This document shows, piece after piece, positions 1 through 64,000 of a stretch of DNA of 64,000 bases. The notes below the pieces were generated by a model that was given only the letters and a program-made list of their open reading frames with translations, did not search any database and was not told the origin of the DNA. Every line of letters begins with the position of its first letter. Position 1 is the stretch's first letter. The stretch is from Deltaproteobacteria bacterium (GTDB lineage: Bacteria > Desulfobacterota > Dissulfuribacteria > Dissulfuribacterales > QOAL01): contig JAJRZR010000055.1 in the NCBI GenBank assembly GCA_024275145.1, positions 22,797-86,796 of the forward strand, read 5' to 3'. The translations under genes and the position numbers were made by a program.

Positions 1-97
1 TCATGGACGTCTGCAGAAAAGGATTGACCGGGCAGGTAAACGATTAAGATAAACGAAGAAGCGTTTTCAGGTGGGTGACATAGCCTTGTCACCCCCT

Positions 98-1165
98 CTA
101 TTCATGGATCCTGACCCACGTCCCCGGCGTATCCTTACTTGAAAAGGTCCAATTATCCTTACCAGCCTGTGGCTTCGTCCAATCAAACAGCCACCTTGCA
201 TCGGCGGGGGCCACGTTGATGCATCCATGTGATTGTCTTATTCCAAAATAATCGTGCCAGTAGGCGGCATGGATCGCAAAATTTTTATAAAAATACATCT
301 GCCAGGGTACATCTTCCAGATAATAGTAGTCTTTTCCTGGCACCCCTCCGCTCATTTTATCTATCCTGGTCTTTGCCCATATCCTGAAAATCCCTTGCTC
401 CGTGGGATACCTGTCGACACCCGACGATATCAACGTGGCATAAACCATGCGATCTCCTACATAGGCAGTAAGGGTCTGTTCAAAAAGGTCGATGTCGATC
501 CATTGCTCGTTATTGCCAATAGAGGCCGGCCTTTTTTGGGGTTTAATAAGTGCCACTCGCCTCTGCTCGATCCAGGAACCATCATCTATCTTATACCAAT
601 TCCATTGGCCAACCCGTCGCGTTTTCAATATATTGACCAGTGTATATTGTTTGATCATTTGACCCGACGGATCGTTATAACGGCCAGGGCTTGTTGAGAG
701 AAATGTATCGAGTATAACCCATGCCATGGGCCGGCCTCGGCATTGGTTTATCTCGATCCCCCTGAAATGAGAAGGTTCAAAGAAGTTCAGATACTTGGCC
801 AAGATATAGGCATCAGGATCCACGCAATACCATTCCAGGGGCCTTCTTTCTATCGGGGATTCAGCCTCCAGGCTGACCCAAATAAAACCTCCCCATAAAA
901 AACTGACTGGGGCTGCATAACTGAGGCTAGCAAGCGGCTTGGAAAATATCGGAACAGGCTGGTTCGTTAACATTGCGTACCGCTTGGGCAATCTCGTTTT
1001 AGGTACAAGCTGCACGCATTGAGAGGGCAAGCCCAGGCTGTCAGATGGCAGCTGTGCCTGTCCAGGACACGGGAACAAACACAACGGAAGGATCCAACAC
1101 AGGACGATGGATGTTGTGAGACTATGATCCAGGATTTGTGTGAAAGTCTTTCCCCAAACCTTCAT
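98..1165 (-). CDS. L,D-transpeptidase (YkuD) family protein with N-terminal signal and SH3-like region
   Basis: ORF 355 aa; C-terminal HAAYWHDYFGIRQSHGCINVAPADARWLF matches the YkuD catalytic HxxxxxxxxxSHGCINV motif. Confidence 0.88.
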   Translation of the reverse strand: MKVWGKTFTQILDHSLTTSIVLCWILPLCLFPCPGQAQLPSDSLGLPSQCVQLVPKTRLPKRYAMLTNQPVPIFSKPLASLSYAAPVSFLWGGFIWVSLEAESPIERRPLEWYCVDPDAYILAKYLNFFEPSHFRGIEINQCRGRPMAWVILDTFLSTSPGRYNDPSGQMIKQYTLVNILKTRRVGQWNWYKIDDGSWIEQRRVALIKPQKRPASIGNNEQWIDIDLFEQTLTAYVGDRMVYATLISSGVDRYPTEQGIFRIWAKTRIDKMSGGVPGKDYYYLEDVPWQMYFYKNFAIHAAYWHDYFGIRQSHGCINVAPADARWLFDWTKPQAGKDNWTFSSKDTPGTWVRIHE

Positions 1166-1381
1166 ATGGCCTGCACCTTCTTATGTTGCAGCCTCGAGGC
1201 AAGAAAAACGGTCCAAAGAAAGGGCAAGCAGGTGACAATGTTTACAACAATACCTGGTTATGCCCCTGTAAAAAAACGATTTTTTCAAGGACAAGCCTTT
1301 CATAATCCATGACGGTTGGTTGACCGTGAAACGTGCCAAGGCCCTAATGCATGTCCGGTTCATCTGTGTAGGTACCTGGGT

Positions 1382-2191
1382 ATGAAGAAGCCGTCCCAGA
1401 GAAAAATATATCTTTACAGTAAACAAAGGGCCAAGGACATGCAAAGGGAACTTGCCAATAGAGTTCGAGTCGAAAAACCCAGCGGCCCATTACGTTTTAT
1501 TGCAGGCCTTGACGCGGCATTTGGGAGGCAAGATGATATATGTATAGGGGCCGCGGCCCTATGGGACTCAAAGGATGAGGCTATAAAGGCCGGTAGCATA
1601 TCTATCTGCCCAAATATTTTTGATTACGTTCCAGGGCTTCTGGCCTTGAGGGAAGGGGATGTACTGTTACAGGCCATAGATACCTTGGGCTGGCATCCAG
1701 ACTGTATCATCACGGATGGACACGGTATTGCACATCCTAGAAGGTTCGGCATAGCAAGCCACCTTGGCATATTGACTGACATTCCATCCATTGGATGTGC
1801 CAAGAATATATTAGTTGGAGAGTTTGTTCCACCGCCTGCCCCCAGGGGTTCTTTTTCATTCTTAACGGTAGATGGAAAAATCTTAGGGGCGGCTGTGAGA
1901 ACCCAGGAAGATGTAAAGCCCGTGTTCGTAAGTGTTGGTCACCGGATCGACCTCGATACCGCAATAGGGCTGGTGCTCAGATCGGCAAATCGGTTTCGAA
2001 CACCTGAACCCGTACGGGCAGCCCACCGGCTTAGCAAAGTGGCAAGAAACCTGCTGGATCATCTATGGACAGGCTGCATGCCCCCTGATGATCTTTCAAG
2101 GACACTGTCTTCTGCCCTGGAACGGATGTTGCCGGAGATACCCGTAATCAAATGTCGCCCAATACGGCGGCTTCAAACCGATTCCATCTAA
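1382..2191 (+). CDS. nfi: Endonuclease V (deoxyinosine 3' endonuclease)
   Basis: FIAGLDAAF, LLALREGDVLLQAI, PDCIITDGHGIAHPRRFGIASHLG and SIGCAKNILVG motifs; likely ATG at 1382 inside the longer ORF starting 1316. Confidence 0.88.
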   Translation: MKKPSQRKIYLYSKQRAKDMQRELANRVRVEKPSGPLRFIAGLDAAFGRQDDICIGAAALWDSKDEAIKAGSISICPNIFDYVPGLLALREGDVLLQAIDTLGWHPDCIITDGHGIAHPRRFGIASHLGILTDIPSIGCAKNILVGEFVPPPAPRGSFSFLTVDGKILGAAVRTQEDVKPVFVSVGHRIDLDTAIGLVLRSANRFRTPEPVRAAHRLSKVARNLLDHLWTGCMPPDDLSRTLSSALERMLPEIPVIKCRPIRRLQTDSI

Positions 2192-2244
2192 GAGCAGGGC
2201 ATAAGGGGTAAAAAAATGCAGTATAGCGAGCAGGTGGAACTGCG

Positions 2245-2883
2245 ATGAAATCAAGGAAACGGCTGGGCGGTCTTTATGCCATTACAGATACGGCCCTCAC
2301 GCCAGAAAGGTCTCTGTGCGAACAGGTGCGCCTTGCCCTGGCCGGAGGGGCCAGGATAATACAATTAAGGGACAAGGTACATGGAAAGGGCCACCTTTGC
2401 CGTTTGGCCGCAAGAATAAAAAAAATGTGCGCGGCTGCAGGGGCAATCCTGATCATCAACGACCAGGTGGATGTTGCACTTGCCGTGGATGCACATGGGG
2501 TCCATCTTGGGAGAGACGATATGGACCTATTAGAGGCGCGGAGATTACTAGGTAACAGAATTATAGGTGTTTCATGTTATGGTGATATTGACATGGCGAT
2601 TGCGAAGGAAAAGGCAGGGGCGGATTATGTTGCCTTCGGGGCTATTTTCCCGTCTCCCACTAAGCCCGAGGCCCCTGCAATCGGATATGACATAATAAAA
2701 AATGCCGCTGCCATCCTGTCCGTCCCTGTCTGTGCAATAGGTGGGATTACCGTTGAGAACGTAGAGGCAGTGATAAATGCAGGAGCGGACATGGTGGCAG
2801 TCATAAGTGATCTGTGGACTGCAAGCTCCATAAGTAAAAGGGCCTCTGCCTATAGGAAGCTTTTTTCGATCGCCGAAAAGTGA
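2245..2883 (+). CDS. thiE: Thiamine phosphate synthase
   Basis: GLYAITD, IIQLRDK, INDQVDVALAVDAHGVHLGRDD, GADYVAFGAIFPSPTKP, AIGGI motifs. Confidence 0.93.
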   Translation: MKSRKRLGGLYAITDTALTPERSLCEQVRLALAGGARIIQLRDKVHGKGHLCRLAARIKKMCAAAGAILIINDQVDVALAVDAHGVHLGRDDMDLLEARRLLGNRIIGVSCYGDIDMAIAKEKAGADYVAFGAIFPSPTKPEAPAIGYDIIKNAAAILSVPVCAIGGITVENVEAVINAGADMVAVISDLWTASSISKRASAYRKLFSIAEK

Positions 2884-3398
2884 TAAATGCAGTGCTGTCA
2901 CCCTATATAGGCCTTGAGCCCCACCCCCTACAGGGCGTTAAAATACGGCCCTGATAGCGGGTGCATTTTTACGGCAAATCATTCACCTTGCCGGTTTACC
3001 AGGATAATACGCAAAAATCTTTGTTGACCATTTATAAGAACACGAATAAAGATAATTGGGCACCCCTTGCTCGCCCCTGTTTTTGCGGAGTAGATATTCC
3101 GCGCCCCTTAGCGACAGGTTTTTGAATGGCTTTATCGCATTTCGAGACACAAGCGCCATATATTTGCACCAGACGATTTTACCGAAATGAAACCATGGGA
3201 AGGGCTGATGCTGGCCGAAGCTCACTACAGTAGACCTGGCAAGGAACGCCCGATAGTTTTCTCCGCAGGAATAGACCCTGGGCGAGGACCAAGGTCTCCA
3301 CGCCTGGCTTTTGTCTGCTGCTTACCTAATGTAGGCATGAAGGGCAGAATAAAATCGTCACGGGTCATTGATCCATTTTCAATCGAAGGAGTCCAGAG

Positions 3399-3623
3399 AT
3401 GAAAGAAAAGGTGAAAATCGCACTTGAGAAGATCCGCCCAATGCTGCAGCATGACGGTGGAGACGTAGAATTGGTGGATGTGGATGAAGAAACGGGTGTG
3501 GTAAGCGTAAAGCTTACCGGCGCCTGTAAGGGCTGTCCCATGAGCCAGATGACCCTTAAGGCAGGGATCGAAAGGTTCCTTAAAAGTGAAGTGCCAGAGG
3601 TCAGTTCCGTGGAATCGGTATAG
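3399..3623 (+). CDS. NifU C-terminal-domain (NFU) Fe-S scaffold protein
   Basis: 74 aa, [17 protein letters not shown]...[16 protein letters not shown], CxxC of the NifU C-terminal domain. Confidence 0.93.
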
Positions 3624-3627
3624 TCTG

Positions 3628-4101
3628 TCAATGATGATAAGGCAGACCTGCACGGATGGTGCAGGCCCGGTATATCTGTTCAGCAAGGATCAGACGGGCC
3701 ATATCATGGGTGAAGGTCATGGGTGAAAGGGAAAGACGCTGATTACACTGGGTGACAAGGGAGGCGGCCAGCCCGAAAGGGCCACCGATTATGAATACAA
3801 GATCCCTGTGACCCATTGTCTCTATATCCGTAATAGTCCTGGCCAGATCCTCCGATGTCAAGGGACGACCTGTGGGTTCCATGGCAATGGTGTATGAGCT
3901 CACGGGTAGTATTTTCCTGATTGCATTCGCCTCAAGTTCTGTAATTTCCTGATGGGATTTTTTGGATCCGGCTTTTATCCTTTTGGCTTGCAGCACCTTG
4001 ATATCCATATGCCGTCTGATCCTTTTGACATATCGATCAATACCTGTCTGCAACCAGGCTTCCTTTGTCCTATCTATCCATAGGAGTGATAAACGCAACA
4101 T
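3628..4101 (-). CDS. rlmH: 23S rRNA (pseudouridine1915-N3)-methyltransferase RlmH
   Basis: MLRLSLLWIDRTKEAW...FIIGGPFGL...MTFTHDMARLILAEQIYRACTIRAGLPYHH; start at 4101 (the ORF track extends further upstream) with GGAAGGA SD. Confidence 0.93.
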   Translation of the reverse strand: MLRLSLLWIDRTKEAWLQTGIDRYVKRIRRHMDIKVLQAKRIKAGSKKSHQEITELEANAIRKILPVSSYTIAMEPTGRPLTSEDLARTITDIETMGHRDLVFIIGGPFGLAASLVTQCNQRLSLSPMTFTHDMARLILAEQIYRACTIRAGLPYHH

Positions 4102-5533
4102 GGCTTTTCCTTCCAATTCTGTACAAAATATCCTGCGCGGACTTCCCAAGATGGATAAGCTTTTGGCTGAAATGCCTAGCGACATCCCGCATAATGTCAA
4201 GCTCTCTGCCTGTAGACAAATACTTGAAACACTAAGATCCCAGATACTTGCCGGCAAGATGGCTGATATCCCCCCTATGAATGAACTGGTCTCGGATGCC
4301 GCAGAACTCGCCTTCCAAAGGTTAAGCCCTTCATTGCGTCCGGTTGTAAACGCAACAGGGGTGGTCATTCATACAAATCTGGGCAGATCCCTCCTGCCCA
4401 AGGAAATATTCCCTACCTTAACCGGGATAGCAGGCCGTTATTCCAACCTTGAATATAATCTCCATGCAGGGGAAAGGGGAAGTAGATACAGCCACGTGGA
4501 AGGAATCCTAAAGGAACTCACTGGGGCGGAGAGCGCACTTGTGGTGAACAACAACGCCGCCGCGGTCCTGATAACCCTAGAGACCCTGGCAAAGGGGAAA
4601 GAGGCCGTCGTATCAAGGGGTGAACTTGTTGAAATTGGAGGATCATTCAGAATCCCCGACGTGATGGCCCGCAGCGGGGCTATCCTGCGGGAGGTGGGGG
4701 CGACGAACAGGACCCACCTCAGGGATTATGCCGGGGCGATTGGGGACCAGACCGCCTTGCTGATGAAGGTACACCAAAGCAACTTTTCCATCGTAGGCTT
4801 CACGAAATCGGTATCGGTGAAAGAGTTGTCCACGTTGGCACGCAGCCACGATTTGCCCCTTTATGAAGACCTAGGAAGCGGCAACCTCGTGGATCTGAGT
4901 TCATTTGGTATCGTTCATGAGCCAACCGTTCAGGAAACCCTGGAGGCAGGGGCAGACCTGGTGAGTTTTAGTGGTGATAAACTGTTGGGAGGACCCCAGG
5001 CAGGAATAATAGTAGGACGGGGAAATCTGGTTGATAGGATCAAAAGGAATCCACTCAACAGGGCCTTGAGAATAGACAAACTGACATTGGCGGCCCTTGA
5101 AGGAGTCCTGAGAATATACCGTGAACCTGAGAAGGCCGTCAATGCCATCCCTACCCTGCGTATGCTTACAACACCGACAAAGGAGGTACGGCGAAAGGCT
5201 GGAATACTCCTTAATCAGCTACGCTCATTGAGCCTGCCTATTGGTCTGGAGATCATTGATACGGTTTCAAGGGTAGGAGGTGGTGCCATGCCGCTTCAAC
5301 GTATCAAGTCGGCTGCGGTCAGCCTTGAGCCTGGCAGAGCTTGGGCGGTCGATGCCTCTGTATCCAGGTTAGAGAAGGCATTGAGACAAAATGAGCCCCC
5401 TATAATAGTCCGTATGGAGAATGAAAAAATTATTATGGATCTGCGAACCGTTCAGGACAATGAAATCCCCCTGATTGTAGAGGGAGTAAGGACGGCAGTG
5501 GTAAAGTTTGAAAGAAAAATCTATGAGGATTAG
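4100..5533 (+). CDS. selA: L-seryl-tRNA(Sec) selenium transferase
   Basis: RPVVNATGVVIHTNLGRSLL, EDLGSGNLVDL, SFSGDKLLGGPQAGIIVG motifs; start at 4100 preceded by AGGAG SD. Confidence 0.95.
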   Translation: MAFPSNSVQNILRGLPKMDKLLAEMPSDIPHNVKLSACRQILETLRSQILAGKMADIPPMNELVSDAAELAFQRLSPSLRPVVNATGVVIHTNLGRSLLPKEIFPTLTGIAGRYSNLEYNLHAGERGSRYSHVEGILKELTGAESALVVNNNAAAVLITLETLAKGKEAVVSRGELVEIGGSFRIPDVMARSGAILREVGATNRTHLRDYAGAIGDQTALLMKVHQSNFSIVGFTKSVSVKELSTLARSHDLPLYEDLGSGNLVDLSSFGIVHEPTVQETLEAGADLVSFSGDKLLGGPQAGIIVGRGNLVDRIKRNPLNRALRIDKLTLAALEGVLRIYREPEKAVNAIPTLRMLTTPTKEVRRKAGILLNQLRSLSLPIGLEIIDTVSRVGGGAMPLQRIKSAAVSLEPGRAWAVDASVSRLEKALRQNEPPIIVRMENEKIIMDLRTVQDNEIPLIVEGVRTAVVKFERKIYED

Positions 5534-7541
5534 GACAACGGACCAGCGGCCCTCTTTGCCATATACCCCTGGCCATAGACATGGCTGTGGACAGGGGACA
5601 TGCCTCTTGATGGAGGACGATATTCACCGGCTTTTACCCGATGCCATGAGGGCCTTGTCAGCATTGATCCCCTTTTCCCGCGGGGTATTTTTCCCCTTGG
5701 AAAGGATCGATGGAAGTTTTACCCGGTTTGGGCTTACCCCAAGGCAGAGAAACAGGGCGCTTGGCATCCTTTTGGAAGGAAGGCCGTTTTGGGACAGAAT
5801 AGGCAAACAGATCCTGATACCTGTCCATGGCAATATATGGCAAGCGGAAGCCGGTGATACGGCAAACCTTAATGCATGGGGCCAAGGGCATCTTTTGGGG
5901 GTCGTGGCCCTTCTTGAAACACCAAATACCTCTGGTCCCGAGGAGGAAAGCAGATGGTTACCCCTGCTTCAGGATTGGTTGCATGGATACCTGGCCCATT
6001 CCAAGCTACGCCTTGTTCTGGCAAAGGGGCAAGGAATCCCGCGATACGCCATTTTGGCAATAAAAAACTACCTTGAGTCAGAAGCGCGACCATGCTCCCT
6101 CCTGCACCTCTTCAAAAAGGATGACAACAGGCATGAGACCCGTGACATGAGCTTTCCCATAGGGGACTCAATCGAAGAATTCATCACGGAGACATGCAGG
6201 GACATATGGTCAGGAAACATTGAAGTGGTGGGGGCATCCCTGGCTGGGATGTGGCTGTTCTTACCAGGTTGTGACCAGGCATCCCTCTCAAGGGGCATTA
6301 AGCTCCTGGCAAGGAAATATCGATCAGTCAGGAGATTCCTGTCCGGTGCGATTGGCCACTGCTTCGATAATCCTTTAGAAAAAAGGCCCATAACGGCGAT
6401 GATCGAAGGGCTTGAGGAAAACGCCGCCTTAATCGGAACCACCTTTTTTTCCACTGCCGATAATGAGAAATTTCTAAGGATTACAGGCGGCGGCAATCTG
6501 GCCCATGCGGTACAGGAGGCAAAGCGGCACACCAGGGGCCGATGCGCCTTGATAGCATTTTTGAATCCCCTCCCTGATACACTCCTTGACAAGGATATCA
6601 AGAATGAACTCTTTGTCAAAACAGGGGGAGCGGGTGGTTTCTATATCAAAAAGATTCCGCCTGGTTGCAATCAGGAGGAGGAGTTGGAACAGTGGAAGCA
6701 TCATCTTGAGCAACGGGTTAAGGACGCATACGAAAGGCCGACCATCGGCCTTGCTTCGAATAGGCAGGATTTCCTCACCCCCGGGGGCTCCATCATGGCC
6801 TCTGTATGGGCCTATATCCACGCCCTGCGCCTTGGAGCCGGATCAGTGGTGATACACGACGGCCTAACCTGGCACGTAAAGGGGGATGAGCTTTTTGGCT
6901 GGGGTGATGCCAAGTCGGCATGTAAGGCCTACAAAAACGGGATCAAGTGCAATCCCAAACAACCTGATCTCCTGAACAGTCTGGGGGTTTGCCTGATAAA
7001 GCTTGGAAGGTTTAAGGAGGCAACGAAGCATTTTCGTATGGCAGCAAGGCTTGATCCTTTGAATTTTATGGCCCTCTATAACATGGCTGGTATACTCCTC
7101 AAAAGGGGCAAATTGAACGATGCCGAGGCTGCGGCCCACAGGGCCGTGGATATCAAGCCATTGGATCACAGGGCCTTGACCCGCATGGCAAATATCTTGA
7201 TGGCATTGGGCAGATATGCCGAGGCCGTAGCATACCTGGAAAATGCCATTTCCAGTAAAAACGGCAATGCTGCGGGGACCCTGTATAGAGAACTGGGGAA
7301 GGCCTATATGGAGATCAATCGCTGGGCTGAGGCCAAGAAGGCCTGGCGAAAGGCCCTTTCAAAAAACCCATCTGACGTGCTTTCGATGGTATATCTTAGC
7401 CTGGGCTACCTGAAATATGACAAAGACAGGCAAACTGCTGAAAGATTCTATATATCGGCCTCAAGGCTTTCAAAGGGCTCTCCAGGGGCTGGAAAACTCC
7501 TACGATATCTTGACAAGAAGCTGAAAAACCGACGGATATGA
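5523..7541 (+). CDS. TPR-repeat protein of unknown function following selA
   Basis: Several TPR units (GDAKSACKAYKNGIKCNPKQPDLLNSLGVCLIKLGRFKEATKHFRMAARLDPLN...); ATG at 5523 overlaps the selA stop. Confidence 0.7.
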   Translation: MRIRTTDQRPSLPYTPGHRHGCGQGTCLLMEDDIHRLLPDAMRALSALIPFSRGVFFPLERIDGSFTRFGLTPRQRNRALGILLEGRPFWDRIGKQILIPVHGNIWQAEAGDTANLNAWGQGHLLGVVALLETPNTSGPEEESRWLPLLQDWLHGYLAHSKLRLVLAKGQGIPRYAILAIKNYLESEARPCSLLHLFKKDDNRHETRDMSFPIGDSIEEFITETCRDIWSGNIEVVGASLAGMWLFLPGCDQASLSRGIKLLARKYRSVRRFLSGAIGHCFDNPLEKRPITAMIEGLEENAALIGTTFFSTADNEKFLRITGGGNLAHAVQEAKRHTRGRCALIAFLNPLPDTLLDKDIKNELFVKTGGAGGFYIKKIPPGCNQEEELEQWKHHLEQRVKDAYERPTIGLASNRQDFLTPGGSIMASVWAYIHALRLGAGSVVIHDGLTWHVKGDELFGWGDAKSACKAYKNGIKCNPKQPDLLNSLGVCLIKLGRFKEATKHFRMAARLDPLNFMALYNMAGILLKRGKLNDAEAAAHRAVDIKPLDHRALTRMANILMALGRYAEAVAYLENAISSKNGNAAGTLYRELGKAYMEINRWAEAKKAWRKALSKNPSDVLSMVYLSLGYLKYDKDRQTAERFYISASRLSKGSPGAGKLLRYLDKKLKNRRI

Positions 7542-7863
7542 CTTGTCCTTACCGTGCCGTTACCAGACTTGGATGCTGTTTTTGCTCGCCGTTGACATCA
7601 AAATTTTGTAACGTCATTACTTGACAAGGGAAAAAATTGCGTGTTAACAAAGCCAATACGTCTATTTTATCCGTGCCTTCGAGTAATCGAGGCGGAGATG
7701 ATCAATTCCCAAACCTTTGTGCCTGCCTTGGAGCGTAGGTGCCTCCAGGTATGAAAACGGCTCCAATCCGGGCCGGTTTTTTTTGGATAAGAATGTTGTG
7801 ATCGTGTTCCCAGAAACTGGGCGCGTATTTTCGTAGTGAACTAACATGAACGGGAGAGTTACA

Positions 7864-8412
7864 ATGAAAGAAGTAAGACTTCATGGCCGTGGCGGGCAAG
7901 GTGGAGTTACATCGGCCGAGCTAGTTGCCATCGCGGCCATAGATGAAGGGAAGTACGCCCAGGCGTTCCCCAGCTTTGGTCCGGAGCGCAGAGGCGCTCC
8001 AGTGGCAGCGTTTATCAGGGTAAGCGACAAGGTCATAAGAACCAGGGAAAAGGTTTATCATCCCGACATAGTAGTTGTCTTGGATCATTCACTTCCCTCC
8101 CTCGTAAATGTGGCCGAAGGACTGAAAGAAGATGGTATAGTAATCCTGAATACGGCCCTGTCTGAAGATGAGGTCAGGAAAGAATTTGGTTTGACATGTA
8201 GGTTGGCCCTGGTAGATGCCAATACTATAGCAGCAGAGGTCCTGGGGCTGCCGATTACCAATACCACAATGCTCGGTGCCCTCTTGAAGGCAACGGGAAT
8301 TGTCAGCAAGGATGCATTGGAAGAGGCAATGGACCGCAGGTTCGGCCGTATAGCGGAAAAAAACAAGACCGCCATGCACAGGGCCTTCGATGAAACCGTG
8401 GTTACGGGATAA
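7864..8412 (+). CDS. porG: Pyruvate/2-oxoacid:ferredoxin oxidoreductase gamma subunit
   Basis: VRLHGRGGQGGVTSAELVA...FGPERRGAPVAAF typical of the gamma subunit. Confidence 0.92.
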   Translation: MKEVRLHGRGGQGGVTSAELVAIAAIDEGKYAQAFPSFGPERRGAPVAAFIRVSDKVIRTREKVYHPDIVVVLDHSLPSLVNVAEGLKEDGIVILNTALSEDEVRKEFGLTCRLALVDANTIAAEVLGLPITNTTMLGALLKATGIVSKDALEEAMDRRFGRIAEKNKTAMHRAFDETVVTG

Positions 8413-8444
8413 GCCTTCAAGCAGACCGGGTACGCTGCCCCCCT

Positions 8445-8468
8445 TCTGGACTTATAGTATAGTCCAGA
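8445..8468 (+). other. Intercistronic hairpin between porG and porD
   Basis: TCTGGACT-(TATAGTAT)-AGTCCAGA perfect 8-bp stem in the 167-nt gap. Confidence 0.45.
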
Positions 8469-8579
8469 TCAAGGGTGTATTTTGGTATATTTTAGGGATA
8501 AATTGAAAAAGGCGTGCCTTGCCAAGGGCCCTTTTCGTACAAATAGTAACCTAACCAAGAGAAAAGAGGAGCATGTAAT

Positions 8580-8873
8580 ATGGCCAATACTGACGCCATC
8601 GTAGGTTGGAAGACAATAACCTTTGGGTGTCATGTGATGGAGCCGGGCAATTCGGTCAATTTTCGGACCGGAGACTGGCGTTCACAGAGGCCTGTCTTAG
8701 ACAAAGAAAAGTGCATAAAATGTGGTATGTGCTGGATTTTTTGTCCAGATATGGCCTACACTCAGACAGAAGAAGGATACTTTGAAGCAGATATGGAATA
8801 TTGTAAGGGTTGTGGCATATGTGCCCACGAATGCCCCAAAGACGCCATTGAGATGGTAACGGAGGAGGGGTAA
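8580..8873 (+). CDS. porD: Pyruvate:ferredoxin oxidoreductase delta subunit (2x[4Fe-4S])
   Basis: CIKCGMCWIFCPD and CKGCGICAHECPKDAI ferredoxin motifs; position in por operon. Confidence 0.93.
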   Translation: MANTDAIVGWKTITFGCHVMEPGNSVNFRTGDWRSQRPVLDKEKCIKCGMCWIFCPDMAYTQTEEGYFEADMEYCKGCGICAHECPKDAIEMVTEEG

Positions 8874-8875
8874 TT

Positions 8876-10054
8876 ATGGCCAAACGCGTGGGAATCGAGG
8901 TATCTATCGCAATCGCTGAGGCGGCAAAGCTTGCACGAAGTGAAGTCATTCCGGCTTACCCCATCACGCCTCAGACACATATTGTTGAGCATCTATCAGA
9001 ATTCGTGGCCAGTGGGGAACTGGATGCAGAGTTCATACCGGTAGAATCTGAACATGCGGCCATGAGCTGTTGTTGTGGTTCCTCAGCTGCCGGGGCCAGG
9101 ACCTTCACCTCCTCAAGCTCCCAGGGGCTGTCCCTGATGAGTGAGATCCTGTATATCCCCAGCACCATGAGGTTGCCCATAGTCATGGTAGTGGCAAACA
9201 GGGCGCTTTCTGCTCCCATCAGCATATGGAATGATCACCAGGATATCATGGTACAAAGGGATATCGGCTGGATACAGACCTTTGCCGAAAACGGCCAGGA
9301 GGCCTTTGACCTTACGCTTCATGCCTTCAGGGTTGCGGAGGACCGCAGGGTATCCTTGCCAATGATCGTAAACATCGACGGATTTACCCTGAGCCACGTC
9401 ATTGAACCAATCGAGATATTGAGCCAGGAAGAGGTGGACGGTTATCTCCCGCCATTCAAACCCCGATATAAACTGGATCCTAAAAAACCCATCACCATGG
9501 GGCCAGTTGGCATTCCAGAGGTCTACACAGAGGCCAAGATGGCACACAGTGAGGCTATCAAGGCATCCAAGAGGGTTATCATCAAGGCTTGGCAAGAATT
9601 TGCTGATATGTTTGGACGTCAATACAATCCCGTGGAGACGTACCGTTGCGAAGATGCGGATGTCATGCTGGTAACCATGGGCAGTATCTCCGAAACCGCC
9701 ATGACCGCCGTAGACAAGATGAGGGAGGCTGGTCAACAGGTTGGCCTGGTCAGGATCCGCCTTTGGCGACCCTTCCCAAGCCAGGAGTTCCGCAGAGCCG
9801 CGGGCAAGGCCAAGGTCCTGGCGGTGATAGACCGCTGCCTGCCCCCCGGAGCCGTATGTGGCCCGGTTGGGGCCGAGTTGAGGTCCCTTTTCTACAAGGT
9901 TCCGGGCAGCCCCAAGATCTTTAGTTTTGTAGCTGGTCTCGGGGGAAGGGACGTTACCGTGGAACGTTTTGAGGAGATAGTGGATAAGGCCAGGGCATAT
10001 GCCAAAAAACGTCCAAGAGAACTCTTTGAAGTGATTGGAGTAAGAGAAAAATGA
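8876..10054 (+). CDS. porA: Pyruvate:ferredoxin oxidoreductase alpha subunit
   Basis: VIPAYPITPQTHIVEHLSEFVASGELDAEFIPVESEHAAMS; operon context. Confidence 0.94.
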   Translation: MAKRVGIEVSIAIAEAAKLARSEVIPAYPITPQTHIVEHLSEFVASGELDAEFIPVESEHAAMSCCCGSSAAGARTFTSSSSQGLSLMSEILYIPSTMRLPIVMVVANRALSAPISIWNDHQDIMVQRDIGWIQTFAENGQEAFDLTLHAFRVAEDRRVSLPMIVNIDGFTLSHVIEPIEILSQEEVDGYLPPFKPRYKLDPKKPITMGPVGIPEVYTEAKMAHSEAIKASKRVIIKAWQEFADMFGRQYNPVETYRCEDADVMLVTMGSISETAMTAVDKMREAGQQVGLVRIRLWRPFPSQEFRRAAGKAKVLAVIDRCLPPGAVCGPVGAELRSLFYKVPGSPKIFSFVAGLGGRDVTVERFEEIVDKARAYAKKRPRELFEVIGVREK

Positions 10055-10989
10055 TACCTGAATTCGAAAAATTCAAAGGATTTAAAGCGAAAAGCATCCC
10101 GAAGGATGAGCCACTGGCCTCAGGCCACAGGGCCTGCCAGGGTTGCGGAGAGGTCTTGGCCCTGAGAATGGTTATGAAGGCCTTGGGAAGGGATGTAATC
10201 GTGTGTAGTGCTACAGGTTGCATGGAAATAATCTCTTCCCCGTATCCCCATACTGCCTGGAGGGTACCGTGGATTCACATTGCCTTTGAGAATGCCGCTG
10301 CCGTAGCCTCTGGGGTCGAATCAGCCCGCAAGGTGCTGAAGCGCAAGGGCAAAATACCTAAAAGGCACGTGGATATCATGGCCGTCGGCGGTGATGGAGC
10401 CACTGGTGATATAGGGCTCCAGTGGATCTCCGGTGCATTTGAGCGGGGTCACGATTTCCTTTACGTGTGCTTGGACAACGAGGCATATATGAATACCGGG
10501 GTCCAGCGTTCAGGTTGTACCCCTTACGGGGCCATGACAACCACCAGCCCTCCTGGCAAGAAAAGCTTTGGACAGGTTACATGGAAGAAGAATATACCGG
10601 CTATTGCAGTGGCACATAATATCCCATATGTTGCAACCGCATCACCTGCGTATTTCCTGGACCTGATGAACAAGGTGAAGAAGGCGGCACTGGTAAAAGG
10701 GCCTGCCTACGTACATATCTATTCCCCGTGTCCCACCGGTTGGGGATCAGCAGGGGAACGTTCGATAGAATTTGCCAAACTTGCCGTGGAAACTAGGGTT
10801 TTTCCGCTCTATGAGGTGATAGAAGGCAGATACATCATGAGCAGGAAGATTACAAAACCCAAGCCTGTCACAGAGTATCTGAAGGGACAGAAACGTTTCC
10901 GTCACCTTGACGAGGGGCATATCGATTACATCCAGAAACGGGTGGACGTGGAATACGAAAAACTGCTCCGACTGGCAGAACTGACCTAA
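10051..10989 (+). CDS. porB: Pyruvate:ferredoxin oxidoreductase beta subunit (TPP-binding)
   Basis: GHRACQGCGEVLALR, GGDGATGDIGLQWISGAFERGHDFLYVCLDNEAYMNTGVQRSG. Confidence 0.94.
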   Translation: MIPEFEKFKGFKAKSIPKDEPLASGHRACQGCGEVLALRMVMKALGRDVIVCSATGCMEIISSPYPHTAWRVPWIHIAFENAAAVASGVESARKVLKRKGKIPKRHVDIMAVGGDGATGDIGLQWISGAFERGHDFLYVCLDNEAYMNTGVQRSGCTPYGAMTTTSPPGKKSFGQVTWKKNIPAIAVAHNIPYVATASPAYFLDLMNKVKKAALVKGPAYVHIYSPCPTGWGSAGERSIEFAKLAVETRVFPLYEVIEGRYIMSRKITKPKPVTEYLKGQKRFRHLDEGHIDYIQKRVDVEYEKLLRLAELT

Positions 10990-11004
10990 ACGTTAGAGCG
11001 TTTC

Positions 11005-11033
11005 AAGCCTCCTTAGAAAGGAGGCTTTTTTTT
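11005..11033 (+). terminator. Intrinsic terminator-like hairpin immediately before pyrB, overlapping its Shine-Dalgarno
   Basis: AAGCCTCCTT-AGA-AAGGAGGCTT perfect 10-bp stem, 3-nt loop, run of 8 T (11026-11033); pyrB ATG at 11037. Confidence 0.85.
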
Positions 11034-11036
11034 GGC

Positions 11037-11954
11037 ATGAGTAAACTGAGATCAAGACACATCACAGGCATCCTGAACCTGTCCAGGGAAGAAATTGCTT
11101 TTATTCTGGATACTGCGGAATCCTTGAAGGATATCCTCGAAAGGCCTATAAAAAAGGTTCCCCCACTCAGGGGAAGGACAGTGGTCCATCTTTTCTTTGA
11201 ACCCAGTACACGGACCAGGCTCTCCTTCGAGTTGGCGGCGAAGAGGTTGAGCGCCGATACGATCGGTATCTCTGCCGCGGCAAGTAGTGTGGTAAAGGGT
11301 GAGACCCTGATCGATACGGCAAGAAACATAGAAGCCATGAGACCCGACGTGATCGTCATGCGCCACCCCATGTCCGGTGCCCCGCATCTAATGGCCAGGC
11401 ATGTAAAATCCGCGGTGATCAATGCCGGTGACGGCATTAACGAACATCCATCCCAGGCACTCCTGGACCTCATGACCGTAAGGGAACACCTTGGCTCGAT
11501 AGATGGCATCAAGGTAACGATCATTGGGGATATTGCCCACAGCCGTGTGGCCCATTCAGACATACTTGCGTTTACCAAGATGGGGGCAAAGGTGACGGTA
11601 TCCGGCCCGGCAACCATGTTGCCGGCAGTGCCAGAGGCCCTGGGAGCCAGAGTGTGCCTCGATATAGGGAAGGCCATAAACGATGCAGATGTCATCATAG
11701 TACTCAGGATACAAAAGGAACGACAGGGCCACAGCCTGATCCCATCGGCCAGGGAATATGCGGCCTGTTTCGGTCTCACCATGGAAAAATTGAGCGTGGC
11801 CAGGCCTGATTGCCTTATCATGCATCCAGGCCCTATAAACAGGGGGATAGAGATGGCCCCTGAGGTTGCAGACAGCGACAGATCCGTGATCCTTGAGCAA
11901 GTCACCAATGGCGTAGCAGTAAGAATGGCGCTTTTATCACTGATTTTGCTTTAA
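11037..11954 (+). CDS. pyrB: Aspartate carbamoyltransferase catalytic subunit
   Basis: FFEPSTRTRLSFELAAKRL, MRHPMSGAPHLMA, NAGDGINEHPSQALLDLMTV, MHPGPINRG. Confidence 0.96.
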   Translation: MSKLRSRHITGILNLSREEIAFILDTAESLKDILERPIKKVPPLRGRTVVHLFFEPSTRTRLSFELAAKRLSADTIGISAAASSVVKGETLIDTARNIEAMRPDVIVMRHPMSGAPHLMARHVKSAVINAGDGINEHPSQALLDLMTVREHLGSIDGIKVTIIGDIAHSRVAHSDILAFTKMGAKVTVSGPATMLPAVPEALGARVCLDIGKAINDADVIIVLRIQKERQGHSLIPSAREYAACFGLTMEKLSVARPDCLIMHPGPINRGIEMAPEVADSDRSVILEQVTNGVAVRMALLSLILL

Positions 11955-12143
11955 AAACCTTCAGCTGGCCCATATGTCGAAGCCACACTAAGGGGTATTA
12001 ATTTAAAACACGGTCCGCTGGCTGGGCGAATGTAGGATTTACCATAATGATACATTCCCTACCGGGGTTATATCCTGATGGCAATGCCGCGTGTTATGGA
12101 CCCGATGAATAACGTCTAGGTATGGAACATTGAAATCAAGCTC

Positions 12144-13466
12144 GTGATGTCAGGTACAGATTCCAGTATCAGAAACGATAGACTCCTGTTAAAAGGAGGC
12201 CGGATAATCGATCCTTCCCAGGGCATGAATGCCAAGGGTGATATCTTGGTGGAACACGGCACGATAAAAAAAATCGACCGGGCAATCGAGGGCACATCCC
12301 GCGTGCCGACGCTCCACCTTGAAGGGAAATGGGTCGTGCCCGGCTTGATCGATATGCATGTACACCTTAGAGAGCCAGGGGAAGAATATAAGGAAACCAT
12401 AAGGACTGGCTGCATGGCAGGGGCTGCTGGTGGGTTTACCGCACTGGCCTGTATGCCAAATACATTCCCTGCCAATTCCACCTCGAGTGTGACCAGGTTT
12501 ATTATCGAAAGGGCCAGGGAAGCGGCCCTCGCAAGGGTATACCCGATAGCCACTATAACCAGGGATCAGGACGGCAAGCAGCTGACCGAATTCGGTGATC
12601 TCCTCGAGGCAGGGGCAATAGCTTTCTCAGACGATGGGCTCCCCGTCGAAGATTCCTTTGTAATGCGCCTGGCCATGGAATACTCTCTCAACTTCGATGC
12701 CCTTATTATCTCCCATTCAGAGGATCTCCCGTTGTCCAGGGGAGGGGTCATGAATGAAGGCCGGATTTCTACCGTATTGGGCCTTAAAGGTATTCCCAAG
12801 GTGGCAGAAGAAATCGCCATCTCAAGAGATATAGCACTAGCAGAGCTGACCGGAGCCAGGCTTCACATAGCCCATGTAAGCACGAAGGGATCGGTTGATA
12901 TCATACGAAGGGCAAAGGGCAGGGGTATCAAGGTAACGGCCGAAACAGCGCCCCATTATTTCAGCCTCACCGAAGAAGCGGTCATGGGCTATAATACCCT
13001 GGCCAAGATGAACCCGCCCTTGAGGACCGAAGAAGACAGGCTTGCTATAATAGAAGGGCTAAGGGATGGTACCATTGATGTCATAGCAACGGATCACGCC
13101 CCCCACAGTATCCTTGAAAAGGAATGCGAGTTCGAACTTGCCGCAAACGGAATTACAGGCCTTGAAACCGCCCTGCCCCTGGCGCTGGAACTGGTCAGGC
13201 AGGGGGCTATCTCCCCCCCAGACATGGTACGTTTGATGTCCGAAAGGCCGGCCCTTATCCTTGGAGTGGAAGGAGGCACCCTGAAACCTGGATCACCTGC
13301 AGACATTACTGTCATAGATCCAGACATCCCCTTTACATTCACACCAGAGCTTTCCCATTCAAAAAGCCACAACAGTCCCTTTTACGGGTGCAAACTCCAG
13401 GGAAAGGCGATACTGACCCTCCTAGGCGGTGTTGCCACCTATGATCCAGATGTCATTCTTCCCTGA
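12144..13466 (+). CDS. pyrC: Dihydroorotase
   Basis: GLIDMHVHLREPGEEYKETI...ACMPNT...VIATDHAPHSILEKE. Confidence 0.95.
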   Translation: MMSGTDSSIRNDRLLLKGGRIIDPSQGMNAKGDILVEHGTIKKIDRAIEGTSRVPTLHLEGKWVVPGLIDMHVHLREPGEEYKETIRTGCMAGAAGGFTALACMPNTFPANSTSSVTRFIIERAREAALARVYPIATITRDQDGKQLTEFGDLLEAGAIAFSDDGLPVEDSFVMRLAMEYSLNFDALIISHSEDLPLSRGGVMNEGRISTVLGLKGIPKVAEEIAISRDIALAELTGARLHIAHVSTKGSVDIIRRAKGRGIKVTAETAPHYFSLTEEAVMGYNTLAKMNPPLRTEEDRLAIIEGLRDGTIDVIATDHAPHSILEKECEFELAANGITGLETALPLALELVRQGAISPPDMVRLMSERPALILGVEGGTLKPGSPADITVIDPDIPFTFTPELSHSKSHNSPFYGCKLQGKAILTLLGGVATYDPDVILP

Positions 13467-13474
13467 CCTCTAAA

Positions 13475-13727
13475 CCCGGATTATGCAGCTCGCAAGTTTG
13501 TCGAAGATGCAAAGCGGAGGACACGCTGACGTACTTGTGTACTTCAAGTGCCCGACAACGCACTAAATTCGGCAAAATTACGAGCCCCTTGCTTCTTCAA
13601 ATGCTGGATGATTTCGTTGAGAAATGATGCACCTTTTGGGTGAACCGAAGAGGATGCTGATTTGCTATAACATCTTGTGATTTTAACACAATTCTATTTA
13701 TTCAGCATTTGAAGTGCATAATCCGGG
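13475..13727. mobile_element. Non-autonomous MITE-like element with 13-bp TIRs and 5-bp target duplication
   Basis: CCCGGATTATGCA (13475-13487) and TGCATAATCCGGG (13715-13727) are perfect inverted repeats; CTAAA flanks both ends (13470-13474, 13728-13732); internal inverted repeats. Confidence 0.75.
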
Positions 13728-13891
13728 CTAAACGAATATCTTCCAAGGCCTGCCGATCCTACTGGTTGGAGGTGCCTAAGAAGGATTGTTGTCGTGCCGG
13801 GACAAACACGGAAATCCCTTCCGATGTACGAATTCTCTTTTGTCTTCAACCAGCCTGCTCCTTATGTCGATAAGAATCTGGGAGGTCCAAG

Positions 13892-15331
13892 ATGAAAACG
13901 TCAAACCTTGATGAAATCGCCTGCCTGGATGGCTCTTCCGTCTCTCGATCATCTGACAACAGATCCAGGATCCTGATAGTAGATGACGACGAGAGTCTCA
14001 GGGAATTCCTGGAGATACTTCTTACCAAAGAAGGTTATGAGGTCTGTTCCGCCTCAAAGGGGGAGGAAGCACTCAAGATTATCGAAACAGACAACGTCTG
14101 TCTGGTTATAAGTGATATCAGAATGCCTGGTATGGATGGTGTGGAACTCCTAAGAAAAATCAAGGCCGGCAGACCGGGCCTGCCAGTGGTATTGATAACC
14201 GCATTTGCATCACTGGACTCGGCGGTTGCCGCCATGAAGGAGGGGGCATGGGATTATCTGACAAAGCCCTTCCGCATAGAGGAGTTACGAAAGGTGGTTG
14301 AAAGGGCGCTTGATTCCAGCCAGCGGGACCAGCTGACTCATGCCCCTCCCCCGGACAAGATCTACAGGCTTGATGCCATGGTGGCCAAGAGCCACGCCAT
14401 GTTAAAAATTTTCCAGCTTATCCCCAGGATAGCCTCAATTCCTTCGAGCGTTCTCATCACCGGTGAAAGTGGCACTGGCAAGGAACTGGTTGCCCGTGCC
14501 ATTCATAATCAGGGCAAACGGAAAGACCACCCTTTTATTGCGGTGAATTGTGGCGGGATCCCTGAAAACCTCCTAGAAAGCGAACTCTTTGGTTACTGTA
14601 AGGGGGCCTTCACAGGTGCCTCTCATGAAAAAAAGGGCCTTTTCCTGTTGGCAGACGGTGGAACGATCTTCCTGGATGAACTGGGGGAACTTCCACTGTC
14701 CCTCCAGTCGAAACTGCTGCGGGTGGTGCAGCAGAAATCGTTCATGCCCGTTGGCGGCACCCGCTACATCGATGTAGATGTAAGAATAATAGCGGCTACA
14801 AACAAGGACCTTGAAAAGGCGGTAATGGAAGGCAAATTCAGGGAGGATCTTTTCTACCGCCTGAACGTGATCCATATCAGGATGCCTTCACTCAGGGAAA
14901 GGCCAGAGGATATCCCGCTGCTAGTACAATATTTTTTGGAAAAATATTCCAAGGAGCAGGCCAAGCCCTTACAGGGGATCTCAAGCTTTGCCATGGAGGC
15001 ACTGGAAAAATATCCATTCCCAGGGAATGTACGGGAGCTGGAAAATATTATTGAACGGAGTGTGGCCCTTTCGACCTCCAGCCTATTGCTTCCTGAAAGC
15101 CTGTCTATGGCCAGGTACAAGCAACGAAAAGACGCACAGGATGACCACCCTTTTCCAATCCCGGATTTACCACCTGGCGGGATGAACCTGGAATCCTTTC
15201 TCGAAGAGGTTGAAAAGAACCTCCTTATCAAGGCGCTAGAGCGTGCCCAGGGTGTAAAGACAAGGGCGGCTCGGTTACTTGGCTTGAACTTCAGATCCTT
15301 CAGATACCGACTTGCAAAATATGGCCTCTAG
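13892..15331 (+). CDS. Sigma-54-dependent response regulator (NtrC/AtoC family)
   Basis: Receiver (ILIVDDDESL...SDIRMPGMDG), AAA (GESGTGKELVARAIH, ELFGYCKGAFTGA), C-terminal Fis-like HTH. Confidence 0.95.
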   Translation: MKTSNLDEIACLDGSSVSRSSDNRSRILIVDDDESLREFLEILLTKEGYEVCSASKGEEALKIIETDNVCLVISDIRMPGMDGVELLRKIKAGRPGLPVVLITAFASLDSAVAAMKEGAWDYLTKPFRIEELRKVVERALDSSQRDQLTHAPPPDKIYRLDAMVAKSHAMLKIFQLIPRIASIPSSVLITGESGTGKELVARAIHNQGKRKDHPFIAVNCGGIPENLLESELFGYCKGAFTGASHEKKGLFLLADGGTIFLDELGELPLSLQSKLLRVVQQKSFMPVGGTRYIDVDVRIIAATNKDLEKAVMEGKFREDLFYRLNVIHIRMPSLRERPEDIPLLVQYFLEKYSKEQAKPLQGISSFAMEALEKYPFPGNVRELENIIERSVALSTSSLLLPESLSMARYKQRKDAQDDHPFPIPDLPPGGMNLESFLEEVEKNLLIKALERAQGVKTRAARLLGLNFRSFRYRLAKYGL

Positions 15332-16916
15332 TACCCCCAAGAAACACGTCTTCTATTTCATATCCGGGGGACGCATTGCCATATTCATCCTCCTGCTAGC
15401 TGCCAACCTCGTATTTCCAGAAAACCTGATATATTCCTCTGGTCAGGGTACTGCCCTTTACGCCTTGGCAGGGACAGCCTTTATCTTGACCGGAAGCTGC
15501 ATCCTATGGTTCAGGAAACAAGGGTTGTCGCCCGTTCTATTGTGGACTCAGACGATACTGGACATACTCTTGGTAAGCGCTACCGTCTATATCACGGGAG
15601 AATGTAAGAGCCCCTTCACCTTCCTGTATCCTGTGTCCATAATCTCTGCCTGTCTGCTCGGCGGCAGATTCTTTGGAACCATCTCTGCCCTTGCGAGCAC
15701 CTTGTCCTTTGCCCTTTTGTGCTGGAGAAGCATAGGATATTCCTCGGATCTCCAGGAGGCCCTGTTTTCATTCTTTGTCAATATGGCGGCTTTCAACCTC
15801 ATTGCCCTACTTACCTTCAGCCTTTCGGAACGGGTTCGCACAACAGAGGAAGAATTATCCAGGGCCTCGGCAGATCTGAAGCGGATGCAGGAAATACAAC
15901 AACATCTTGCCAACAGCATGCGATCTGGCCTCATTACAGTGGACCAAAAGGGCAGGGTCCTGTTCTTCAATGTTTCTGCCATGGAGATACTTGGGCCTAC
16001 TATTGAAAAGGGTTATGGGAAAAATCTGGCAGAACTCTGGCCTGCCGGTGCCAACCTCCTTGAGGCACTAATGCTCGACCAGGAGATGGACAGACAGGAA
16101 ATAACCTATGTGGATGGGGATGGCCAGGACAAGTTTCTCGGTATATCCACCTTTTCCATAAGGGACGAAGGAGGGAGACGTCTTGGTTATGGGCTGATCT
16201 TTCAGGACATTACTGAGATAAAGCTCAAAGAAAAAAAATTACAACGCATGGACAAACTGGCCGCCCTTGGTGAGATGGCCGCGGGGCTGGCACACGAGAT
16301 CAGGAATCCCCTTGCATCCATATCAGGAGCGACACAATTCCTTGAAGAAACTGGCCTTGTGCTACCTGAGGGCACGAAACTTCTCAGGATAATATCCAGG
16401 GAAACAAAGAGGCTAAATCAATTGACGCACGCGTTTTTGCTGTATGGACGACCGGAAAGGAAAGAGAAACAGATCGTTGACGTGTACAATGAGATCTCTG
16501 CCACCATGAACCTGTTTCGTCAGAGACGCGGGGCACACGGTATTTTCATGGATATCCAAGTGGAAAAAGGCCTTAAACTGGCCATTGATCCTGACCAGTT
16601 CAGGCAGATCATGTTGAATCTGTTGATGAATGCCGTGCAGGCTCTGCCTGACAATGGAGGAAAAATTGAAGTAAAGAGCAAAAAGCAAGGGGATCAAGTG
16701 ATTATCCGAGTTTCTGACAATGGCCAGGGGGTAAGAACTGAAGATATTCCCAGGATATTCGATCCGTTTTTCACCACACGGCCAGACGGAACCGGGTTGG
16801 GCCTATCGATCGTTCACCGGCTGGTAAGCGACTATGGAGGTTCTATATCCCTGGATACATCAGAAGGATCCGGTGCATGTTTTTCTCTGATCTTCCCCTG
16901 CGCTGTTGAACAATGA
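15312..16916 (+). CDS. Membrane PAS sensor histidine kinase (NtrB-like), partner of the upstream regulator
   Basis: N-terminal TM segments, PAS, H-box AAGLAHEIRNPLASISGATQFL, ATPase GTGLGLSIVHRLV; overlaps the regulator by 20 nt. Confidence 0.93.
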   Translation: MQNMASSTPKKHVFYFISGGRIAIFILLLAANLVFPENLIYSSGQGTALYALAGTAFILTGSCILWFRKQGLSPVLLWTQTILDILLVSATVYITGECKSPFTFLYPVSIISACLLGGRFFGTISALASTLSFALLCWRSIGYSSDLQEALFSFFVNMAAFNLIALLTFSLSERVRTTEEELSRASADLKRMQEIQQHLANSMRSGLITVDQKGRVLFFNVSAMEILGPTIEKGYGKNLAELWPAGANLLEALMLDQEMDRQEITYVDGDGQDKFLGISTFSIRDEGGRRLGYGLIFQDITEIKLKEKKLQRMDKLAALGEMAAGLAHEIRNPLASISGATQFLEETGLVLPEGTKLLRIISRETKRLNQLTHAFLLYGRPERKEKQIVDVYNEISATMNLFRQRRGAHGIFMDIQVEKGLKLAIDPDQFRQIMLNLLMNAVQALPDNGGKIEVKSKKQGDQVIIRVSDNGQGVRTEDIPRIFDPFFTTRPDGTGLGLSIVHRLVSDYGGSISLDTSEGSGACFSLIFPCAVEQ

Positions 16917-17112
16917 CCTTCCTATACCAAGCCTTCATGCCTATTCACCCAACCTCCGTGCGGCCCTGCCCCCTGATACCGGAAATACGGCCCAGAGGCA
17001 GGAATAGGGGTTTGGGTGCATGGCAAGCAAAATCGGTACATCTTTTGCTTAGTTAAAAAGAGACAATTCATTTACCTGGATCAAGTCCTGTAAATACAGG
17101 AGGATTAATTCC

Positions 17113-17334
17113 ATGACAGGCAACTTAAATGAAGGCAAAGCCATACAACTTGACCAAAATAGCCGAAGGCTAAAACCTACTTCCCGTGACATATCCTTTG
17201 ATTTCAGTCTGTCCTCCGGATCTATTTGTAAAAGATGTCTATTTCTGAATCGCTGTGAAATCGCCTCCATTGTTAATCTGCCCATCGTTGAATGCCTTCA
17301 TTACCAGGAAGAAATCATCGCAGCAGCCCTTTGA
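17113..17334 (+). CDS. Small cysteine-containing protein of unknown function (73 aa)
   Basis: Strong SD (AGGAGG) upstream of ATG 17113; ICKRCLFLNRCEIASIVNLPIVECL. Confidence 0.55.
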   Translation: MTGNLNEGKAIQLDQNSRRLKPTSRDISFDFSLSSGSICKRCLFLNRCEIASIVNLPIVECLHYQEEIIAAAL

Positions 17335-17412
17335 TACCTATAACAACCTGTTATGGGTCACGGCCGGGCACGAAAGAGACCCTGTCTTAACGCTGCAAGA
17401 TAGCGCTGTCAT

Positions 17413-17435
17413 TTTTGTGCCTGCAAGGCACAAAA
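17413..17435. promoter_or_regulatory. Operator-like perfect inverted repeat upstream of the stressosome operon
   Basis: TTTTGTGCC-TGCAA-GGCACAAAA, 9-bp arms. Confidence 0.4.
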
Positions 17436-17564
17436 GATATCTCTCAATATAAAATATCCCTGCCTATTACCATCCCTTAGCAATAATCCACACATTATTT
17501 TCTTGTGTTACGAATCAACTTTCTGCTATCCTGATAATATCATTTGATCAGAAGGAGCACTGGC

Positions 17565-18443
17565 ATGGAAGACCTCAAACAATATCAGGCAGACGAAGGA
17601 TTTCTATTTGAGATTGTCAATGCCGTACCCTCTGGAATCTTTGTCACGGATCTCGACCACAACATACTTATAATCAACCGGGCGGCCGCACAGCTTGTTA
17701 ACAAGACACCTGGCGAATGCTTCGACAGAAAATGCTATGAGATATTTAATACCCCCATATGCCGCACTGACAGATGTACTTGCAAGGTGGCCACAGACAA
17801 AAATGCCGTCAACCGTGGGCAAACCATTTTGAGGATAGATAGCAAGGAGATACCCATAGAGTATGCAAGCCGTCCGCTACGTAACCACGTGGGCAAGGTA
17901 ATCGGTTGCGTAGAGCACTTTATAGATATCTCCAGCCGCCTTGAGCAGGAACGCCTCATCCTCAAGCAACAAGAGGACCTCCTGAAAAAACGTGATGAAG
18001 AAATCAGGCACATGCAGGAGGAGATACTGGAGCTGTCCACCCCTGTCATAGAGGTATGGGAAGGGATTTTGACACTACCACTTGTAGGTACCCTTGACAG
18101 CCACAGGGCCAGAAATGCAATGGAGCGCCTGCTGAATGCAATAGAAGAGACACGCAGTCCCTTCGTTATCATAGATATTACAGGGGTTCCCACCGTGGAT
18201 ACAGAGGTGGCCAACCATCTGCTCCAGACAGTAGATGCTGTAAGGCTCATGGGCAGCGAGGCGATATTGACCGGAATATCCACTCACATTGCACTCACAA
18301 TGGCCCATTTGGGGGTAAATTTGGGGAATATTACCGTAAGAAGCCGTATGACCGATGCCCTGCACCTTGCTATCCGGCATCTCTCCAAGAGAAAGGAAGG
18401 CCTTCCACCACATTACGGGTCCATGGAGCCACCAGAAAGCTGA
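17565..18443 (+). CDS. PAS-STAS stressosome protein, RsbR-like
   Basis: N-terminal PAS (IFVTDLDHNILIINRAAAQLV), C-terminal STAS (VIEVWEGILTLPLVGTLDSHRA...IDITGVPTVDTEVANHLLQ); SD AGAAGGAG. Confidence 0.9.
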   Translation: MEDLKQYQADEGFLFEIVNAVPSGIFVTDLDHNILIINRAAAQLVNKTPGECFDRKCYEIFNTPICRTDRCTCKVATDKNAVNRGQTILRIDSKEIPIEYASRPLRNHVGKVIGCVEHFIDISSRLEQERLILKQQEDLLKKRDEEIRHMQEEILELSTPVIEVWEGILTLPLVGTLDSHRARNAMERLLNAIEETRSPFVIIDITGVPTVDTEVANHLLQTVDAVRLMGSEAILTGISTHIALTMAHLGVNLGNITVRSRMTDALHLAIRHLSKRKEGLPPHYGSMEPPES

Positions 18444-18455
18444 TCCTGTCCCTTG

Positions 18456-18839
18456 ATGCGTCCTTATTCCGTTTTTATCCTGGGAAACATCCTCCTTGTC
18501 TCTATTCAGGAAGAAATAGATGACAAGAACGTGCAAAGATTGCTGGGCATCCTGGGTTCTTTGGTGATCAAGCACCGTATAACCGCTGTCATCTTTGATC
18601 TTCACGACGTAGAGGTGGTGGATACCTTTCTTGCTACCAATATCGAAAGGCTAGCGGATATGCTCAGGCTTCTGGAAGCACGGGTGATGATTTCCGGCCT
18701 CAGCGTACCCGCTGTCCTCACACTGCTGGATTTCAAAATCCAGTTGAGGGGAGTCGGTTTTGCCCTCGATGTGGAACAGGCGCTTGAAAAATTGGGTAAG
18801 CCAGGAGGCACCTTGCCCTTGAGGCCTCACCATGTCTGA
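18456..18839 (+). CDS. STAS-domain stressosome scaffold, RsbS-like
   Basis: GNILLVSIQEEIDDKNVQRL...VVDTFLATNIERLADMLRLLEARVMISGLSVPAVLTLLDF. Confidence 0.88.
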   Translation: MRPYSVFILGNILLVSIQEEIDDKNVQRLLGILGSLVIKHRITAVIFDLHDVEVVDTFLATNIERLADMLRLLEARVMISGLSVPAVLTLLDFKIQLRGVGFALDVEQALEKLGKPGGTLPLRPHHV

Positions 18840-19284
18840 GGCCGGCCTGTCTCCTCCCAGCAATCGTACCGGAAACATACACACCTTTGACACCATTTGT
18901 GCACCAGTGGACAGGGTTCACGGGCTGAGCGCAATCAGGCAACATGCCCGCCGCTGCATTACCTCGTGGAATCTCAACCCGATGGCACGGGCCGAGATCC
19001 TCACCATCATAAATGAACTGGGGAACAATATCCTCCACCATGGTGGAGAAGGCAGGATATGCATAACCCCTGCTCAAATCAATGGACATCTTGGTTTCAG
19101 GATCATAGCGGAGGACACGGGGCCTGGCATATCCAGCCTTGGTAGGGCTGGATTCCATGGCCATTCCAGGGGCAAGGGCCTGGGGCTTGGTCTGAAAGGG
19201 ATAGAGCGTATGGCAAACGATCTCAGAATCGCATCAAGGCTCCCTAAAGGCACCTATGTCGAGGTGTGGAAATGGGTCTTTTGA
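18832..19284 (+). CDS. RsbT-like serine/threonine kinase (switch ATPase)
   Basis: EILTIINELGNNILHHGGEGRI...EDTGPGI...GKGLGLGLKGIERMANDL. Confidence 0.9.
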   Translation: MSEAGLSPPSNRTGNIHTFDTICAPVDRVHGLSAIRQHARRCITSWNLNPMARAEILTIINELGNNILHHGGEGRICITPAQINGHLGFRIIAEDTGPGISSLGRAGFHGHSRGKGLGLGLKGIERMANDLRIASRLPKGTYVEVWKWVF

Positions 19285-20354
19285 AAATACAGCCACGATG
19301 GTTTGAGACGGGCGTGAATACCCCCGCTGAGGTGGTTCTTGTCAGGCAAAAGGCAAAACACATATCGGCCTCACTGGGATTTTCAGAGCGCAAACAGGCG
19401 GAAATTACATTACTGGCAAGTGAACTGGCACAAAATCACATAGATCACCATACCCAACGGGGGGTAATCAGAATAAATGGCCAGATCATCAACGGTACCG
19501 CATACCTGGTGCTTGCCAGCCTTGATGAAGGGCCGGGCATAGCCGATGTGACAAACGCCCTGTCGAATGGGATGAGCAGCTCCAAGGGGCTTGGCAATGG
19601 CCTTGGAAGCATTGTCCGTCTTTCCGATGACTGGGCTATTTGCTCCAGGAAAATCGGCCCGTTGCCCTGCCCGGACCTGGAAGGCCTACCCTTGAACCAG
19701 ACGATAGTTTCGGCCTCGTTCTGGGCAGCGCCCCTATTTGGGGCATGCGAGGCCCGTTTGGATTTTTCCTGCCTGGTGCGCCCGTTCCCTGGAGAGGATT
19801 TTTGCGGTGACGCCCCTCACATAGCCGCAGAATCCAATTTTGTGAGGATCACGTTGGTAGATGCCCTGGGACACGGTAAAAGGGCAGCGGAATCGATTGA
19901 AACGATATCGGAGATACTAGACCTTCTGCCCGCCCGTTTGGATCCGCACCGGGTGATACAACATATGAGCCATGGCCTGGTAAATGCCAGCCGGGGGGTG
20001 AGTGCCCAGGTACTGCGTCTTGACATATCCAGGGGGATTGTGGATTGCGCAGGAATTGGCAATGTCGGAACCATTCTCTACCTGGATGGAATACGATATG
20101 CGTCCATAAACAGACCCGGCATACTTGGTAGCTGGTCAACAGGTAGCAATGAAAGAAAGATACAGAGGTTTGAGGGAACATCCAACATACTTGCCTTCAT
20201 GTACACAGATGGAATCGTTTCACCTCCGCCCATCCCCAAAAGTGCCGCTGCAGGCGCCTTTTCTCCCCTGATATGGAACCAGATTCTTTTCAAGCCCACT
20301 GCCTCCGGTCTGGATGATGCGTCACTTATGGTCTGGCAATGGAAAAAAAGATAA
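19266..20354 (+). CDS. Fusion of RsbT-like ATPase domain and SpoIIE/PP2C phosphatase (RsbX-like)
   Basis: N-terminal LLASELAQNHIDHHTQRG...DEGPGI...GLGNGLGSIVRLSD; C-terminal LVDALGHGKRAAESIE...CAGIGNVGTILY...FMYTDGI. Confidence 0.85.
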   Translation: MEMGLLKIQPRWFETGVNTPAEVVLVRQKAKHISASLGFSERKQAEITLLASELAQNHIDHHTQRGVIRINGQIINGTAYLVLASLDEGPGIADVTNALSNGMSSSKGLGNGLGSIVRLSDDWAICSRKIGPLPCPDLEGLPLNQTIVSASFWAAPLFGACEARLDFSCLVRPFPGEDFCGDAPHIAAESNFVRITLVDALGHGKRAAESIETISEILDLLPARLDPHRVIQHMSHGLVNASRGVSAQVLRLDISRGIVDCAGIGNVGTILYLDGIRYASINRPGILGSWSTGSNERKIQRFEGTSNILAFMYTDGIVSPPPIPKSAAAGAFSPLIWNQILFKPTASGLDDASLMVWQWKKR

Positions 20355-21670
20355 CCCAGCGATTGCATATCCTTACCCTGGTGGTCCGAAAGGGAGGGGA
20401 TATCCCGCTTGTCCGGGAAAAGGCAAAGGTACTGGCAAAGATCTGTTCCTTTTCCCGCATAGCCAGTGTTCAACTGGCCACCGCTGCCTCAGAGGTGGCA
20501 AGGCTCCTTATGAAGACAAGTGGCGGCGGCACCGTCTCCTTTTTCCTGATCTGTTGTAAGATCGACCGCCATGGCAAAAAAACATATGGAGGCATTGAAC
20601 TTTTCTTCGAGGGACAAAGACCTTGCGCCCCTGTAGAAGCAGGAACGAATGGTGGCCCTTCCTGCCTCTTGTCGCTCGAGGAATTTGAAAAGACACCACC
20701 CATCCCCGGCCTGAAGAAGGTGCTGGATGAAATATCCATAGAGGGATGGGGGACAGGTGGGACCTTGAGGATCAAGGGAGTGAAATGGGGGAAGTATCTC
20801 TCCTGGGAAAAAATCCAGGGCAGGGATGAACTCATAAGAAAGCAATTGTTTCCAGACACGGAAAAATCCTACCTGGAAAACCTGCGGGCCAAACACCAGG
20901 AGGTCCTTCGTCTGCTTCGAGAGCTTACCCGAAAAAACAGGGAACTTGATCAGGCGAATTCTGAGCTTCTACAGTTGGGCCGCGATCTTGAAATCCTGGC
21001 CCATGAACGTACCATGGCGGAGATCGCCCTGAGGATCGCCGATAGAGTCCGAAATCCCGCAACCGTAATAGGGGGCCTTGCCAGGATACTGCTGAAAAGA
21101 TTTCCTGATGACGCCCTATACAGGGATAAGATCGACGCAATTTTCAAGGAGGCGAAGAAACTGGAAAGGATAGTAAGTGATTTTGAAAGGCTTGCAAAGG
21201 AACACGAGCAATCCTTTGAAAAGGTGGATCTAAAAAAGATAGTAGACGAAGTACTTACTACATGGAAGCCTGCATTGTTCCAGCAGGCCATTCAATTGAG
21301 CGAAAAAATGGCCAGCGCCCCGGTCATGATACGGGCAAATACACAGACCTTGAAGGTAGCACTACTCCACGTACTTAAAAACGCCGTGGAGGCATCACAG
21401 GCGGGAGGAAAAATAACGGTCACGGTATCCAGGGACAAGGGCCGTCCGTTTGTAAGTATCGAAGACCAAGGCTATGGAATCAAAAAATCCGTCATGAAGG
21501 AACTGTTCAAGGGACCGGTGACCACCAAAAAAAGCGGTACAGGTCTCGGCCTCATGATGGTCCAACAGATCATAAAAGAACACCAGGGAGAGGTAAGGAT
21601 CGAAAGCACCGAAGGAGAGGGAACGAAAATTATCCTTCTTTTTCCCAAGAGATGGAAAGAATGTGACTAA
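20339..21670 (+). CDS. Sensor histidine kinase with degenerate RsbT-like N-terminal domain
   Basis: C-terminal ALRIADRVRNPATVIGGLARILLKRF and SGTGLGLMMVQQIIKEHQGEV; N-terminal REKAKVLAKICSFSRIASVQLATAASEVARLLMKTSGGGTVSF resembles the switch-ATPase N box; overlaps upstream gene. Confidence 0.82.
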   Translation: MEKKITQRLHILTLVVRKGGDIPLVREKAKVLAKICSFSRIASVQLATAASEVARLLMKTSGGGTVSFFLICCKIDRHGKKTYGGIELFFEGQRPCAPVEAGTNGGPSCLLSLEEFEKTPPIPGLKKVLDEISIEGWGTGGTLRIKGVKWGKYLSWEKIQGRDELIRKQLFPDTEKSYLENLRAKHQEVLRLLRELTRKNRELDQANSELLQLGRDLEILAHERTMAEIALRIADRVRNPATVIGGLARILLKRFPDDALYRDKIDAIFKEAKKLERIVSDFERLAKEHEQSFEKVDLKKIVDEVLTTWKPALFQQAIQLSEKMASAPVMIRANTQTLKVALLHVLKNAVEASQAGGKITVTVSRDKGRPFVSIEDQGYGIKKSVMKELFKGPVTTKKSGTGLGLMMVQQIIKEHQGEVRIESTEGEGTKIILLFPKRWKECD

Positions 21671-21785
21671 ACCCTCATATGACGCATATCTTCCGGTGCT
21701 TCGTCTGGATACGAAGATACACAGCCTCAATCCTTATGTAAAAGAGATCCTGGTGGGGGAACGCAATTCCGCATCAATCCAGGCA

Positions 21786-23972
21786 CTACTCCAGATTTCC
21801 CGTAAAATTAAATGACCTTCCCCTGGCCAGCCTGGAAAGTGCCTTAATATCCTTGATAGGCCTTCGAGGAAATTTCCACCCCCTGGGCCAATTTGAAAAA
21901 TCAATGATCCATGCGGCAAAATCGGCATCTTCAAGCAGCTTTCTATAGCCGAGCAGGGACAAGGGATGCTCCGACAGGAGTAAACCTGTACCCCATGACC
22001 TTTGCCAATGATATTTTTCTCCCCTGATACTGGTGACCGGCATTCGCTCAGAAAAGGTGGAATGGTCCATCCTTGAGGTAAACAACGGTATAAAACCATA
22101 TACAGTGATCGACACCGGTAGCCCATGGCCCTTTATTGCGGCCTTGGCATTCTTGAAGTCGGTCTCTACAGTAAACTGGGGATAATTGATGCCGATCCGC
22201 CTTGCTGCCCTGACCGCCTGGGAATTCAGTAGATTCAACGTGTAAGAGCCAAACGTGCGGACGGTGGCCTCGGCCTTTGGGGGGTTGTCCAGGCATGACC
22301 TCAAGAGGGCGATATGACCGATATTGCTCAACTGGAAGTTACGGTGTCCATTGGCAATCAGGGCCCTGAGCCTTGCCTGGAACCTGGCAATGTTTGATTG
22401 TTCAATGATGGGGGGTAAGGCCCATATGAGTTCACGATGCCTTAGCCAGCCTGGTTTACCCTTCATGAATCTGTTGCAGTTATCGCCGGTCATCTCGAGT
22501 ATCAGCCCCTGATATTCGATGTGGCGCAACCTTTCAAGGAGCTCTATCTCCTTTACCTTTATAAAAATTGTGGCTCGACGCATCCTTTTCCTCTTGCCGC
22601 CTCGGCTGTTGCCTTGTTCAGGCACGGGGGGACGATTTAGCCTTTGAGCCAGCCGTTCAGCCGATGAGGCACCTGCCTGGGCGGCCTTGTCTATACGTTT
22701 CAACGTATCGGCGCCAAGCCTCTTCACAAGGGCCTGTACAGGTGCGCCATCAACCCCTTTCTTCCCGGCAAACCTTGATCTGGTCGTATCGGTCTTGAAG
22801 AGAAGCGCTCCTGTACCCCCTGATCCTGGGAATTTATCTATCCCTACGCTGAAAAGTCCATCCTTCATCACCCTTACGTCGATACAGTTTAGTCCTTGCT
22901 GGGTATCGGTCTTGGGGAAGACCAACCTGAGCCGGTCACCCGGCGATGGTGGGGCAGGGCCGACGACAAGGAGCCTTTTGCCTGAAAATTTCCTTATCTT
23001 TCCCAAGAACTTCCCGGTATTTGCAGTTCTCGTAGGTGAGATGGCATCTCGCGGCCTTGGAGACATCAGATAGCCGGTACAGAGCGGCCTTCCCAAGGCC
23101 TCCCTTACCAGCTCCCTTGCCTCCTTGATGGCATCGATTATCTTGTTTCCGTTGGCATCCAGGACCATGCGGTAGGCCTTGATCACCTGGGCTACGTAAT
23201 GGGCAGGCCTTAACCTTCCTTCAATCTTCAGGGACTTAATGCCGATCCTCTTTAGATCATGCAGAAAATCCAAGGCGCACAGGTCATCCATCGAAAAAAA
23301 TGACCCCGTCCCGGTCTTCCAGGTAAAACGACGGCGGCATGGCTGGACACATCTTCCCCTGGTGCTCGAACGGCCACCAGAGAAGCTACTGAACATGCAC
23401 AGTCCAGAATAGGTAAAACAAAGCGCGCCATGCACGAAGACCTCCAGATCCAGCTGGGTGGCCTTCTTTACAGCCAGGGTCTCCTCCAGTGTCATCTCCC
23501 TTGCAAGCACGGCCCTGGCAAACCCCATCCTTTCTGCCTGACGGACACCGTATTCATTGTGAATCGTCATCAATGTGCTCGCATGAAGCGGCAGGGTAGG
23601 GAAAAACCGCCGTGCGATACTCCAGACCCCAAGATCCTGAATTATGAGTGCATCCGCGCCAAATTCATTGAGAGCGGCAAGTATCTTGACCACTTGTCCT
23701 AGTTCAGATTCCTTGACGAGACAGTTCAGGGCGACGAAGGCCTTCTTGTCATTAAGATGGGCAAGTTCGATCAACCTACCGGTTTCCTCAATGGAAAAAT
23801 TCCTGCCAGCTGCCCTTGCGTTCAGGTTGGATACGCCCAGATAAACCGCATCGGCTCCGTTTTCGATGGCGGCCCAGAACGCATCTTTAGTTCCGGCCGG
23901 TGCCAAAAGTTCCGGAGAATCTTGGCAAGTCTTCCGCATAAGGGATTGTTCCCGGCCATGATAAAGGGTCAT
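21786..23972 (-). CDS. U32 family peptidase
   Basis: ELLAPAGTKDAFWAAIENGADAVYLGVSNLNARA...VFVHGALCFTYSGLCMFSSFSGGRSSTRGRCVQPCR; start uncertain (ORF extends to 24035). Confidence 0.9.
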   Translation of the reverse strand: MTLYHGREQSLMRKTCQDSPELLAPAGTKDAFWAAIENGADAVYLGVSNLNARAAGRNFSIEETGRLIELAHLNDKKAFVALNCLVKESELGQVVKILAALNEFGADALIIQDLGVWSIARRFFPTLPLHASTLMTIHNEYGVRQAERMGFARAVLAREMTLEETLAVKKATQLDLEVFVHGALCFTYSGLCMFSSFSGGRSSTRGRCVQPCRRRFTWKTGTGSFFSMDDLCALDFLHDLKRIGIKSLKIEGRLRPAHYVAQVIKAYRMVLDANGNKIIDAIKEARELVREALGRPLCTGYLMSPRPRDAISPTRTANTGKFLGKIRKFSGKRLLVVGPAPPSPGDRLRLVFPKTDTQQGLNCIDVRVMKDGLFSVGIDKFPGSGGTGALLFKTDTTRSRFAGKKGVDGAPVQALVKRLGADTLKRIDKAAQAGASSAERLAQRLNRPPVPEQGNSRGGKRKRMRRATIFIKVKEIELLERLRHIEYQGLILEMTGDNCNRFMKGKPGWLRHRELIWALPPIIEQSNIARFQARLRALIANGHRNFQLSNIGHIALLRSCLDNPPKAEATVRTFGSYTLNLLNSQAVRAARRIGINYPQFTVETDFKNAKAAIKGHGLPVSITVYGFIPLFTSRMDHSTFSERMPVTSIRGEKYHWQRSWGTGLLLSEHPLSLLGYRKLLEDADFAAWIIDFSNWPRGWKFPRRPIKDIKALSRLARGRSFNFTGNLE

Positions 23973-24173
23973 TGGCCTTTTGGAGGTCGCCGATGTCCTT
24001 TTTTTAACCCTGAAGCGTCTTTTTTTATTGCCCATAAGAAGTTATTCTCTGAAACCGTTCTGATCTTTTCATGCCTGCCAAGACCGGGATGATGCAACCC
24101 CTATGTATTCTATGCAATTATGCAGGTCCTGATGCAGGCTCGACGATAAAATTACCATTAAGAGGATATTTCA

Positions 24174-25658
24174 ATGACCGATACAGACTTAACGTGCCCG
24201 CTCCCTCTCCCGGGTGAATGGATATACCTCATGGGGATTTGCGGAACCGGCATGGCCGCACTGGCAGGACTTTTGAAAGAGAAGGGATACAGGGTTTCAG
24301 GCTCGGACAGCGCAGCCTATCCCCCAATGAGCCGGCTTCTCAAGGATCTGGGTATCCATGTACACATTGGATATTCTACCAGGAACCTGGAGAAATTGCC
24401 CGAACCGTTTAAAACAGATCGGCATACGAACCTTCCCGCCTTTCCGGCCCTGGTGATCATAGGAAACGTGATTCGTGCAGAGAATCCAGAGGCAAGGTTT
24501 GTTCTCTCAACCGGGTTGCCGTATATGTCCTTTCCACAGGCAATTTCCCATTTCTTCCTGGACGGTAGGACCCCGCTTGTAATCTCGGGGACCCATGGAA
24601 AGACCACCACCTCCACACTCACGGTATCTGCCCTCGAGGCCTGCGGGCAGAGGCCAGGTTTCATGATCGGCGGGATATTGCGGCAATTTGGATCTGGATT
24701 CCGGCTGGGCACCACTCCCTGGTTCGTTCTCGAAGGGGACGAATACGATACAGCGTTCTTTGACAAAGGGCCCAAGTTCCTGCACTATAGGCCAAATGCC
24801 GCCATTATCACCAGCATAGAATTCGATCATGCGGACATCTTCAAGGACCTTGATGAAATCAAATCGGCATTCAAGAGGCTGGTGGCCTTGATACCTAGAA
24901 ATGGGCTGCTGGTGGCCTGTGGAGATTGGCAAACGGTAAGGGATGTGGCGGCAAATGCCCGCTGCAGGGTAGTCTTCTATGGTGAAGGAGCGGATAATAA
25001 ATGGAGGCTCGAGGGGCTGGATGTCGGCCCAAGGGCCACCTGCTTCGACGCACACGACGGGAATGGAGACATAACCAGGGTGTGTCTAAGGATGCCTGGG
25101 CGCCACAATGCACTTAATGCATTGGCAGCCTTGGCCCTCCTCACAGAGCTTGGAATGGACAAGGGGGAGGCCGTCCAGGGACTTGCCTCCTGCACTGGTG
25201 TCAAAAGGCGGCAGGAGGTAAGGGGACAAAAAGGCGGAATTACGGTCATTGACGACTTTGCACATCACCCCAGGGCTGTACAGGAAACCCTCTCAGCCCT
25301 GAAGGCAACATATCCCGGAGGAAGGCTGATAGCTGTCTTTGAACCACGGACTAACACCAGCAGGCGCAGCGTGTTTCAGGAAGTATATCCAGCCTCTTTC
25401 GATAGCGCTGACATGGTACTGGTAAGGGCCGTGCCCGATCCTGACAAGGCACCCGAGGGAGACCGTTTTTCCTCTGAAGTACTTGTTGCAGACCTCAAAA
25501 AAAGGGGAATCCCCGCTGAATTTTTCCAGGATGCCGGCCAAATAGTTGCATACCTAGTCGATAAGGCTGAAAACGGTGACACCATTGCCATCCTTTCGAA
25601 CGGGGATTTCGAAGGACTTCACGAAAGGCTTCTGGCATCACTTCCAGACGATTCTTAG
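24174..25658 (+). CDS. mpl: UDP-N-acetylmuramate:L-Ala-gamma-D-Glu-meso-DAP ligase
   Basis: IYLMGICGTGMAALAGLLKEKGYRVSGSDSAAYPPMS; VISGTHGKTTTSTL; FVLEGDEYDTAFFDKGPKFLHYRP typical of Mpl. Confidence 0.93.
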   Translation: MTDTDLTCPLPLPGEWIYLMGICGTGMAALAGLLKEKGYRVSGSDSAAYPPMSRLLKDLGIHVHIGYSTRNLEKLPEPFKTDRHTNLPAFPALVIIGNVIRAENPEARFVLSTGLPYMSFPQAISHFFLDGRTPLVISGTHGKTTTSTLTVSALEACGQRPGFMIGGILRQFGSGFRLGTTPWFVLEGDEYDTAFFDKGPKFLHYRPNAAIITSIEFDHADIFKDLDEIKSAFKRLVALIPRNGLLVACGDWQTVRDVAANARCRVVFYGEGADNKWRLEGLDVGPRATCFDAHDGNGDITRVCLRMPGRHNALNALAALALLTELGMDKGEAVQGLASCTGVKRRQEVRGQKGGITVIDDFAHHPRAVQETLSALKATYPGGRLIAVFEPRTNTSRRSVFQEVYPASFDSADMVLVRAVPDPDKAPEGDRFSSEVLVADLKKRGIPAEFFQDAGQIVAYLVDKAENGDTIAILSNGDFEGLHERLLASLPDDS

Positions 25659-25721
25659 CTAATAGCCGTCCGGACCCCCTACCATCTTGCATACCCGTGA
25701 TCATAATGACAAGGACATCAT

Positions 25722-26828
25722 ATGGTATTCGAGGAAATTAAGGCCTCCAGACAGTCTTTCGCCAGACGTGGCAGGTTATATACCTTTCATGGAATTGTTG
25801 AAACGCCTGTATTCATGCCAGTTGGTACCCAAGCAACTGTAAAATCCCTTACCCCGGAGGATCTGATTTCATGCGGCGCGCAGATAATACTCGGTAACAC
25901 CTACCACCTCTATCTGCGACCAGGACACAGGTTGATAGAATCCCTTGGAGGCCTTCATAGCTTCATGGGGTGGTCCGGGCCCATCCTTACCGACAGCGGA
26001 GGATTCCAGGTCTTCAGCCTGTCGCCCCTCAGGAAGATCCGGGAAGAAGGCGCTATATTCAGATCACATATAGATGGCTCACTCCACGAACTCACCCCAG
26101 AGCTTGCCATCGAGGTCCAGGAAAGTCTCGGGGCAGACATCATGATGTGCCTGGATACCTGTATACCATACCCCTCTTCCTTTCAGGATACCCAGAAGGC
26201 CACCGATTTGACCGAACGCTGGGCCAAAAGATGCCTGGACGCACGTAAAAGGGACGAACTATTGCTTTTTGCCATTGCCCAGGGCGGGATGTATCCAGAG
26301 CTGAGAAGACACAGTATACAAGGACTCCTGAAAATGGGGTTTGACGGCTACGCCCTTGGAGGGCTCAGCGTTGGGGAGCCAAAGGAACTGCTGCTAAAAA
26401 TTATTGAGGATTCGAGGCCGCTGATCCCCTCACGTTTCCCGGTTTATGTAATGGGCGTGGGCACCCCTGAGGATATCGTGGAATGCGTTTATCGTGGAAT
26501 AGACATGTTCGATTGCGTAATGCCTACTAGGAACGCTAGAAACGGTATGCTCTTTACTTCCTTCGGACGTATTGTTATAAAGAATGCTCGTTTTGCGCGG
26601 GATGAAGGCCCGATTGATCCGAATTGTAATTGCTATGTCTGCAATCGGTTTTCACGGGCATATCTGCGGCATCTCTTTATAGCCAAAGAACTTCTTGCCT
26701 ATCGTCTGAATACCTATCATAATCTCTATTACTATCTCAATCTGATGAAAGATATCAGGAATGCGATTGAAAGGGATGAATTCGAGGTATTTCGAAAGAA
26801 TTTTTATATGAAAAGGGAGGGAACTTGA
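25722..26828 (+). CDS. tgt: Queuine tRNA-ribosyltransferase
   Basis: TPVFMPVGTQATVKSLTPEDL, ILTDSGGFQVFSL, FDCVMPTRNARNG, C-terminal CxCxxC Zn site (CNCYVC). Confidence 0.97.
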   Translation: MVFEEIKASRQSFARRGRLYTFHGIVETPVFMPVGTQATVKSLTPEDLISCGAQIILGNTYHLYLRPGHRLIESLGGLHSFMGWSGPILTDSGGFQVFSLSPLRKIREEGAIFRSHIDGSLHELTPELAIEVQESLGADIMMCLDTCIPYPSSFQDTQKATDLTERWAKRCLDARKRDELLLFAIAQGGMYPELRRHSIQGLLKMGFDGYALGGLSVGEPKELLLKIIEDSRPLIPSRFPVYVMGVGTPEDIVECVYRGIDMFDCVMPTRNARNGMLFTSFGRIVIKNARFARDEGPIDPNCNCYVCNRFSRAYLRHLFIAKELLAYRLNTYHNLYYYLNLMKDIRNAIERDEFEVFRKNFYMKREGT

Positions 26829-27154
26829 TGTTTGAATCTCTGGTCTACGCTATGGGACCGCCACCTGGTGGACAAACAGGTGGGGGAAATCCGATCCTGG
26901 GCTTTCTGCCCCTCATTATCATCTTTGCCATCTTTTACTTTTTATTGATACGGCCGCAGCAAAAAAAGGCAAAGGAGCACCGCCAATTCCTCGAGGCCCT
27001 AAAAAGGGGCGACAAGGTCATGACTGCAGGTGGTCTCATTGGCAGGGTAACAGATCTTTCGGACACGGTCGTTACCCTGGAGGTGGCGGACAAGGTGAGG
27101 GTCAGGGTGGCCAGGCATCAGATTGCGGGGCGTCCTCCCCAGGCTGGAAAATAG
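26828..27154 (+). CDS. yajC: Preprotein translocase subunit YajC
   Basis: FLPLIIIFAIFYFLLIRPQQKKAKEHRQFLEALKRGDKVMTAGGLIGRV. Confidence 0.95.
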   Translation: MFESLVYAMGPPPGGQTGGGNPILGFLPLIIIFAIFYFLLIRPQQKKAKEHRQFLEALKRGDKVMTAGGLIGRVTDLSDTVVTLEVADKVRVRVARHQIAGRPPQAGK

Positions 27155-27169
27155 AAAGATCCAAGGGCC

Positions 27170-28600
27170 CTATTTCCCCAGGCAAAAGTTGCTGAAGATA
27201 CGGTCCAGTACCTCTTCTGTAACATCTTCACCGGTAACGCCTTCAAGGGCAAGGATGGCATCTTTCAGGTCTATGGATATCAAATCAGGACTTAAGCCTT
27301 GGTCCAGGGCGTTACAGGCCCTGTCTATCGATCTTAGTGCCTCGTCAAGGGCCCTTTTCTGCCTAAGATTCGGTGCAATTTCCAGTTCTACCTCCGAATG
27401 ATCCGACATGACCCCCTGCCGTATTGCCTGGGAAAGCCTGTCCAGGGATAATCCTTTTTTTGCCGACAGACAGAGATAGCTGTAGCGTTTGATCCTGTTG
27501 AGTCCCTCCCGGATGGTCTTCATACGTTCCTGGGCCACGGCCTCTGGATTCTGGTCGATAAGATCTGCCTTGTTGAAGACGATCAGGACCTTTTCTTCTT
27601 GCAATGGGGACAGGGCCTTGCCTACGCTCAGGTCCTCTGCATCCACAGGTGTTGATATATCCATGACCCATAGCACGACTGCTGCGCCATGGAGCCTTTC
27701 CTCGATCTTTTTTATACCTAAGCGTTCAACAGGATCTGGATCGGTCCGGATACCTGCGGTATCCACCAGGCGAACGGCCAGACCTTCCATATCTATCTCC
27801 GCCTCTATAAGATCTCTGGTGGTACCTGGAACGGGAGTGACGATTGCCTTGTCTTCGCAGGCCATTGCGTTCAAAAGACTTGATTTTCCCACGTTAGGAC
27901 GCCCCACTATCAGGACTTCAATCCCTTCCCTGGCCACCTTTCCGCGCCCGTACGCCTTTATCAGGTTCAATATGCGTGGCCTTATGCAGGATTCAAGAAC
28001 CTCAATCAACCTGGCCTCTCCGAGGATTTCCATGTCTTCCTCTGGATAATCGATGGCCACTTCAACAGAGGCAAGGACATCCAGCAACTGCCTGCGAAGC
28101 CCTTCCACCTCCCTGGAAAAAAAGCCCTTCAGGTGACCAAGGGCCAGGCGGCCTGCCAATTCCGCCCGGGCCGTGGTTATCTCCAGCACTGCCTCTGCCT
28201 GGGAAAGGTCTATCCGACCGTTCAAGAAGGCCCGCCTGGTGAATTCTCCAGGCTCAGCAAGCCTTGCACCGTTGGCAAGGCATACCTCCAGCACCTTGTG
28301 CAAGAGTGCCGGACTGCTGTGACATTGGATTTCAAGGACATCTTCACGGGTATAGCTGGCAGGAGACTTCATCAGAACGGCCATTGCCTCATCCACATCC
28401 TTGCCGGTAGATGGATCGAAGACCCAGCCATAGGTCAAGCGATGGGAGGTTACCCGTCGTGTGGGATGGGCCTGCCTGAATATCCTGTGGTATATCTGTG
28501 TTGCAGACGGGCCACTAACCCTAACGATGCCGATGCCGCCTGGCCCCAATGGTGTAGCTATAGCGGCTATTGTGTCATCGTATGAGAAGATTCTGGACAC
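27170..28600 (-). CDS. mnmE: tRNA uridine-5-carboxymethylaminomethyl modification GTPase MnmE
   Basis: DDTIAAIATPLGPGGIGIVRVSG; GRPNVGKSSLLNAM; DTAGIRT; C-terminal FCLGK; likely GTG start at 28600 within longer ORF. Confidence 0.95.
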   Translation of the reverse strand: MSRIFSYDDTIAAIATPLGPGGIGIVRVSGPSATQIYHRIFRQAHPTRRVTSHRLTYGWVFDPSTGKDVDEAMAVLMKSPASYTREDVLEIQCHSSPALLHKVLEVCLANGARLAEPGEFTRRAFLNGRIDLSQAEAVLEITTARAELAGRLALGHLKGFFSREVEGLRRQLLDVLASVEVAIDYPEEDMEILGEARLIEVLESCIRPRILNLIKAYGRGKVAREGIEVLIVGRPNVGKSSLLNAMACEDKAIVTPVPGTTRDLIEAEIDMEGLAVRLVDTAGIRTDPDPVERLGIKKIEERLHGAAVVLWVMDISTPVDAEDLSVGKALSPLQEEKVLIVFNKADLIDQNPEAVAQERMKTIREGLNRIKRYSYLCLSAKKGLSLDRLSQAIRQGVMSDHSEVELEIAPNLRQKRALDEALRSIDRACNALDQGLSPDLISIDLKDAILALEGVTGEDVTEEVLDRIFSNFCLGK

Positions 28601-28687
28601 CTTGTGCTTGGACCTTGGAGTGAATTTTGCGTCAATATGGCAGTGCCTTGATCTGTATGGTGCCAGGGAGTGGCGGTGCAAGAATGC

Positions 28688-29548
28688 CTACCGGGAGGCC
28701 CCCTTCTTGGGCCTTCCTTTGTTATATAATGGGGTTATAACCACCTTTCGCTTATAGCCTTCTCCGGCGCTATGGGTGCGAATCCCACGATATGCCTTAA
28801 GTGTTATGTGTATGATCCTTCGTTCCCTTGCATCCATTGGGCGAAGCGTTACAGGCTTTCCGGTTTTCCTTGCCTTTTGGGCCATCCTCTCGGCCAGCAT
28901 GACAAGTCCCCTGTCCTTCTTTTCACGGTAACCCTCTGCCTCTATCTTGATCCTGTACCTTGCCTCATCCTGACGTATCAGGAACAGGTTGACCAGGTAC
29001 TCTATGGAATCCAGGCACTGCCCCTCTTTCCCAATTATTATTGAAAGATCTTCCCCTGAAATGTTTAGATAGGGACCGTGCTCACCCTCCACAATATCTA
29101 CATCCCCCTTGAGGGAGGCCTTTTCCAGGATTTCGGTTACCATGTTGCGGGCCCTTTCCACACGCCTATTGATCTCTTCAGGTGTTATCTTTGGCCTGTT
29201 CCCTCTGGCAGGCCCGATGGCCTTACGGGCCTCAGAGGTATTGAACTCCCTTGTGGTTGATTCCTTCTCTTCGTAGGCTTCCTTGGCATCAGGAGTAGCC
29301 TCGGCATCTTCCATCGCCAACTGGTCGACACTACCCGAACCCCTCTTCTCCTGCGAGGCCGCTGGCTTGAGGGTAGCGGTGATCTTTGCCTTTCGTCCCC
29401 CAAGGCCGAACAGCCCGGTTGAACCCTTGGTAATGACGTTGATCTCAAGCTCTTCCGCCTGACACTTAAAGAATGCACAGGCGGCCTTTATGGCCCTTTC
29501 TACGGTCTTGTCTGCAAACTCTCGTGGATTTATCTGTTTTTCTTCCAT
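28688..29548 (-). CDS. jag: Jag/KhpB RNA-binding protein (Jag-N, KH, R3H)
   Basis: Position next to yidC; GLFGLGGRKAKI; IGKEGQCLDSIEYLVNL; R3H-like MDARERRIIHITLKAYRGIRTHSAGEG. Confidence 0.93.
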   Translation of the reverse strand: MEEKQINPREFADKTVERAIKAACAFFKCQAEELEINVITKGSTGLFGLGGRKAKITATLKPAASQEKRGSGSVDQLAMEDAEATPDAKEAYEEKESTTREFNTSEARKAIGPARGNRPKITPEEINRRVERARNMVTEILEKASLKGDVDIVEGEHGPYLNISGEDLSIIIGKEGQCLDSIEYLVNLFLIRQDEARYRIKIEAEGYREKKDRGLVMLAERMAQKARKTGKPVTLRPMDARERRIIHITLKAYRGIRTHSAGEGYKRKVVITPLYNKGRPKKGASR

Positions 29549-29624
29549 TATGAATTTTACTCTTTTTCATCAACCTGATGGGTTGGCCAATGGTATAGGC
29601 CACGCCAACTAAAAACCGAATCTC

Positions 29625-31301
29625 CTAGTCAGTAAATTTATTCACGTAGACCTGCTGCACTATGGATAGGATGTTGTTTACCAACCAATAAAGGACCAGG
29701 CCTGACGGAAAATTTATAAACATGAATGTAAACACTACCGGCAGGAATTGCATCATCTTGGCCTGGGTTGGATCCATCGATGACGGTCTCAACCTTTGTT
29801 GATAGTACATGGAAACACCCATGAGCAATGTCAACACCGGGATGCCGCCAAGATAAGGGATGGCCACACCCGGTATCATCAAGCGGTCAGGGGCAGAAAG
29901 GTCATTTATCCACAACATGAAGGGAGCGTGACGCAATTCGATTGCTTGGAGAAGTACCTTGTACAGTGCGAAGAACACCGGAATCTGGAGCAGCATCGGG
30001 AGGCAGCCGCTCATGGGATTGACCTTGTATGTCTTGTAGAGCTGCATGAGTTCCTTGTTCATGCGCTCCTTGTCGTCCTTGTATTTTTCCTTGAGCTTCG
30101 CCAGTTTGGGCTGTAACTTTTGCATGGTCTTCATGGACTGGGCACCCTTGTGGGCCAGGGGCCAGAAGAGGATCTTTATCAGGACGGTGAGCAGTATGAT
30201 TGACCATCCGTAGTTGTGTATGAAGCGGTAGAAAAATTTCAGGACGTACAAGAGTGGTTTGGCAATAGGATCAAACCAGCCGAAGTTTATCTCCTTGGAC
30301 AGGTTGTGTCCCAGGGCCTTGAGCCTGTCTATCTCCTTTGGGCCAAAATACAGGCCAAGCTTTAGGATTTCTATGCTACCCTCCCCGACCTTTTCAAAGG
30401 AATTGGACAGATTTGTAAGCTTGCTTTGCACGAGCCCGGTATCATCCATCTTCCTGAACAACAACCCCCAGGGGCCCGATGCCTCCATTGGGATTAAGGC
30501 CGTACAGAAGTAGTTGTCACCGTAGGCCATCCAGTCGAGCGGACCAGAATAGGATGCTTCCTCCCCCACCTTTTTCAGCTTGATTTCCTCCAACTTATCC
30601 TGTGCATAGTAAGAGGGACCTGAAAATACATATCGGCTTTCCTTTTGGTAGGGTTTGTTGAACAGGAAGATAGAGCCCTGAATAGGGCTGGTTCCTGAAA
30701 TCGTGACAGAAAGATCGATCCAGTACGTCTCGGGCTTGAAATGGAAGGTTTTGATGATAAAGGCGCCAGGGGCGAGTTGGGCAACAAATTTAAGCTCCGC
30801 CGGCCCGCTGGAGCCGGTCACATCGAGCTTATCCTTGTCTGCTTTGAATATCACAGAGCCCAGATCAACCGGTGGCTTGGCAGACAACTGCAGCCCAAGA
30901 GGAAGATATGGCGGTGAGGCATTTATGAGGTCCACAGGAGGGGAATTCTTGTCAATGGTTTGCCTGTATTTTTTGAGGAGAAACCGTTTGACTGTGCCCC
31001 CCTCTTCGGAAAACACCGCCTTATAGAGATCCGTCTCGACGGTTATTTCCCTGGCCTTGATACCGCTGTATTGCGCCGGTGAGACAAGGCCGGCCAGGGC
31101 ATTCCCAGGGACAGCGGCTGTCTTCGGTGCCTGCCCATTTTCCTCGTCTGCCGCCTTTACTTCCAGCTTACGGGTCGTTACATTCGTCGAGGAATTATCA
31201 GAACCTGGCCCTGATGGTGGTTGTTTAGCTCCGTAGAAGAACTGGAAACCCAACAGCACCAGGAGGGATAATACAATAGCTATTAAGGATCTTGTTTCCA
31301 T
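29625..31301 (-). CDS. yidC: Membrane protein insertase YidC
   Basis: IHNYGWSIILLTVLIKILFWPLAHKGAQSMKTMQKLQPKLAKLKEKYKDD...NPMSGCLPMLLQIPVFFALYKVL. Confidence 0.97.
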   Translation of the reverse strand: METRSLIAIVLSLLVLLGFQFFYGAKQPPSGPGSDNSSTNVTTRKLEVKAADEENGQAPKTAAVPGNALAGLVSPAQYSGIKAREITVETDLYKAVFSEEGGTVKRFLLKKYRQTIDKNSPPVDLINASPPYLPLGLQLSAKPPVDLGSVIFKADKDKLDVTGSSGPAELKFVAQLAPGAFIIKTFHFKPETYWIDLSVTISGTSPIQGSIFLFNKPYQKESRYVFSGPSYYAQDKLEEIKLKKVGEEASYSGPLDWMAYGDNYFCTALIPMEASGPWGLLFRKMDDTGLVQSKLTNLSNSFEKVGEGSIEILKLGLYFGPKEIDRLKALGHNLSKEINFGWFDPIAKPLLYVLKFFYRFIHNYGWSIILLTVLIKILFWPLAHKGAQSMKTMQKLQPKLAKLKEKYKDDKERMNKELMQLYKTYKVNPMSGCLPMLLQIPVFFALYKVLLQAIELRHAPFMLWINDLSAPDRLMIPGVAIPYLGGIPVLTLLMGVSMYYQQRLRPSSMDPTQAKMMQFLPVVFTFMFINFPSGLVLYWLVNNILSIVQQVYVNKFTD

Positions 31302-31304
31302 CAG

Positions 31305-31455
31305 AACTTATACCTAAACCTCCATGCGGCCCGACTCCCACACCGAAATACCGTATTTGCTGCGTTGTCATACACTTGAAGTACAAGAGTACGTCTGCGT
31401 GTCTGCTTGCATCTTCGGCAAACTTGCGAGCTGCATAATTTGGGATAGACATAGC
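31305..31455 (-). repeat. Partial second copy of the MITE-like element, in the yidD-yidC gap
   Basis: Reverse complement AATTATGCAGCTCGCAAGTTTGCCGAAGATGCAAGCAGACACGCAGACGTACTCTTGTACTTCAAGTGTATGACAACGCAGCAAAT aligns closely by eye to 13480-13570. Confidence 0.7.
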
Positions 31456-31585
31456 CCGTATAAGGGCCATGTCTCTGTATCAAAGACTTTCAGGAAGAAG
31501 CCCTAGGACAAGGCAGGGAACAAAAAGACAAAACAGGGAAACATAAGGGCTTAAAATTTCTGGGGATAGACATCCTGGCCAACCG

Positions 31586-31837
31586 TCACGGAACAGGATC
31601 GTAGCCGCCCTCGTGCCAGGGATGGCACCTGGCCAGACGCATAAACGTCAGATACAATCCCTTCAGCAGGCCATGCCTTATGAGTGCCTGTTCGGCGTAC
31701 CTGGAACAGGTAGGAACAAACCTGCATGAATTCGGCAAAACAGGGGACAGAAGAAGGCGGTAGGCCCGTATGATAGACACCAACAGACGAACCAGTATAT
31801 TCCCCGGTAAATTGCGATCAACTTCAAAAAAAATCAA
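31586..31837 (-). CDS. yidD: Membrane protein insertion efficiency factor YidD
   Basis: IIRAYRLLLSPVLPNSCRFVPTCSRYAEQALIRHGLLKGLYLTFMRLARCHPWHEGGYDPVP. Confidence 0.95.
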   Translation of the reverse strand: MIFFEVDRNLPGNILVRLLVSIIRAYRLLLSPVLPNSCRFVPTCSRYAEQALIRHGLLKGLYLTFMRLARCHPWHEGGYDPVP

Positions 31838-31856
31838 AGCGTACCCACTGTCCGTA

Positions 31857-32216
31857 TTATTTCCCCCTGGAGCGTTTTAAAACCCTGAACATTTGCCCTT
31901 CCAGGTCGTTTAATTTCAACGTGGAAAAACCCTTGCGAGGTATAAAAACAATGTCATATCCCTTGGGGAATTTATCCTTGTTTTTGCGAAACAATTCCCT
32001 GATAAGCCTCTTTACCCTGTTTCTTTTCACGGCATTGCCCACCTTCCTGCTTACACTGAGCCCCAGCCTTGAATAGGACAGGTCATTGGGGGTAAGCACC
32101 AAGGTGAGTCCCTTAAGATTGAGTCTCTTTCCCCTTCTAAAAACCCTGGAAAAGTCTTCCTTTCTGCGCAGTCGTTCCGCCTTAGATAGTGATTGCGGCC
32201 TGTTACGCAATGCCAA
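31857..32216 (-). CDS. rnpA: Ribonuclease P protein component
   Basis: RLRRKEDFSRVFRRGKR...GLSVSRKVGNAVKRNRVKRLIRELFR; TTG start right after rpmH stop. Confidence 0.95.
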   Translation of the reverse strand: MALRNRPQSLSKAERLRRKEDFSRVFRRGKRLNLKGLTLVLTPNDLSYSRLGLSVSRKVGNAVKRNRVKRLIRELFRKNKDKFPKGYDIVFIPRKGFSTLKLNDLEGQMFRVLKRSRGK

Positions 32217-32351
32217 TTAAACTGCCAGACGCCGTCTGCCCTTTGCCCTTCTACGATTCAAGACTTTTCTTCCCGCCTTTGTGCTCATTCTCTTGCGAAA
32301 ACCGTGTGTTCTCTTGCGTTTTAGATTGCTGGGTTGAAAGGTTCGTTTCAT
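32217..32351 (-). CDS. rpmH: 50S ribosomal protein L34
   Basis: Read directly (not in the ORF track): [44 protein letters not shown]. Confidence 0.98.
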
Positions 32352-32695
32352 TTTATAAAAAACTCCTCTAGCGGTTTGGAATATTCAAATAAGCAGGTTG
32401 AAAAGGTTCAAGCTCAAGATTTTTAATCTTTAGACCTGTCCATGTCAAGAAATTCCTTTGAAGGCCGACTATCATCCGATCCCTGATCACCTGAAATCTC
32501 AAGCCCTAATGTGGCCTGCGTCTGTAGCCACATCTCCAGCCACGGCAACCCAGCCCAGGAAGCCCTTACAGTAATTGGCCATCACTTTTGATTCATAAGC
32601 CTTTTGCCGATAAGAAATACAGCCTTAATCGGCAAAAACCGCACCTTTTCATCGGGGTTGACCGGCCCGTAGGTTCACAGCCAAAGGCTTTCCAT

Positions 32696-32778
32696 ATTTA
32701 CCGTGAAAATACATCCTTATCCTTGGGCCATATTCCCATACCCTTGGGTGCAGCCCACGGGCCGCATGAAGGCTTTAG
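32696..32778 (+). repeat. Dispersed repeat copy A (ATTTACCGTGAAAATACATCC...GGGCCGCATGAAGGCTTTAG)
   Basis: Both ends shared with copies at 39263, 44401 and 59017. Confidence 0.75.
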
Positions 32779-32851
32779 ACAACATGCGCATGGGCGCATC
32801 AACATGTCAGAATGTGGAATAGTAGCAAGGAATGACGGGAGGCTGTCCAAG

Positions 32852-34582
32852 ATGCACGCATCAAGGAATATGAAGATATTGATAGTCGAAAATAGTGATC
32901 CCATAAGAAGGGATTTTTCAAGTTGCCTGAGACACAATGGTTATGAAGTGTTTGAGGCCATAGACAGTGATACGGCCATGGAAATGCTGGTCGATCGAAA
33001 ACCAGATCTGATTATAACCGATCTTTGCCAACCGGGTGTAGATGGAATGGCGATCCTTGAAAAGGCATCAAGAGAGACACCAATGACCCCTGTCATTATT
33101 GTTTCCGAAGCGGGAACCATGGAACAGATCGTAAGGGCTCTGAAGAAGGGTGCGTTTGATTTTATTACAAAGCCGGTAGATGACCCGGCCATACTCAAAT
33201 ACGCCGTGGATAAGGGCATGGAGCGGGTACTTCTGATAGAACAAAACCGGGAACACCAGGAACATCTGGAAGAGCTGGTAAAAAAACGGACGCTGGAGCT
33301 TGAGAAACGGACCCACGAACTCGAACTGGAAATAAAGAAGAGACGCACGGTGGAGATGCTGATCGAACATGCGAAGAAGGAGTGGGAAAGGACCATAGAC
33401 GCCATTCCCGACCTGATCGCCCTGGTGGACAGGGATCACAGGATCATGCGTTTGAACAAACCGATGGCCATGATCCTGGGGATACCCGTAGAGAAGGCGG
33501 TTGGGGAAAAGTGCTACGAGCATCTCCACGGAGCAGATGCACCGCCTGACACCTGCCCACATACCCAGCTCTTACAGGATGGCAAGTCCCATACGATAGA
33601 GGTCTATGAGGAACGGCTTGGTGGATATAACGAGATAATGGTAACCCCGTATCACGATCCTGATGGGATACTCATAGGTTCGGTGCACATCATCAGGAAC
33701 ATAAACGAGCGCAAACATGCCGAGGAGGAAAGGGAGAAACTTCACGCACAGCTTCTCCACGCCCAGAAGCTCGAATCCGTCGGACAGCTGGCTGCGGGCA
33801 TTGCCCATGAAATCAATACGCCAACCCAGTATGTGGGTACAAATATAGACTTCCTGGAAGAGGGGTTCCAGGATTTGGCCGACCTGATAACGAAATACAA
33901 TGAACTCCTGGAGGCTGTCAAGGCAAACCAGGTCTTCCCGGAATTGATAGAAGAGATCGAGAAGGCCATCGAGGATGCGGATTGGGAATATCTTATGGAA
34001 GAAATACCCCAGGCCATATCCCAATCCAGGGACGGAATCAGGCGGGTAACATCCATAGTCAGGGCCATGAAGGATTTCTCCCATCCCGGAGGAAGAGAAA
34101 AGGAGCCTTCGGACATAAATCAGATTATCGAGACCACGGTAACCATCGCGAGGAACGAGTGGAAATACGTATCTGACATGGAACTGGAACTCGCGGACGG
34201 GCTTCCCATGGTTCCGTGCCTGAAAGATGAAATGGGACAGGTGATCTTGAACCTCATAGTAAATGCCGCACAGGCCATAGGCTCCAAGCTGGGAGAAAAT
34301 CCAGAGGGTAAAAAGGGTGTCATCACAATAGGCACGAGCTGGAACGGCGAGTCGGTGGGAATCAGGGTGTCCGACACGGGAACGGGCATCCCTGAACATG
34401 CCAGGAGCAAGGTCTTCCAGCCCTTTTTTACCACCAAGGACGTTGGCAAGGGAACCGGACAGGGGCTGGCAATAGCCCACAACGTTATAGTGGACAAACA
34501 TGGAGGATCAATAGAATTCGAAACGGAGGATGGTAAAGGCACCACCTTCATTATTCGGCTGCCCGTGGACAAGTCCAAGTAG
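32852..34582 (+). CDS. Hybrid receiver-PAS-histidine kinase
   Basis: Receiver ILIVENSDPIRRDF...ITDLCQPGVDG; PAS; H-box AAGIAHEINTPTQYVGTNIDFL; ATPase DTGTGIPEHARSKVFQPFFTTKDVGKGTGQGLAIAHN; SD GGGAGG before ATG 32852. Confidence 0.9.
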   Translation: MHASRNMKILIVENSDPIRRDFSSCLRHNGYEVFEAIDSDTAMEMLVDRKPDLIITDLCQPGVDGMAILEKASRETPMTPVIIVSEAGTMEQIVRALKKGAFDFITKPVDDPAILKYAVDKGMERVLLIEQNREHQEHLEELVKKRTLELEKRTHELELEIKKRRTVEMLIEHAKKEWERTIDAIPDLIALVDRDHRIMRLNKPMAMILGIPVEKAVGEKCYEHLHGADAPPDTCPHTQLLQDGKSHTIEVYEERLGGYNEIMVTPYHDPDGILIGSVHIIRNINERKHAEEEREKLHAQLLHAQKLESVGQLAAGIAHEINTPTQYVGTNIDFLEEGFQDLADLITKYNELLEAVKANQVFPELIEEIEKAIEDADWEYLMEEIPQAISQSRDGIRRVTSIVRAMKDFSHPGGREKEPSDINQIIETTVTIARNEWKYVSDMELELADGLPMVPCLKDEMGQVILNLIVNAAQAIGSKLGENPEGKKGVITIGTSWNGESVGIRVSDTGTGIPEHARSKVFQPFFTTKDVGKGTGQGLAIAHNVIVDKHGGSIEFETEDGKGTTFIIRLPVDKSK

Positions 34583-34688
34583 GTATCTATATGGGGCGGG
34601 CCCTTGCAAGTCGGGCATTGCTTCATGGGCACCTGCAATTCGGGAGGCTGCGATAACAGGCCCGACGGGATGAAAGGCCCCCATCAGA

Positions 34689-35924
34689 TTGAATGGAGGT
34701 ACCCTCGATGTGGAAAAGAAAAAGATACTCTTCGTAGACGATGAAAAAAGGGTCTTGGACGGGATCAGGCGCATGCTAAGGCCTCTGCGCAAGGGCCTTA
34801 TCATGGAATTTGCCGAAAGCGGCAGGCAAGCCCTTGAAATCATGGCAAACAATGATTTCGATATCATCGTATCCGATATGCGGATGCCAGGAATGGACGG
34901 GGCGGAACTGCTTTCTGAGGTTAAAAAACGATATCCATATACTATGCGGGTGGTTCTTACTGGCCAGTCTTCGGCAGAGGCGACGTTGCGTACTGTAGGG
35001 GTGGCGCATCAATTCCTGGACAAACCATGCGAACCTGAAAGACTCAGAAACGTAATCCAACGTGCCCTGTTCATAAAACGAATCATGATGCACCCAAGCC
35101 TTGAAAAACTCGTGGCAGGGCTTGGTACCCTTCCATCCCTTCCCTCGGTCTATGAAGAGATACAAAGCAGGCTGGCTGACCCGGAGAGCTCGGTGGATGA
35201 TGTGGCCGAGTGCATTAAAAAGGATGTGGCAATGAGCGCCAAGATCCTGCAACTGGTCAATTCCGCCTTTTTCGGGCATTTCCAACACGTGGAAAGCCCT
35301 GCAAAGGCAGTACACTTCCTGGGTCTTGAGACCATCAAGGCCCTGGTACTCTCACTCCATATCTTTGCCCAGTATGAGGGGAAAGGGTCCTTTCCATTTT
35401 CCCTTGAAGACCTCTGGCTGCATAGCCTGTCCGTTGGAAACCTTGCCAAAAAGATCGCTGCAATGGAAACAGGTGAAAAAAAGGTCATTGATGATGCATT
35501 CATAGCAGGGATGCTTCACGACATCGGCAAGTTGATTCTGGCAGCCGGTATGACGGAAAGATACCAGGCGGCAATCGACATGGCCAGCTCTGCCCCGATG
35601 GAACTTTACGAGGCCGAGGCCAAGATCTTCAGGGCAGGGCATGCGGAGATTGGTGGCTATCTCATGGGGCTGTGGGGCCTTCCCGGACCCATTGTCGAGG
35701 CCATCGTATATCATCACCGGCCGGAAAGATACCCCTCAAAGATATTCGATGTACTGACAGCGGTCTACATGGCTGATTTCTTCGAGCACGAAACCGAACC
35801 CGATGCCACTATAGGGCTTCCACCGATAATGGACTCCGATTACCTGGCCAGGATAAATTGTTCCGGCAGGTTGACTGCATGGCGTGAACTCTGCCGGGTG
35901 GAAAAAGAGAGATGGCATGAATGA
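34689..35924 (+). CDS. Response regulator with HDOD output domain
   Basis: Receiver ILFVDDEKRVLDGI...SDMRMPGMDG; HDOD LPSLPSVYEEIQSRLADPESSVDDVAECIKKDVAMSAKILQLVNSAFFG. Confidence 0.93.
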   Translation: MNGGTLDVEKKKILFVDDEKRVLDGIRRMLRPLRKGLIMEFAESGRQALEIMANNDFDIIVSDMRMPGMDGAELLSEVKKRYPYTMRVVLTGQSSAEATLRTVGVAHQFLDKPCEPERLRNVIQRALFIKRIMMHPSLEKLVAGLGTLPSLPSVYEEIQSRLADPESSVDDVAECIKKDVAMSAKILQLVNSAFFGHFQHVESPAKAVHFLGLETIKALVLSLHIFAQYEGKGSFPFSLEDLWLHSLSVGNLAKKIAAMETGEKKVIDDAFIAGMLHDIGKLILAAGMTERYQAAIDMASSAPMELYEAEAKIFRAGHAEIGGYLMGLWGLPGPIVEAIVYHHRPERYPSKIFDVLTAVYMADFFEHETEPDATIGLPPIMDSDYLARINCSGRLTAWRELCRVEKERWHE

Positions 35925-37056
35925 CCGTGTCCTTTTCGTGGACGACGAACCAAACGTTCTCAAGGCCATTGAAAGGCAACTGCGGAAGGAGTTCTCTGTC
36001 TTCAGTTCCCTCAGTGGGCAACAGGCACTGGAGCTTATGAAGAAATCCAGGCCCTTTGCGGTAATTGTCTCCGACATGCGGATGCCGGAGATGAACGGGG
36101 TACAGCTCCTGGCCAGGGTAAAGGAAATCGCCCCCGAAACGGTGCGGATGATGCTTACGGGGAATGCAGACCAGGAAACCGCTATCCAGGCTGTAAACGA
36201 AGGAAATATCTTCCGGTTTCTCAACAAACCCTGTCCGCCACATATCCTAAAAAGTGCGGTGTACGCTGCAGTTGAACAGTATCGCCTTGTCACTGCCGAA
36301 AAGGAACTTTTAAACCAGACACTGAATGGGAGCATCAGGGTCATGACAGAGATCCTGAGCCAGGTAAGCCCGGCGGCTTTTAGCAGGGCCTACCGGATAA
36401 AGGGCTATGTATCCCAGATCGTGGCAGAACTCAGGCTCCCTAATAGGTGGGAGTTCCAGATAGCGGCGCTGCTTTCCCAACTCGGTTGCGTTACGCTTCC
36501 AACAGATCTGGTGGAAAAGGTCTATTCCGGTGTCGATCTTGATGAGGAAGAACAGAAGATGTTCAATTCTCATCCATACGTGGGGGCTAAGCTCCTGGCA
36601 AATATTTCCAGGTTTGAAAACATTTCACGGATAATTGAACTCCAACAGATGCGATTCGACGAATACAAGGGAAGGCCGAGGAGCCCGAATGATCGCATCG
36701 TCCGCATAGGTGCACAGATCCTTAAGGCTGCCCTTGATTTTGATCAGATGCTGTTCCTTGGTTACGATCCGGATACTGCCTACAAGAAACTCGGCTCAAG
36801 GCAAGGCGCATACAATCCGAACATCCTCAAGGTGCTGGCCAACATAAAGACAGGTATAAGGAAATACAAGGTTCAAAAGGTATACCTGAAGGAGTTGACC
36901 CTGAACATGGTGCTCAATCAGGATATAGTTGCAAAAAACGGTCTGCTTCTTGCGTCAAAGGGACAGGAAATTACCTATTCTCTAAGAGAACGCCTGTTTA
37001 ACTTTGCCAAAACCATAGGCATATACGAACCAATCGAAGTCCAGCAGACAGCCTGA
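35917..37056 (+). CDS. Response regulator with degenerate HD-GYP-like output domain
   Basis: Receiver VLFVDDEPNVLKAIERQL...SDMRMPEMNG; C-terminal domain aligns to HD-GYP but lacks catalytic residues; ATG at 35917 overlaps upstream stop. Confidence 0.82.
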   Translation: MNDRVLFVDDEPNVLKAIERQLRKEFSVFSSLSGQQALELMKKSRPFAVIVSDMRMPEMNGVQLLARVKEIAPETVRMMLTGNADQETAIQAVNEGNIFRFLNKPCPPHILKSAVYAAVEQYRLVTAEKELLNQTLNGSIRVMTEILSQVSPAAFSRAYRIKGYVSQIVAELRLPNRWEFQIAALLSQLGCVTLPTDLVEKVYSGVDLDEEEQKMFNSHPYVGAKLLANISRFENISRIIELQQMRFDEYKGRPRSPNDRIVRIGAQILKAALDFDQMLFLGYDPDTAYKKLGSRQGAYNPNILKVLANIKTGIRKYKVQKVYLKELTLNMVLNQDIVAKNGLLLASKGQEITYSLRERLFNFAKTIGIYEPIEVQQTA

Positions 37057-37098
37057 TGGCACGTAAAGACCATCAAGGGATTATCAGAGGCGGCTATC

Positions 37099-37599
37099 AT
37101 GAACCCTGGAACACTATTAATAGTCGATGACGACGAACGGCTTTTACTGGCCATGAAACGTGCCCTGAGAAAGGAGGGCTATAAACTTCTTTTCGCCCGC
37201 AACGGGGAAGAGGGCTTTAAAAGGCTCTTAAAAAACCCGGTCGATATAGTCATAAGCGATTATCAAATGCCAGGTATAAACGGATTGAAATTCCTGCAGA
37301 AGGTCAAGGAGCAGTTTCCTGATATACTCACGATCATGATGACCGGCATAGAGGACATACAGGTGGCGGTCGAGGCGATCAATGAGGCAGGCGTGTACAA
37401 GTTCATATTGAAGCCTTGGGGAAGCGCGGATCTCAAGATAACCATAAAAAGGGCCATTGAGACCTTGGAGTTATTAAGAGAACGGGATGCCCTGCTCGAA
37501 AAGATAAAGGCACGAGACGCCCTGTTGAAGAAACTCGAACGTGAACACCCTGGTATTACCTCGGTAAGGAGGGACAAAGATGGAGCCATCGTTTGGTGA
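37099..37599 (+). CDS. Single-domain response regulator with C-terminal coiled extension
   Basis: LLIVDDDERLLLAMKRALRKEGY...ISDYQMPGINGLKFLQ. Confidence 0.9.
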   Translation: MNPGTLLIVDDDERLLLAMKRALRKEGYKLLFARNGEEGFKRLLKNPVDIVISDYQMPGINGLKFLQKVKEQFPDILTIMMTGIEDIQVAVEAINEAGVYKFILKPWGSADLKITIKRAIETLELLRERDALLEKIKARDALLKKLEREHPGITSVRRDKDGAIVW

Positions 37600-37847
37600 C
37601 GTTCCCTTCTATGATCTAGGGCCGCTCAGGTTGCTTGTTGGTTACACGGCTATACCTTGCCCTCAAATCATGCCTTGCAAGTACAAAAAAACTACAAGAG
37701 GCTTGCGGTCACGGGTGGCGTCATCACCAGTGAAAAAATTGACGACAGGTACCCCCTTCTTCATAATGGGGAATAATATCTGCGGTCTTTCTACCAACTC
37801 TTGTCCTGGGCACACGCTCCCGTCCATGCGAAAGGGAGTGCATAGCC

Positions 37848-37910
37848 GCGCCTGGGATGTCTGTTAAGCGGCTGGGCAGCCCGAGGAGCCGACAGCCGCA
37901 TCCCAGGAGC
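37848..37910. other. Large intergenic stem-loop upstream of mreB (possible ncRNA/leader)
   Basis: CCTGGGAT (37851) pairs ATCCCAGG (37900) and GCGGCTG (37868) pairs CAGCCGC (37893), with a 9-nt bulge. Confidence 0.4.
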
Positions 37911-38178
37911 TTGCTATCTTGGATAGGCTTTGGTACTGTTCACAGGTTTCGTTTAAGTGGTGAAAAGTGGCTGGGGCCATCTGGTCAAAGGTTCTTGGAT
38001 GCGGCCACCTTATCGTTGCGTCATATCCATCAAGGCCATATCTTCACTCCAGAGCATGGGTATCATGTGCAGGGGTACATACGAATATGTAGAGATGACC
38101 TGAAGTAAGGCGCCCAGGTTAAATTGGCCCGCAGGGCAAGAAGGTACTTACGCTAATCGTACAAGGAAATGCAGGTAA

Positions 38179-39216
<1,038 letters not shown>

Positions 39217-39262
39217 TTTTTGGTCATTGGGCATCCTGTTTGTCAGGCGCCTTAATTTCTTT

Positions 39263-39350
39263 ATTTACCGTGAAAATACATCCTGCCCTGGGCCGTGTTT
39301 TCGCGCCCTGAGGGTGCGGTATCAAGGGTACGGACCACATGAGAGTTTAG
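39263..39350 (+). repeat. Dispersed repeat copy B
   Basis: ATTTACCGTGAAAATACATCC...TCAAGGGTACGGACCACATGAGAGTTTAG, in mreB-mreC gap. Confidence 0.78.
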
Positions 39351-39355
39351 AATCT

Positions 39356-40210
39356 GTGCCTTCCCAAAGAGGAAAAACCAAGGGCCGGCTCGCCATATAT
39401 CTGATCATGGCATCGGCTGCTCTGATCATCTTTTCCTATGTGGGCCTACGACTTGGCTCCATCTCCCTTCTTTCGCCGCTGGAGAGTGCCTTGCTTGATT
39501 CTTCCGGTTACCTGCAGAAGGCCTTCTCAAGCCCGCTGAATTCCATCAAAGGCTTCTGGGCCTCCTATGTAGTGTTGAGGGAGGTAAAACAGGAGAACGC
39601 GGCCTTGAGGGATCGTATAGCCAATCTTCAAAGGCAACTCAACGAATACAGAGAGGCCTTGATAGCAAATGCTCGGTATAGGCAGCTTCTAAATCTGAAG
39701 AAAAAAAATCGGTTCAAATCGGTCGTTGCCAATGTGGTGGGGCTCGATCTAGCACCCTGGTCTGCCACCTTGACAATAGACCAGGGCCGCAACAGTGGCA
39801 TAAGGCCGGGCATGCCCGCCATGGCTGGCCCGGGGATCATAGGAAAGGTGGTAGAATCCGGCCTTGGTTTCAGCAGGATCATGCTGGTTTCGGATTACAG
39901 TAACGCAGTTGCCGCAATGGTCCAGAGAAACCGGGTTAGGGGCATCCTCAAGGGTGCGGGACATGGAGGCTGCGTACTCGCCTATGTGGAAAAAGGTATC
40001 GATGTTGAGGTAGGTGACCAGATAATTACGTCTGGAACCGATGGTGTCTTTCCCAAGGGATTCCTCCTGGGCAAAGTTTCATCTGTGAGTCAAGGGCCTG
40101 CGGCCGACCTGTTCCAGGATATCTCGGTAAAACCGGTTATGGACCTTAGCAAGGTTGAAGAGGTGATGGTCCTCCTTACCAGGTCGGATTTTTTGGAGAC
40201 AAAGAAGTGA
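39356..40210 (+). CDS. mreC: Rod shape-determining protein MreC
   Basis: LLNLKKKNRFKSVVANVVGLDLAPWSATLTIDQGRNSGIRPGMPAMAGPGIIGKV; likely GTG start 39356 (ORF track starts upstream inside the repeat). Confidence 0.93.
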   Translation: MPSQRGKTKGRLAIYLIMASAALIIFSYVGLRLGSISLLSPLESALLDSSGYLQKAFSSPLNSIKGFWASYVVLREVKQENAALRDRIANLQRQLNEYREALIANARYRQLLNLKKKNRFKSVVANVVGLDLAPWSATLTIDQGRNSGIRPGMPAMAGPGIIGKVVESGLGFSRIMLVSDYSNAVAAMVQRNRVRGILKGAGHGGCVLAYVEKGIDVEVGDQIITSGTDGVFPKGFLLGKVSSVSQGPAADLFQDISVKPVMDLSKVEEVMVLLTRSDFLETKK

Positions 40211-40704
40211 GAAGGGCCTTTCTCTTCCTCCTGACAGGTTACCTGTTGATGGTTTCTGAGACCGCCTGGGGAAATGAGCTTCAAGTTGGTTTTGTGCGAA
40301 TAGACGGATTACTGGCGTTGATAGTCTGGTATGCGATCAGACATCCAGTGGCTGAGGGGATCATGCCTGTCTGCTTGCTTGGGTTCATGAGCACCCCCCT
40401 TTCGGCACTTCCATCCTGGTCCTTTGTTGCAGGGTATGCCTTGGTCTATCTGACGGTGCGCTACATTCAATTCCATGTCCTTGAGCTGCTTATGTGGCAA
40501 CAGATGCTTATTGTCATGTTTACAAGTCTGCAGGCCGTAATAATACTTACGATCGTCGGAGGTGATGTTGGACTGGTCTGGCCGTGGGGAATAGGACAGG
40601 CCATCCTCAATGGCATCACAGCGCCGGTATGGTTTTTCCTCTTTAATCGGATGGATGGGTTCTTCTTTGAATCCATCCGCTCCAATGCAGGAGCAAAAGA
40701 TTGA
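40207..40704 (+). CDS. mreD: Rod shape-determining protein MreD
   Basis: Multi-TM 165 aa protein, 4-nt overlaps with mreC and mrdA. Confidence 0.85.
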   Translation: MRRAFLFLLTGYLLMVSETAWGNELQVGFVRIDGLLALIVWYAIRHPVAEGIMPVCLLGFMSTPLSALPSWSFVAGYALVYLTVRYIQFHVLELLMWQQMLIVMFTSLQAVIILTIVGGDVGLVWPWGIGQAILNGITAPVWFFLFNRMDGFFFESIRSNAGAKD

Positions 40705-42602
40705 AACTTGGTACCAAAATCGCTTTGAGGCTCAAGAAGTTTGACCAAGAGGATCTAGAGATAAACAGGCACCTATGCAAGGGAGCAGCCCTCTTCGTCT
40801 TGGCATGTTTTATCATCTTTTCCGGAAGGCTTTGGTACCTACAGGTGGTCAAGGGGGCTTACTTCCGGGCCAGATCCGAAAGGAACAGGATAAAGTATGT
40901 AAGAATACAGGCGCCACGTGGAAAGATCCTGGACAGGTCCGGACGTCTCCTTGCCGGTATAGAACCCAGTTTCAACGTCTGTATAGTTAGAAAGGATATC
41001 ACAGATCCTGAAGAATTGATAATCAAGCTATCATCCCTGCTCAAGATTCCTCAAGCTGTAATCAGGGCAAGGCTTTTTGAAAGTGTAGACCAGCCGGAAT
41101 ACATGCCAGTAGTGGTTTTACGCGGTGCCGACTGGAATGCCGTGTCCAGGGTGGAGGCGCATCTATTCGAGCTGCCAGGGGTTTCGGTTGAGGTATCTCC
41201 AGGCAGAAAATATCCACATGGCAGCATTGCTCCACAACTTTTAGGCTATCTCGGCGAGGTCAGCCTTGAGGAGATAAGGAAAAGGCGTTATCCCAAGGCC
41301 ATGCCAGGTGACCTTGTGGGTAAGTGTGGAGTAGAGGCTAGATTCGAATCGGAACTTTCGGGCTTGAGGGGGCAAAAGAGGCTGGAGGTAGACGCCATGG
41401 GGCGCCTTGTCGGGGTCGTGGATGAAAGGGCGCCGGTACCTGGCCAGGACATATACCTGACAATAGACCTGGATCTACAACAGGCAGCGGAAAGGGCCCT
41501 GTCTGGCAAGGTCGGGGCAGTGGTGGCGATAGATCCGAATACCGGGGCCATCCTGGCAATGGCAAGCAGCCCTAAGTTCGATCCCAAGGCCTTTGCAAGG
41601 GGCCTTTCCAGGAAGGAATGGGCAAGGCTGAACGACAAGGTCAAAAGGCCATTGCAGAATAAAACGATCCAGGACAGATACGCCCCTGGTTCCACGTTCA
41701 AGATAATCATGGCTGCTGCTGCATTGCAGGAACATGTAGTCGATCCATCAACCAGATTTTTTTGTAGCGGCAGATTTCGGCTCGGCAGACGGGTCTTCAG
41801 ATGCTGGGATTGGCGTGGCCATGGGCAGACGAATCTTTACAAGGCATTGGTAGAATCATGTGATATATATTTCTATAATGTGGGGCTTAGGCTTGGAATC
41901 GACAAGATCGTAAAATATGCCCGGGCATTTGGCCTTGGTGAAAAGACAGGTATCGATCTGCCTGGGGAATCTCCCGGGCTGGTGCCAACACGTCAGTGGA
42001 AGCTTTCAAGATTCAAAGAACCTTGGCAAAAGGGGGAGACGTTGAACACATCCATTGGCCAGGGCTTCACCCTCGTTACTCCCCTGCAAATGGCCAGGAT
42101 GATGGCAGCAGTGGCCAATAACGGCACCCTTTATCGCCCCTTTTACCTGGATAAGATCGTAGGAACCGGCGGGACAGGCAGGAAAATAGGCAAACCTACG
42201 GTCCAGGGTACACTTCCTGTCAACAAAAGGAATCTTGGCCTTATAAAAAGGGCATTGGTAGGTGTAGTTGAAGATAAAAAGGGAACAGGCAGGATGTGCA
42301 GGATAAACGGGATAATCGTGGCGGGCAAAACCGGTACGGCCCAGGTGATTAAACAGGCCAAACGCCGTCAGTCAGAAAAAATGGCGTGGAAGTTTAAGGA
42401 TCATGCTTGGTTCATTGCCTATGCGCCGGCGGACAGGCCACAGCTTGCCGTGGCAGTTTTGATAGAACACGGTGGCCATGGTGGATCTGTTGCTGCCCCT
42501 GTAGCAAAAGCGGTATTTGAAAGATGGTTCCAGATACTTTCCCCCAGGCCGCTTTTGAGACCGGAGAAGATGGCCGGGTTGGATATGGAGCGCCATGTTT
42601 GA
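40701..42602 (+). CDS. mrdA: Penicillin-binding protein 2
   Basis: APRGKILDRSGRLLA; PGSTFKIIMAAAAL (SxxK); SCDIYFYNVG; KTGTAQ. Confidence 0.96.
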   Translation: MKLGTKIALRLKKFDQEDLEINRHLCKGAALFVLACFIIFSGRLWYLQVVKGAYFRARSERNRIKYVRIQAPRGKILDRSGRLLAGIEPSFNVCIVRKDITDPEELIIKLSSLLKIPQAVIRARLFESVDQPEYMPVVVLRGADWNAVSRVEAHLFELPGVSVEVSPGRKYPHGSIAPQLLGYLGEVSLEEIRKRRYPKAMPGDLVGKCGVEARFESELSGLRGQKRLEVDAMGRLVGVVDERAPVPGQDIYLTIDLDLQQAAERALSGKVGAVVAIDPNTGAILAMASSPKFDPKAFARGLSRKEWARLNDKVKRPLQNKTIQDRYAPGSTFKIIMAAAALQEHVVDPSTRFFCSGRFRLGRRVFRCWDWRGHGQTNLYKALVESCDIYFYNVGLRLGIDKIVKYARAFGLGEKTGIDLPGESPGLVPTRQWKLSRFKEPWQKGETLNTSIGQGFTLVTPLQMARMMAAVANNGTLYRPFYLDKIVGTGGTGRKIGKPTVQGTLPVNKRNLGLIKRALVGVVEDKKGTGRMCRINGIIVAGKTGTAQVIKQAKRRQSEKMAWKFKDHAWFIAYAPADRPQLAVAVLIEHGGHGGSVAAPVAKAVFERWFQILSPRPLLRPEKMAGLDMERHV

Positions 42603-43716
42603 CAGGCGTTTTGTGGAAAACTTTGACTGGTGGTTGCTTCTTTCCATGCTCGCCATCATGGTCATTGGCTTCATAAACCTGAATAGTGCCAGTGCCGCGG
42701 CAGGATATTCGTTCCAATGGAAACAGTTACAGTGGTACGTGATAGGGATGGCAGGCATGATAATCGTCCTGCTTATGGATTACCGGATTCTTACGGTCTA
42801 TTCGGTTTATATATACTTGGCTACCATTATGTCGCTGATCCTGGTACTCTTCTTAGGAAAATCCGTAGGGGGGTCCCAGAGATGGCTATCCCTGGGCTTC
42901 ATTAATCTGCAGCCATCAGAGCTTGCAAAACTATCGATGGTGATCGTGCTCAGCAGCTACTTCTATCACGACGACAGGCCCCAATATGGTTTGCTTGATC
43001 TTTGGCGCCCCTTTATCCTCATCATCATCCCGGTTTTGCTCATCTATCTTCAACCTGATCTGGGTACGGCCCTGCTCCTGGTGGCAATATTTGCATCTCT
43101 TGTCTATATCGCGCGCATCAAGTGGACCGCTGTGTTGACCGTGCTAGGAGCCATCATGGCTGTATTGCCACTTGGTTGGAAACTTCTACAATCCTATCAG
43201 AAAAGACGGATCGAGACGTTTTTGAATCCAGAATCCGATCCCTTCGGAGCAGGCTACCACGTTCTCCAATCAAAGATAGCCGTAGGTTCGGGACAGCTTA
43301 TGGGAAAGGGCTATATGGCCGGGACACAGGCACACCTCAACTTCTTGCCCGAGGTCCACACGGATTTTGCCTTTTCTGTATGGACCGAGGAATGGGGATT
43401 CATCGGCGCAATGGTACTGCTTGGTGTCTATTTTTTTATCCTTGCGCGGGGGCTTATGATAGCCCAGCAATCCAAGGAGCGCTTTGGTACATTTCTGGCC
43501 TTTGGGATCACGGCCATGATATTCTGGCAGGTAGTGGTCAATGTTGGAATGGTTACAGGACTCATGCCGGTAGTGGGTATCCCTCTTCCCTTGATAAGCT
43601 ACGGGGGGTCCTCTGTAATGACGACCTTGATAGGGCTCGGGCTTCTTTTAAATATAAGGACCAGACGGTTCATATTCCAGGGAGGCCCTACATCAAAAGG
43701 CATTGGCCTATCTTGA
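42595..43716 (+). CDS. rodA: Rod shape-determining protein RodA (SEDS)
   Basis: INLQPSELAKLSMVIVLS; LPEVHTDFAFSVWTEEWGFIGA; GIPLPLISYGGSSV. Confidence 0.96.
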   Translation: MFDRRFVENFDWWLLLSMLAIMVIGFINLNSASAAAGYSFQWKQLQWYVIGMAGMIIVLLMDYRILTVYSVYIYLATIMSLILVLFLGKSVGGSQRWLSLGFINLQPSELAKLSMVIVLSSYFYHDDRPQYGLLDLWRPFILIIIPVLLIYLQPDLGTALLLVAIFASLVYIARIKWTAVLTVLGAIMAVLPLGWKLLQSYQKRRIETFLNPESDPFGAGYHVLQSKIAVGSGQLMGKGYMAGTQAHLNFLPEVHTDFAFSVWTEEWGFIGAMVLLGVYFFILARGLMIAQQSKERFGTFLAFGITAMIFWQVVVNVGMVTGLMPVVGIPLPLISYGGSSVMTTLIGLGLLLNIRTRRFIFQGGPTSKGIGLS

Positions 43717-44412
43717 AGCCTTGTTGGCTCTATTCTCCTTCCACTGATATATTACCCGGCGGATGTATTCCCGGGTTTCCCTGAACGGTGGCACCCCACC
43801 GCAACGCTCTACCCGGCCAGGCCCAGCGTTGTAGGCTGCAAGGGCAAGGATGACGTCCCCATCGAAACGGGTTAAAAGCATCTTGAGATACCTGGTTCCT
43901 CCCCAGATATTGGCTATTGGATCGAAAGGATCGACGATCCCAAGCTCCCTTGCCGTTCCCGGCATAAGCTGCATGAGCCCTTTAGCCCCTCTGGCCGATA
44001 TCGCCCTTACCGCCCCTCCCGATTCTATTTTGACAACCGCTCCCACAAAATCCGGGTCAAGGCCATGGTGAAGGGCGGCTCTGGCAATGGTGCCTGCTAT
44101 ATCCCTTGATGTCTGTAACGGGTATCGCCATTTCTGGCAGCCATGATTTACCCCCCGGCAACCTTTCATGGAGGAATATCCATCCATGGCATATATTGTC
44201 TTATCGGTTCGGCCGGCTAGGTATCCGTGGCTAGCGGCATTTAAAGGTATGTTCGTCACGTGGAGGACGCCGTTGCCATCCATGTAGGAATACAGACGGC
44301 TTGCCTGTGCCGTGTTCGCAGACAGAGATTGGAGTGTTATCAGGCCGACCCAAAGTAACACAGGCCCAAGGAGTTTCCAACATCCAGGTCTTACTGTAAG
44401 ATAAACCTTCAT
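43708..44412 (-). CDS. Lytic transglycosylase (SLT domain)
   Basis: DPDFVGAVVKIESGGAVRAISARGAKGLMQLMPGTARELGI...NIWGGTRYLKMLLTRFDGDVILALAAYNAGPGRV. Confidence 0.94.
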   Translation of the reverse strand: MKVYLTVRPGCWKLLGPVLLWVGLITLQSLSANTAQASRLYSYMDGNGVLHVTNIPLNAASHGYLAGRTDKTIYAMDGYSSMKGCRGVNHGCQKWRYPLQTSRDIAGTIARAALHHGLDPDFVGAVVKIESGGAVRAISARGAKGLMQLMPGTARELGIVDPFDPIANIWGGTRYLKMLLTRFDGDVILALAAYNAGPGRVERCGGVPPFRETREYIRRVIYQWKENRANKASR

Positions 44413-44478
44413 GTGGCCCGTATCCTTGACGCTGAACCCAGGACATGAAAGGGGACAGGGTGTATTTTCACGGTAGAT
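44401..44478 (-). repeat. Dispersed repeat copy D; supplies the start region of the lytic transglycosylase
   Basis: Reverse complement ATCTACCGTGAAAATACACCC...GTCAAGGATACGGGCCACATGAAGGTTTAT. Confidence 0.75.
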
Positions 44479-44583
44479 ATATAAGCCCCATCCCTCTTAT
44501 CTAGCCCTGCCCCCAGGGACCTCCAACCATTACCCTGTACTGGGAATGCCCCCAGGGGATTAAACCAAACTCAACCTCCCTGG

Positions 44584-45231
44584 TTACCGTTTCGGCACCT
44601 TTTCCCAATCGGCTAAAAATTTAGCAAGGCCGGTATCTGTCAGAGGATGATGGGCTAGTTGGGAGATGACCTTGTACGGTATCGTGGCAATGTCTGCCCC
44701 CATCTTGGCCGCTTCGAGCACATGGAGGGGATGCCTGACACTTGCAACGATAATCTCTGTATCGAAGGCATAGTTATCGAAGATCTGCAATATTTCCGAC
44801 ACAAGGCCCATGCCATCATGGGATATGTCATCCAGCCTGCCTACGAAAGGACTGACGTAGGTAGCCCCTGCCTTGGCGGCGAGCAGTGCCTGGAGAGGGG
44901 AGAATATGAGGGTGAGATTTGTCTTGATGCCCATCCCGGCCAATCGTTTTGTAGCACGTAGCCCATCGGTGGTCATTGGGATCTTGACAACGACATTCCC
45001 TGCAAGGGCGGCCAGATTTTCTGCCTCCTTAACCATTTCTTCCGCCTGTGTGCTCACTACTTCAGCACTCACCGGCCCGGATATCATCGAGCTTATTTCC
45101 TTTATTCGTTCTTCAAAGCCGCAATTTTCCTTGGCTATGAGAGAAGGATTGGTTGTAACTCCATCAACCATACCCAGCTCCGCTGCCTTTGCTATCTCCC
45201 TTATGTTGGCTGTATCGATAAAAAATTTCAC
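44584..45231 (-). CDS. tal: Transaldolase (TalC/fructose-6-phosphate aldolase type)
   Basis: [13 protein letters not shown]...[14 protein letters not shown]...VVKIPMT...[14 protein letters not shown]. Confidence 0.95.
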
Positions 45232-45482
45232 GTCCTTCGTCCTCCTTGATATTGCACAGGGGAAAACCCTGTGAAATCTTGACTTCGCCCTGTTGGGTAC
45301 GATCTTTCAAGTGCCTGCAGGTCTTCCATTGATCGTATCCCCCCATTGCCCCGGAAATCCCCAGGGATGTCAATGATGATATACAGGATAACTCATGGTG
45401 TTGAAAGCCCTTCCCGGTCTTCTCTTCAAGTAAAGTAATCGGTCAAACGATAAGTATATTATGAGATAGGAGCCCATTATCG

Positions 45483-46907
45483 ATGGACAAAAACAAATTT
45501 TACAAAGGAATGGCGATTCTCGGTGGCAACGCATTATTGAAGCTCTCCAAGGACGACATGGAGATATTCCTGGAACCCGTTGCCGGTGATATTGATTCGC
45601 TAAACCTGGAAGGGCTTCGTGACATCCTCAAGGATCTGGATATTGACTTCGGGCCCTATCTGTCCCCCCAAAGGGACGGAAATCGCCTCGTTCTGGCCAG
45701 GGGCACAGCCCCGATCCCTGGGATAGACGGGAGGATAGAGATAGCAGTAGGTCTGCCTAGGCCGCCTCCTTCTGACGAGGATGATGACAGTGTGGACAGG
45801 CTGGGGAACCAGAGTGATGACAGTTTGTTCAAAGATCCCAAGGCTCTTCGCACCGTGCTATGTGTTCGAAAGGGCACTGTCGTTGCCAAAAAGATCCCTC
45901 CTACGCCTGGGACACCGGGGAAAAATGTGTTCAACGAGGAGATCCCGGCCGTACCAGGCGAGTGGCCGGTGTTCAGGCCTGGTGAGGGGGTAGAGGTAAT
46001 CGACAGGGACAGCCTTGTGGCCAACCGCGATGGCAAGTTGCACCTCGAGGATGGGGGGCTAATATCGGTCCTTGATACCTGGACCATTGAAGGCCCACTG
46101 GATATGTCTATAGGGCATACCGATTTTTGGGGCAGGGAGCTAAGGATTGCCGGTCCTGTTCTTGGCGGTCTGCGGGTCAAGGTGGAAGGGAACCTGTTCG
46201 TCGAAGGAAACATAGAGGACGAGGCCATGGTGGAGGTTGACGGTAATCTAACGGTCAATGGGTTGATAAGATCGTCCAATACAAGGATCATTGTATCAGG
46301 CGACATGGTATGCAACGCAGTTGAATACGCCAAGGTCCGTGTAGACGGCGATCTTGAGGTCGATGATTATCTTCTGGATGCCGATTGTGATGTAAGAGGC
46401 CACGTGTGGTTGGTCAATGGCAAGGGACTCGTGGCAGGGGGCAGCCTTTCATCAGGAGGATCGATTGCTGCCAGGGTACTTGGCACCCAGGCACATGTCC
46501 TGACACGTGTAAGGGCCGGTTATGATAGCTCGCTCAGAAAACGATACGAAGCTATGATAAACGAGATTGAAAAACTATCCCGAAAGCTTTCCGAGATTGA
46601 AGCAGGGCTTGAAAGGATAAAGAATGTAGAAAGGAGCGGCCCCGGCAATCAAGAGATTGCCATTATAAAGGCAAAGCTCAAAAAGGGAAGGGAAGACATC
46701 CTGAGCGTTCTATCCAAAAAACGTGCTGCCCTTGCCAATATGGATGCCCATTTTGGTAAAATGCGAAATTCAACCATACAGGTCCATTCCATGGCCTACC
46801 CGAGTGTCTCTGTACAGATAGACACCGCTGCTCTAGTACTTACCTCCCTTCAAAAGAAATGTGTTTTCAGGTTCAGAAAGGGGGAGATAGTCACCTTAAT
46901 TCCTTAG
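45483..46907 (+). CDS. FapA/DUF342 family protein
   Basis: PPTPGTPGKNVFNEEIPA; VEGNLFVEGNIEDEAMVEVDGNLTVNGLI repeat; C-terminal coiled coil. Confidence 0.9.
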   Translation: MDKNKFYKGMAILGGNALLKLSKDDMEIFLEPVAGDIDSLNLEGLRDILKDLDIDFGPYLSPQRDGNRLVLARGTAPIPGIDGRIEIAVGLPRPPPSDEDDDSVDRLGNQSDDSLFKDPKALRTVLCVRKGTVVAKKIPPTPGTPGKNVFNEEIPAVPGEWPVFRPGEGVEVIDRDSLVANRDGKLHLEDGGLISVLDTWTIEGPLDMSIGHTDFWGRELRIAGPVLGGLRVKVEGNLFVEGNIEDEAMVEVDGNLTVNGLIRSSNTRIIVSGDMVCNAVEYAKVRVDGDLEVDDYLLDADCDVRGHVWLVNGKGLVAGGSLSSGGSIAARVLGTQAHVLTRVRAGYDSSLRKRYEAMINEIEKLSRKLSEIEAGLERIKNVERSGPGNQEIAIIKAKLKKGREDILSVLSKKRAALANMDAHFGKMRNSTIQVHSMAYPSVSVQIDTAALVLTSLQKKCVFRFRKGEIVTLIP

Positions 46908-46923
46908 AGCGGACTGAAAAGAC

Positions 46924-46961
46924 GGGCAAACGTCGCAAAATATCGGCTGCGGCGTTTGCCC
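46924..46961. terminator. Terminator-like hairpin between convergent fapA-like and FeS genes
   Basis: GGGCAAACG ... CGTTTGCCC perfect 9-bp arms; no clear T-tract. Confidence 0.4.
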
Positions 46962-47066
46962 CCATTGAGTGATATTAGAAGGCCTGCTGGGGCTTTCCGG
47001 GTATTTCATAAGGTAACACGCATCTGGCTGTACCCAGCCCCGTAAGGCCTGTTTGCTTGATCGCGG

Positions 47067-47828
47067 TCAGAGTACCTTTATCCTGGTCCCCTTCCTGAGT
47101 GCAGCCTTCAGGATTCCACGGCGGCCCAAGTCTTCGATTCCGTTGTCTACGGTCTCCCAGGTACGTTCCCGTGGGGCATAATGTTTAAACAACAGATTCA
47201 GGTCCTTTGGTTTCCCCACCCAGTAGACGTTTGGTCCTATCTGTACCACCTTGGACTGGAGCCTCTTGGCCCCACCGTGGACAAGCTTGTGTACCCTGGA
47301 ATTGCTGTCGTAAAGATCACCAAAAATCCTCGCATCCGCTATACAGGTCTTTACACATGCCGGGATTTCACCCCGGGAGATACGTTCGTAGCAGAAGGTA
47401 CACTTATCGGCCTTGGGCTCGTCAAGGGTCTCGTCCAGATAGCGTGCATGGTATGGGCATGCCTCCACGCAGGCGCCACAGCCGATACACCGTTCCTTGT
47501 CGATAAGGACAGCGCCGGTAAAGGGCTCCTTATATGTGGCCTTTACCGTCATTTTCTTTGTTTTTCCTGTCCTGAAGTCCTTAAATACCTTGTCGACAGG
47601 ATCTGCCGGGCAGACCTCTACGCATACAGGATGGTCACAATGGTTACACAGTCCTGGGTAGAAGGTGTAAGACATGCCTTCAGGGGTCATCTCAGGCCCC
47701 ATCCTCTTTACCCAATTCCTCCTGTACCCTGGTTGTACCGGCACATGCCACTCCGCCCGGCAGGCAAGGGCACAGGCATGACAGCCTACACAACGATTTA
47801 GATCTATTACCATGGCGTACTGACTCAT
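47067..47828 (-). CDS. 4Fe-4S subunit of molybdopterin oxidoreductase (PsrB/TtrB-like)
   Basis: CVGCHACALACR, CNHCDHPVCVEVCP, CIGCGACVEACPYHARYL, CTFCYERI...CVKTC. Confidence 0.93.
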   Translation of the reverse strand: MSQYAMVIDLNRCVGCHACALACRAEWHVPVQPGYRRNWVKRMGPEMTPEGMSYTFYPGLCNHCDHPVCVEVCPADPVDKVFKDFRTGKTKKMTVKATYKEPFTGAVLIDKERCIGCGACVEACPYHARYLDETLDEPKADKCTFCYERISRGEIPACVKTCIADARIFGDLYDSNSRVHKLVHGGAKRLQSKVVQIGPNVYWVGKPKDLNLLFKHYAPRERTWETVDNGIEDLGRRGILKAALRKGTRIKVL

Positions 47829-47842
47829 CTATATTACCTCCC

Positions 47843-50146
47843 CTAGGACTGTTCTATCTGGAAACGTGGAATTTCTGGTGGAACACACACGAGTTCCGGG
47901 ATATTAAGTGTTTTTCCATCCTTTATTATCCTGACAAAATCGGTTCTGTGGCTGGATGCCCCCATGAAGGGATCATTCTTGTAGTGGGTGATCAGGAACT
48001 GGTCACTGGCGCCACGCTTGTAGGCCCTTTTGAGGAAGGGGGACCTGGAACCAAATCCATGGTCGATATAGATGGCATCCGGCCGGATTCCTGGTGTCAC
48101 CTTGACTTTTATACCCAATGAACGGTATCCATTCTGGTTCTCCAGTATGACGGTATCCCCATCCTTTAAGCCGATCTTGCTAGCCACTTCATCATTGACC
48201 CATGCGTGATTTTCAGGCCATTCATTGTGAAGCCACAGGTTGTTCATGGTCCGGCTGAACGTGTGGACCGGGGCGCGGCCATAGATGAGCCGCGCAAAAC
48301 CCTCTGGAGGTGCAGGTGCCGGTATGAACTCTGGTACAGGAGGCAGATCTTCATCCGCGAAATCGCTGACCGAAAGTTGAATTTTACCGGATTCGGTTGG
48401 GACCTTGAGTGAATCCTTATCCCTGTAGGGCTTACCAGGATATGTTACGATTCCTCCCTTTTTGTTCAAAGAGGCAATGCTCAATCCAGCCTCCTTCAAC
48501 TCTTCGTTTATGAAATCCTCTTCCTTTTCACAGGAAAGCCCTTTCAACTTGAGCTTTTTAGCAAGCTGTTTGGCAGTCCAGAAAGGAGGCTTGGCCTCGA
48601 ACATGGGCTCTACTACCGGTTGTCTCAAGGTGAGGTAAGGTGTTATGCCATCGTAGACGTAGACACCATCGTAACGTTCCAGGTAGGTTGCGCCTGGAAG
48701 GACTATATCGGACCACAAGGCCGTCTCCCCCATGAGCATCTCCTCGCAGAAGATGAAATCCAGCTTTTTGATGGCCTTCATGGTGTCATATGGATTTGGA
48801 ATGGTCTGGAGTATATTCACACCGTTTATGCCCCAAAGCTTGATCGGATAAGGCTCGCCGGTGAGCGTGGCCTTTATTATGGCCGCGGTGGGACTTCCAG
48901 GGAATGGCTCCACAAAGGGATAATTGTCCCTGAGTGATGTCTCTGGTTCCTCGGAGGGGAGTTTTTCACATTTCAGACATTCGGCGTGGCCTTTGACTAC
49001 AGGTGTCTGAAATATGATCCCACCCTTGGCGCCCACAGTACCGAATAGCGCCCCGAGTATGGCAAGGGCCTGGTGCCTTCCAACATCTCCATTGCCATAC
49101 CAGGCTGAATGCCTCCCCGGGTGTATCGTCAGGTTGGGCCTGTACCTGGCCAGGAGCAATATCGCCTGCTCCATATCATCGACTTTTAGATCACAGATCC
49201 TTGCAGCCCAGGAAAGGGTATATTTCTTGACCGATTGCCTCAATCGCTCGAATCCTTCGCAATTTTTCTCTACGAAGTCCTTGTCATACAGATTATGCTC
49301 AATGACATAGTTTATCCATGTAAGGAGAAGTGCCGTATCCGTCCCAGGCCGTATGGGCAGGTATATGTCCGCCTTGTTGGCCGGTGCTGAGAACCTGGGG
49401 TCCACTACCACGAGCTTTGCACCCTTTGCCAGGCCCTCCACATATTCCCTTACGTGTGAAACGTGGACGTTTTCACCGATATGGCTGCCCACAAGCAGGA
49501 TGGCCTTTGCGTTGGCCATGTCGATATATTGTCTTGTCCCGGAGACTATATATCCCATGGTGGACATATAAGATACGGCTACCGGCCCCACACACTGAAA
49601 GAAGGCAGGCTCATTGGAATAATTCTCGGTCCCAAGTGCCTTGAAGATCTCACGCAGGAATTCAGCAGAGGCTCCATGATCAAAATAGGCAAGGGAGCTT
49701 GGGCCGTATTTCTTCCTGACCTTATCCATGTTAAAGGCGATCTCGTCTAGGGCTTCATCCCACGAGATCTTTGCCCATTTCCCTTCCCCCCTGGCACCAA
49801 CCCTTTTCAGGGGATATTTGACCCTATCAGGGTCATAAAGGAGCTGAACGCCAGAATTTCCCCTGGCGCACACCCTGGTGCCATTTACCGGGCTTTTGGG
49901 GTTGCCTTCTATCTTCACCAGTTTGCCATTCTTGACCTTGGCAACTATGGGACAGCGCCAAAAGCACATCTCGCAAACCGAGGTGACCTCCTTTGCCCCT
50001 AGGCTACCCGGCAGTTGGCCGGTGGAGGCGTCAGCCATGGTCGGGCTGAACAGGCCGCCCCCCAGCCCCTGTTTCCCTCCAGTTCCCAGGGCTGCCATGG
50101 CCATACAAGTGGCAGTGGATAGTTTAAGAAATTCCCGTCTCTTCAT
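47843..50146 (-). CDS. Tat-exported molybdopterin oxidoreductase catalytic subunit (Psr/Phs/Ttr-like)
   Basis: Tat signal MKRREFLKLS; CEMCFWRCPIVAKVKNGKLVKIEGNPKSPVNGTRVCARG; molybdopterin-binding regions; same operon as FeS and TorD. Confidence 0.92.
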   Translation of the reverse strand: MKRREFLKLSTATCMAMAALGTGGKQGLGGGLFSPTMADASTGQLPGSLGAKEVTSVCEMCFWRCPIVAKVKNGKLVKIEGNPKSPVNGTRVCARGNSGVQLLYDPDRVKYPLKRVGARGEGKWAKISWDEALDEIAFNMDKVRKKYGPSSLAYFDHGASAEFLREIFKALGTENYSNEPAFFQCVGPVAVSYMSTMGYIVSGTRQYIDMANAKAILLVGSHIGENVHVSHVREYVEGLAKGAKLVVVDPRFSAPANKADIYLPIRPGTDTALLLTWINYVIEHNLYDKDFVEKNCEGFERLRQSVKKYTLSWAARICDLKVDDMEQAILLLARYRPNLTIHPGRHSAWYGNGDVGRHQALAILGALFGTVGAKGGIIFQTPVVKGHAECLKCEKLPSEEPETSLRDNYPFVEPFPGSPTAAIIKATLTGEPYPIKLWGINGVNILQTIPNPYDTMKAIKKLDFIFCEEMLMGETALWSDIVLPGATYLERYDGVYVYDGITPYLTLRQPVVEPMFEAKPPFWTAKQLAKKLKLKGLSCEKEEDFINEELKEAGLSIASLNKKGGIVTYPGKPYRDKDSLKVPTESGKIQLSVSDFADEDLPPVPEFIPAPAPPEGFARLIYGRAPVHTFSRTMNNLWLHNEWPENHAWVNDEVASKIGLKDGDTVILENQNGYRSLGIKVKVTPGIRPDAIYIDHGFGSRSPFLKRAYKRGASDQFLITHYKNDPFMGASSHRTDFVRIIKDGKTLNIPELVCVPPEIPRFQIEQS

Positions 50147-50681
50147 TAGTAACCTCCTCTATTAATGTATTCAGGCAGGCACCTGTAATCTTATTCAATC
50201 CATGGTAAAAATTGCACGGATTGGCCTTTTGCAGGCACTCCGAAAACAGGGGAAACCACTTCATGAGGTGCCGCCTCAGAAACGAATCAAGAAGCGACAC
50301 CTGTCCTGTTTCCAAGAGATAACCGACAAACGCAAGCTCGTGCGCCAGGTGATCTGGTGGCTCCGGTCCCTTTATCGGCTCTACGCCCGCTTCCCTGTAA
50401 TAGGCCACGGCCTCGTCATATCCCTGTTGATAGAGAAGACCCGCTCCATGTCGATAGACAGAGGCATAGGGTGGCACGATGGTATTACCAGCGGAATTGA
50501 TGAATAGCCTGACATATTCGGCCTGAAACTCCGTTGCCGGGATATCCGGCACATCTTCAATGCCGCAATCCAGATCCTTGTTGAGCAAATTGATGACACG
50601 TGGACCGTGCCTAATGATTTCTTCAGAGGGATAGTAAAATGCCTTGGACAGAAAGTTAAAGGGGTGATTCCTTGTAAGCAT
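50124..50681 (-). CDS. TorD/DmsD-like chaperone for the molybdoenzyme
   Basis: AEYVRLFINSAGNTIVPPYASVY...EPPDHLAHELAFVGYLL; overlaps the molybdoenzyme start by 23 nt. Confidence 0.88.
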   Translation of the reverse strand: MLTRNHPFNFLSKAFYYPSEEIIRHGPRVINLLNKDLDCGIEDVPDIPATEFQAEYVRLFINSAGNTIVPPYASVYRHGAGLLYQQGYDEAVAYYREAGVEPIKGPEPPDHLAHELAFVGYLLETGQVSLLDSFLRRHLMKWFPLFSECLQKANPCNFYHGLNKITGACLNTLIEEVTNEETGIS

Positions 50682-50890
50682 AACAATATTTATATTACGA
50701 AAAAATTAAATGCAACAATAATTTAAAATTAAACATACCTGCTTGTGATAATTTTATTGAAGAAAGTCGAGCAGCTGGAACCCCTGTCTACATGGCTGGT
50801 AACGGCCTGGATGCCAGGCATCGATCCTGCTCTTGGCCGATTGAAGCTATCGGCAAACTCGATAACTGCCATAGAAAATGAAACCTTGTA

Positions 50891-52432
50891 TTATCGGGGC
50901 CACAGGGAGGGGAGCCAATCCGCCACCTCCTGTGCGAGGTACCCCCACCTCCCCTTTAGCTTGGCAAGCATATCTGCAGCCTTTCCATGGGCAAACACCG
51001 CAATCCTTGCGGCATCCCATGGATCGTATCCCTGGGCCAGGAGTGCCCCTATTATGCCGGTGAGTACATCCCCCATGCCCCCTGCTCCCATGCCAGGATT
51101 CCCGGTAGAGTTGATCGCAACTCTGCCGTCTGGCCTGGCGATTACCGTGCCTGCCCCCTTCAAGACAACCACTGCTCCGGTCGCCTCTGCAAGGAAACAG
51201 GCTGTACCCACTCTGTCTCGTTGTATATCCAGGGTTTTGAGGCCGGTGAGTCTTGCCATCTCGCCAGGATGGGGGGTAAGGATCCTGTCAAAGGGGGCGT
51301 TTTTCACCAATGCATGATCGGTCCCTATGGCAGTAAGGGCGTCTGCATCGGCAACGAGGGGGAGAGGAAGAGAGCCCACCAATTCCCTGACAAGTTCCAT
51401 CGTCTCTTGGCCCAGGCCAATCCCGGGACCTATCGCCACGGCCCTTTTACCCTTGAGCAATCTATCCAGCCCGTCCAGAACCGCGATGGAAGGTGATCCG
51501 TCTGTTGTCTCTGGAAGCCCTATGGTCATGGATTCCGTAAGCTTTGTGGCGAGTATGGGTTGAACGCCTTTCGGGCATCCAACCGTCACCAGTCCTGCAC
51601 CGGTCCTGAGCGCCCCTCTGGCGACCAGTGCCGCAGCACCGGTCTTGTCCCTGGAACCAGCCATCACCAGTAGATGTCCGAAGGTACCCTTGTGGCCACT
51701 GTCTGGCCTGGGCCGTACTATTGAGGAGAAGAAATCATCGTCCAGCAATTCCGTCTCGATCCCCTTACGCTCTACGAGAAAGGCTGGTATGCCTATGTCA
51801 ATTATCTCCAGGAGGCCTGTATATTCCCTGCCTGGTGAAAGAACGTGGCCTGTTTTGGGAAGGGCCATGGTAACAGTGGAATCGGCCCTGACAGCGATTG
51901 ACAATGGTTGGCCTGTATCTGCAGAAAGACCGGAAGGGATATCCACTGCCACGACCGGTACAGCAGTTTCATTGATAATGGAGATGACAGCGGCAAATCG
52001 ACCTGCAGGTGGTCTGGAAAGGCCGGTTCCAAAGATGGCATCCACAACCAGGCCCGCTGTCTCTATCGTTCTGCCCACAGGATGTACCGCTGCCTCGTCC
52101 AGGCACTCTATCATGGGGATATTGAGTTTTTTGGCTATTTCATAGTTCAATCCTGCATCCCCTTTGTACCTTTCAGGCTCTACGAGGAGCAAGATCTTTA
52201 CCCCCATCCCTGATTGGGCCAGATGCCTGGCTATGACAAACCCATCGCCCCCGTTATTACCAGGGCCAGCGACCACAAGGACTTCCCCTTGAATCGTCTG
52301 GCCATAATGTCTCCGGATGTATTCAGCAGCGCCACGGCCAGCGTTTTCCATGAGCAGAAGGCCAGGAATCCCCACACCTTCTATAGTTTCCTTGTCAAGT
52401 TCCCTCATTTGAGCAGCATTTACCACCAGCAT
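50891..52432 (-). CDS. nnr: Bifunctional NAD(P)H-hydrate epimerase / ADP-dependent NAD(P)H-hydrate dehydratase
   Basis: VVAGPGNNGGDGFVIARHL; VAVDIPSGLSADTG; RILTPHPGEMARLTGL; NSTGNPGMGAGGMGDVLTGIIGALLAQG. Confidence 0.96.
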   Translation of the reverse strand: MLVVNAAQMRELDKETIEGVGIPGLLLMENAGRGAAEYIRRHYGQTIQGEVLVVAGPGNNGGDGFVIARHLAQSGMGVKILLLVEPERYKGDAGLNYEIAKKLNIPMIECLDEAAVHPVGRTIETAGLVVDAIFGTGLSRPPAGRFAAVISIINETAVPVVAVDIPSGLSADTGQPLSIAVRADSTVTMALPKTGHVLSPGREYTGLLEIIDIGIPAFLVERKGIETELLDDDFFSSIVRPRPDSGHKGTFGHLLVMAGSRDKTGAAALVARGALRTGAGLVTVGCPKGVQPILATKLTESMTIGLPETTDGSPSIAVLDGLDRLLKGKRAVAIGPGIGLGQETMELVRELVGSLPLPLVADADALTAIGTDHALVKNAPFDRILTPHPGEMARLTGLKTLDIQRDRVGTACFLAEATGAVVVLKGAGTVIARPDGRVAINSTGNPGMGAGGMGDVLTGIIGALLAQGYDPWDAARIAVFAHGKAADMLAKLKGRWGYLAQEVADWLPSLWPR

Positions 52433-52747
52433 GGCATCCTCCTTTGTTTTTAATCCGTAAGATCCATCTTGCGGCCATGAAATGAAAACGCAGTAACCAT
52501 ATAGTCAATTATATATGGCGGGCCCTGAAACTAAAAAGCAAAATTCCCCCATGGCCTTGGCGCAAGAATTTGATCGTATTCAGGGTTATTGATATTATAA
52601 AAAGTTGATTTTGAACACCTTGTTGAGCTTCAAATCCCTAAGCCCTCCGGGCAGGCTCAAGCAGGACACACCCGGCCAGGAAACGGCCTGTGTGTAAACC
52701 AGTTTCCAGACAAACTATGTATCAAGGAATTCATGGGAGATTATTAC

Positions 52748-53089
52748 ATGGACCGCAACGAAGAATCCAGGCTGATAATAATTGCTACCACTACCGGGAC
52801 CAGGGAAGACGCCAACAGGATCGCCAGGCGTCTGGTAAGGTTGAGGCTTGCCGCCTGTGCCCAGGTGAGCGGGCCTATCACCAGTCATTACTGGTGGGAA
52901 GGGACAATGGAGGAGGCCACGGAATGGCAATGCAAGCTGAAGGCCCCTGCCAGCAATTACAAGGCAATAGAGCAAGAACTCATGGCCATCCATCCGTATG
53001 AGGTCCCCCAGATAATCGCTTTGCCGGTAAAAGAGGTAGCAAGGCCCTTTGAAGAATGGATAAAGGAGTCTGTTTCATCCGCCTCTTGA
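52748..53089 (+). CDS. cutA: Divalent-cation tolerance protein CutA
   Basis: IIATTTGTREDANRIARRLVRLRLAACAQVSGPITSHYWWEG; GGGAG SD before ATG 52748. Confidence 0.93.
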   Translation: MDRNEESRLIIIATTTGTREDANRIARRLVRLRLAACAQVSGPITSHYWWEGTMEEATEWQCKLKAPASNYKAIEQELMAIHPYEVPQIIALPVKEVARPFEEWIKESVSSAS

Positions 53090-53140
53090 TTTTTTTCTGC
53101 CTCTTGACAGGTGCAAATCCTGCAATTAAACATCCCTTTC

Positions 53141-53527
53141 ATGATTGAAGCTACAGACCTTAAATTTGAAAAAGGCGCTGGCCTGCTGCCGGTTATAGCC
53201 CAAGATTACGAAACTGGTGAAATCCTTATGCTTGCATATATGAACCGGCTTGCCTGGGAAAAAACCCTGGAAACCAGGAAGGTCCATTATTGGAGCCGCT
53301 CAAGGAACACGCTTTGGCTAAAGGGTGAGACCTCCGGCCACGTACAGCTATTGAAGGAAGCCTTCGTGGATTGTGACAGGGATACGATTTTGGTCAAGGT
53401 CGAACAGCTAGGTGGTGCCGCGTGCCATACCGGATACAGGAGTTGTTTTTTCCAAAAGGTGGAGCGGGGGATGCTGATGCCAGTAGGCGAACCGGTTTTT
53501 GATCCAAAGGAGGTCTACGGAAAGTGA
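53141..53527 (+). CDS. hisI: Phosphoribosyl-AMP cyclohydrolase
   Basis: [39 protein letters not shown]...[22 protein letters not shown]. Confidence 0.96.
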
Positions 53528-54399
53528 AGGAACCGCTCAAGCTCGGAATACCCAAAGGCAGCCTCCAAAAGGCCACGATAGAACTCTTTGCCAAATCCGG
53601 CTGGCGCATAGACGTACACCACAGGAGCTACTTTCCGGATATAGACGATCCGGAGATTACCTGCAGCATATGTAGGGCGCAGGAGATGTCCAGATATGTG
53701 GAACAGGGAACCCTCGATGTAGGGATTACAGGGCGTGACTGGATTCTGGAAAACGATTCCGATGTCTATCCGGTAACCGACCTCATCTATTCCAAGGTAA
53801 GCAAAAGGCCTGCAAGGTGGGTGTTAGCTGTCCCAGGGGATTCGCCCTATAAGGATGTAAAGGACCTGGAAGGGAAAAAGATAGCCACGGAGCTGGTCAA
53901 CTTTACCCGTAGATATTTCGCAGATGCAGGCGTGCAGGTAAACGTAGAATTTTCGTGGGGGGCAACCGAGGCAAAGGTGGTATCCGGCTTGGCAGATGCG
54001 ATAGTAGAGGTGACCGAGACAGGAAGCACCATTCGGGCCCATGGGCTGATCATCATCAAGGAACTGATGGAGTCCAACCCACAGCTCATTGCCAACAAAC
54101 TGGCATGGGCTGATCCATGGAAAAGACAAAAGATTGAACAGATATCCACGTTGCTTCAGGGGGCCTTGAGGGCAGATCGGTTGGTAGGGCTGAAGATGAA
54201 CTGCCCGAAGGAAAAGATAGACACTATTGTAGGCCTTCTTCCAAGCCTTAATGCCCCCACGGTCTCTCCGCTATATGATCAAAAGTGGTATTCGGTTGAA
54301 ACCGTGATCAATGAAACGAGGGTAAGGGAATTATTACCTAAGCTTCAGACAGCCGGGGCACAGGGCATTATAGAGTATGCCTTGAACAAGGTTCTTTAA
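53524..54399 (+). CDS. hisG: ATP phosphoribosyltransferase (long form)
   Basis: [35 protein letters not shown]-terminal regulatory domain; 4-nt overlap with hisI. Confidence 0.95.
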
Positions 54400-54589
54400 C
54401 CAGCTAGGCTCATAATAGGGCCCATTGCTGTGAAAATGTGAAAGGGCCCTGATCGTATACGGCCTATCCTTTAATCCATCTACCTGCGTGGACAGGTTGA
54501 ACAATACGGGGTGCTTCCAGAGGCCACCCGATGTTCATTGTCAGGATTCCCATACCCACTACAATCGCTAATTCCGCTTGTTAGGCTTT

Positions 54590-55198
54590 ATGGTCCCTGT
54601 TTCCAAGATTATCAAGGCCGAATTTGTTGTCAGTGCCTTCAAGGCATCACAATTTCCGCCAGCGATCCTGCCCGAGATAGCCTTTGCAGGCCGATCAAAC
54701 GTAGGCAAATCCAGCCTTATGAATCGCCTGATGGAAAGGCGAAAACTGGTAAAGGTAAGCTCACGGCCCGGATTCACCCAGTCCATCAATTTTTTCCTCG
54801 TTGACCGACATGCCTACCTGGTGGATTTGCCTGGTTATGGGTTTGCCAAGGCGCCCAGAAAGGTCGTTCGCAGATGGCACAGGCTTGTTGAGGACTATCT
54901 TGAAGAACGCCGTACCATAGCGGGGGTGGTATGCATCCTGGATATAAGGCGTGAGCCCGACAGGATGGATCTTGATCTTCTCGACTACCTTAATGCGCTC
55001 AACAAACGTATCTGGGTAGTCCTAAACAAGATGGACAAACTTTCCCAGCCCAAACGCAGAAAGGACGTCCAAAGGATAAAGGAGAGTCTGCCCCCCTTTG
55101 TTGAAAGACCTATACCTGTTTCCTCCAAAACGGGACAGGGGATAGCAGAATTATTGGAACGTCTTTGGGACGTAATCAAACCGGAACCCAAGGCATAG
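54590..55198 (+). CDS. engB: Ribosome biogenesis GTPase EngB/YsxC
   Basis: EIAFAGRSNVGKSSLMNRL; SSRPGFTQSINFF; DLPGYGFAKAP; LNKMDKL. Confidence 0.95.
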   Translation: MVPVSKIIKAEFVVSAFKASQFPPAILPEIAFAGRSNVGKSSLMNRLMERRKLVKVSSRPGFTQSINFFLVDRHAYLVDLPGYGFAKAPRKVVRRWHRLVEDYLEERRTIAGVVCILDIRREPDRMDLDLLDYLNALNKRIWVVLNKMDKLSQPKRRKDVQRIKESLPPFVERPIPVSSKTGQGIAELLERLWDVIKPEPKA

Positions 55199-55298
55199 CC
55201 ATAAAATATACCGTTAAAGGGGAAGTTTATATCTTGAAAAGGGTCAGCGGGTTGAATTGCGTCTGGGAGAGGGCCTTTGTCCTGGACGTTTCTTGTTC

Positions 55299-55319
55299 TC
55301 CGGTCGGGACCCGACCGGA
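55299..55319 (-). terminator. Perfect hairpin TCCGGTCGGG-A-CCCGACCGGA downstream of the small membrane ORF
   Basis: 10-bp perfect stem with 1-nt loop, about 15 nt past the stop of the 29-aa minus-strand ORF; no strong T-tract. Confidence 0.4.
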
Positions 55320-55333
55320 CAGGATGGAGCAGC

Positions 55334-55423
55334 TCAAGTAGAGATGCCAAGCTTTGGAAGAAGCCACTTGTTTATCCCTAACCATATGAAGACAAAAAAG
55401 ATTAACAGAAGTATTTGATCCAT
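55334..55423 (-). CDS. Putative 29-aa single-pass membrane microprotein
   Basis: MDQILLLIFFVFIWLGINKWLLPKLGIST; upstream AAAGGAAAGGT-ATG SD; not in the ORF track because of length. Confidence 0.55.
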   Translation of the reverse strand: MDQILLLIFFVFIWLGINKWLLPKLGIST

Positions 55424-55471
55424 ACCTTTCCTTTATCCTGGCCTTGCAAATTGAAGAACCGGGATCGATTC

Positions 55472-55510
55472 AGCCCGGAGCGAGCGGTTTCGATCCGACC
55501 GCTCCGGGCT
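55472..55510 (-). terminator. GC-rich hairpin downstream of the triheme cytochrome gene
   Basis: AGCCCGGAGCG ... CGCTCCGGGCT 11-bp stem between convergent genes. Confidence 0.5.
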
Positions 55511-55545
55511 TATCATAATTACTTGTCTATTTATTGTTAGTATTA

Positions 55546-55950
55546 CTACTCACCTTCATGGCCGTTGCCTTCCGCCTTCGGGCCGGTCAGCCGATTATAA
55601 CCCTTTACTCCTATATGGCACGCCGTGCACCGTGTATTTGAGGCAAACGCAGTTTCTCCATCATGGCATGCGCCGCAATATTTACCTTCATAGAGGGACT
55701 TCATGGTAAAATCGGGATTCTGTTCAGCAGTACCCGCGGCCATTTCAAATGGATCATCATGACAGCTATCGCAGTCAAGGCCTTGCGCCAGATGAACCTT
55801 GTGCTCAAAGATCACTGCCTTGACAGGTTTTGTGAATATGATGGTTCCACCGCCCTCTTCTTCATCCTGAGCAAAGGCCTGGATAGATACGGCCAACATT
55901 CCAAAAACAACCAAAATTCCTATTATCTTGAATAGATAAGAACTTTTCAT
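55546..55950 (-). CDS. Triheme c-type (c7-like) cytochrome, periplasmic
   Basis: Signal peptide; CDSCH, CGACH, CTACH haem motifs with extra His (EHKVH). Confidence 0.9.
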   Translation of the reverse strand: MKSSYLFKIIGILVVFGMLAVSIQAFAQDEEEGGGTIIFTKPVKAVIFEHKVHLAQGLDCDSCHDDPFEMAAGTAEQNPDFTMKSLYEGKYCGACHDGETAFASNTRCTACHIGVKGYNRLTGPKAEGNGHEGE

Positions 55951-55968
55951 CTGGTCCTCCCCTAAAAT

Positions 55969-56709
55969 TTAATCATTCATGTAAAATACACAGGGCTTGG
56001 CGCCGCATTCAGGCCTGAGCACCCAGACAATTTTATCCGGTTGGAAGACGAGCTTATAGACCTCGCTCTCCTTATCGGACAGGTCCCCGAAGATTCTCAC
56101 ATGGGCAGGACAGGCAGCCGCGCATGCAGTAAGTTTTTCTCCCTTGGAAAGACGTGTATCCCAGCAGAAATTACACTTATCTATTGCCCGTTTCTCTTCA
56201 TCAAAGTAGCGGGCATTATAGGGACAGGCGGCCATGCAGGTCTTGCATCCAATGCATTTGTCTATATTCATCATTACGATGCCGTTTTGGGGATCCTTGT
56301 AGGTGGCCTTTGTGGGGCATACCCTGACGCAAGGAGGATTCAGACAATGGTTACACAAGACTGGCATAAAAACCCTGAAGGGCTCTCCCTCGTCGGTAAT
56401 GACCTCTTTCTCAAGGATTGTAGTGCGGTAGCCATAATCCGGAACATGGTTGGTGAGCTTGCAGGCCTTCTTGCATCTTTCACAATCTATGCAGTGATTT
56501 TGAATAATCACCATGGAGTAATGGGGCTTATATTTGGTATGTCGGTAGCCCTCCATCTCCATTAGTGCCCTGGCCTCCTCGGGAAGCGGTACCACCGAAA
56601 GCACTGTTCCTCCGGCTAAAACACCCGTGATCTTGAGACCCAGTTTCAGAAAGGTTCTTCTTTCTTCATCGGTAATCTTGGCAGGTTTCTTGGACCGTTC
56701 TTCTTTCAC
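55969..56709 (-). CDS. Tat-exported 4x[4Fe-4S] ferredoxin-like protein (DsrO/PsrB-type)
   Basis: Tat motif ERRTFLKLGL; CIDCERCKKAC, CNHCLNPPCVRVCP, CIGCKTCMAACPYNARYF, CNFCWDTR. Confidence 0.9.
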   Translation of the reverse strand: MKEERSKKPAKITDEERRTFLKLGLKITGVLAGGTVLSVVPLPEEARALMEMEGYRHTKYKPHYSMVIIQNHCIDCERCKKACKLTNHVPDYGYRTTILEKEVITDEGEPFRVFMPVLCNHCLNPPCVRVCPTKATYKDPQNGIVMMNIDKCIGCKTCMAACPYNARYFDEEKRAIDKCNFCWDTRLSKGEKLTACAAACPAHVRIFGDLSDKESEVYKLVFQPDKIVWVLRPECGAKPCVFYMND

Positions 56710-57041
56710 TATCTTGTCCTCCTCTGGGGGGAATTCTTACGCACATGATGATTTTATAGACAATGGGGTAAATTAATCAAGCCTCATTCTAAAATCACTA
56801 GTGCTGCAGGTTCTTAGAGAAAAACATCCACACTTACTCAAACAGGCCACCATGGCTCGCGTTATTACACAGCGGCCCCTATCCTTATGGTTTCTGGCTC
56901 GCGCATGGCCAGACCTGTAAATGCTCAAGGGCATACAAATTGTGACACCCGCGATAGAAGCATTTCAAGGTAAAATTGACCACAAATTATATAACACCAA
57001 TTGCCGAATCGTTCACTAAAAAATTTACCATTCCATGGAAA

Positions 57042-57074
57042 TGTCTATTCCTACCAGCATGATAGGAATAGACA
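57042..57074. promoter_or_regulatory. Perfect 12-bp inverted repeat upstream of nrfD-like gene
   Basis: TGTCTATTCCTA-(CCAGCATGA)-TAGGAATAGACA. Confidence 0.6.
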
Positions 57075-57119
57075 GGGACATGGGGGTATACAGATTGGAA
57101 AAAAAATGTATCCTAATAC

Positions 57120-57148
57120 TTGACAATAATCATTTCCTATTTTATTGA
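57120..57148 (+). promoter_or_regulatory. Candidate sigma-70 promoter for nrfD-like gene
   Basis: TTGACA - 17 nt - TATTGA in an AT-rich segment 57 nt before the start. Confidence 0.4.
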
Positions 57149-57204
57149 ATAAAAAGTAACGCAGCTATTTTTTAAGATCATGTTCAAAAGGAGGGTTCAA
57201 CAAA

Positions 57205-58398
57205 GTGGCTCAACCAGATGTTACATCCGTTTCAGTAGGGAAGGCACTACCCGTATCGGTCTCGAAGACCTACAATGCGGCGATTGCCTTGTTCGGTTTT
57301 TTAACAGCAGTGGGGCTGGCCTTTGGTATCCATGCCATGTTTATAGGCCATGAAGCGGCCTATAACTGCACCAGAGAGATACCATGGGGCCTGCTGATCG
57401 CCACCTATGTATTCTTCGTGGTGACGTCCACAGGCCTTTGTCTCGTCTCTTCCATAGGGCACGTCTTTGGATATAAGGCATTTGAGCCCATTGCCAAAAG
57501 GAGCGTTTTCCTTGCCATCGTCACTATCGTAGCCGGATTTATGGTCATTGGCTTCGAGATTGAAAATCCGTGGCGCATGGCCATATACAACGTAATTTCT
57601 CCCAACCTGACCTCAAATATCTGGTGGATGGGGACACTTTACGGCATATATCTGTTCTTCATGCTTATAGAGTTTGCATTGCTCCAGATGGGACGTCACG
57701 GGCAAGCGGCCATGGCCGGGCTCGGTGGCGTTATTGCTGGTGTCGCGGCCCACAGTAACCTTGGGGCGGTCTTTGGGCTTCTCTCATCAAGGGAATTCTG
57801 GCATGGTCCTTATATGCCGATCTACTTCATCACATCGGCCATGATGTCTGGTTGTGCAGCGATTCTGTTCTTTACCTGGATTGCCTATAAGGCAAACGGG
57901 TGGCAGATGAGCGAAAAGATGAAGAATTCCCTGTCCGCCACGGGTAAACTCGGTGCCCTGCTCATGGCCATATTGATGTTCTTTACTACCTGGAAGGTCC
58001 TTTCCGGTATCGCAGGTCATCCTCCGGGAAAATATGAGGCGATGTTGGCCCTTATTCAGGGTCCATATGCAGTGAATTTTTGGGTTGGAGAGATCCTGAT
58101 GGGAATGGTATTACCCTTTATAATTATCCTTGGGGTTAAGGCCAAGAATATAAACGCCATGTTCGTGGCCGGTACGCTTTCCGTGATCGGTATATTCTTC
58201 ATGAGATATGACCTGGTCCTGGTGGGACAAATAGTGCCGGTTTTCCATGAATATGGTGTCCTGGACTTCCCCAAGTATCTGTCCTACTTCCCGAGCCTAC
58301 ATGAAATAATGGTAGTGGTAGGAGGTTTGAGCTTTGCCGCCATGGGCTTCCTTATAGGAGAAAAGCTCTTAAGAGGCCATGTTTCAGAAGGCCATTGA
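57205..58398 (+). CDS. NrfD/PsrC/DsrP-type polytopic membrane quinone-interacting subunit
   Basis: 397 aa polytopic protein: EIPWGLLIATYVFFVVTSTGLCLVSSIGHVFG; NPWRMAIYNVISPNLTSNIWWMGTLYGIYL. Confidence 0.9.
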   Translation: MAQPDVTSVSVGKALPVSVSKTYNAAIALFGFLTAVGLAFGIHAMFIGHEAAYNCTREIPWGLLIATYVFFVVTSTGLCLVSSIGHVFGYKAFEPIAKRSVFLAIVTIVAGFMVIGFEIENPWRMAIYNVISPNLTSNIWWMGTLYGIYLFFMLIEFALLQMGRHGQAAMAGLGGVIAGVAAHSNLGAVFGLLSSREFWHGPYMPIYFITSAMMSGCAAILFFTWIAYKANGWQMSEKMKNSLSATGKLGALLMAILMFFTTWKVLSGIAGHPPGKYEAMLALIQGPYAVNFWVGEILMGMVLPFIIILGVKAKNINAMFVAGTLSVIGIFFMRYDLVLVGQIVPVFHEYGVLDFPKYLSYFPSLHEIMVVVGGLSFAAMGFLIGEKLLRGHVSEGH

Positions 58399-58492
58399 TC
58401 ATGCTCCAATCTTGTGGATGGGCTTGATGCATGGTGTGTTGCATCTTGCCCGATGAGCAACCTATCCAGAACAACCTGACGTAAACGTACAA

Positions 58493-58519
58493 TTGCCCGC
58501 CCCTGACTGGGGCGGGCAA
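58493..58519. terminator. Strong GC-rich hairpin downstream of nrfD-like gene
   Basis: TTGCCCGCCCC-TGACT-GGGGCGGGCAA perfect 11-bp stem; T-tract weak. Confidence 0.5.
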
Positions 58520-58598
58520 GATTCTGTAATGTAACACCGTAATTTGCCAGTATAAAATTTGTCACTATAATATATCCTGCAAGCCCTAAAAGGAAACC

Positions 58599-59006
58599 AT
58601 GCCCAAAAAAGCGGTAGCCACAAAATCTGGAGCAAAAACACGTCTTTCGAGACCAGGTCCCAAGGTCCCAGTTTACCCGATTGGCGTGGCCGCCCGTTTA
58701 CTGGATGTCCATCCGAGGACATTGAGACTCTACGAGGCTGAAGGCCTTGTCAGGCCTCAGTACAAGGGCTCAAGAAGGCTTTACTCCCAAAGTGATATCC
58801 AATGGATTTCCTGCCTTCGTTCCATGATACATGACGAAGGTATAAGTATCCCTGGCCTCAAACGGCTGCTGGCACTGATACCGTGCTGGGAAATCAACGG
58901 TTGTCCCGAGGAAGTCTACAAAAACTGCGACGCCAGGATGGAAGTACAACAGGAAGGTACCACTAGATACTGCAAGAAATGTGGAGAGCCCTTTTCTTCC
59001 TCCTAG
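58599..59006 (+). CDS. MerR-family (HspR-like) regulator with C-terminal Cys cluster
   Basis: YPIGVAARLLDVHPRTLRLYEAEGLVRPQYKGSRRLYSQSDIQWI; tail CWEINGCPEEVYKNCDAR...YCKKCGEPF. Confidence 0.9.
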   Translation: MPKKAVATKSGAKTRLSRPGPKVPVYPIGVAARLLDVHPRTLRLYEAEGLVRPQYKGSRRLYSQSDIQWISCLRSMIHDEGISIPGLKRLLALIPCWEINGCPEEVYKNCDARMEVQQEGTTRYCKKCGEPFSSS

Positions 59007-59016
59007 GGCTTCTAGC

Positions 59017-59080
59017 CTAAGCCCTTCATGCGGTCCGTACCCTTGACGCCCCGAGGGCCGGATGTATTTTCACGGTAAAT
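59017..59080 (-). repeat. Dispersed repeat copy C; left end encodes the C-terminus and stop of the sigma-54 regulator
   Basis: Reverse complement ATTTACCGTGAAAATACATCCGGCCCTCGGGGCGTCAAGGGTACGGACCGCATGAAGGGCTTAG. Confidence 0.8.
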
Positions 59081-61115
59081 CTTCCCGACGAATCTTATAT
59101 CTTTTGACCTTTCTCCTCAGCGTATCCTTTGAGATACCCAATTCGCGGCAGGTGGCCATCTTTTTCCAATTATTGCGGATCAAGGCCCGGGTAATGGCCT
59201 CCTTTTCCAGTTCATCAAGGGTAAGGGGCCTGTCAAAACCGATCATTGGGACAACGGATCTGTTTCTTACAGAAGAAAAGGGCTCCGGTAGGTGTTCAGT
59301 CTCTATGAGACCTCCGTGGCAAAGGATGAAGGCGTATTCGATGATATTCTCCAACTCTCTGATGTTACCGGGGAAATCATGCTTAAGAAGCATCGATAGT
59401 GCCTGCTCCGAAATTCCTGAGATATCCTTTCCCTTTTCAGCGTTGAACTTGCCAATAAAATGCTCTATGAGCAGCGGGATGTCCTCCGGCCTTTCCCTTA
59501 AAGGGGGCAGATGGATCTGGACGACATTTAAACGATAGTAGAGATCTTCCCTGAAGCTTCCTTCCTGGACCAATTCCATAAGGTCCCTGTTAGTGGCGGC
59601 CAGTATACGCACATCAGCGGTGACAGGGCGGTTGGACCCAAGGGGTTCGTAGGTCTTCGATTGAAGCACCCTGAGGAGTTTTACCTGGAGAGCAGGGGAG
59701 ATATCGCCTATTTCATCCAGAAAAATGGTTCCTTTCTCCGCGGCCGCGAATCTTCCAGGCCTGTCGTGTTTCGCATCGGTGAAGGCCCCGGCCTTGTAAC
59801 CAAAAAGCTCTGATTCGAGCAGGGTATCCGGCAATGCCCCACAATTCACCGCCACAAAGGGTCCTCTTTTCCGCCTGCTGAAATCATGCACTGCCCTGGC
59901 CACCAATTCTTTACCTGTCCCACTTTCACCAAGGATCAAAACATTGCTATCACTAAGTGAGATCTCTGGCAGAATATCAAAGATCTTCTGCATCTGTGGG
60001 TTCTTGCTGATGATATCACCGAAGGTAAACTGGCCGGGAAGCCGCTTCCTAAGGGATTCCATCTCCCTCAAATCCCTGAAGGTTTCCACCCCGCCGATGA
60101 CGTTCCCCACGTTATCGACCAATGGAGCGGTGCTTATACTGATCGGGATATTGGTGCCATCATGCCTCCTTATAGTTACCCTCCGGTTGGCAAGAGACTG
60201 GCCCATTCGCATACTTTGGGCCAAGGCGCATGAAGGCCCACAAATATCCACGCGAAAAACCTCCCGGCATGTCATGCCAAGGGCCTTTTCAGCAGGTACA
60301 CCCGTGATTTTTTCTGCGGCCTTGTTAAAACTCGTAATGCGCCAATGACGATCCACCGTGAAGACACCATCTGCGATACTGTCAAGTATCAGATCCCTTT
60401 CCATCTCCATGGTGGCAAGCCTGAAGGTCTCTACCCCACCCACAGGCATATCCCCAGGCCCAACAAGAGGCGAGGCGCTGACGATTACCGGGATCATCCC
60501 TCCGTTCTTTTTGGTTACGAAGGCCTTCCTGTCCTCAACAGCCCTTTGCTCGTCGATGGCCATGACCAATGCTTCACCGCATAGGCCTTCACCAAACAGT
60601 TCCGTACAGGGCCTCCCCATCACTTCCTCCCTTCCAAATCCCGTGATTTTTTCTGCGCTCTTGTTGAAACCTGTAACACGCCATTGTCGGTCAACCGTCA
60701 TTATACCCTCGGCCAAGCTATCGAATATGGCGGAAAACGGGGAGAGGTCATGATCACAGTTGATCGAGACAAACGACCATTCTATCAGGCCTTTCGGGCC
60801 CATGCAGGGCACCGCTGTTACCAGGACGATCTTGTCCCTGGGCTCAGGCAAGCCAGGAAGGTATATAGGAAGGTTCAAGACACTATGCCCATGTGCCAAG
60901 ACCTCCTGGAAATCAAGCAGTTCTTCCAGGGGGGTATTCCTTAAGGCTTCTTTCCAATCTATACCTATGACCCTGTCTGCATCGAGACCAGTAATTATTC
61001 CTGCCCACTCGTTAAAGGTCTTTATGCACCATCTGTCATCCAACAACAAGGTCACATGGCAGGGATCTCTTGCCTTTACTTTCCCATTGCGGGAAACTCG
61101 CTTCTTTCCCATCAA
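59070..61115 (-). CDS. Sigma-54 interaction PAS-domain transcriptional activator
   Basis: Tandem PAS; GESGTGKELVARAVHDFSRRKRGPFVAVNCGALPDTLLESELFGYKAGAFTDA; Fis HTH. Confidence 0.95.
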   Translation of the reverse strand: MMGKKRVSRNGKVKARDPCHVTLLLDDRWCIKTFNEWAGIITGLDADRVIGIDWKEALRNTPLEELLDFQEVLAHGHSVLNLPIYLPGLPEPRDKIVLVTAVPCMGPKGLIEWSFVSINCDHDLSPFSAIFDSLAEGIMTVDRQWRVTGFNKSAEKITGFGREEVMGRPCTELFGEGLCGEALVMAIDEQRAVEDRKAFVTKKNGGMIPVIVSASPLVGPGDMPVGGVETFRLATMEMERDLILDSIADGVFTVDRHWRITSFNKAAEKITGVPAEKALGMTCREVFRVDICGPSCALAQSMRMGQSLANRRVTIRRHDGTNIPISISTAPLVDNVGNVIGGVETFRDLREMESLRKRLPGQFTFGDIISKNPQMQKIFDILPEISLSDSNVLILGESGTGKELVARAVHDFSRRKRGPFVAVNCGALPDTLLESELFGYKAGAFTDAKHDRPGRFAAAEKGTIFLDEIGDISPALQVKLLRVLQSKTYEPLGSNRPVTADVRILAATNRDLMELVQEGSFREDLYYRLNVVQIHLPPLRERPEDIPLLIEHFIGKFNAEKGKDISGISEQALSMLLKHDFPGNIRELENIIEYAFILCHGGLIETEHLPEPFSSVRNRSVVPMIGFDRPLTLDELEKEAITRALIRNNWKKMATCRELGISKDTLRRKVKRYKIRREDLP

Positions 61116-61284
61116 ACTTTTATGCGGCCATTACACCGGGGCCGGTCGCGCCCATGAGGGCATAAAAAATCCAGGCATGCGTTAATATCGTTCATGACGC
61201 GCCATCATAATTGCAACCTTTATCGAGACATACCGAAAGTGAAAAAACATAGCCTGAGCCGGCAAGATGCTCAGGCGCAAATAA

Positions 61285-62094
61285 TTACAGCCAGGTATGC
61301 CAATCTTGCTTCCCTTCTCCACACATCTCCACGAGTTTGTGCAATATAATGGATTCAATCTTTCTTTTACTTTCAATAAGATCTCGATTTGACGCCAGCC
61401 CATGGCATGAAAGACGGACCTCGGTCTGATCAACTGTTCTGGTTGAAGCGGCGGTTTTGAGAATAAGAGACACAGGGCTAAGGTGTCCTACCCAGAACCG
61501 TTCACTACACCAGATTTCAGGGCAAACCATCTCGATTTCCTCTGAATAGGTCCTATAACCAAGGACGGGGGCCCTGCACAGCACATGGCCCTGCATATCG
61601 AATGTGTCTAGCAGGATTTCGTCCAGGCCATTCCATACCTCTTCCTTGTTACCATAAACCACGACGCCAGGGTCCATGGAATCGAAGATCCGCCGTGCCT
61701 CCTGCTCTATTTTTTCCCCGTATACAGAACGTCCGTCATAGTTCCAGACACTCCATTCATAGAGCTTCAACAACAGGCCAAGAGCAACCTCAGCCTTGGG
61801 ACGTACAACACTCTTTGCGAACAATATTTCCGCAAGGGCCGTGATAGCGTTTGCCATCGTATCCGGGATATAATCCTTTAAGATCTCTTCATCATATGGA
61901 TTGCCTTTTGAATCAAGGCCCTCTTCAGAGGCAATCCTGGCAAGAATCCTGGTCAACATTCCTTGGCCGATCCTCATCCAGGATGCGTCATCATGTCGGG
62001 CCGCTGCCTGGATCTCTCGCATGAGAGACAGTGCCCAGGAATCCCTGGGGTCTGTCATATTGGAGATTTTTGCTTCAACTATTGCGGCGTCCAT
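61285..62094 (-). CDS. Conserved-looking protein of unknown function (269 aa)
   Basis: Long ORF with natural composition upstream of the sigma-54 regulator on the same strand; family not recognised. Confidence 0.7.
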   Translation of the reverse strand: MDAAIVEAKISNMTDPRDSWALSLMREIQAAARHDDASWMRIGQGMLTRILARIASEEGLDSKGNPYDEEILKDYIPDTMANAITALAEILFAKSVVRPKAEVALGLLLKLYEWSVWNYDGRSVYGEKIEQEARRIFDSMDPGVVVYGNKEEVWNGLDEILLDTFDMQGHVLCRAPVLGYRTYSEEIEMVCPEIWCSERFWVGHLSPVSLILKTAASTRTVDQTEVRLSCHGLASNRDLIESKRKIESIILHKLVEMCGEGKQDWHTWL

Positions 62095-62286
62095 CTATAA
62101 AATTTACCATCAATTTCCATGACGACCCGTGTTTTCGCACCACCTCAGATATCATAAAAGCTTACATGCAGCCCGTACTACCTTAAGGTGCCCATGTCAT
62201 GAAAATACTGCCTAAGGGCAAGGCATACTTTCATAAATAAATTTATATTTTAATCCCATATGCATTGCTTCTGCAAACCCCAAACA

Positions 62287-62325
62287 AAAAAAGGCCTAGC
62301 CCCTGAATTCAAGGGTTAGACCTTT
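62287..62325 (-). terminator. Intrinsic terminator after the tetraheme cytochrome gene
   Basis: Minus strand AAAGGTCTAACCCTTGAATTCAGGGGCTAGGCCTTTTTTT: imperfect stem followed by T-run. Confidence 0.75.
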
Positions 62326-62351
62326 TAGCATTCAACCAGTTCAGGTTAAGG

Positions 62352-62762
62352 TTATTTTTTATGGCAACCGCTACACCTAGTTGGCCCCTTCTTTTCATGC
62401 TTGTGGCAGCCCTTGCACCTCTTGTGGAAAACCTTCATGGGCTTGTTCAGCGACTTGTTGGGTAAGCTCTTGTTATGGCAATCATCGCATTTCTTGATCT
62501 GCTGGCCCTTTTCATATGGAAGCTGTTTCCCATCCGGCCCCATCCTGTGATGACAAACGCCGCATTTCAACGTGGCCTGGTGTTTCCAGTGTGGGAAGTG
62601 AACATTCCCCTTCCTTGCCTTGAGAACGACTACCTCCGGGCCCTGACCAGCAAATGCTAGGCCAGCGGTTAGCAGGGCAAACATCATCGCGACCACTAGA
62701 GAAGCTATCTTTTTGCTCTTCATTCCTAATCTTCCTCCTTTTTCAAATGAATAATGATTCAA
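62352..62762 (-). CDS. Tetraheme c3/c7-like cytochrome
   Basis: Signal peptide; CGVCHH, CDDCH, CKGCH, CSGCH motifs; start probably the internal MKSKKIAS Met. Confidence 0.9.
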   Translation of the reverse strand: MNHYSFEKGGRLGMKSKKIASLVVAMMFALLTAGLAFAGQGPEVVVLKARKGNVHFPHWKHQATLKCGVCHHRMGPDGKQLPYEKGQQIKKCDDCHNKSLPNKSLNKPMKVFHKRCKGCHKHEKKGPTRCSGCHKK

Positions 62763-63095
62763 TCATCAGTCTTCTACTGAAGTTTGTGCATTTTGTCAAT
62801 ATCAAAAAAAATTCTTTCACAAGACTGCTTCATTACCATTAACTGCCCGGTGATACTGGTTTTTTTTAATGAAAAAGCACCTCGAGCATCTTAAAAGTCC
62901 TTTACAAGATTCCTTAAAAATTGGTATGATCCACGCTCAACGTGAGGGCTGTTTAGGTTTCTCATTTCCAGGTTAATAATTTCTCAAACGGCACATGGAA
63001 TGCCTGGGCCCTGCCTACCCAGACCGCTGGTGAGACATAAGGGGGTTCTGGCATTCAGGATAGGTATTCCAGGTCGGATTATTTGGAGGCATATT

Positions 63096-63311
63096 GTGAA
63101 AATAACGTTCGATCCAGACATATCGGCCGACATAAGGCCATCAATCGAAGAGGTCATAAAGGAATCCATCACGGCGCCGTGTTCCTGTGGAAGTGACGAG
63201 ATTTATGTCTCTCTTCAGGCCAACAATAATATTGACGTAAAGTGTTTCGATTGCGGTACAAGTTTTTTTGAACTGGAAATCGAGGTGGAAGAAGAGGTCA
63301 CAGAGGAATAA
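63096..63311 (+). CDS. Small protein with CxC...CxxC putative metal-binding sites
   Basis: VKITFDPDISADIRPSIEEVIKESITAPCSCGSDEIYVSLQANNNIDVKCFDCGTSFFELEIEVEEEVTEE; GTG start. Confidence 0.55.
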   Translation: MKITFDPDISADIRPSIEEVIKESITAPCSCGSDEIYVSLQANNNIDVKCFDCGTSFFELEIEVEEEVTEE

Positions 63312-63385
63312 AAACATAGAGAGTCCTTCTTTCCGGCCACCCCTATAAAAACAAAAAGTTCCAGAAATGGGAGGAGATATTAGGA

Positions 63386-64000
63386 ATGTCCAGAATTAAG
63401 ATTGCAGCTGCAGGCATCGGCAATTGTTTTTCCTCACTGTGGCAAGGAATCAATTATTACAGGACAAAAACAGCAGAAGATGCCATCGGGCTCATGCATT
63501 GGGATCTCGGTGGGTATACACCGGGGGATATCGATGTGGTTGCAGCCTTTGATATTGACAAAAGAAAGGTGGGCAAGGATGTATCCGAGGCCATCTTTGC
63601 TCCGCCCAACTGTACTACCATCTTCTGTGCCAATATCCCTGAGACCGGAGTAAATGTACGTATGGGCAGGGTGCTGGATGGTTTCTCCCAACATATGGCG
63701 AATTATCCTGAAAGCCAAACATTCGTCCTCGCCGATGAACAGGAACCTGACAAAGAACAAGTAGTCAGGATATTGAAGGAATCAGGTGCTGAGGTTTTTT
63801 TGAATTACCTGCCAGTGGGTTCTGAGGAGGCCGTCAGGTTTTATGCCGACTGTGCACTGGAGGCAGGCATTGGGTTTGTAAACAACATGCCTGTATTCAT
63901 AGCAAGTAACCCGGACTGGGCAAGACGTTTTGAAGAAAAAGGGGTGCCTATAATAGGTGATGATATAAAATCACAACTTGGGGCGACAATCACGCACCGG
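63386..64000 (+). CDS. myo-Inositol-1-phosphate synthase (partial, runs off window)
   Basis: MSRIKIAAAGIGNCFSSLWQGINYYRTKT...DIDVVAAFDIDKRKVGKDVSEAIFAPPNCT; open to the window end. Confidence 0.88.
   Translation, partial: MSRIKIAAAGIGNCFSSLWQGINYYRTKTAEDAIGLMHWDLGGYTPGDIDVVAAFDIDKRKVGKDVSEAIFAPPNCTTIFCANIPETGVNVRMGRVLDGFSQHMANYPESQTFVLADEQEPDKEQVVRILKESGAEVFLNYLPVGSEEAVRFYADCALEAGIGFVNNMPVFIASNPDWARRFEEKGVPIIGDDIKSQLGATITHR

Follow-up and report, generated by a model that had tools for sequence, protein, structure and literature searches.

The window, the whole 64,000-nucleotide stretch of DNA that was analysed, contains on its minus strand a short open reading frame (55423-55334) that starts with an ATG at 55423 and runs for 29 codons, MDQILLLIFFVFIWLGINKWLLPKLGIST, before a TGA at 55336-55334. 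A Shine-Dalgarno-like sequence, AAAGGAAAGG (55425-55434), is found just ahead of the ATG; its counterpart in the sister species is AAGGGGAAGA. Both elements are present as given in a preliminary description of this DNA, which took the frame for a complete 29-amino acid membrane microprotein. When the TGA is read as selenocysteine (Sec, U) the product has 59 amino acids, MDQILLLIFFVFIWLGINKWLLPKLGIST-U-AAPSCPVGSRPENKKRPGQRPSPRRNSTR, with 29 further residues leading to a second TGA. The full coding sequence of 59 codons, with U as residue 30, occupies positions 55247-55423 of the minus strand. It includes the Sec UGA codon (55334-55336), the codon for Cys35 five residues past Sec (U-x4-C, 55319-55321) and a hairpin (55299-55319), and is followed by the TGA considered the true stop (55244-55246), beyond which the sister species has neither conserved coding nor a SECIS-like fold. 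A role of this second UGA as another Sec codon was rejected because it is unconserved and has no hairpin in the sister species. Upstream on the same strand are the genes for a triheme c7-type cytochrome (55546-55950; PF14522, TIGR04257) and for an Fe-S protein resembling TtrB, DsrO and NrfC (55969-56709; all matches below cut-off), so the location downstream of cytochrome and FeS genes was correctly described.

The 59-amino acid sequence, with the UGA position entered as Cys, was used as the query in a search of 60 near genomes. Relatives were found in most of them, with an in-frame TGA in every convincing match and with coding continuing beyond it for 14-57 residues. Conservation in frame, which had been named as the decisive property of the proposed microprotein, was strong, with E values of 2e-27 for the sister species and 7e-16 for another family. 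The membrane protein is therefore real and conserved, but its end at 55334 and its length of 29 amino acids did not stand, the product having 59 amino acids with selenocysteine. The codon at the Sec position is TGA in 103 of 103 distinct members and is aligned with the Cys codons TGC or TGT in Planctomycetota. A Cys at +5 from Sec is found in 83 of the 103 members, encoded by TGT in 38 and by TGC in 45, and the Ser that precedes it is specified by both TCN and AGY codons. Some members have no Cys after Sec, indicating that the protein does not depend on a Sec-Cys pair. Twenty-four independent close pairs were used to compare substitutions on both sides of the UGA. The pN/pS ratio was 0.18 before it and 0.27 in the 33 nucleotides after it, while pS was 0.53 before and 0.33 after, a reduction that is expected if the RNA is also constrained. 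Comparison of the sequences leaves hardly any doubt that what was taken for a 29-residue microprotein forms the N-terminal half of a small membrane selenoprotein, with Sec inserted at the UGA that looks like a stop. Ordinary gene calling at this locus would yield nothing or a 29-amino acid fragment.

The hairpin in the window, TCCGGTCGG-GTC-CCGACCGGA (55319-55299), starts 14 nucleotides past the first TGA, is perfectly paired and has a folding energy of -16 kcal/mol. The preliminary description reported a perfect hairpin downstream of the frame; the hairpin exists, but with a 9-bp stem and a 3-nucleotide loop rather than a 10-bp stem and a 1-nucleotide loop, and it lies inside the coding sequence. 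Published criteria for bacterial SECIS elements are a loop of 3-9 nucleotides, a stem of 4-16 bp, a G in the first two loop bases, a distance of 16-37 nucleotides from the UGA and a minimum free energy of -7.5 kcal/mol or lower (PMC13188914). The hairpin lies within every one of these limits, with a GUC loop located 23 nucleotides past the UGA, a 9-bp stem and -16 kcal/mol. The stem was paired in 96.3% of the cells of an alignment of 40 members sharing the same register, a percentage biased towards structure since these members were picked for pairing in that register. In the same 40 members, 82 cells were double-changed compared with 27.8 in shuffles, and pairing was at most 44% once the partner strand was slid by one base. 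The covariation score was 0.771, compared with 0.276 after shuffling and at most 0.191 after sliding, and compensatory changes were thus detected. In an unselected count, a stem without gaps, 6 bp or longer and with a loop starting with G, is found at SECIS distance in 80 of the 103 members, compared with 4.7% of shuffles. The mean fold z-score against synonymous recoding was -1.36, and the window hairpin alone gave a modest z-score of -1.1 to -1.6. No T-run follows the window hairpin and no terminator is listed there. Its function as a transcription terminator was rejected on the lack of a T-run and on its covariation at a constant spacing from the UGA. An Rfam search of the window produced no matches. 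On these comparisons, the hairpin at 55299-55319 is identified as the SECIS of the Sec UGA.

Profile A1 detected family members in 173 of the 395 genomes sampled from the window's phylum (about 44%) and in 116 of 246 genera. Thirty genomes, mainly those with the weakest matches, were re-inspected. Apart from the weak match G363, which was in neither list, all had a TGA except for two matches (G419 and G131, E about 0.002), which were rejected because they look like chance. A scan of named genomes identified the phylum as Deltaproteobacteria/Desulfobacterota and located the family also in Spirochaetota (25 of 198 sampled genomes) and Planctomycetota (about 40 of 392; 42 at E <= 0.001, including three marginal ones). 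Matches on viral contigs were rejected, both being unrelated arginine-rich frames matched by chance, and a plasmid search with one Cys form and one Sec form found no match. The consensus is M(D/E)xxLxLxxxxxWxxxN(R/K)WxLP(K/R)(L/F/M)Gxx(T/S)U(M/A/G)xxSC followed by a short, usually basic tail, and P23 and G26 are invariant in A1.

Ten Cys forms (TCLSGMC, TCMSGGC, TCLSGSC and similar), in which C is aligned with U, were seen only in Planctomycetota. The SECIS stem was absent from all 10 of them (mean z -0.07) and present in 35 of the 51 Sec forms in the same set of loci (mean z -1.28; Fisher p = 6e-5), a set drawn from Spirochaetota, Planctomycetota and, in a few cases, the window's phylum. A protein that ends at the UGA, with the hairpin acting as a transcription terminator or stabiliser, would agree with UGA being an ordinary stop in this code and with the strong GC hairpin right after it, but is scarcely credible given the coding conservation past the UGA, the absence of TAA and TAG at this codon among 103 members, the Sec/Cys pairing, the lack of a U-tract after the hairpin and its absence in Cys homologues.

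Members with additional UGA codons or copies were also encountered. In homologues from genus g3 (L026, L027, L028, L031, L033, L034, L035, L037 and L038) another UGA is present in frame, after which come DGPSCSIGGQSKK, with variants, and a SECIS-like hairpin; the motif is repeated around this second UGA as PTUDGPSCSIGGQSKK. These homologues probably represent a form with two selenocysteines whose first unit no longer has its Cys. Five spirochaete genomes (G425, G544, G570, G592 and G621) each have a second, more divergent TGA-containing paralogue, and two divergent members, L249 (G084) and L250 (G253), consist of two tandem copies or partial copies, each with an in-frame TGA.

The source assembly has the machinery to decode the UGA, namely one clear tRNA-Sec (73 bits, ARAGORN anticodon TCA), SelB (352 bits) and, inside the window on the plus strand, the selenocysteine synthase SelA (4133-5488; TIGR00474, 603 bits; G000:C39:26929-28284, the window starting at C39:22797). 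SelA was found in about 166 of the 173 family-positive genomes of the window's phylum (Fisher p = 3e-4) and was not found in the family-positive genomes G050, G112, G210, G255, G307, G334 and G421. At least two of these seven, G112 and G307, were rated nearly complete, and missing pieces are therefore no obvious explanation for all seven absences. Apart from G804 and G790, the two Cys-only genomes tested, in which SelA was not found, 16 of 18 family-positive planctomycetes have SelA, and it was not found in the Sec-form planctomycetes G673 and G746. Most, but not all, of these two genomes and the seven of the window's phylum look incomplete. Genome G428, which has one Sec copy and one Cys copy, has SelA.

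Scans of 35 members against Pfam and NCBIfam gave only chance-level, unrelated matches. A 2026 review catalogues 119 prokaryotic selenoprotein families in its Table 1 (PMC13188914), and none of them was recognisable as this family by name or Sec motif, the comparison being based on Sec motifs, names and NCBIfam r20 models. The selenoprotein family appears to be new to Pfam and NCBIfam, with no recognisable match among the 119 listed families, from which it is set apart by name and motif only. It shares with catalogued prokaryotic selenoproteins the in-frame UGA, the bacterial SECIS, the existence of Sec/Cys homologues and a Cys near Sec, and differs from them in that Sec comes after a lone N-terminal transmembrane helix in the motif LP[KR]xGxx[TS]U-x4-C. 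Published selenoprotein finders rely on Cys homologues, and families that lack them may be discarded, according to the deep-Sep authors (PMC12013277). The rarity of the Cys forms and their restriction to Planctomycetota could be the cause of the family having been missed. It may rank among the more widespread bacterial selenoproteins in the window's phylum. Two members match the model NF006612 (best E 0.002), and the N-terminus of F-type ATP synthase subunit b/b' likewise has a transmembrane helix that leads into an LPR(I/L)G-like turn; nonetheless, the family has no long coiled coil and is below the NF006612 range, so that the likeness is likely superficial. Among eukaryotic proteins, SELENOK and SELENOS are also small, cross the membrane once and have Sec in a polar tail on the cytosolic side. 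The likeness to them is one of description, and in these proteins Sec is near the extreme C-terminus and the SECIS, of the eukaryotic type, is in the 3'UTR.

AlphaFold2 modelled the protein as a single helix spanning residues 2-24 with an unstructured tail, at a mean pLDDT of 68 and about 90 over residues 1-20. The transmembrane helix (55352-55420, minus strand) runs into the conserved LPKLG turn. The net charge of the first four residues was zero or negative in 87 of 96 members, and the C-terminal side had a mean charge of +3.2 in the same 96. An acidic N-terminus and a basic tail suggest, by the positive-inside rule, an N-out/C-in orientation with the tail and its Sec and Cys facing the cytoplasm. 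From composition and the model, Sec30 and, usually, Cys35 are predicted to lie at the cytoplasmic face of the membrane, some six residues beyond the end of the helix.

A functional context was found in Planctomycetota. The Cys form of G804 is separated by about 10 nucleotides from a preceding MBL-rhodanese gene and extends to the start of a gene for an FAD disulfide oxidoreductase, with TauE upstream. The same gene order was found for five more Cys forms (L303, L304, L305, L306 and L309), making a total of six between MBL-rhodanese and SQR-like genes, although several of these loci are close relatives and part of their neighbours were run against libraries. A Sec form, L310, is the small gene (X) in the arrangement rhodanese/YgaP-TM–TauE–MBL/rhodanese–X–DUF1641–SQR–CoA-disulfide reductase/rhodanese. 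Compared with human mitochondrial SQOR, the SQR neighbour of L310 reached 452 bits, and its MBL-rhodanese neighbour reached 490 bits with 3tp9 and 87 bits with chain 5ve3 of BpPRF, which we take to be a persulfide dioxygenase-rhodanese fusion. Another Sec form, L312, comes after a rhodanese/YgaP-TM gene. The SQR-like proteins at L310:2783-3964 and L303:3667-4914 have no Sec and gave a below-cut-off match to SQR_III, the NCBIfam selenoprotein subtype, and, despite this match, human SQOR is the nearest PDB relative of the L310 protein. The SQR, persulfide dioxygenase and rhodanese families handle sulfane sulfur, and the presence of the gene in their operons favours a membrane-tethered selenol/thiol relay. 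Although Cys and Sec forms of planctomycetes occur within such SQR–persulfide dioxygenase/rhodanese–TauE operons, most family members lie outside them, and the linkage, observed for six Cys forms and a single Sec form of these bacteria, does not extend to the window locus. No description of a small protein as a component of SQR/persulfide dioxygenase operons was found in the limited collection of literature searched.

We propose that SelB-bound Sec-tRNA would read the UGA at codon 30 guided by the SECIS 23 nucleotides downstream, as comparative genomics suggests. The N-terminal helix would span the membrane and hold Sec30 and usually Cys35 at the cytoplasmic face, as composition and model predict. 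There, the selenol/thiol could act as a membrane-tethered acceptor or relay for sulfane sulfur (as persulfide or selenenyl-sulfide) or for the reducing equivalents needed for its release, connecting quinone-linked sulfur enzymes with cytosolic rhodanese, persulfide dioxygenase or thioredoxin. This combination of a membrane-anchored selenoprotein with a sulfur-relay proposal is, as a whole and on the sequence comparisons, the probable explanation of the locus. The relay role of the family, suggested by the operons, is a reasonable possibility to which we give somewhat less than even weight. We infer the orientation, the chemistry and the same role in the window organism by extrapolation from a small number of planctomycete lineages, several of which are closely related. 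Only tentatively do we suggest that the protein is a membrane-anchored Sec carrier of sulfane sulfur, whose selenol takes up persulfide sulfur at the cytoplasmic face and hands it to rhodanese, dioxygenase or thioredoxin, and that many sulfur-metabolising Desulfobacterota thus need selenium for sulfur trafficking. The family offers a testable link of selenium to sulfane-sulfur chemistry at the membrane.

Selenols are typical of thiol-disulfide and peroxide reductases, and the protein might be a general membrane-associated reductase of this kind, a partner of thioredoxin, CcdA or TlpA. A thioredoxin gene is directly upstream in L165 and L171, and CcdA or TlpA is near several members. However, genes of this kind are seldom found nearby (thioredoxin makes up 2 of the 136 near neighbours counted), there is no Trx fold and the +5 spacing of the Cys is not UxxC, which leaves this function rather unlikely. 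A selenol acting as a ligand that binds a metal or a selenium or sulfur species for trafficking or sensing would suit the invariance of Sec while the second Cys is sometimes lost, as well as the basic flexible tail and the second UGA unit of one genus. We regard it as improbable, as no conserved metal-resistance operon accompanies the gene and ligands are usually one thiol and one selenol.

The preliminary description suggested that the protein could be a small subunit of a membrane redox complex. Within the window's order, the FeS and c7 pair is just upstream in 15 loci, NrfD is alongside in 9 and EngB is convergent downstream in 14; the FeS and NrfD proteins gave below-cut-off matches to DsrO/NrfC/TtrB and HmcC/NrfD/DsrP models, respectively. 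A single-transmembrane protein, TMH1, is found in a DsrO/DsrP-homologue–tetraheme locus of cable bacteria (PMC13047784), and this comparable locus keeps the subunit idea alive locally. Both are small single-transmembrane proteins beside FeS/NrfD/multiheme genes, but TMH1 is described as unique to cable bacteria, no selenoprotein is mentioned in that study (PMC13047784), and the likeness is one of description. Elsewhere in the phylum the gene persists with no fixed partner and adjoins unrelated genes, such as those for GltX, PBP5, methyltransferases, a histidine kinase and other kinases, and thioredoxin. Pfam counts over 136 near neighbours revealed no phylum-wide partner, and no conserved operon partner of the Sec forms was found in Desulfobacterota and Spirochaetota. 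The change of neighbours outside the order indicates that a fixed complex with the cytochrome and FeS proteins is not family-wide. The suggested subunit has proximity within one order in its favour, and co-occurrence was not found outside it; that the selenoprotein is a small subunit of an adjacent FeS/NrfD/c7 quinone-cytochrome complex is, accordingly, a doubtful proposition.

Other features were observed around the locus. A very strong hairpin without a T-run (55471-55510, minus strand; -29.8 kcal/mol, z -5.4) is located between the c7 cytochrome and selenoprotein genes and could be the end or the protection of the cytochrome operon transcript. An HspR-like MerR regulator with a Cys-containing C-terminal part adjoins NrfD in the window (58599-59006) and in L011, L012, L014, L016, L020 and L024, and within the order it is often directly upstream of the selenoprotein. 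Further away in the window, a molybdopterin oxidoreductase, an Fe-S subunit and a NarJ-type chaperone form a respiratory reductase cluster (47067-50681, minus strand).
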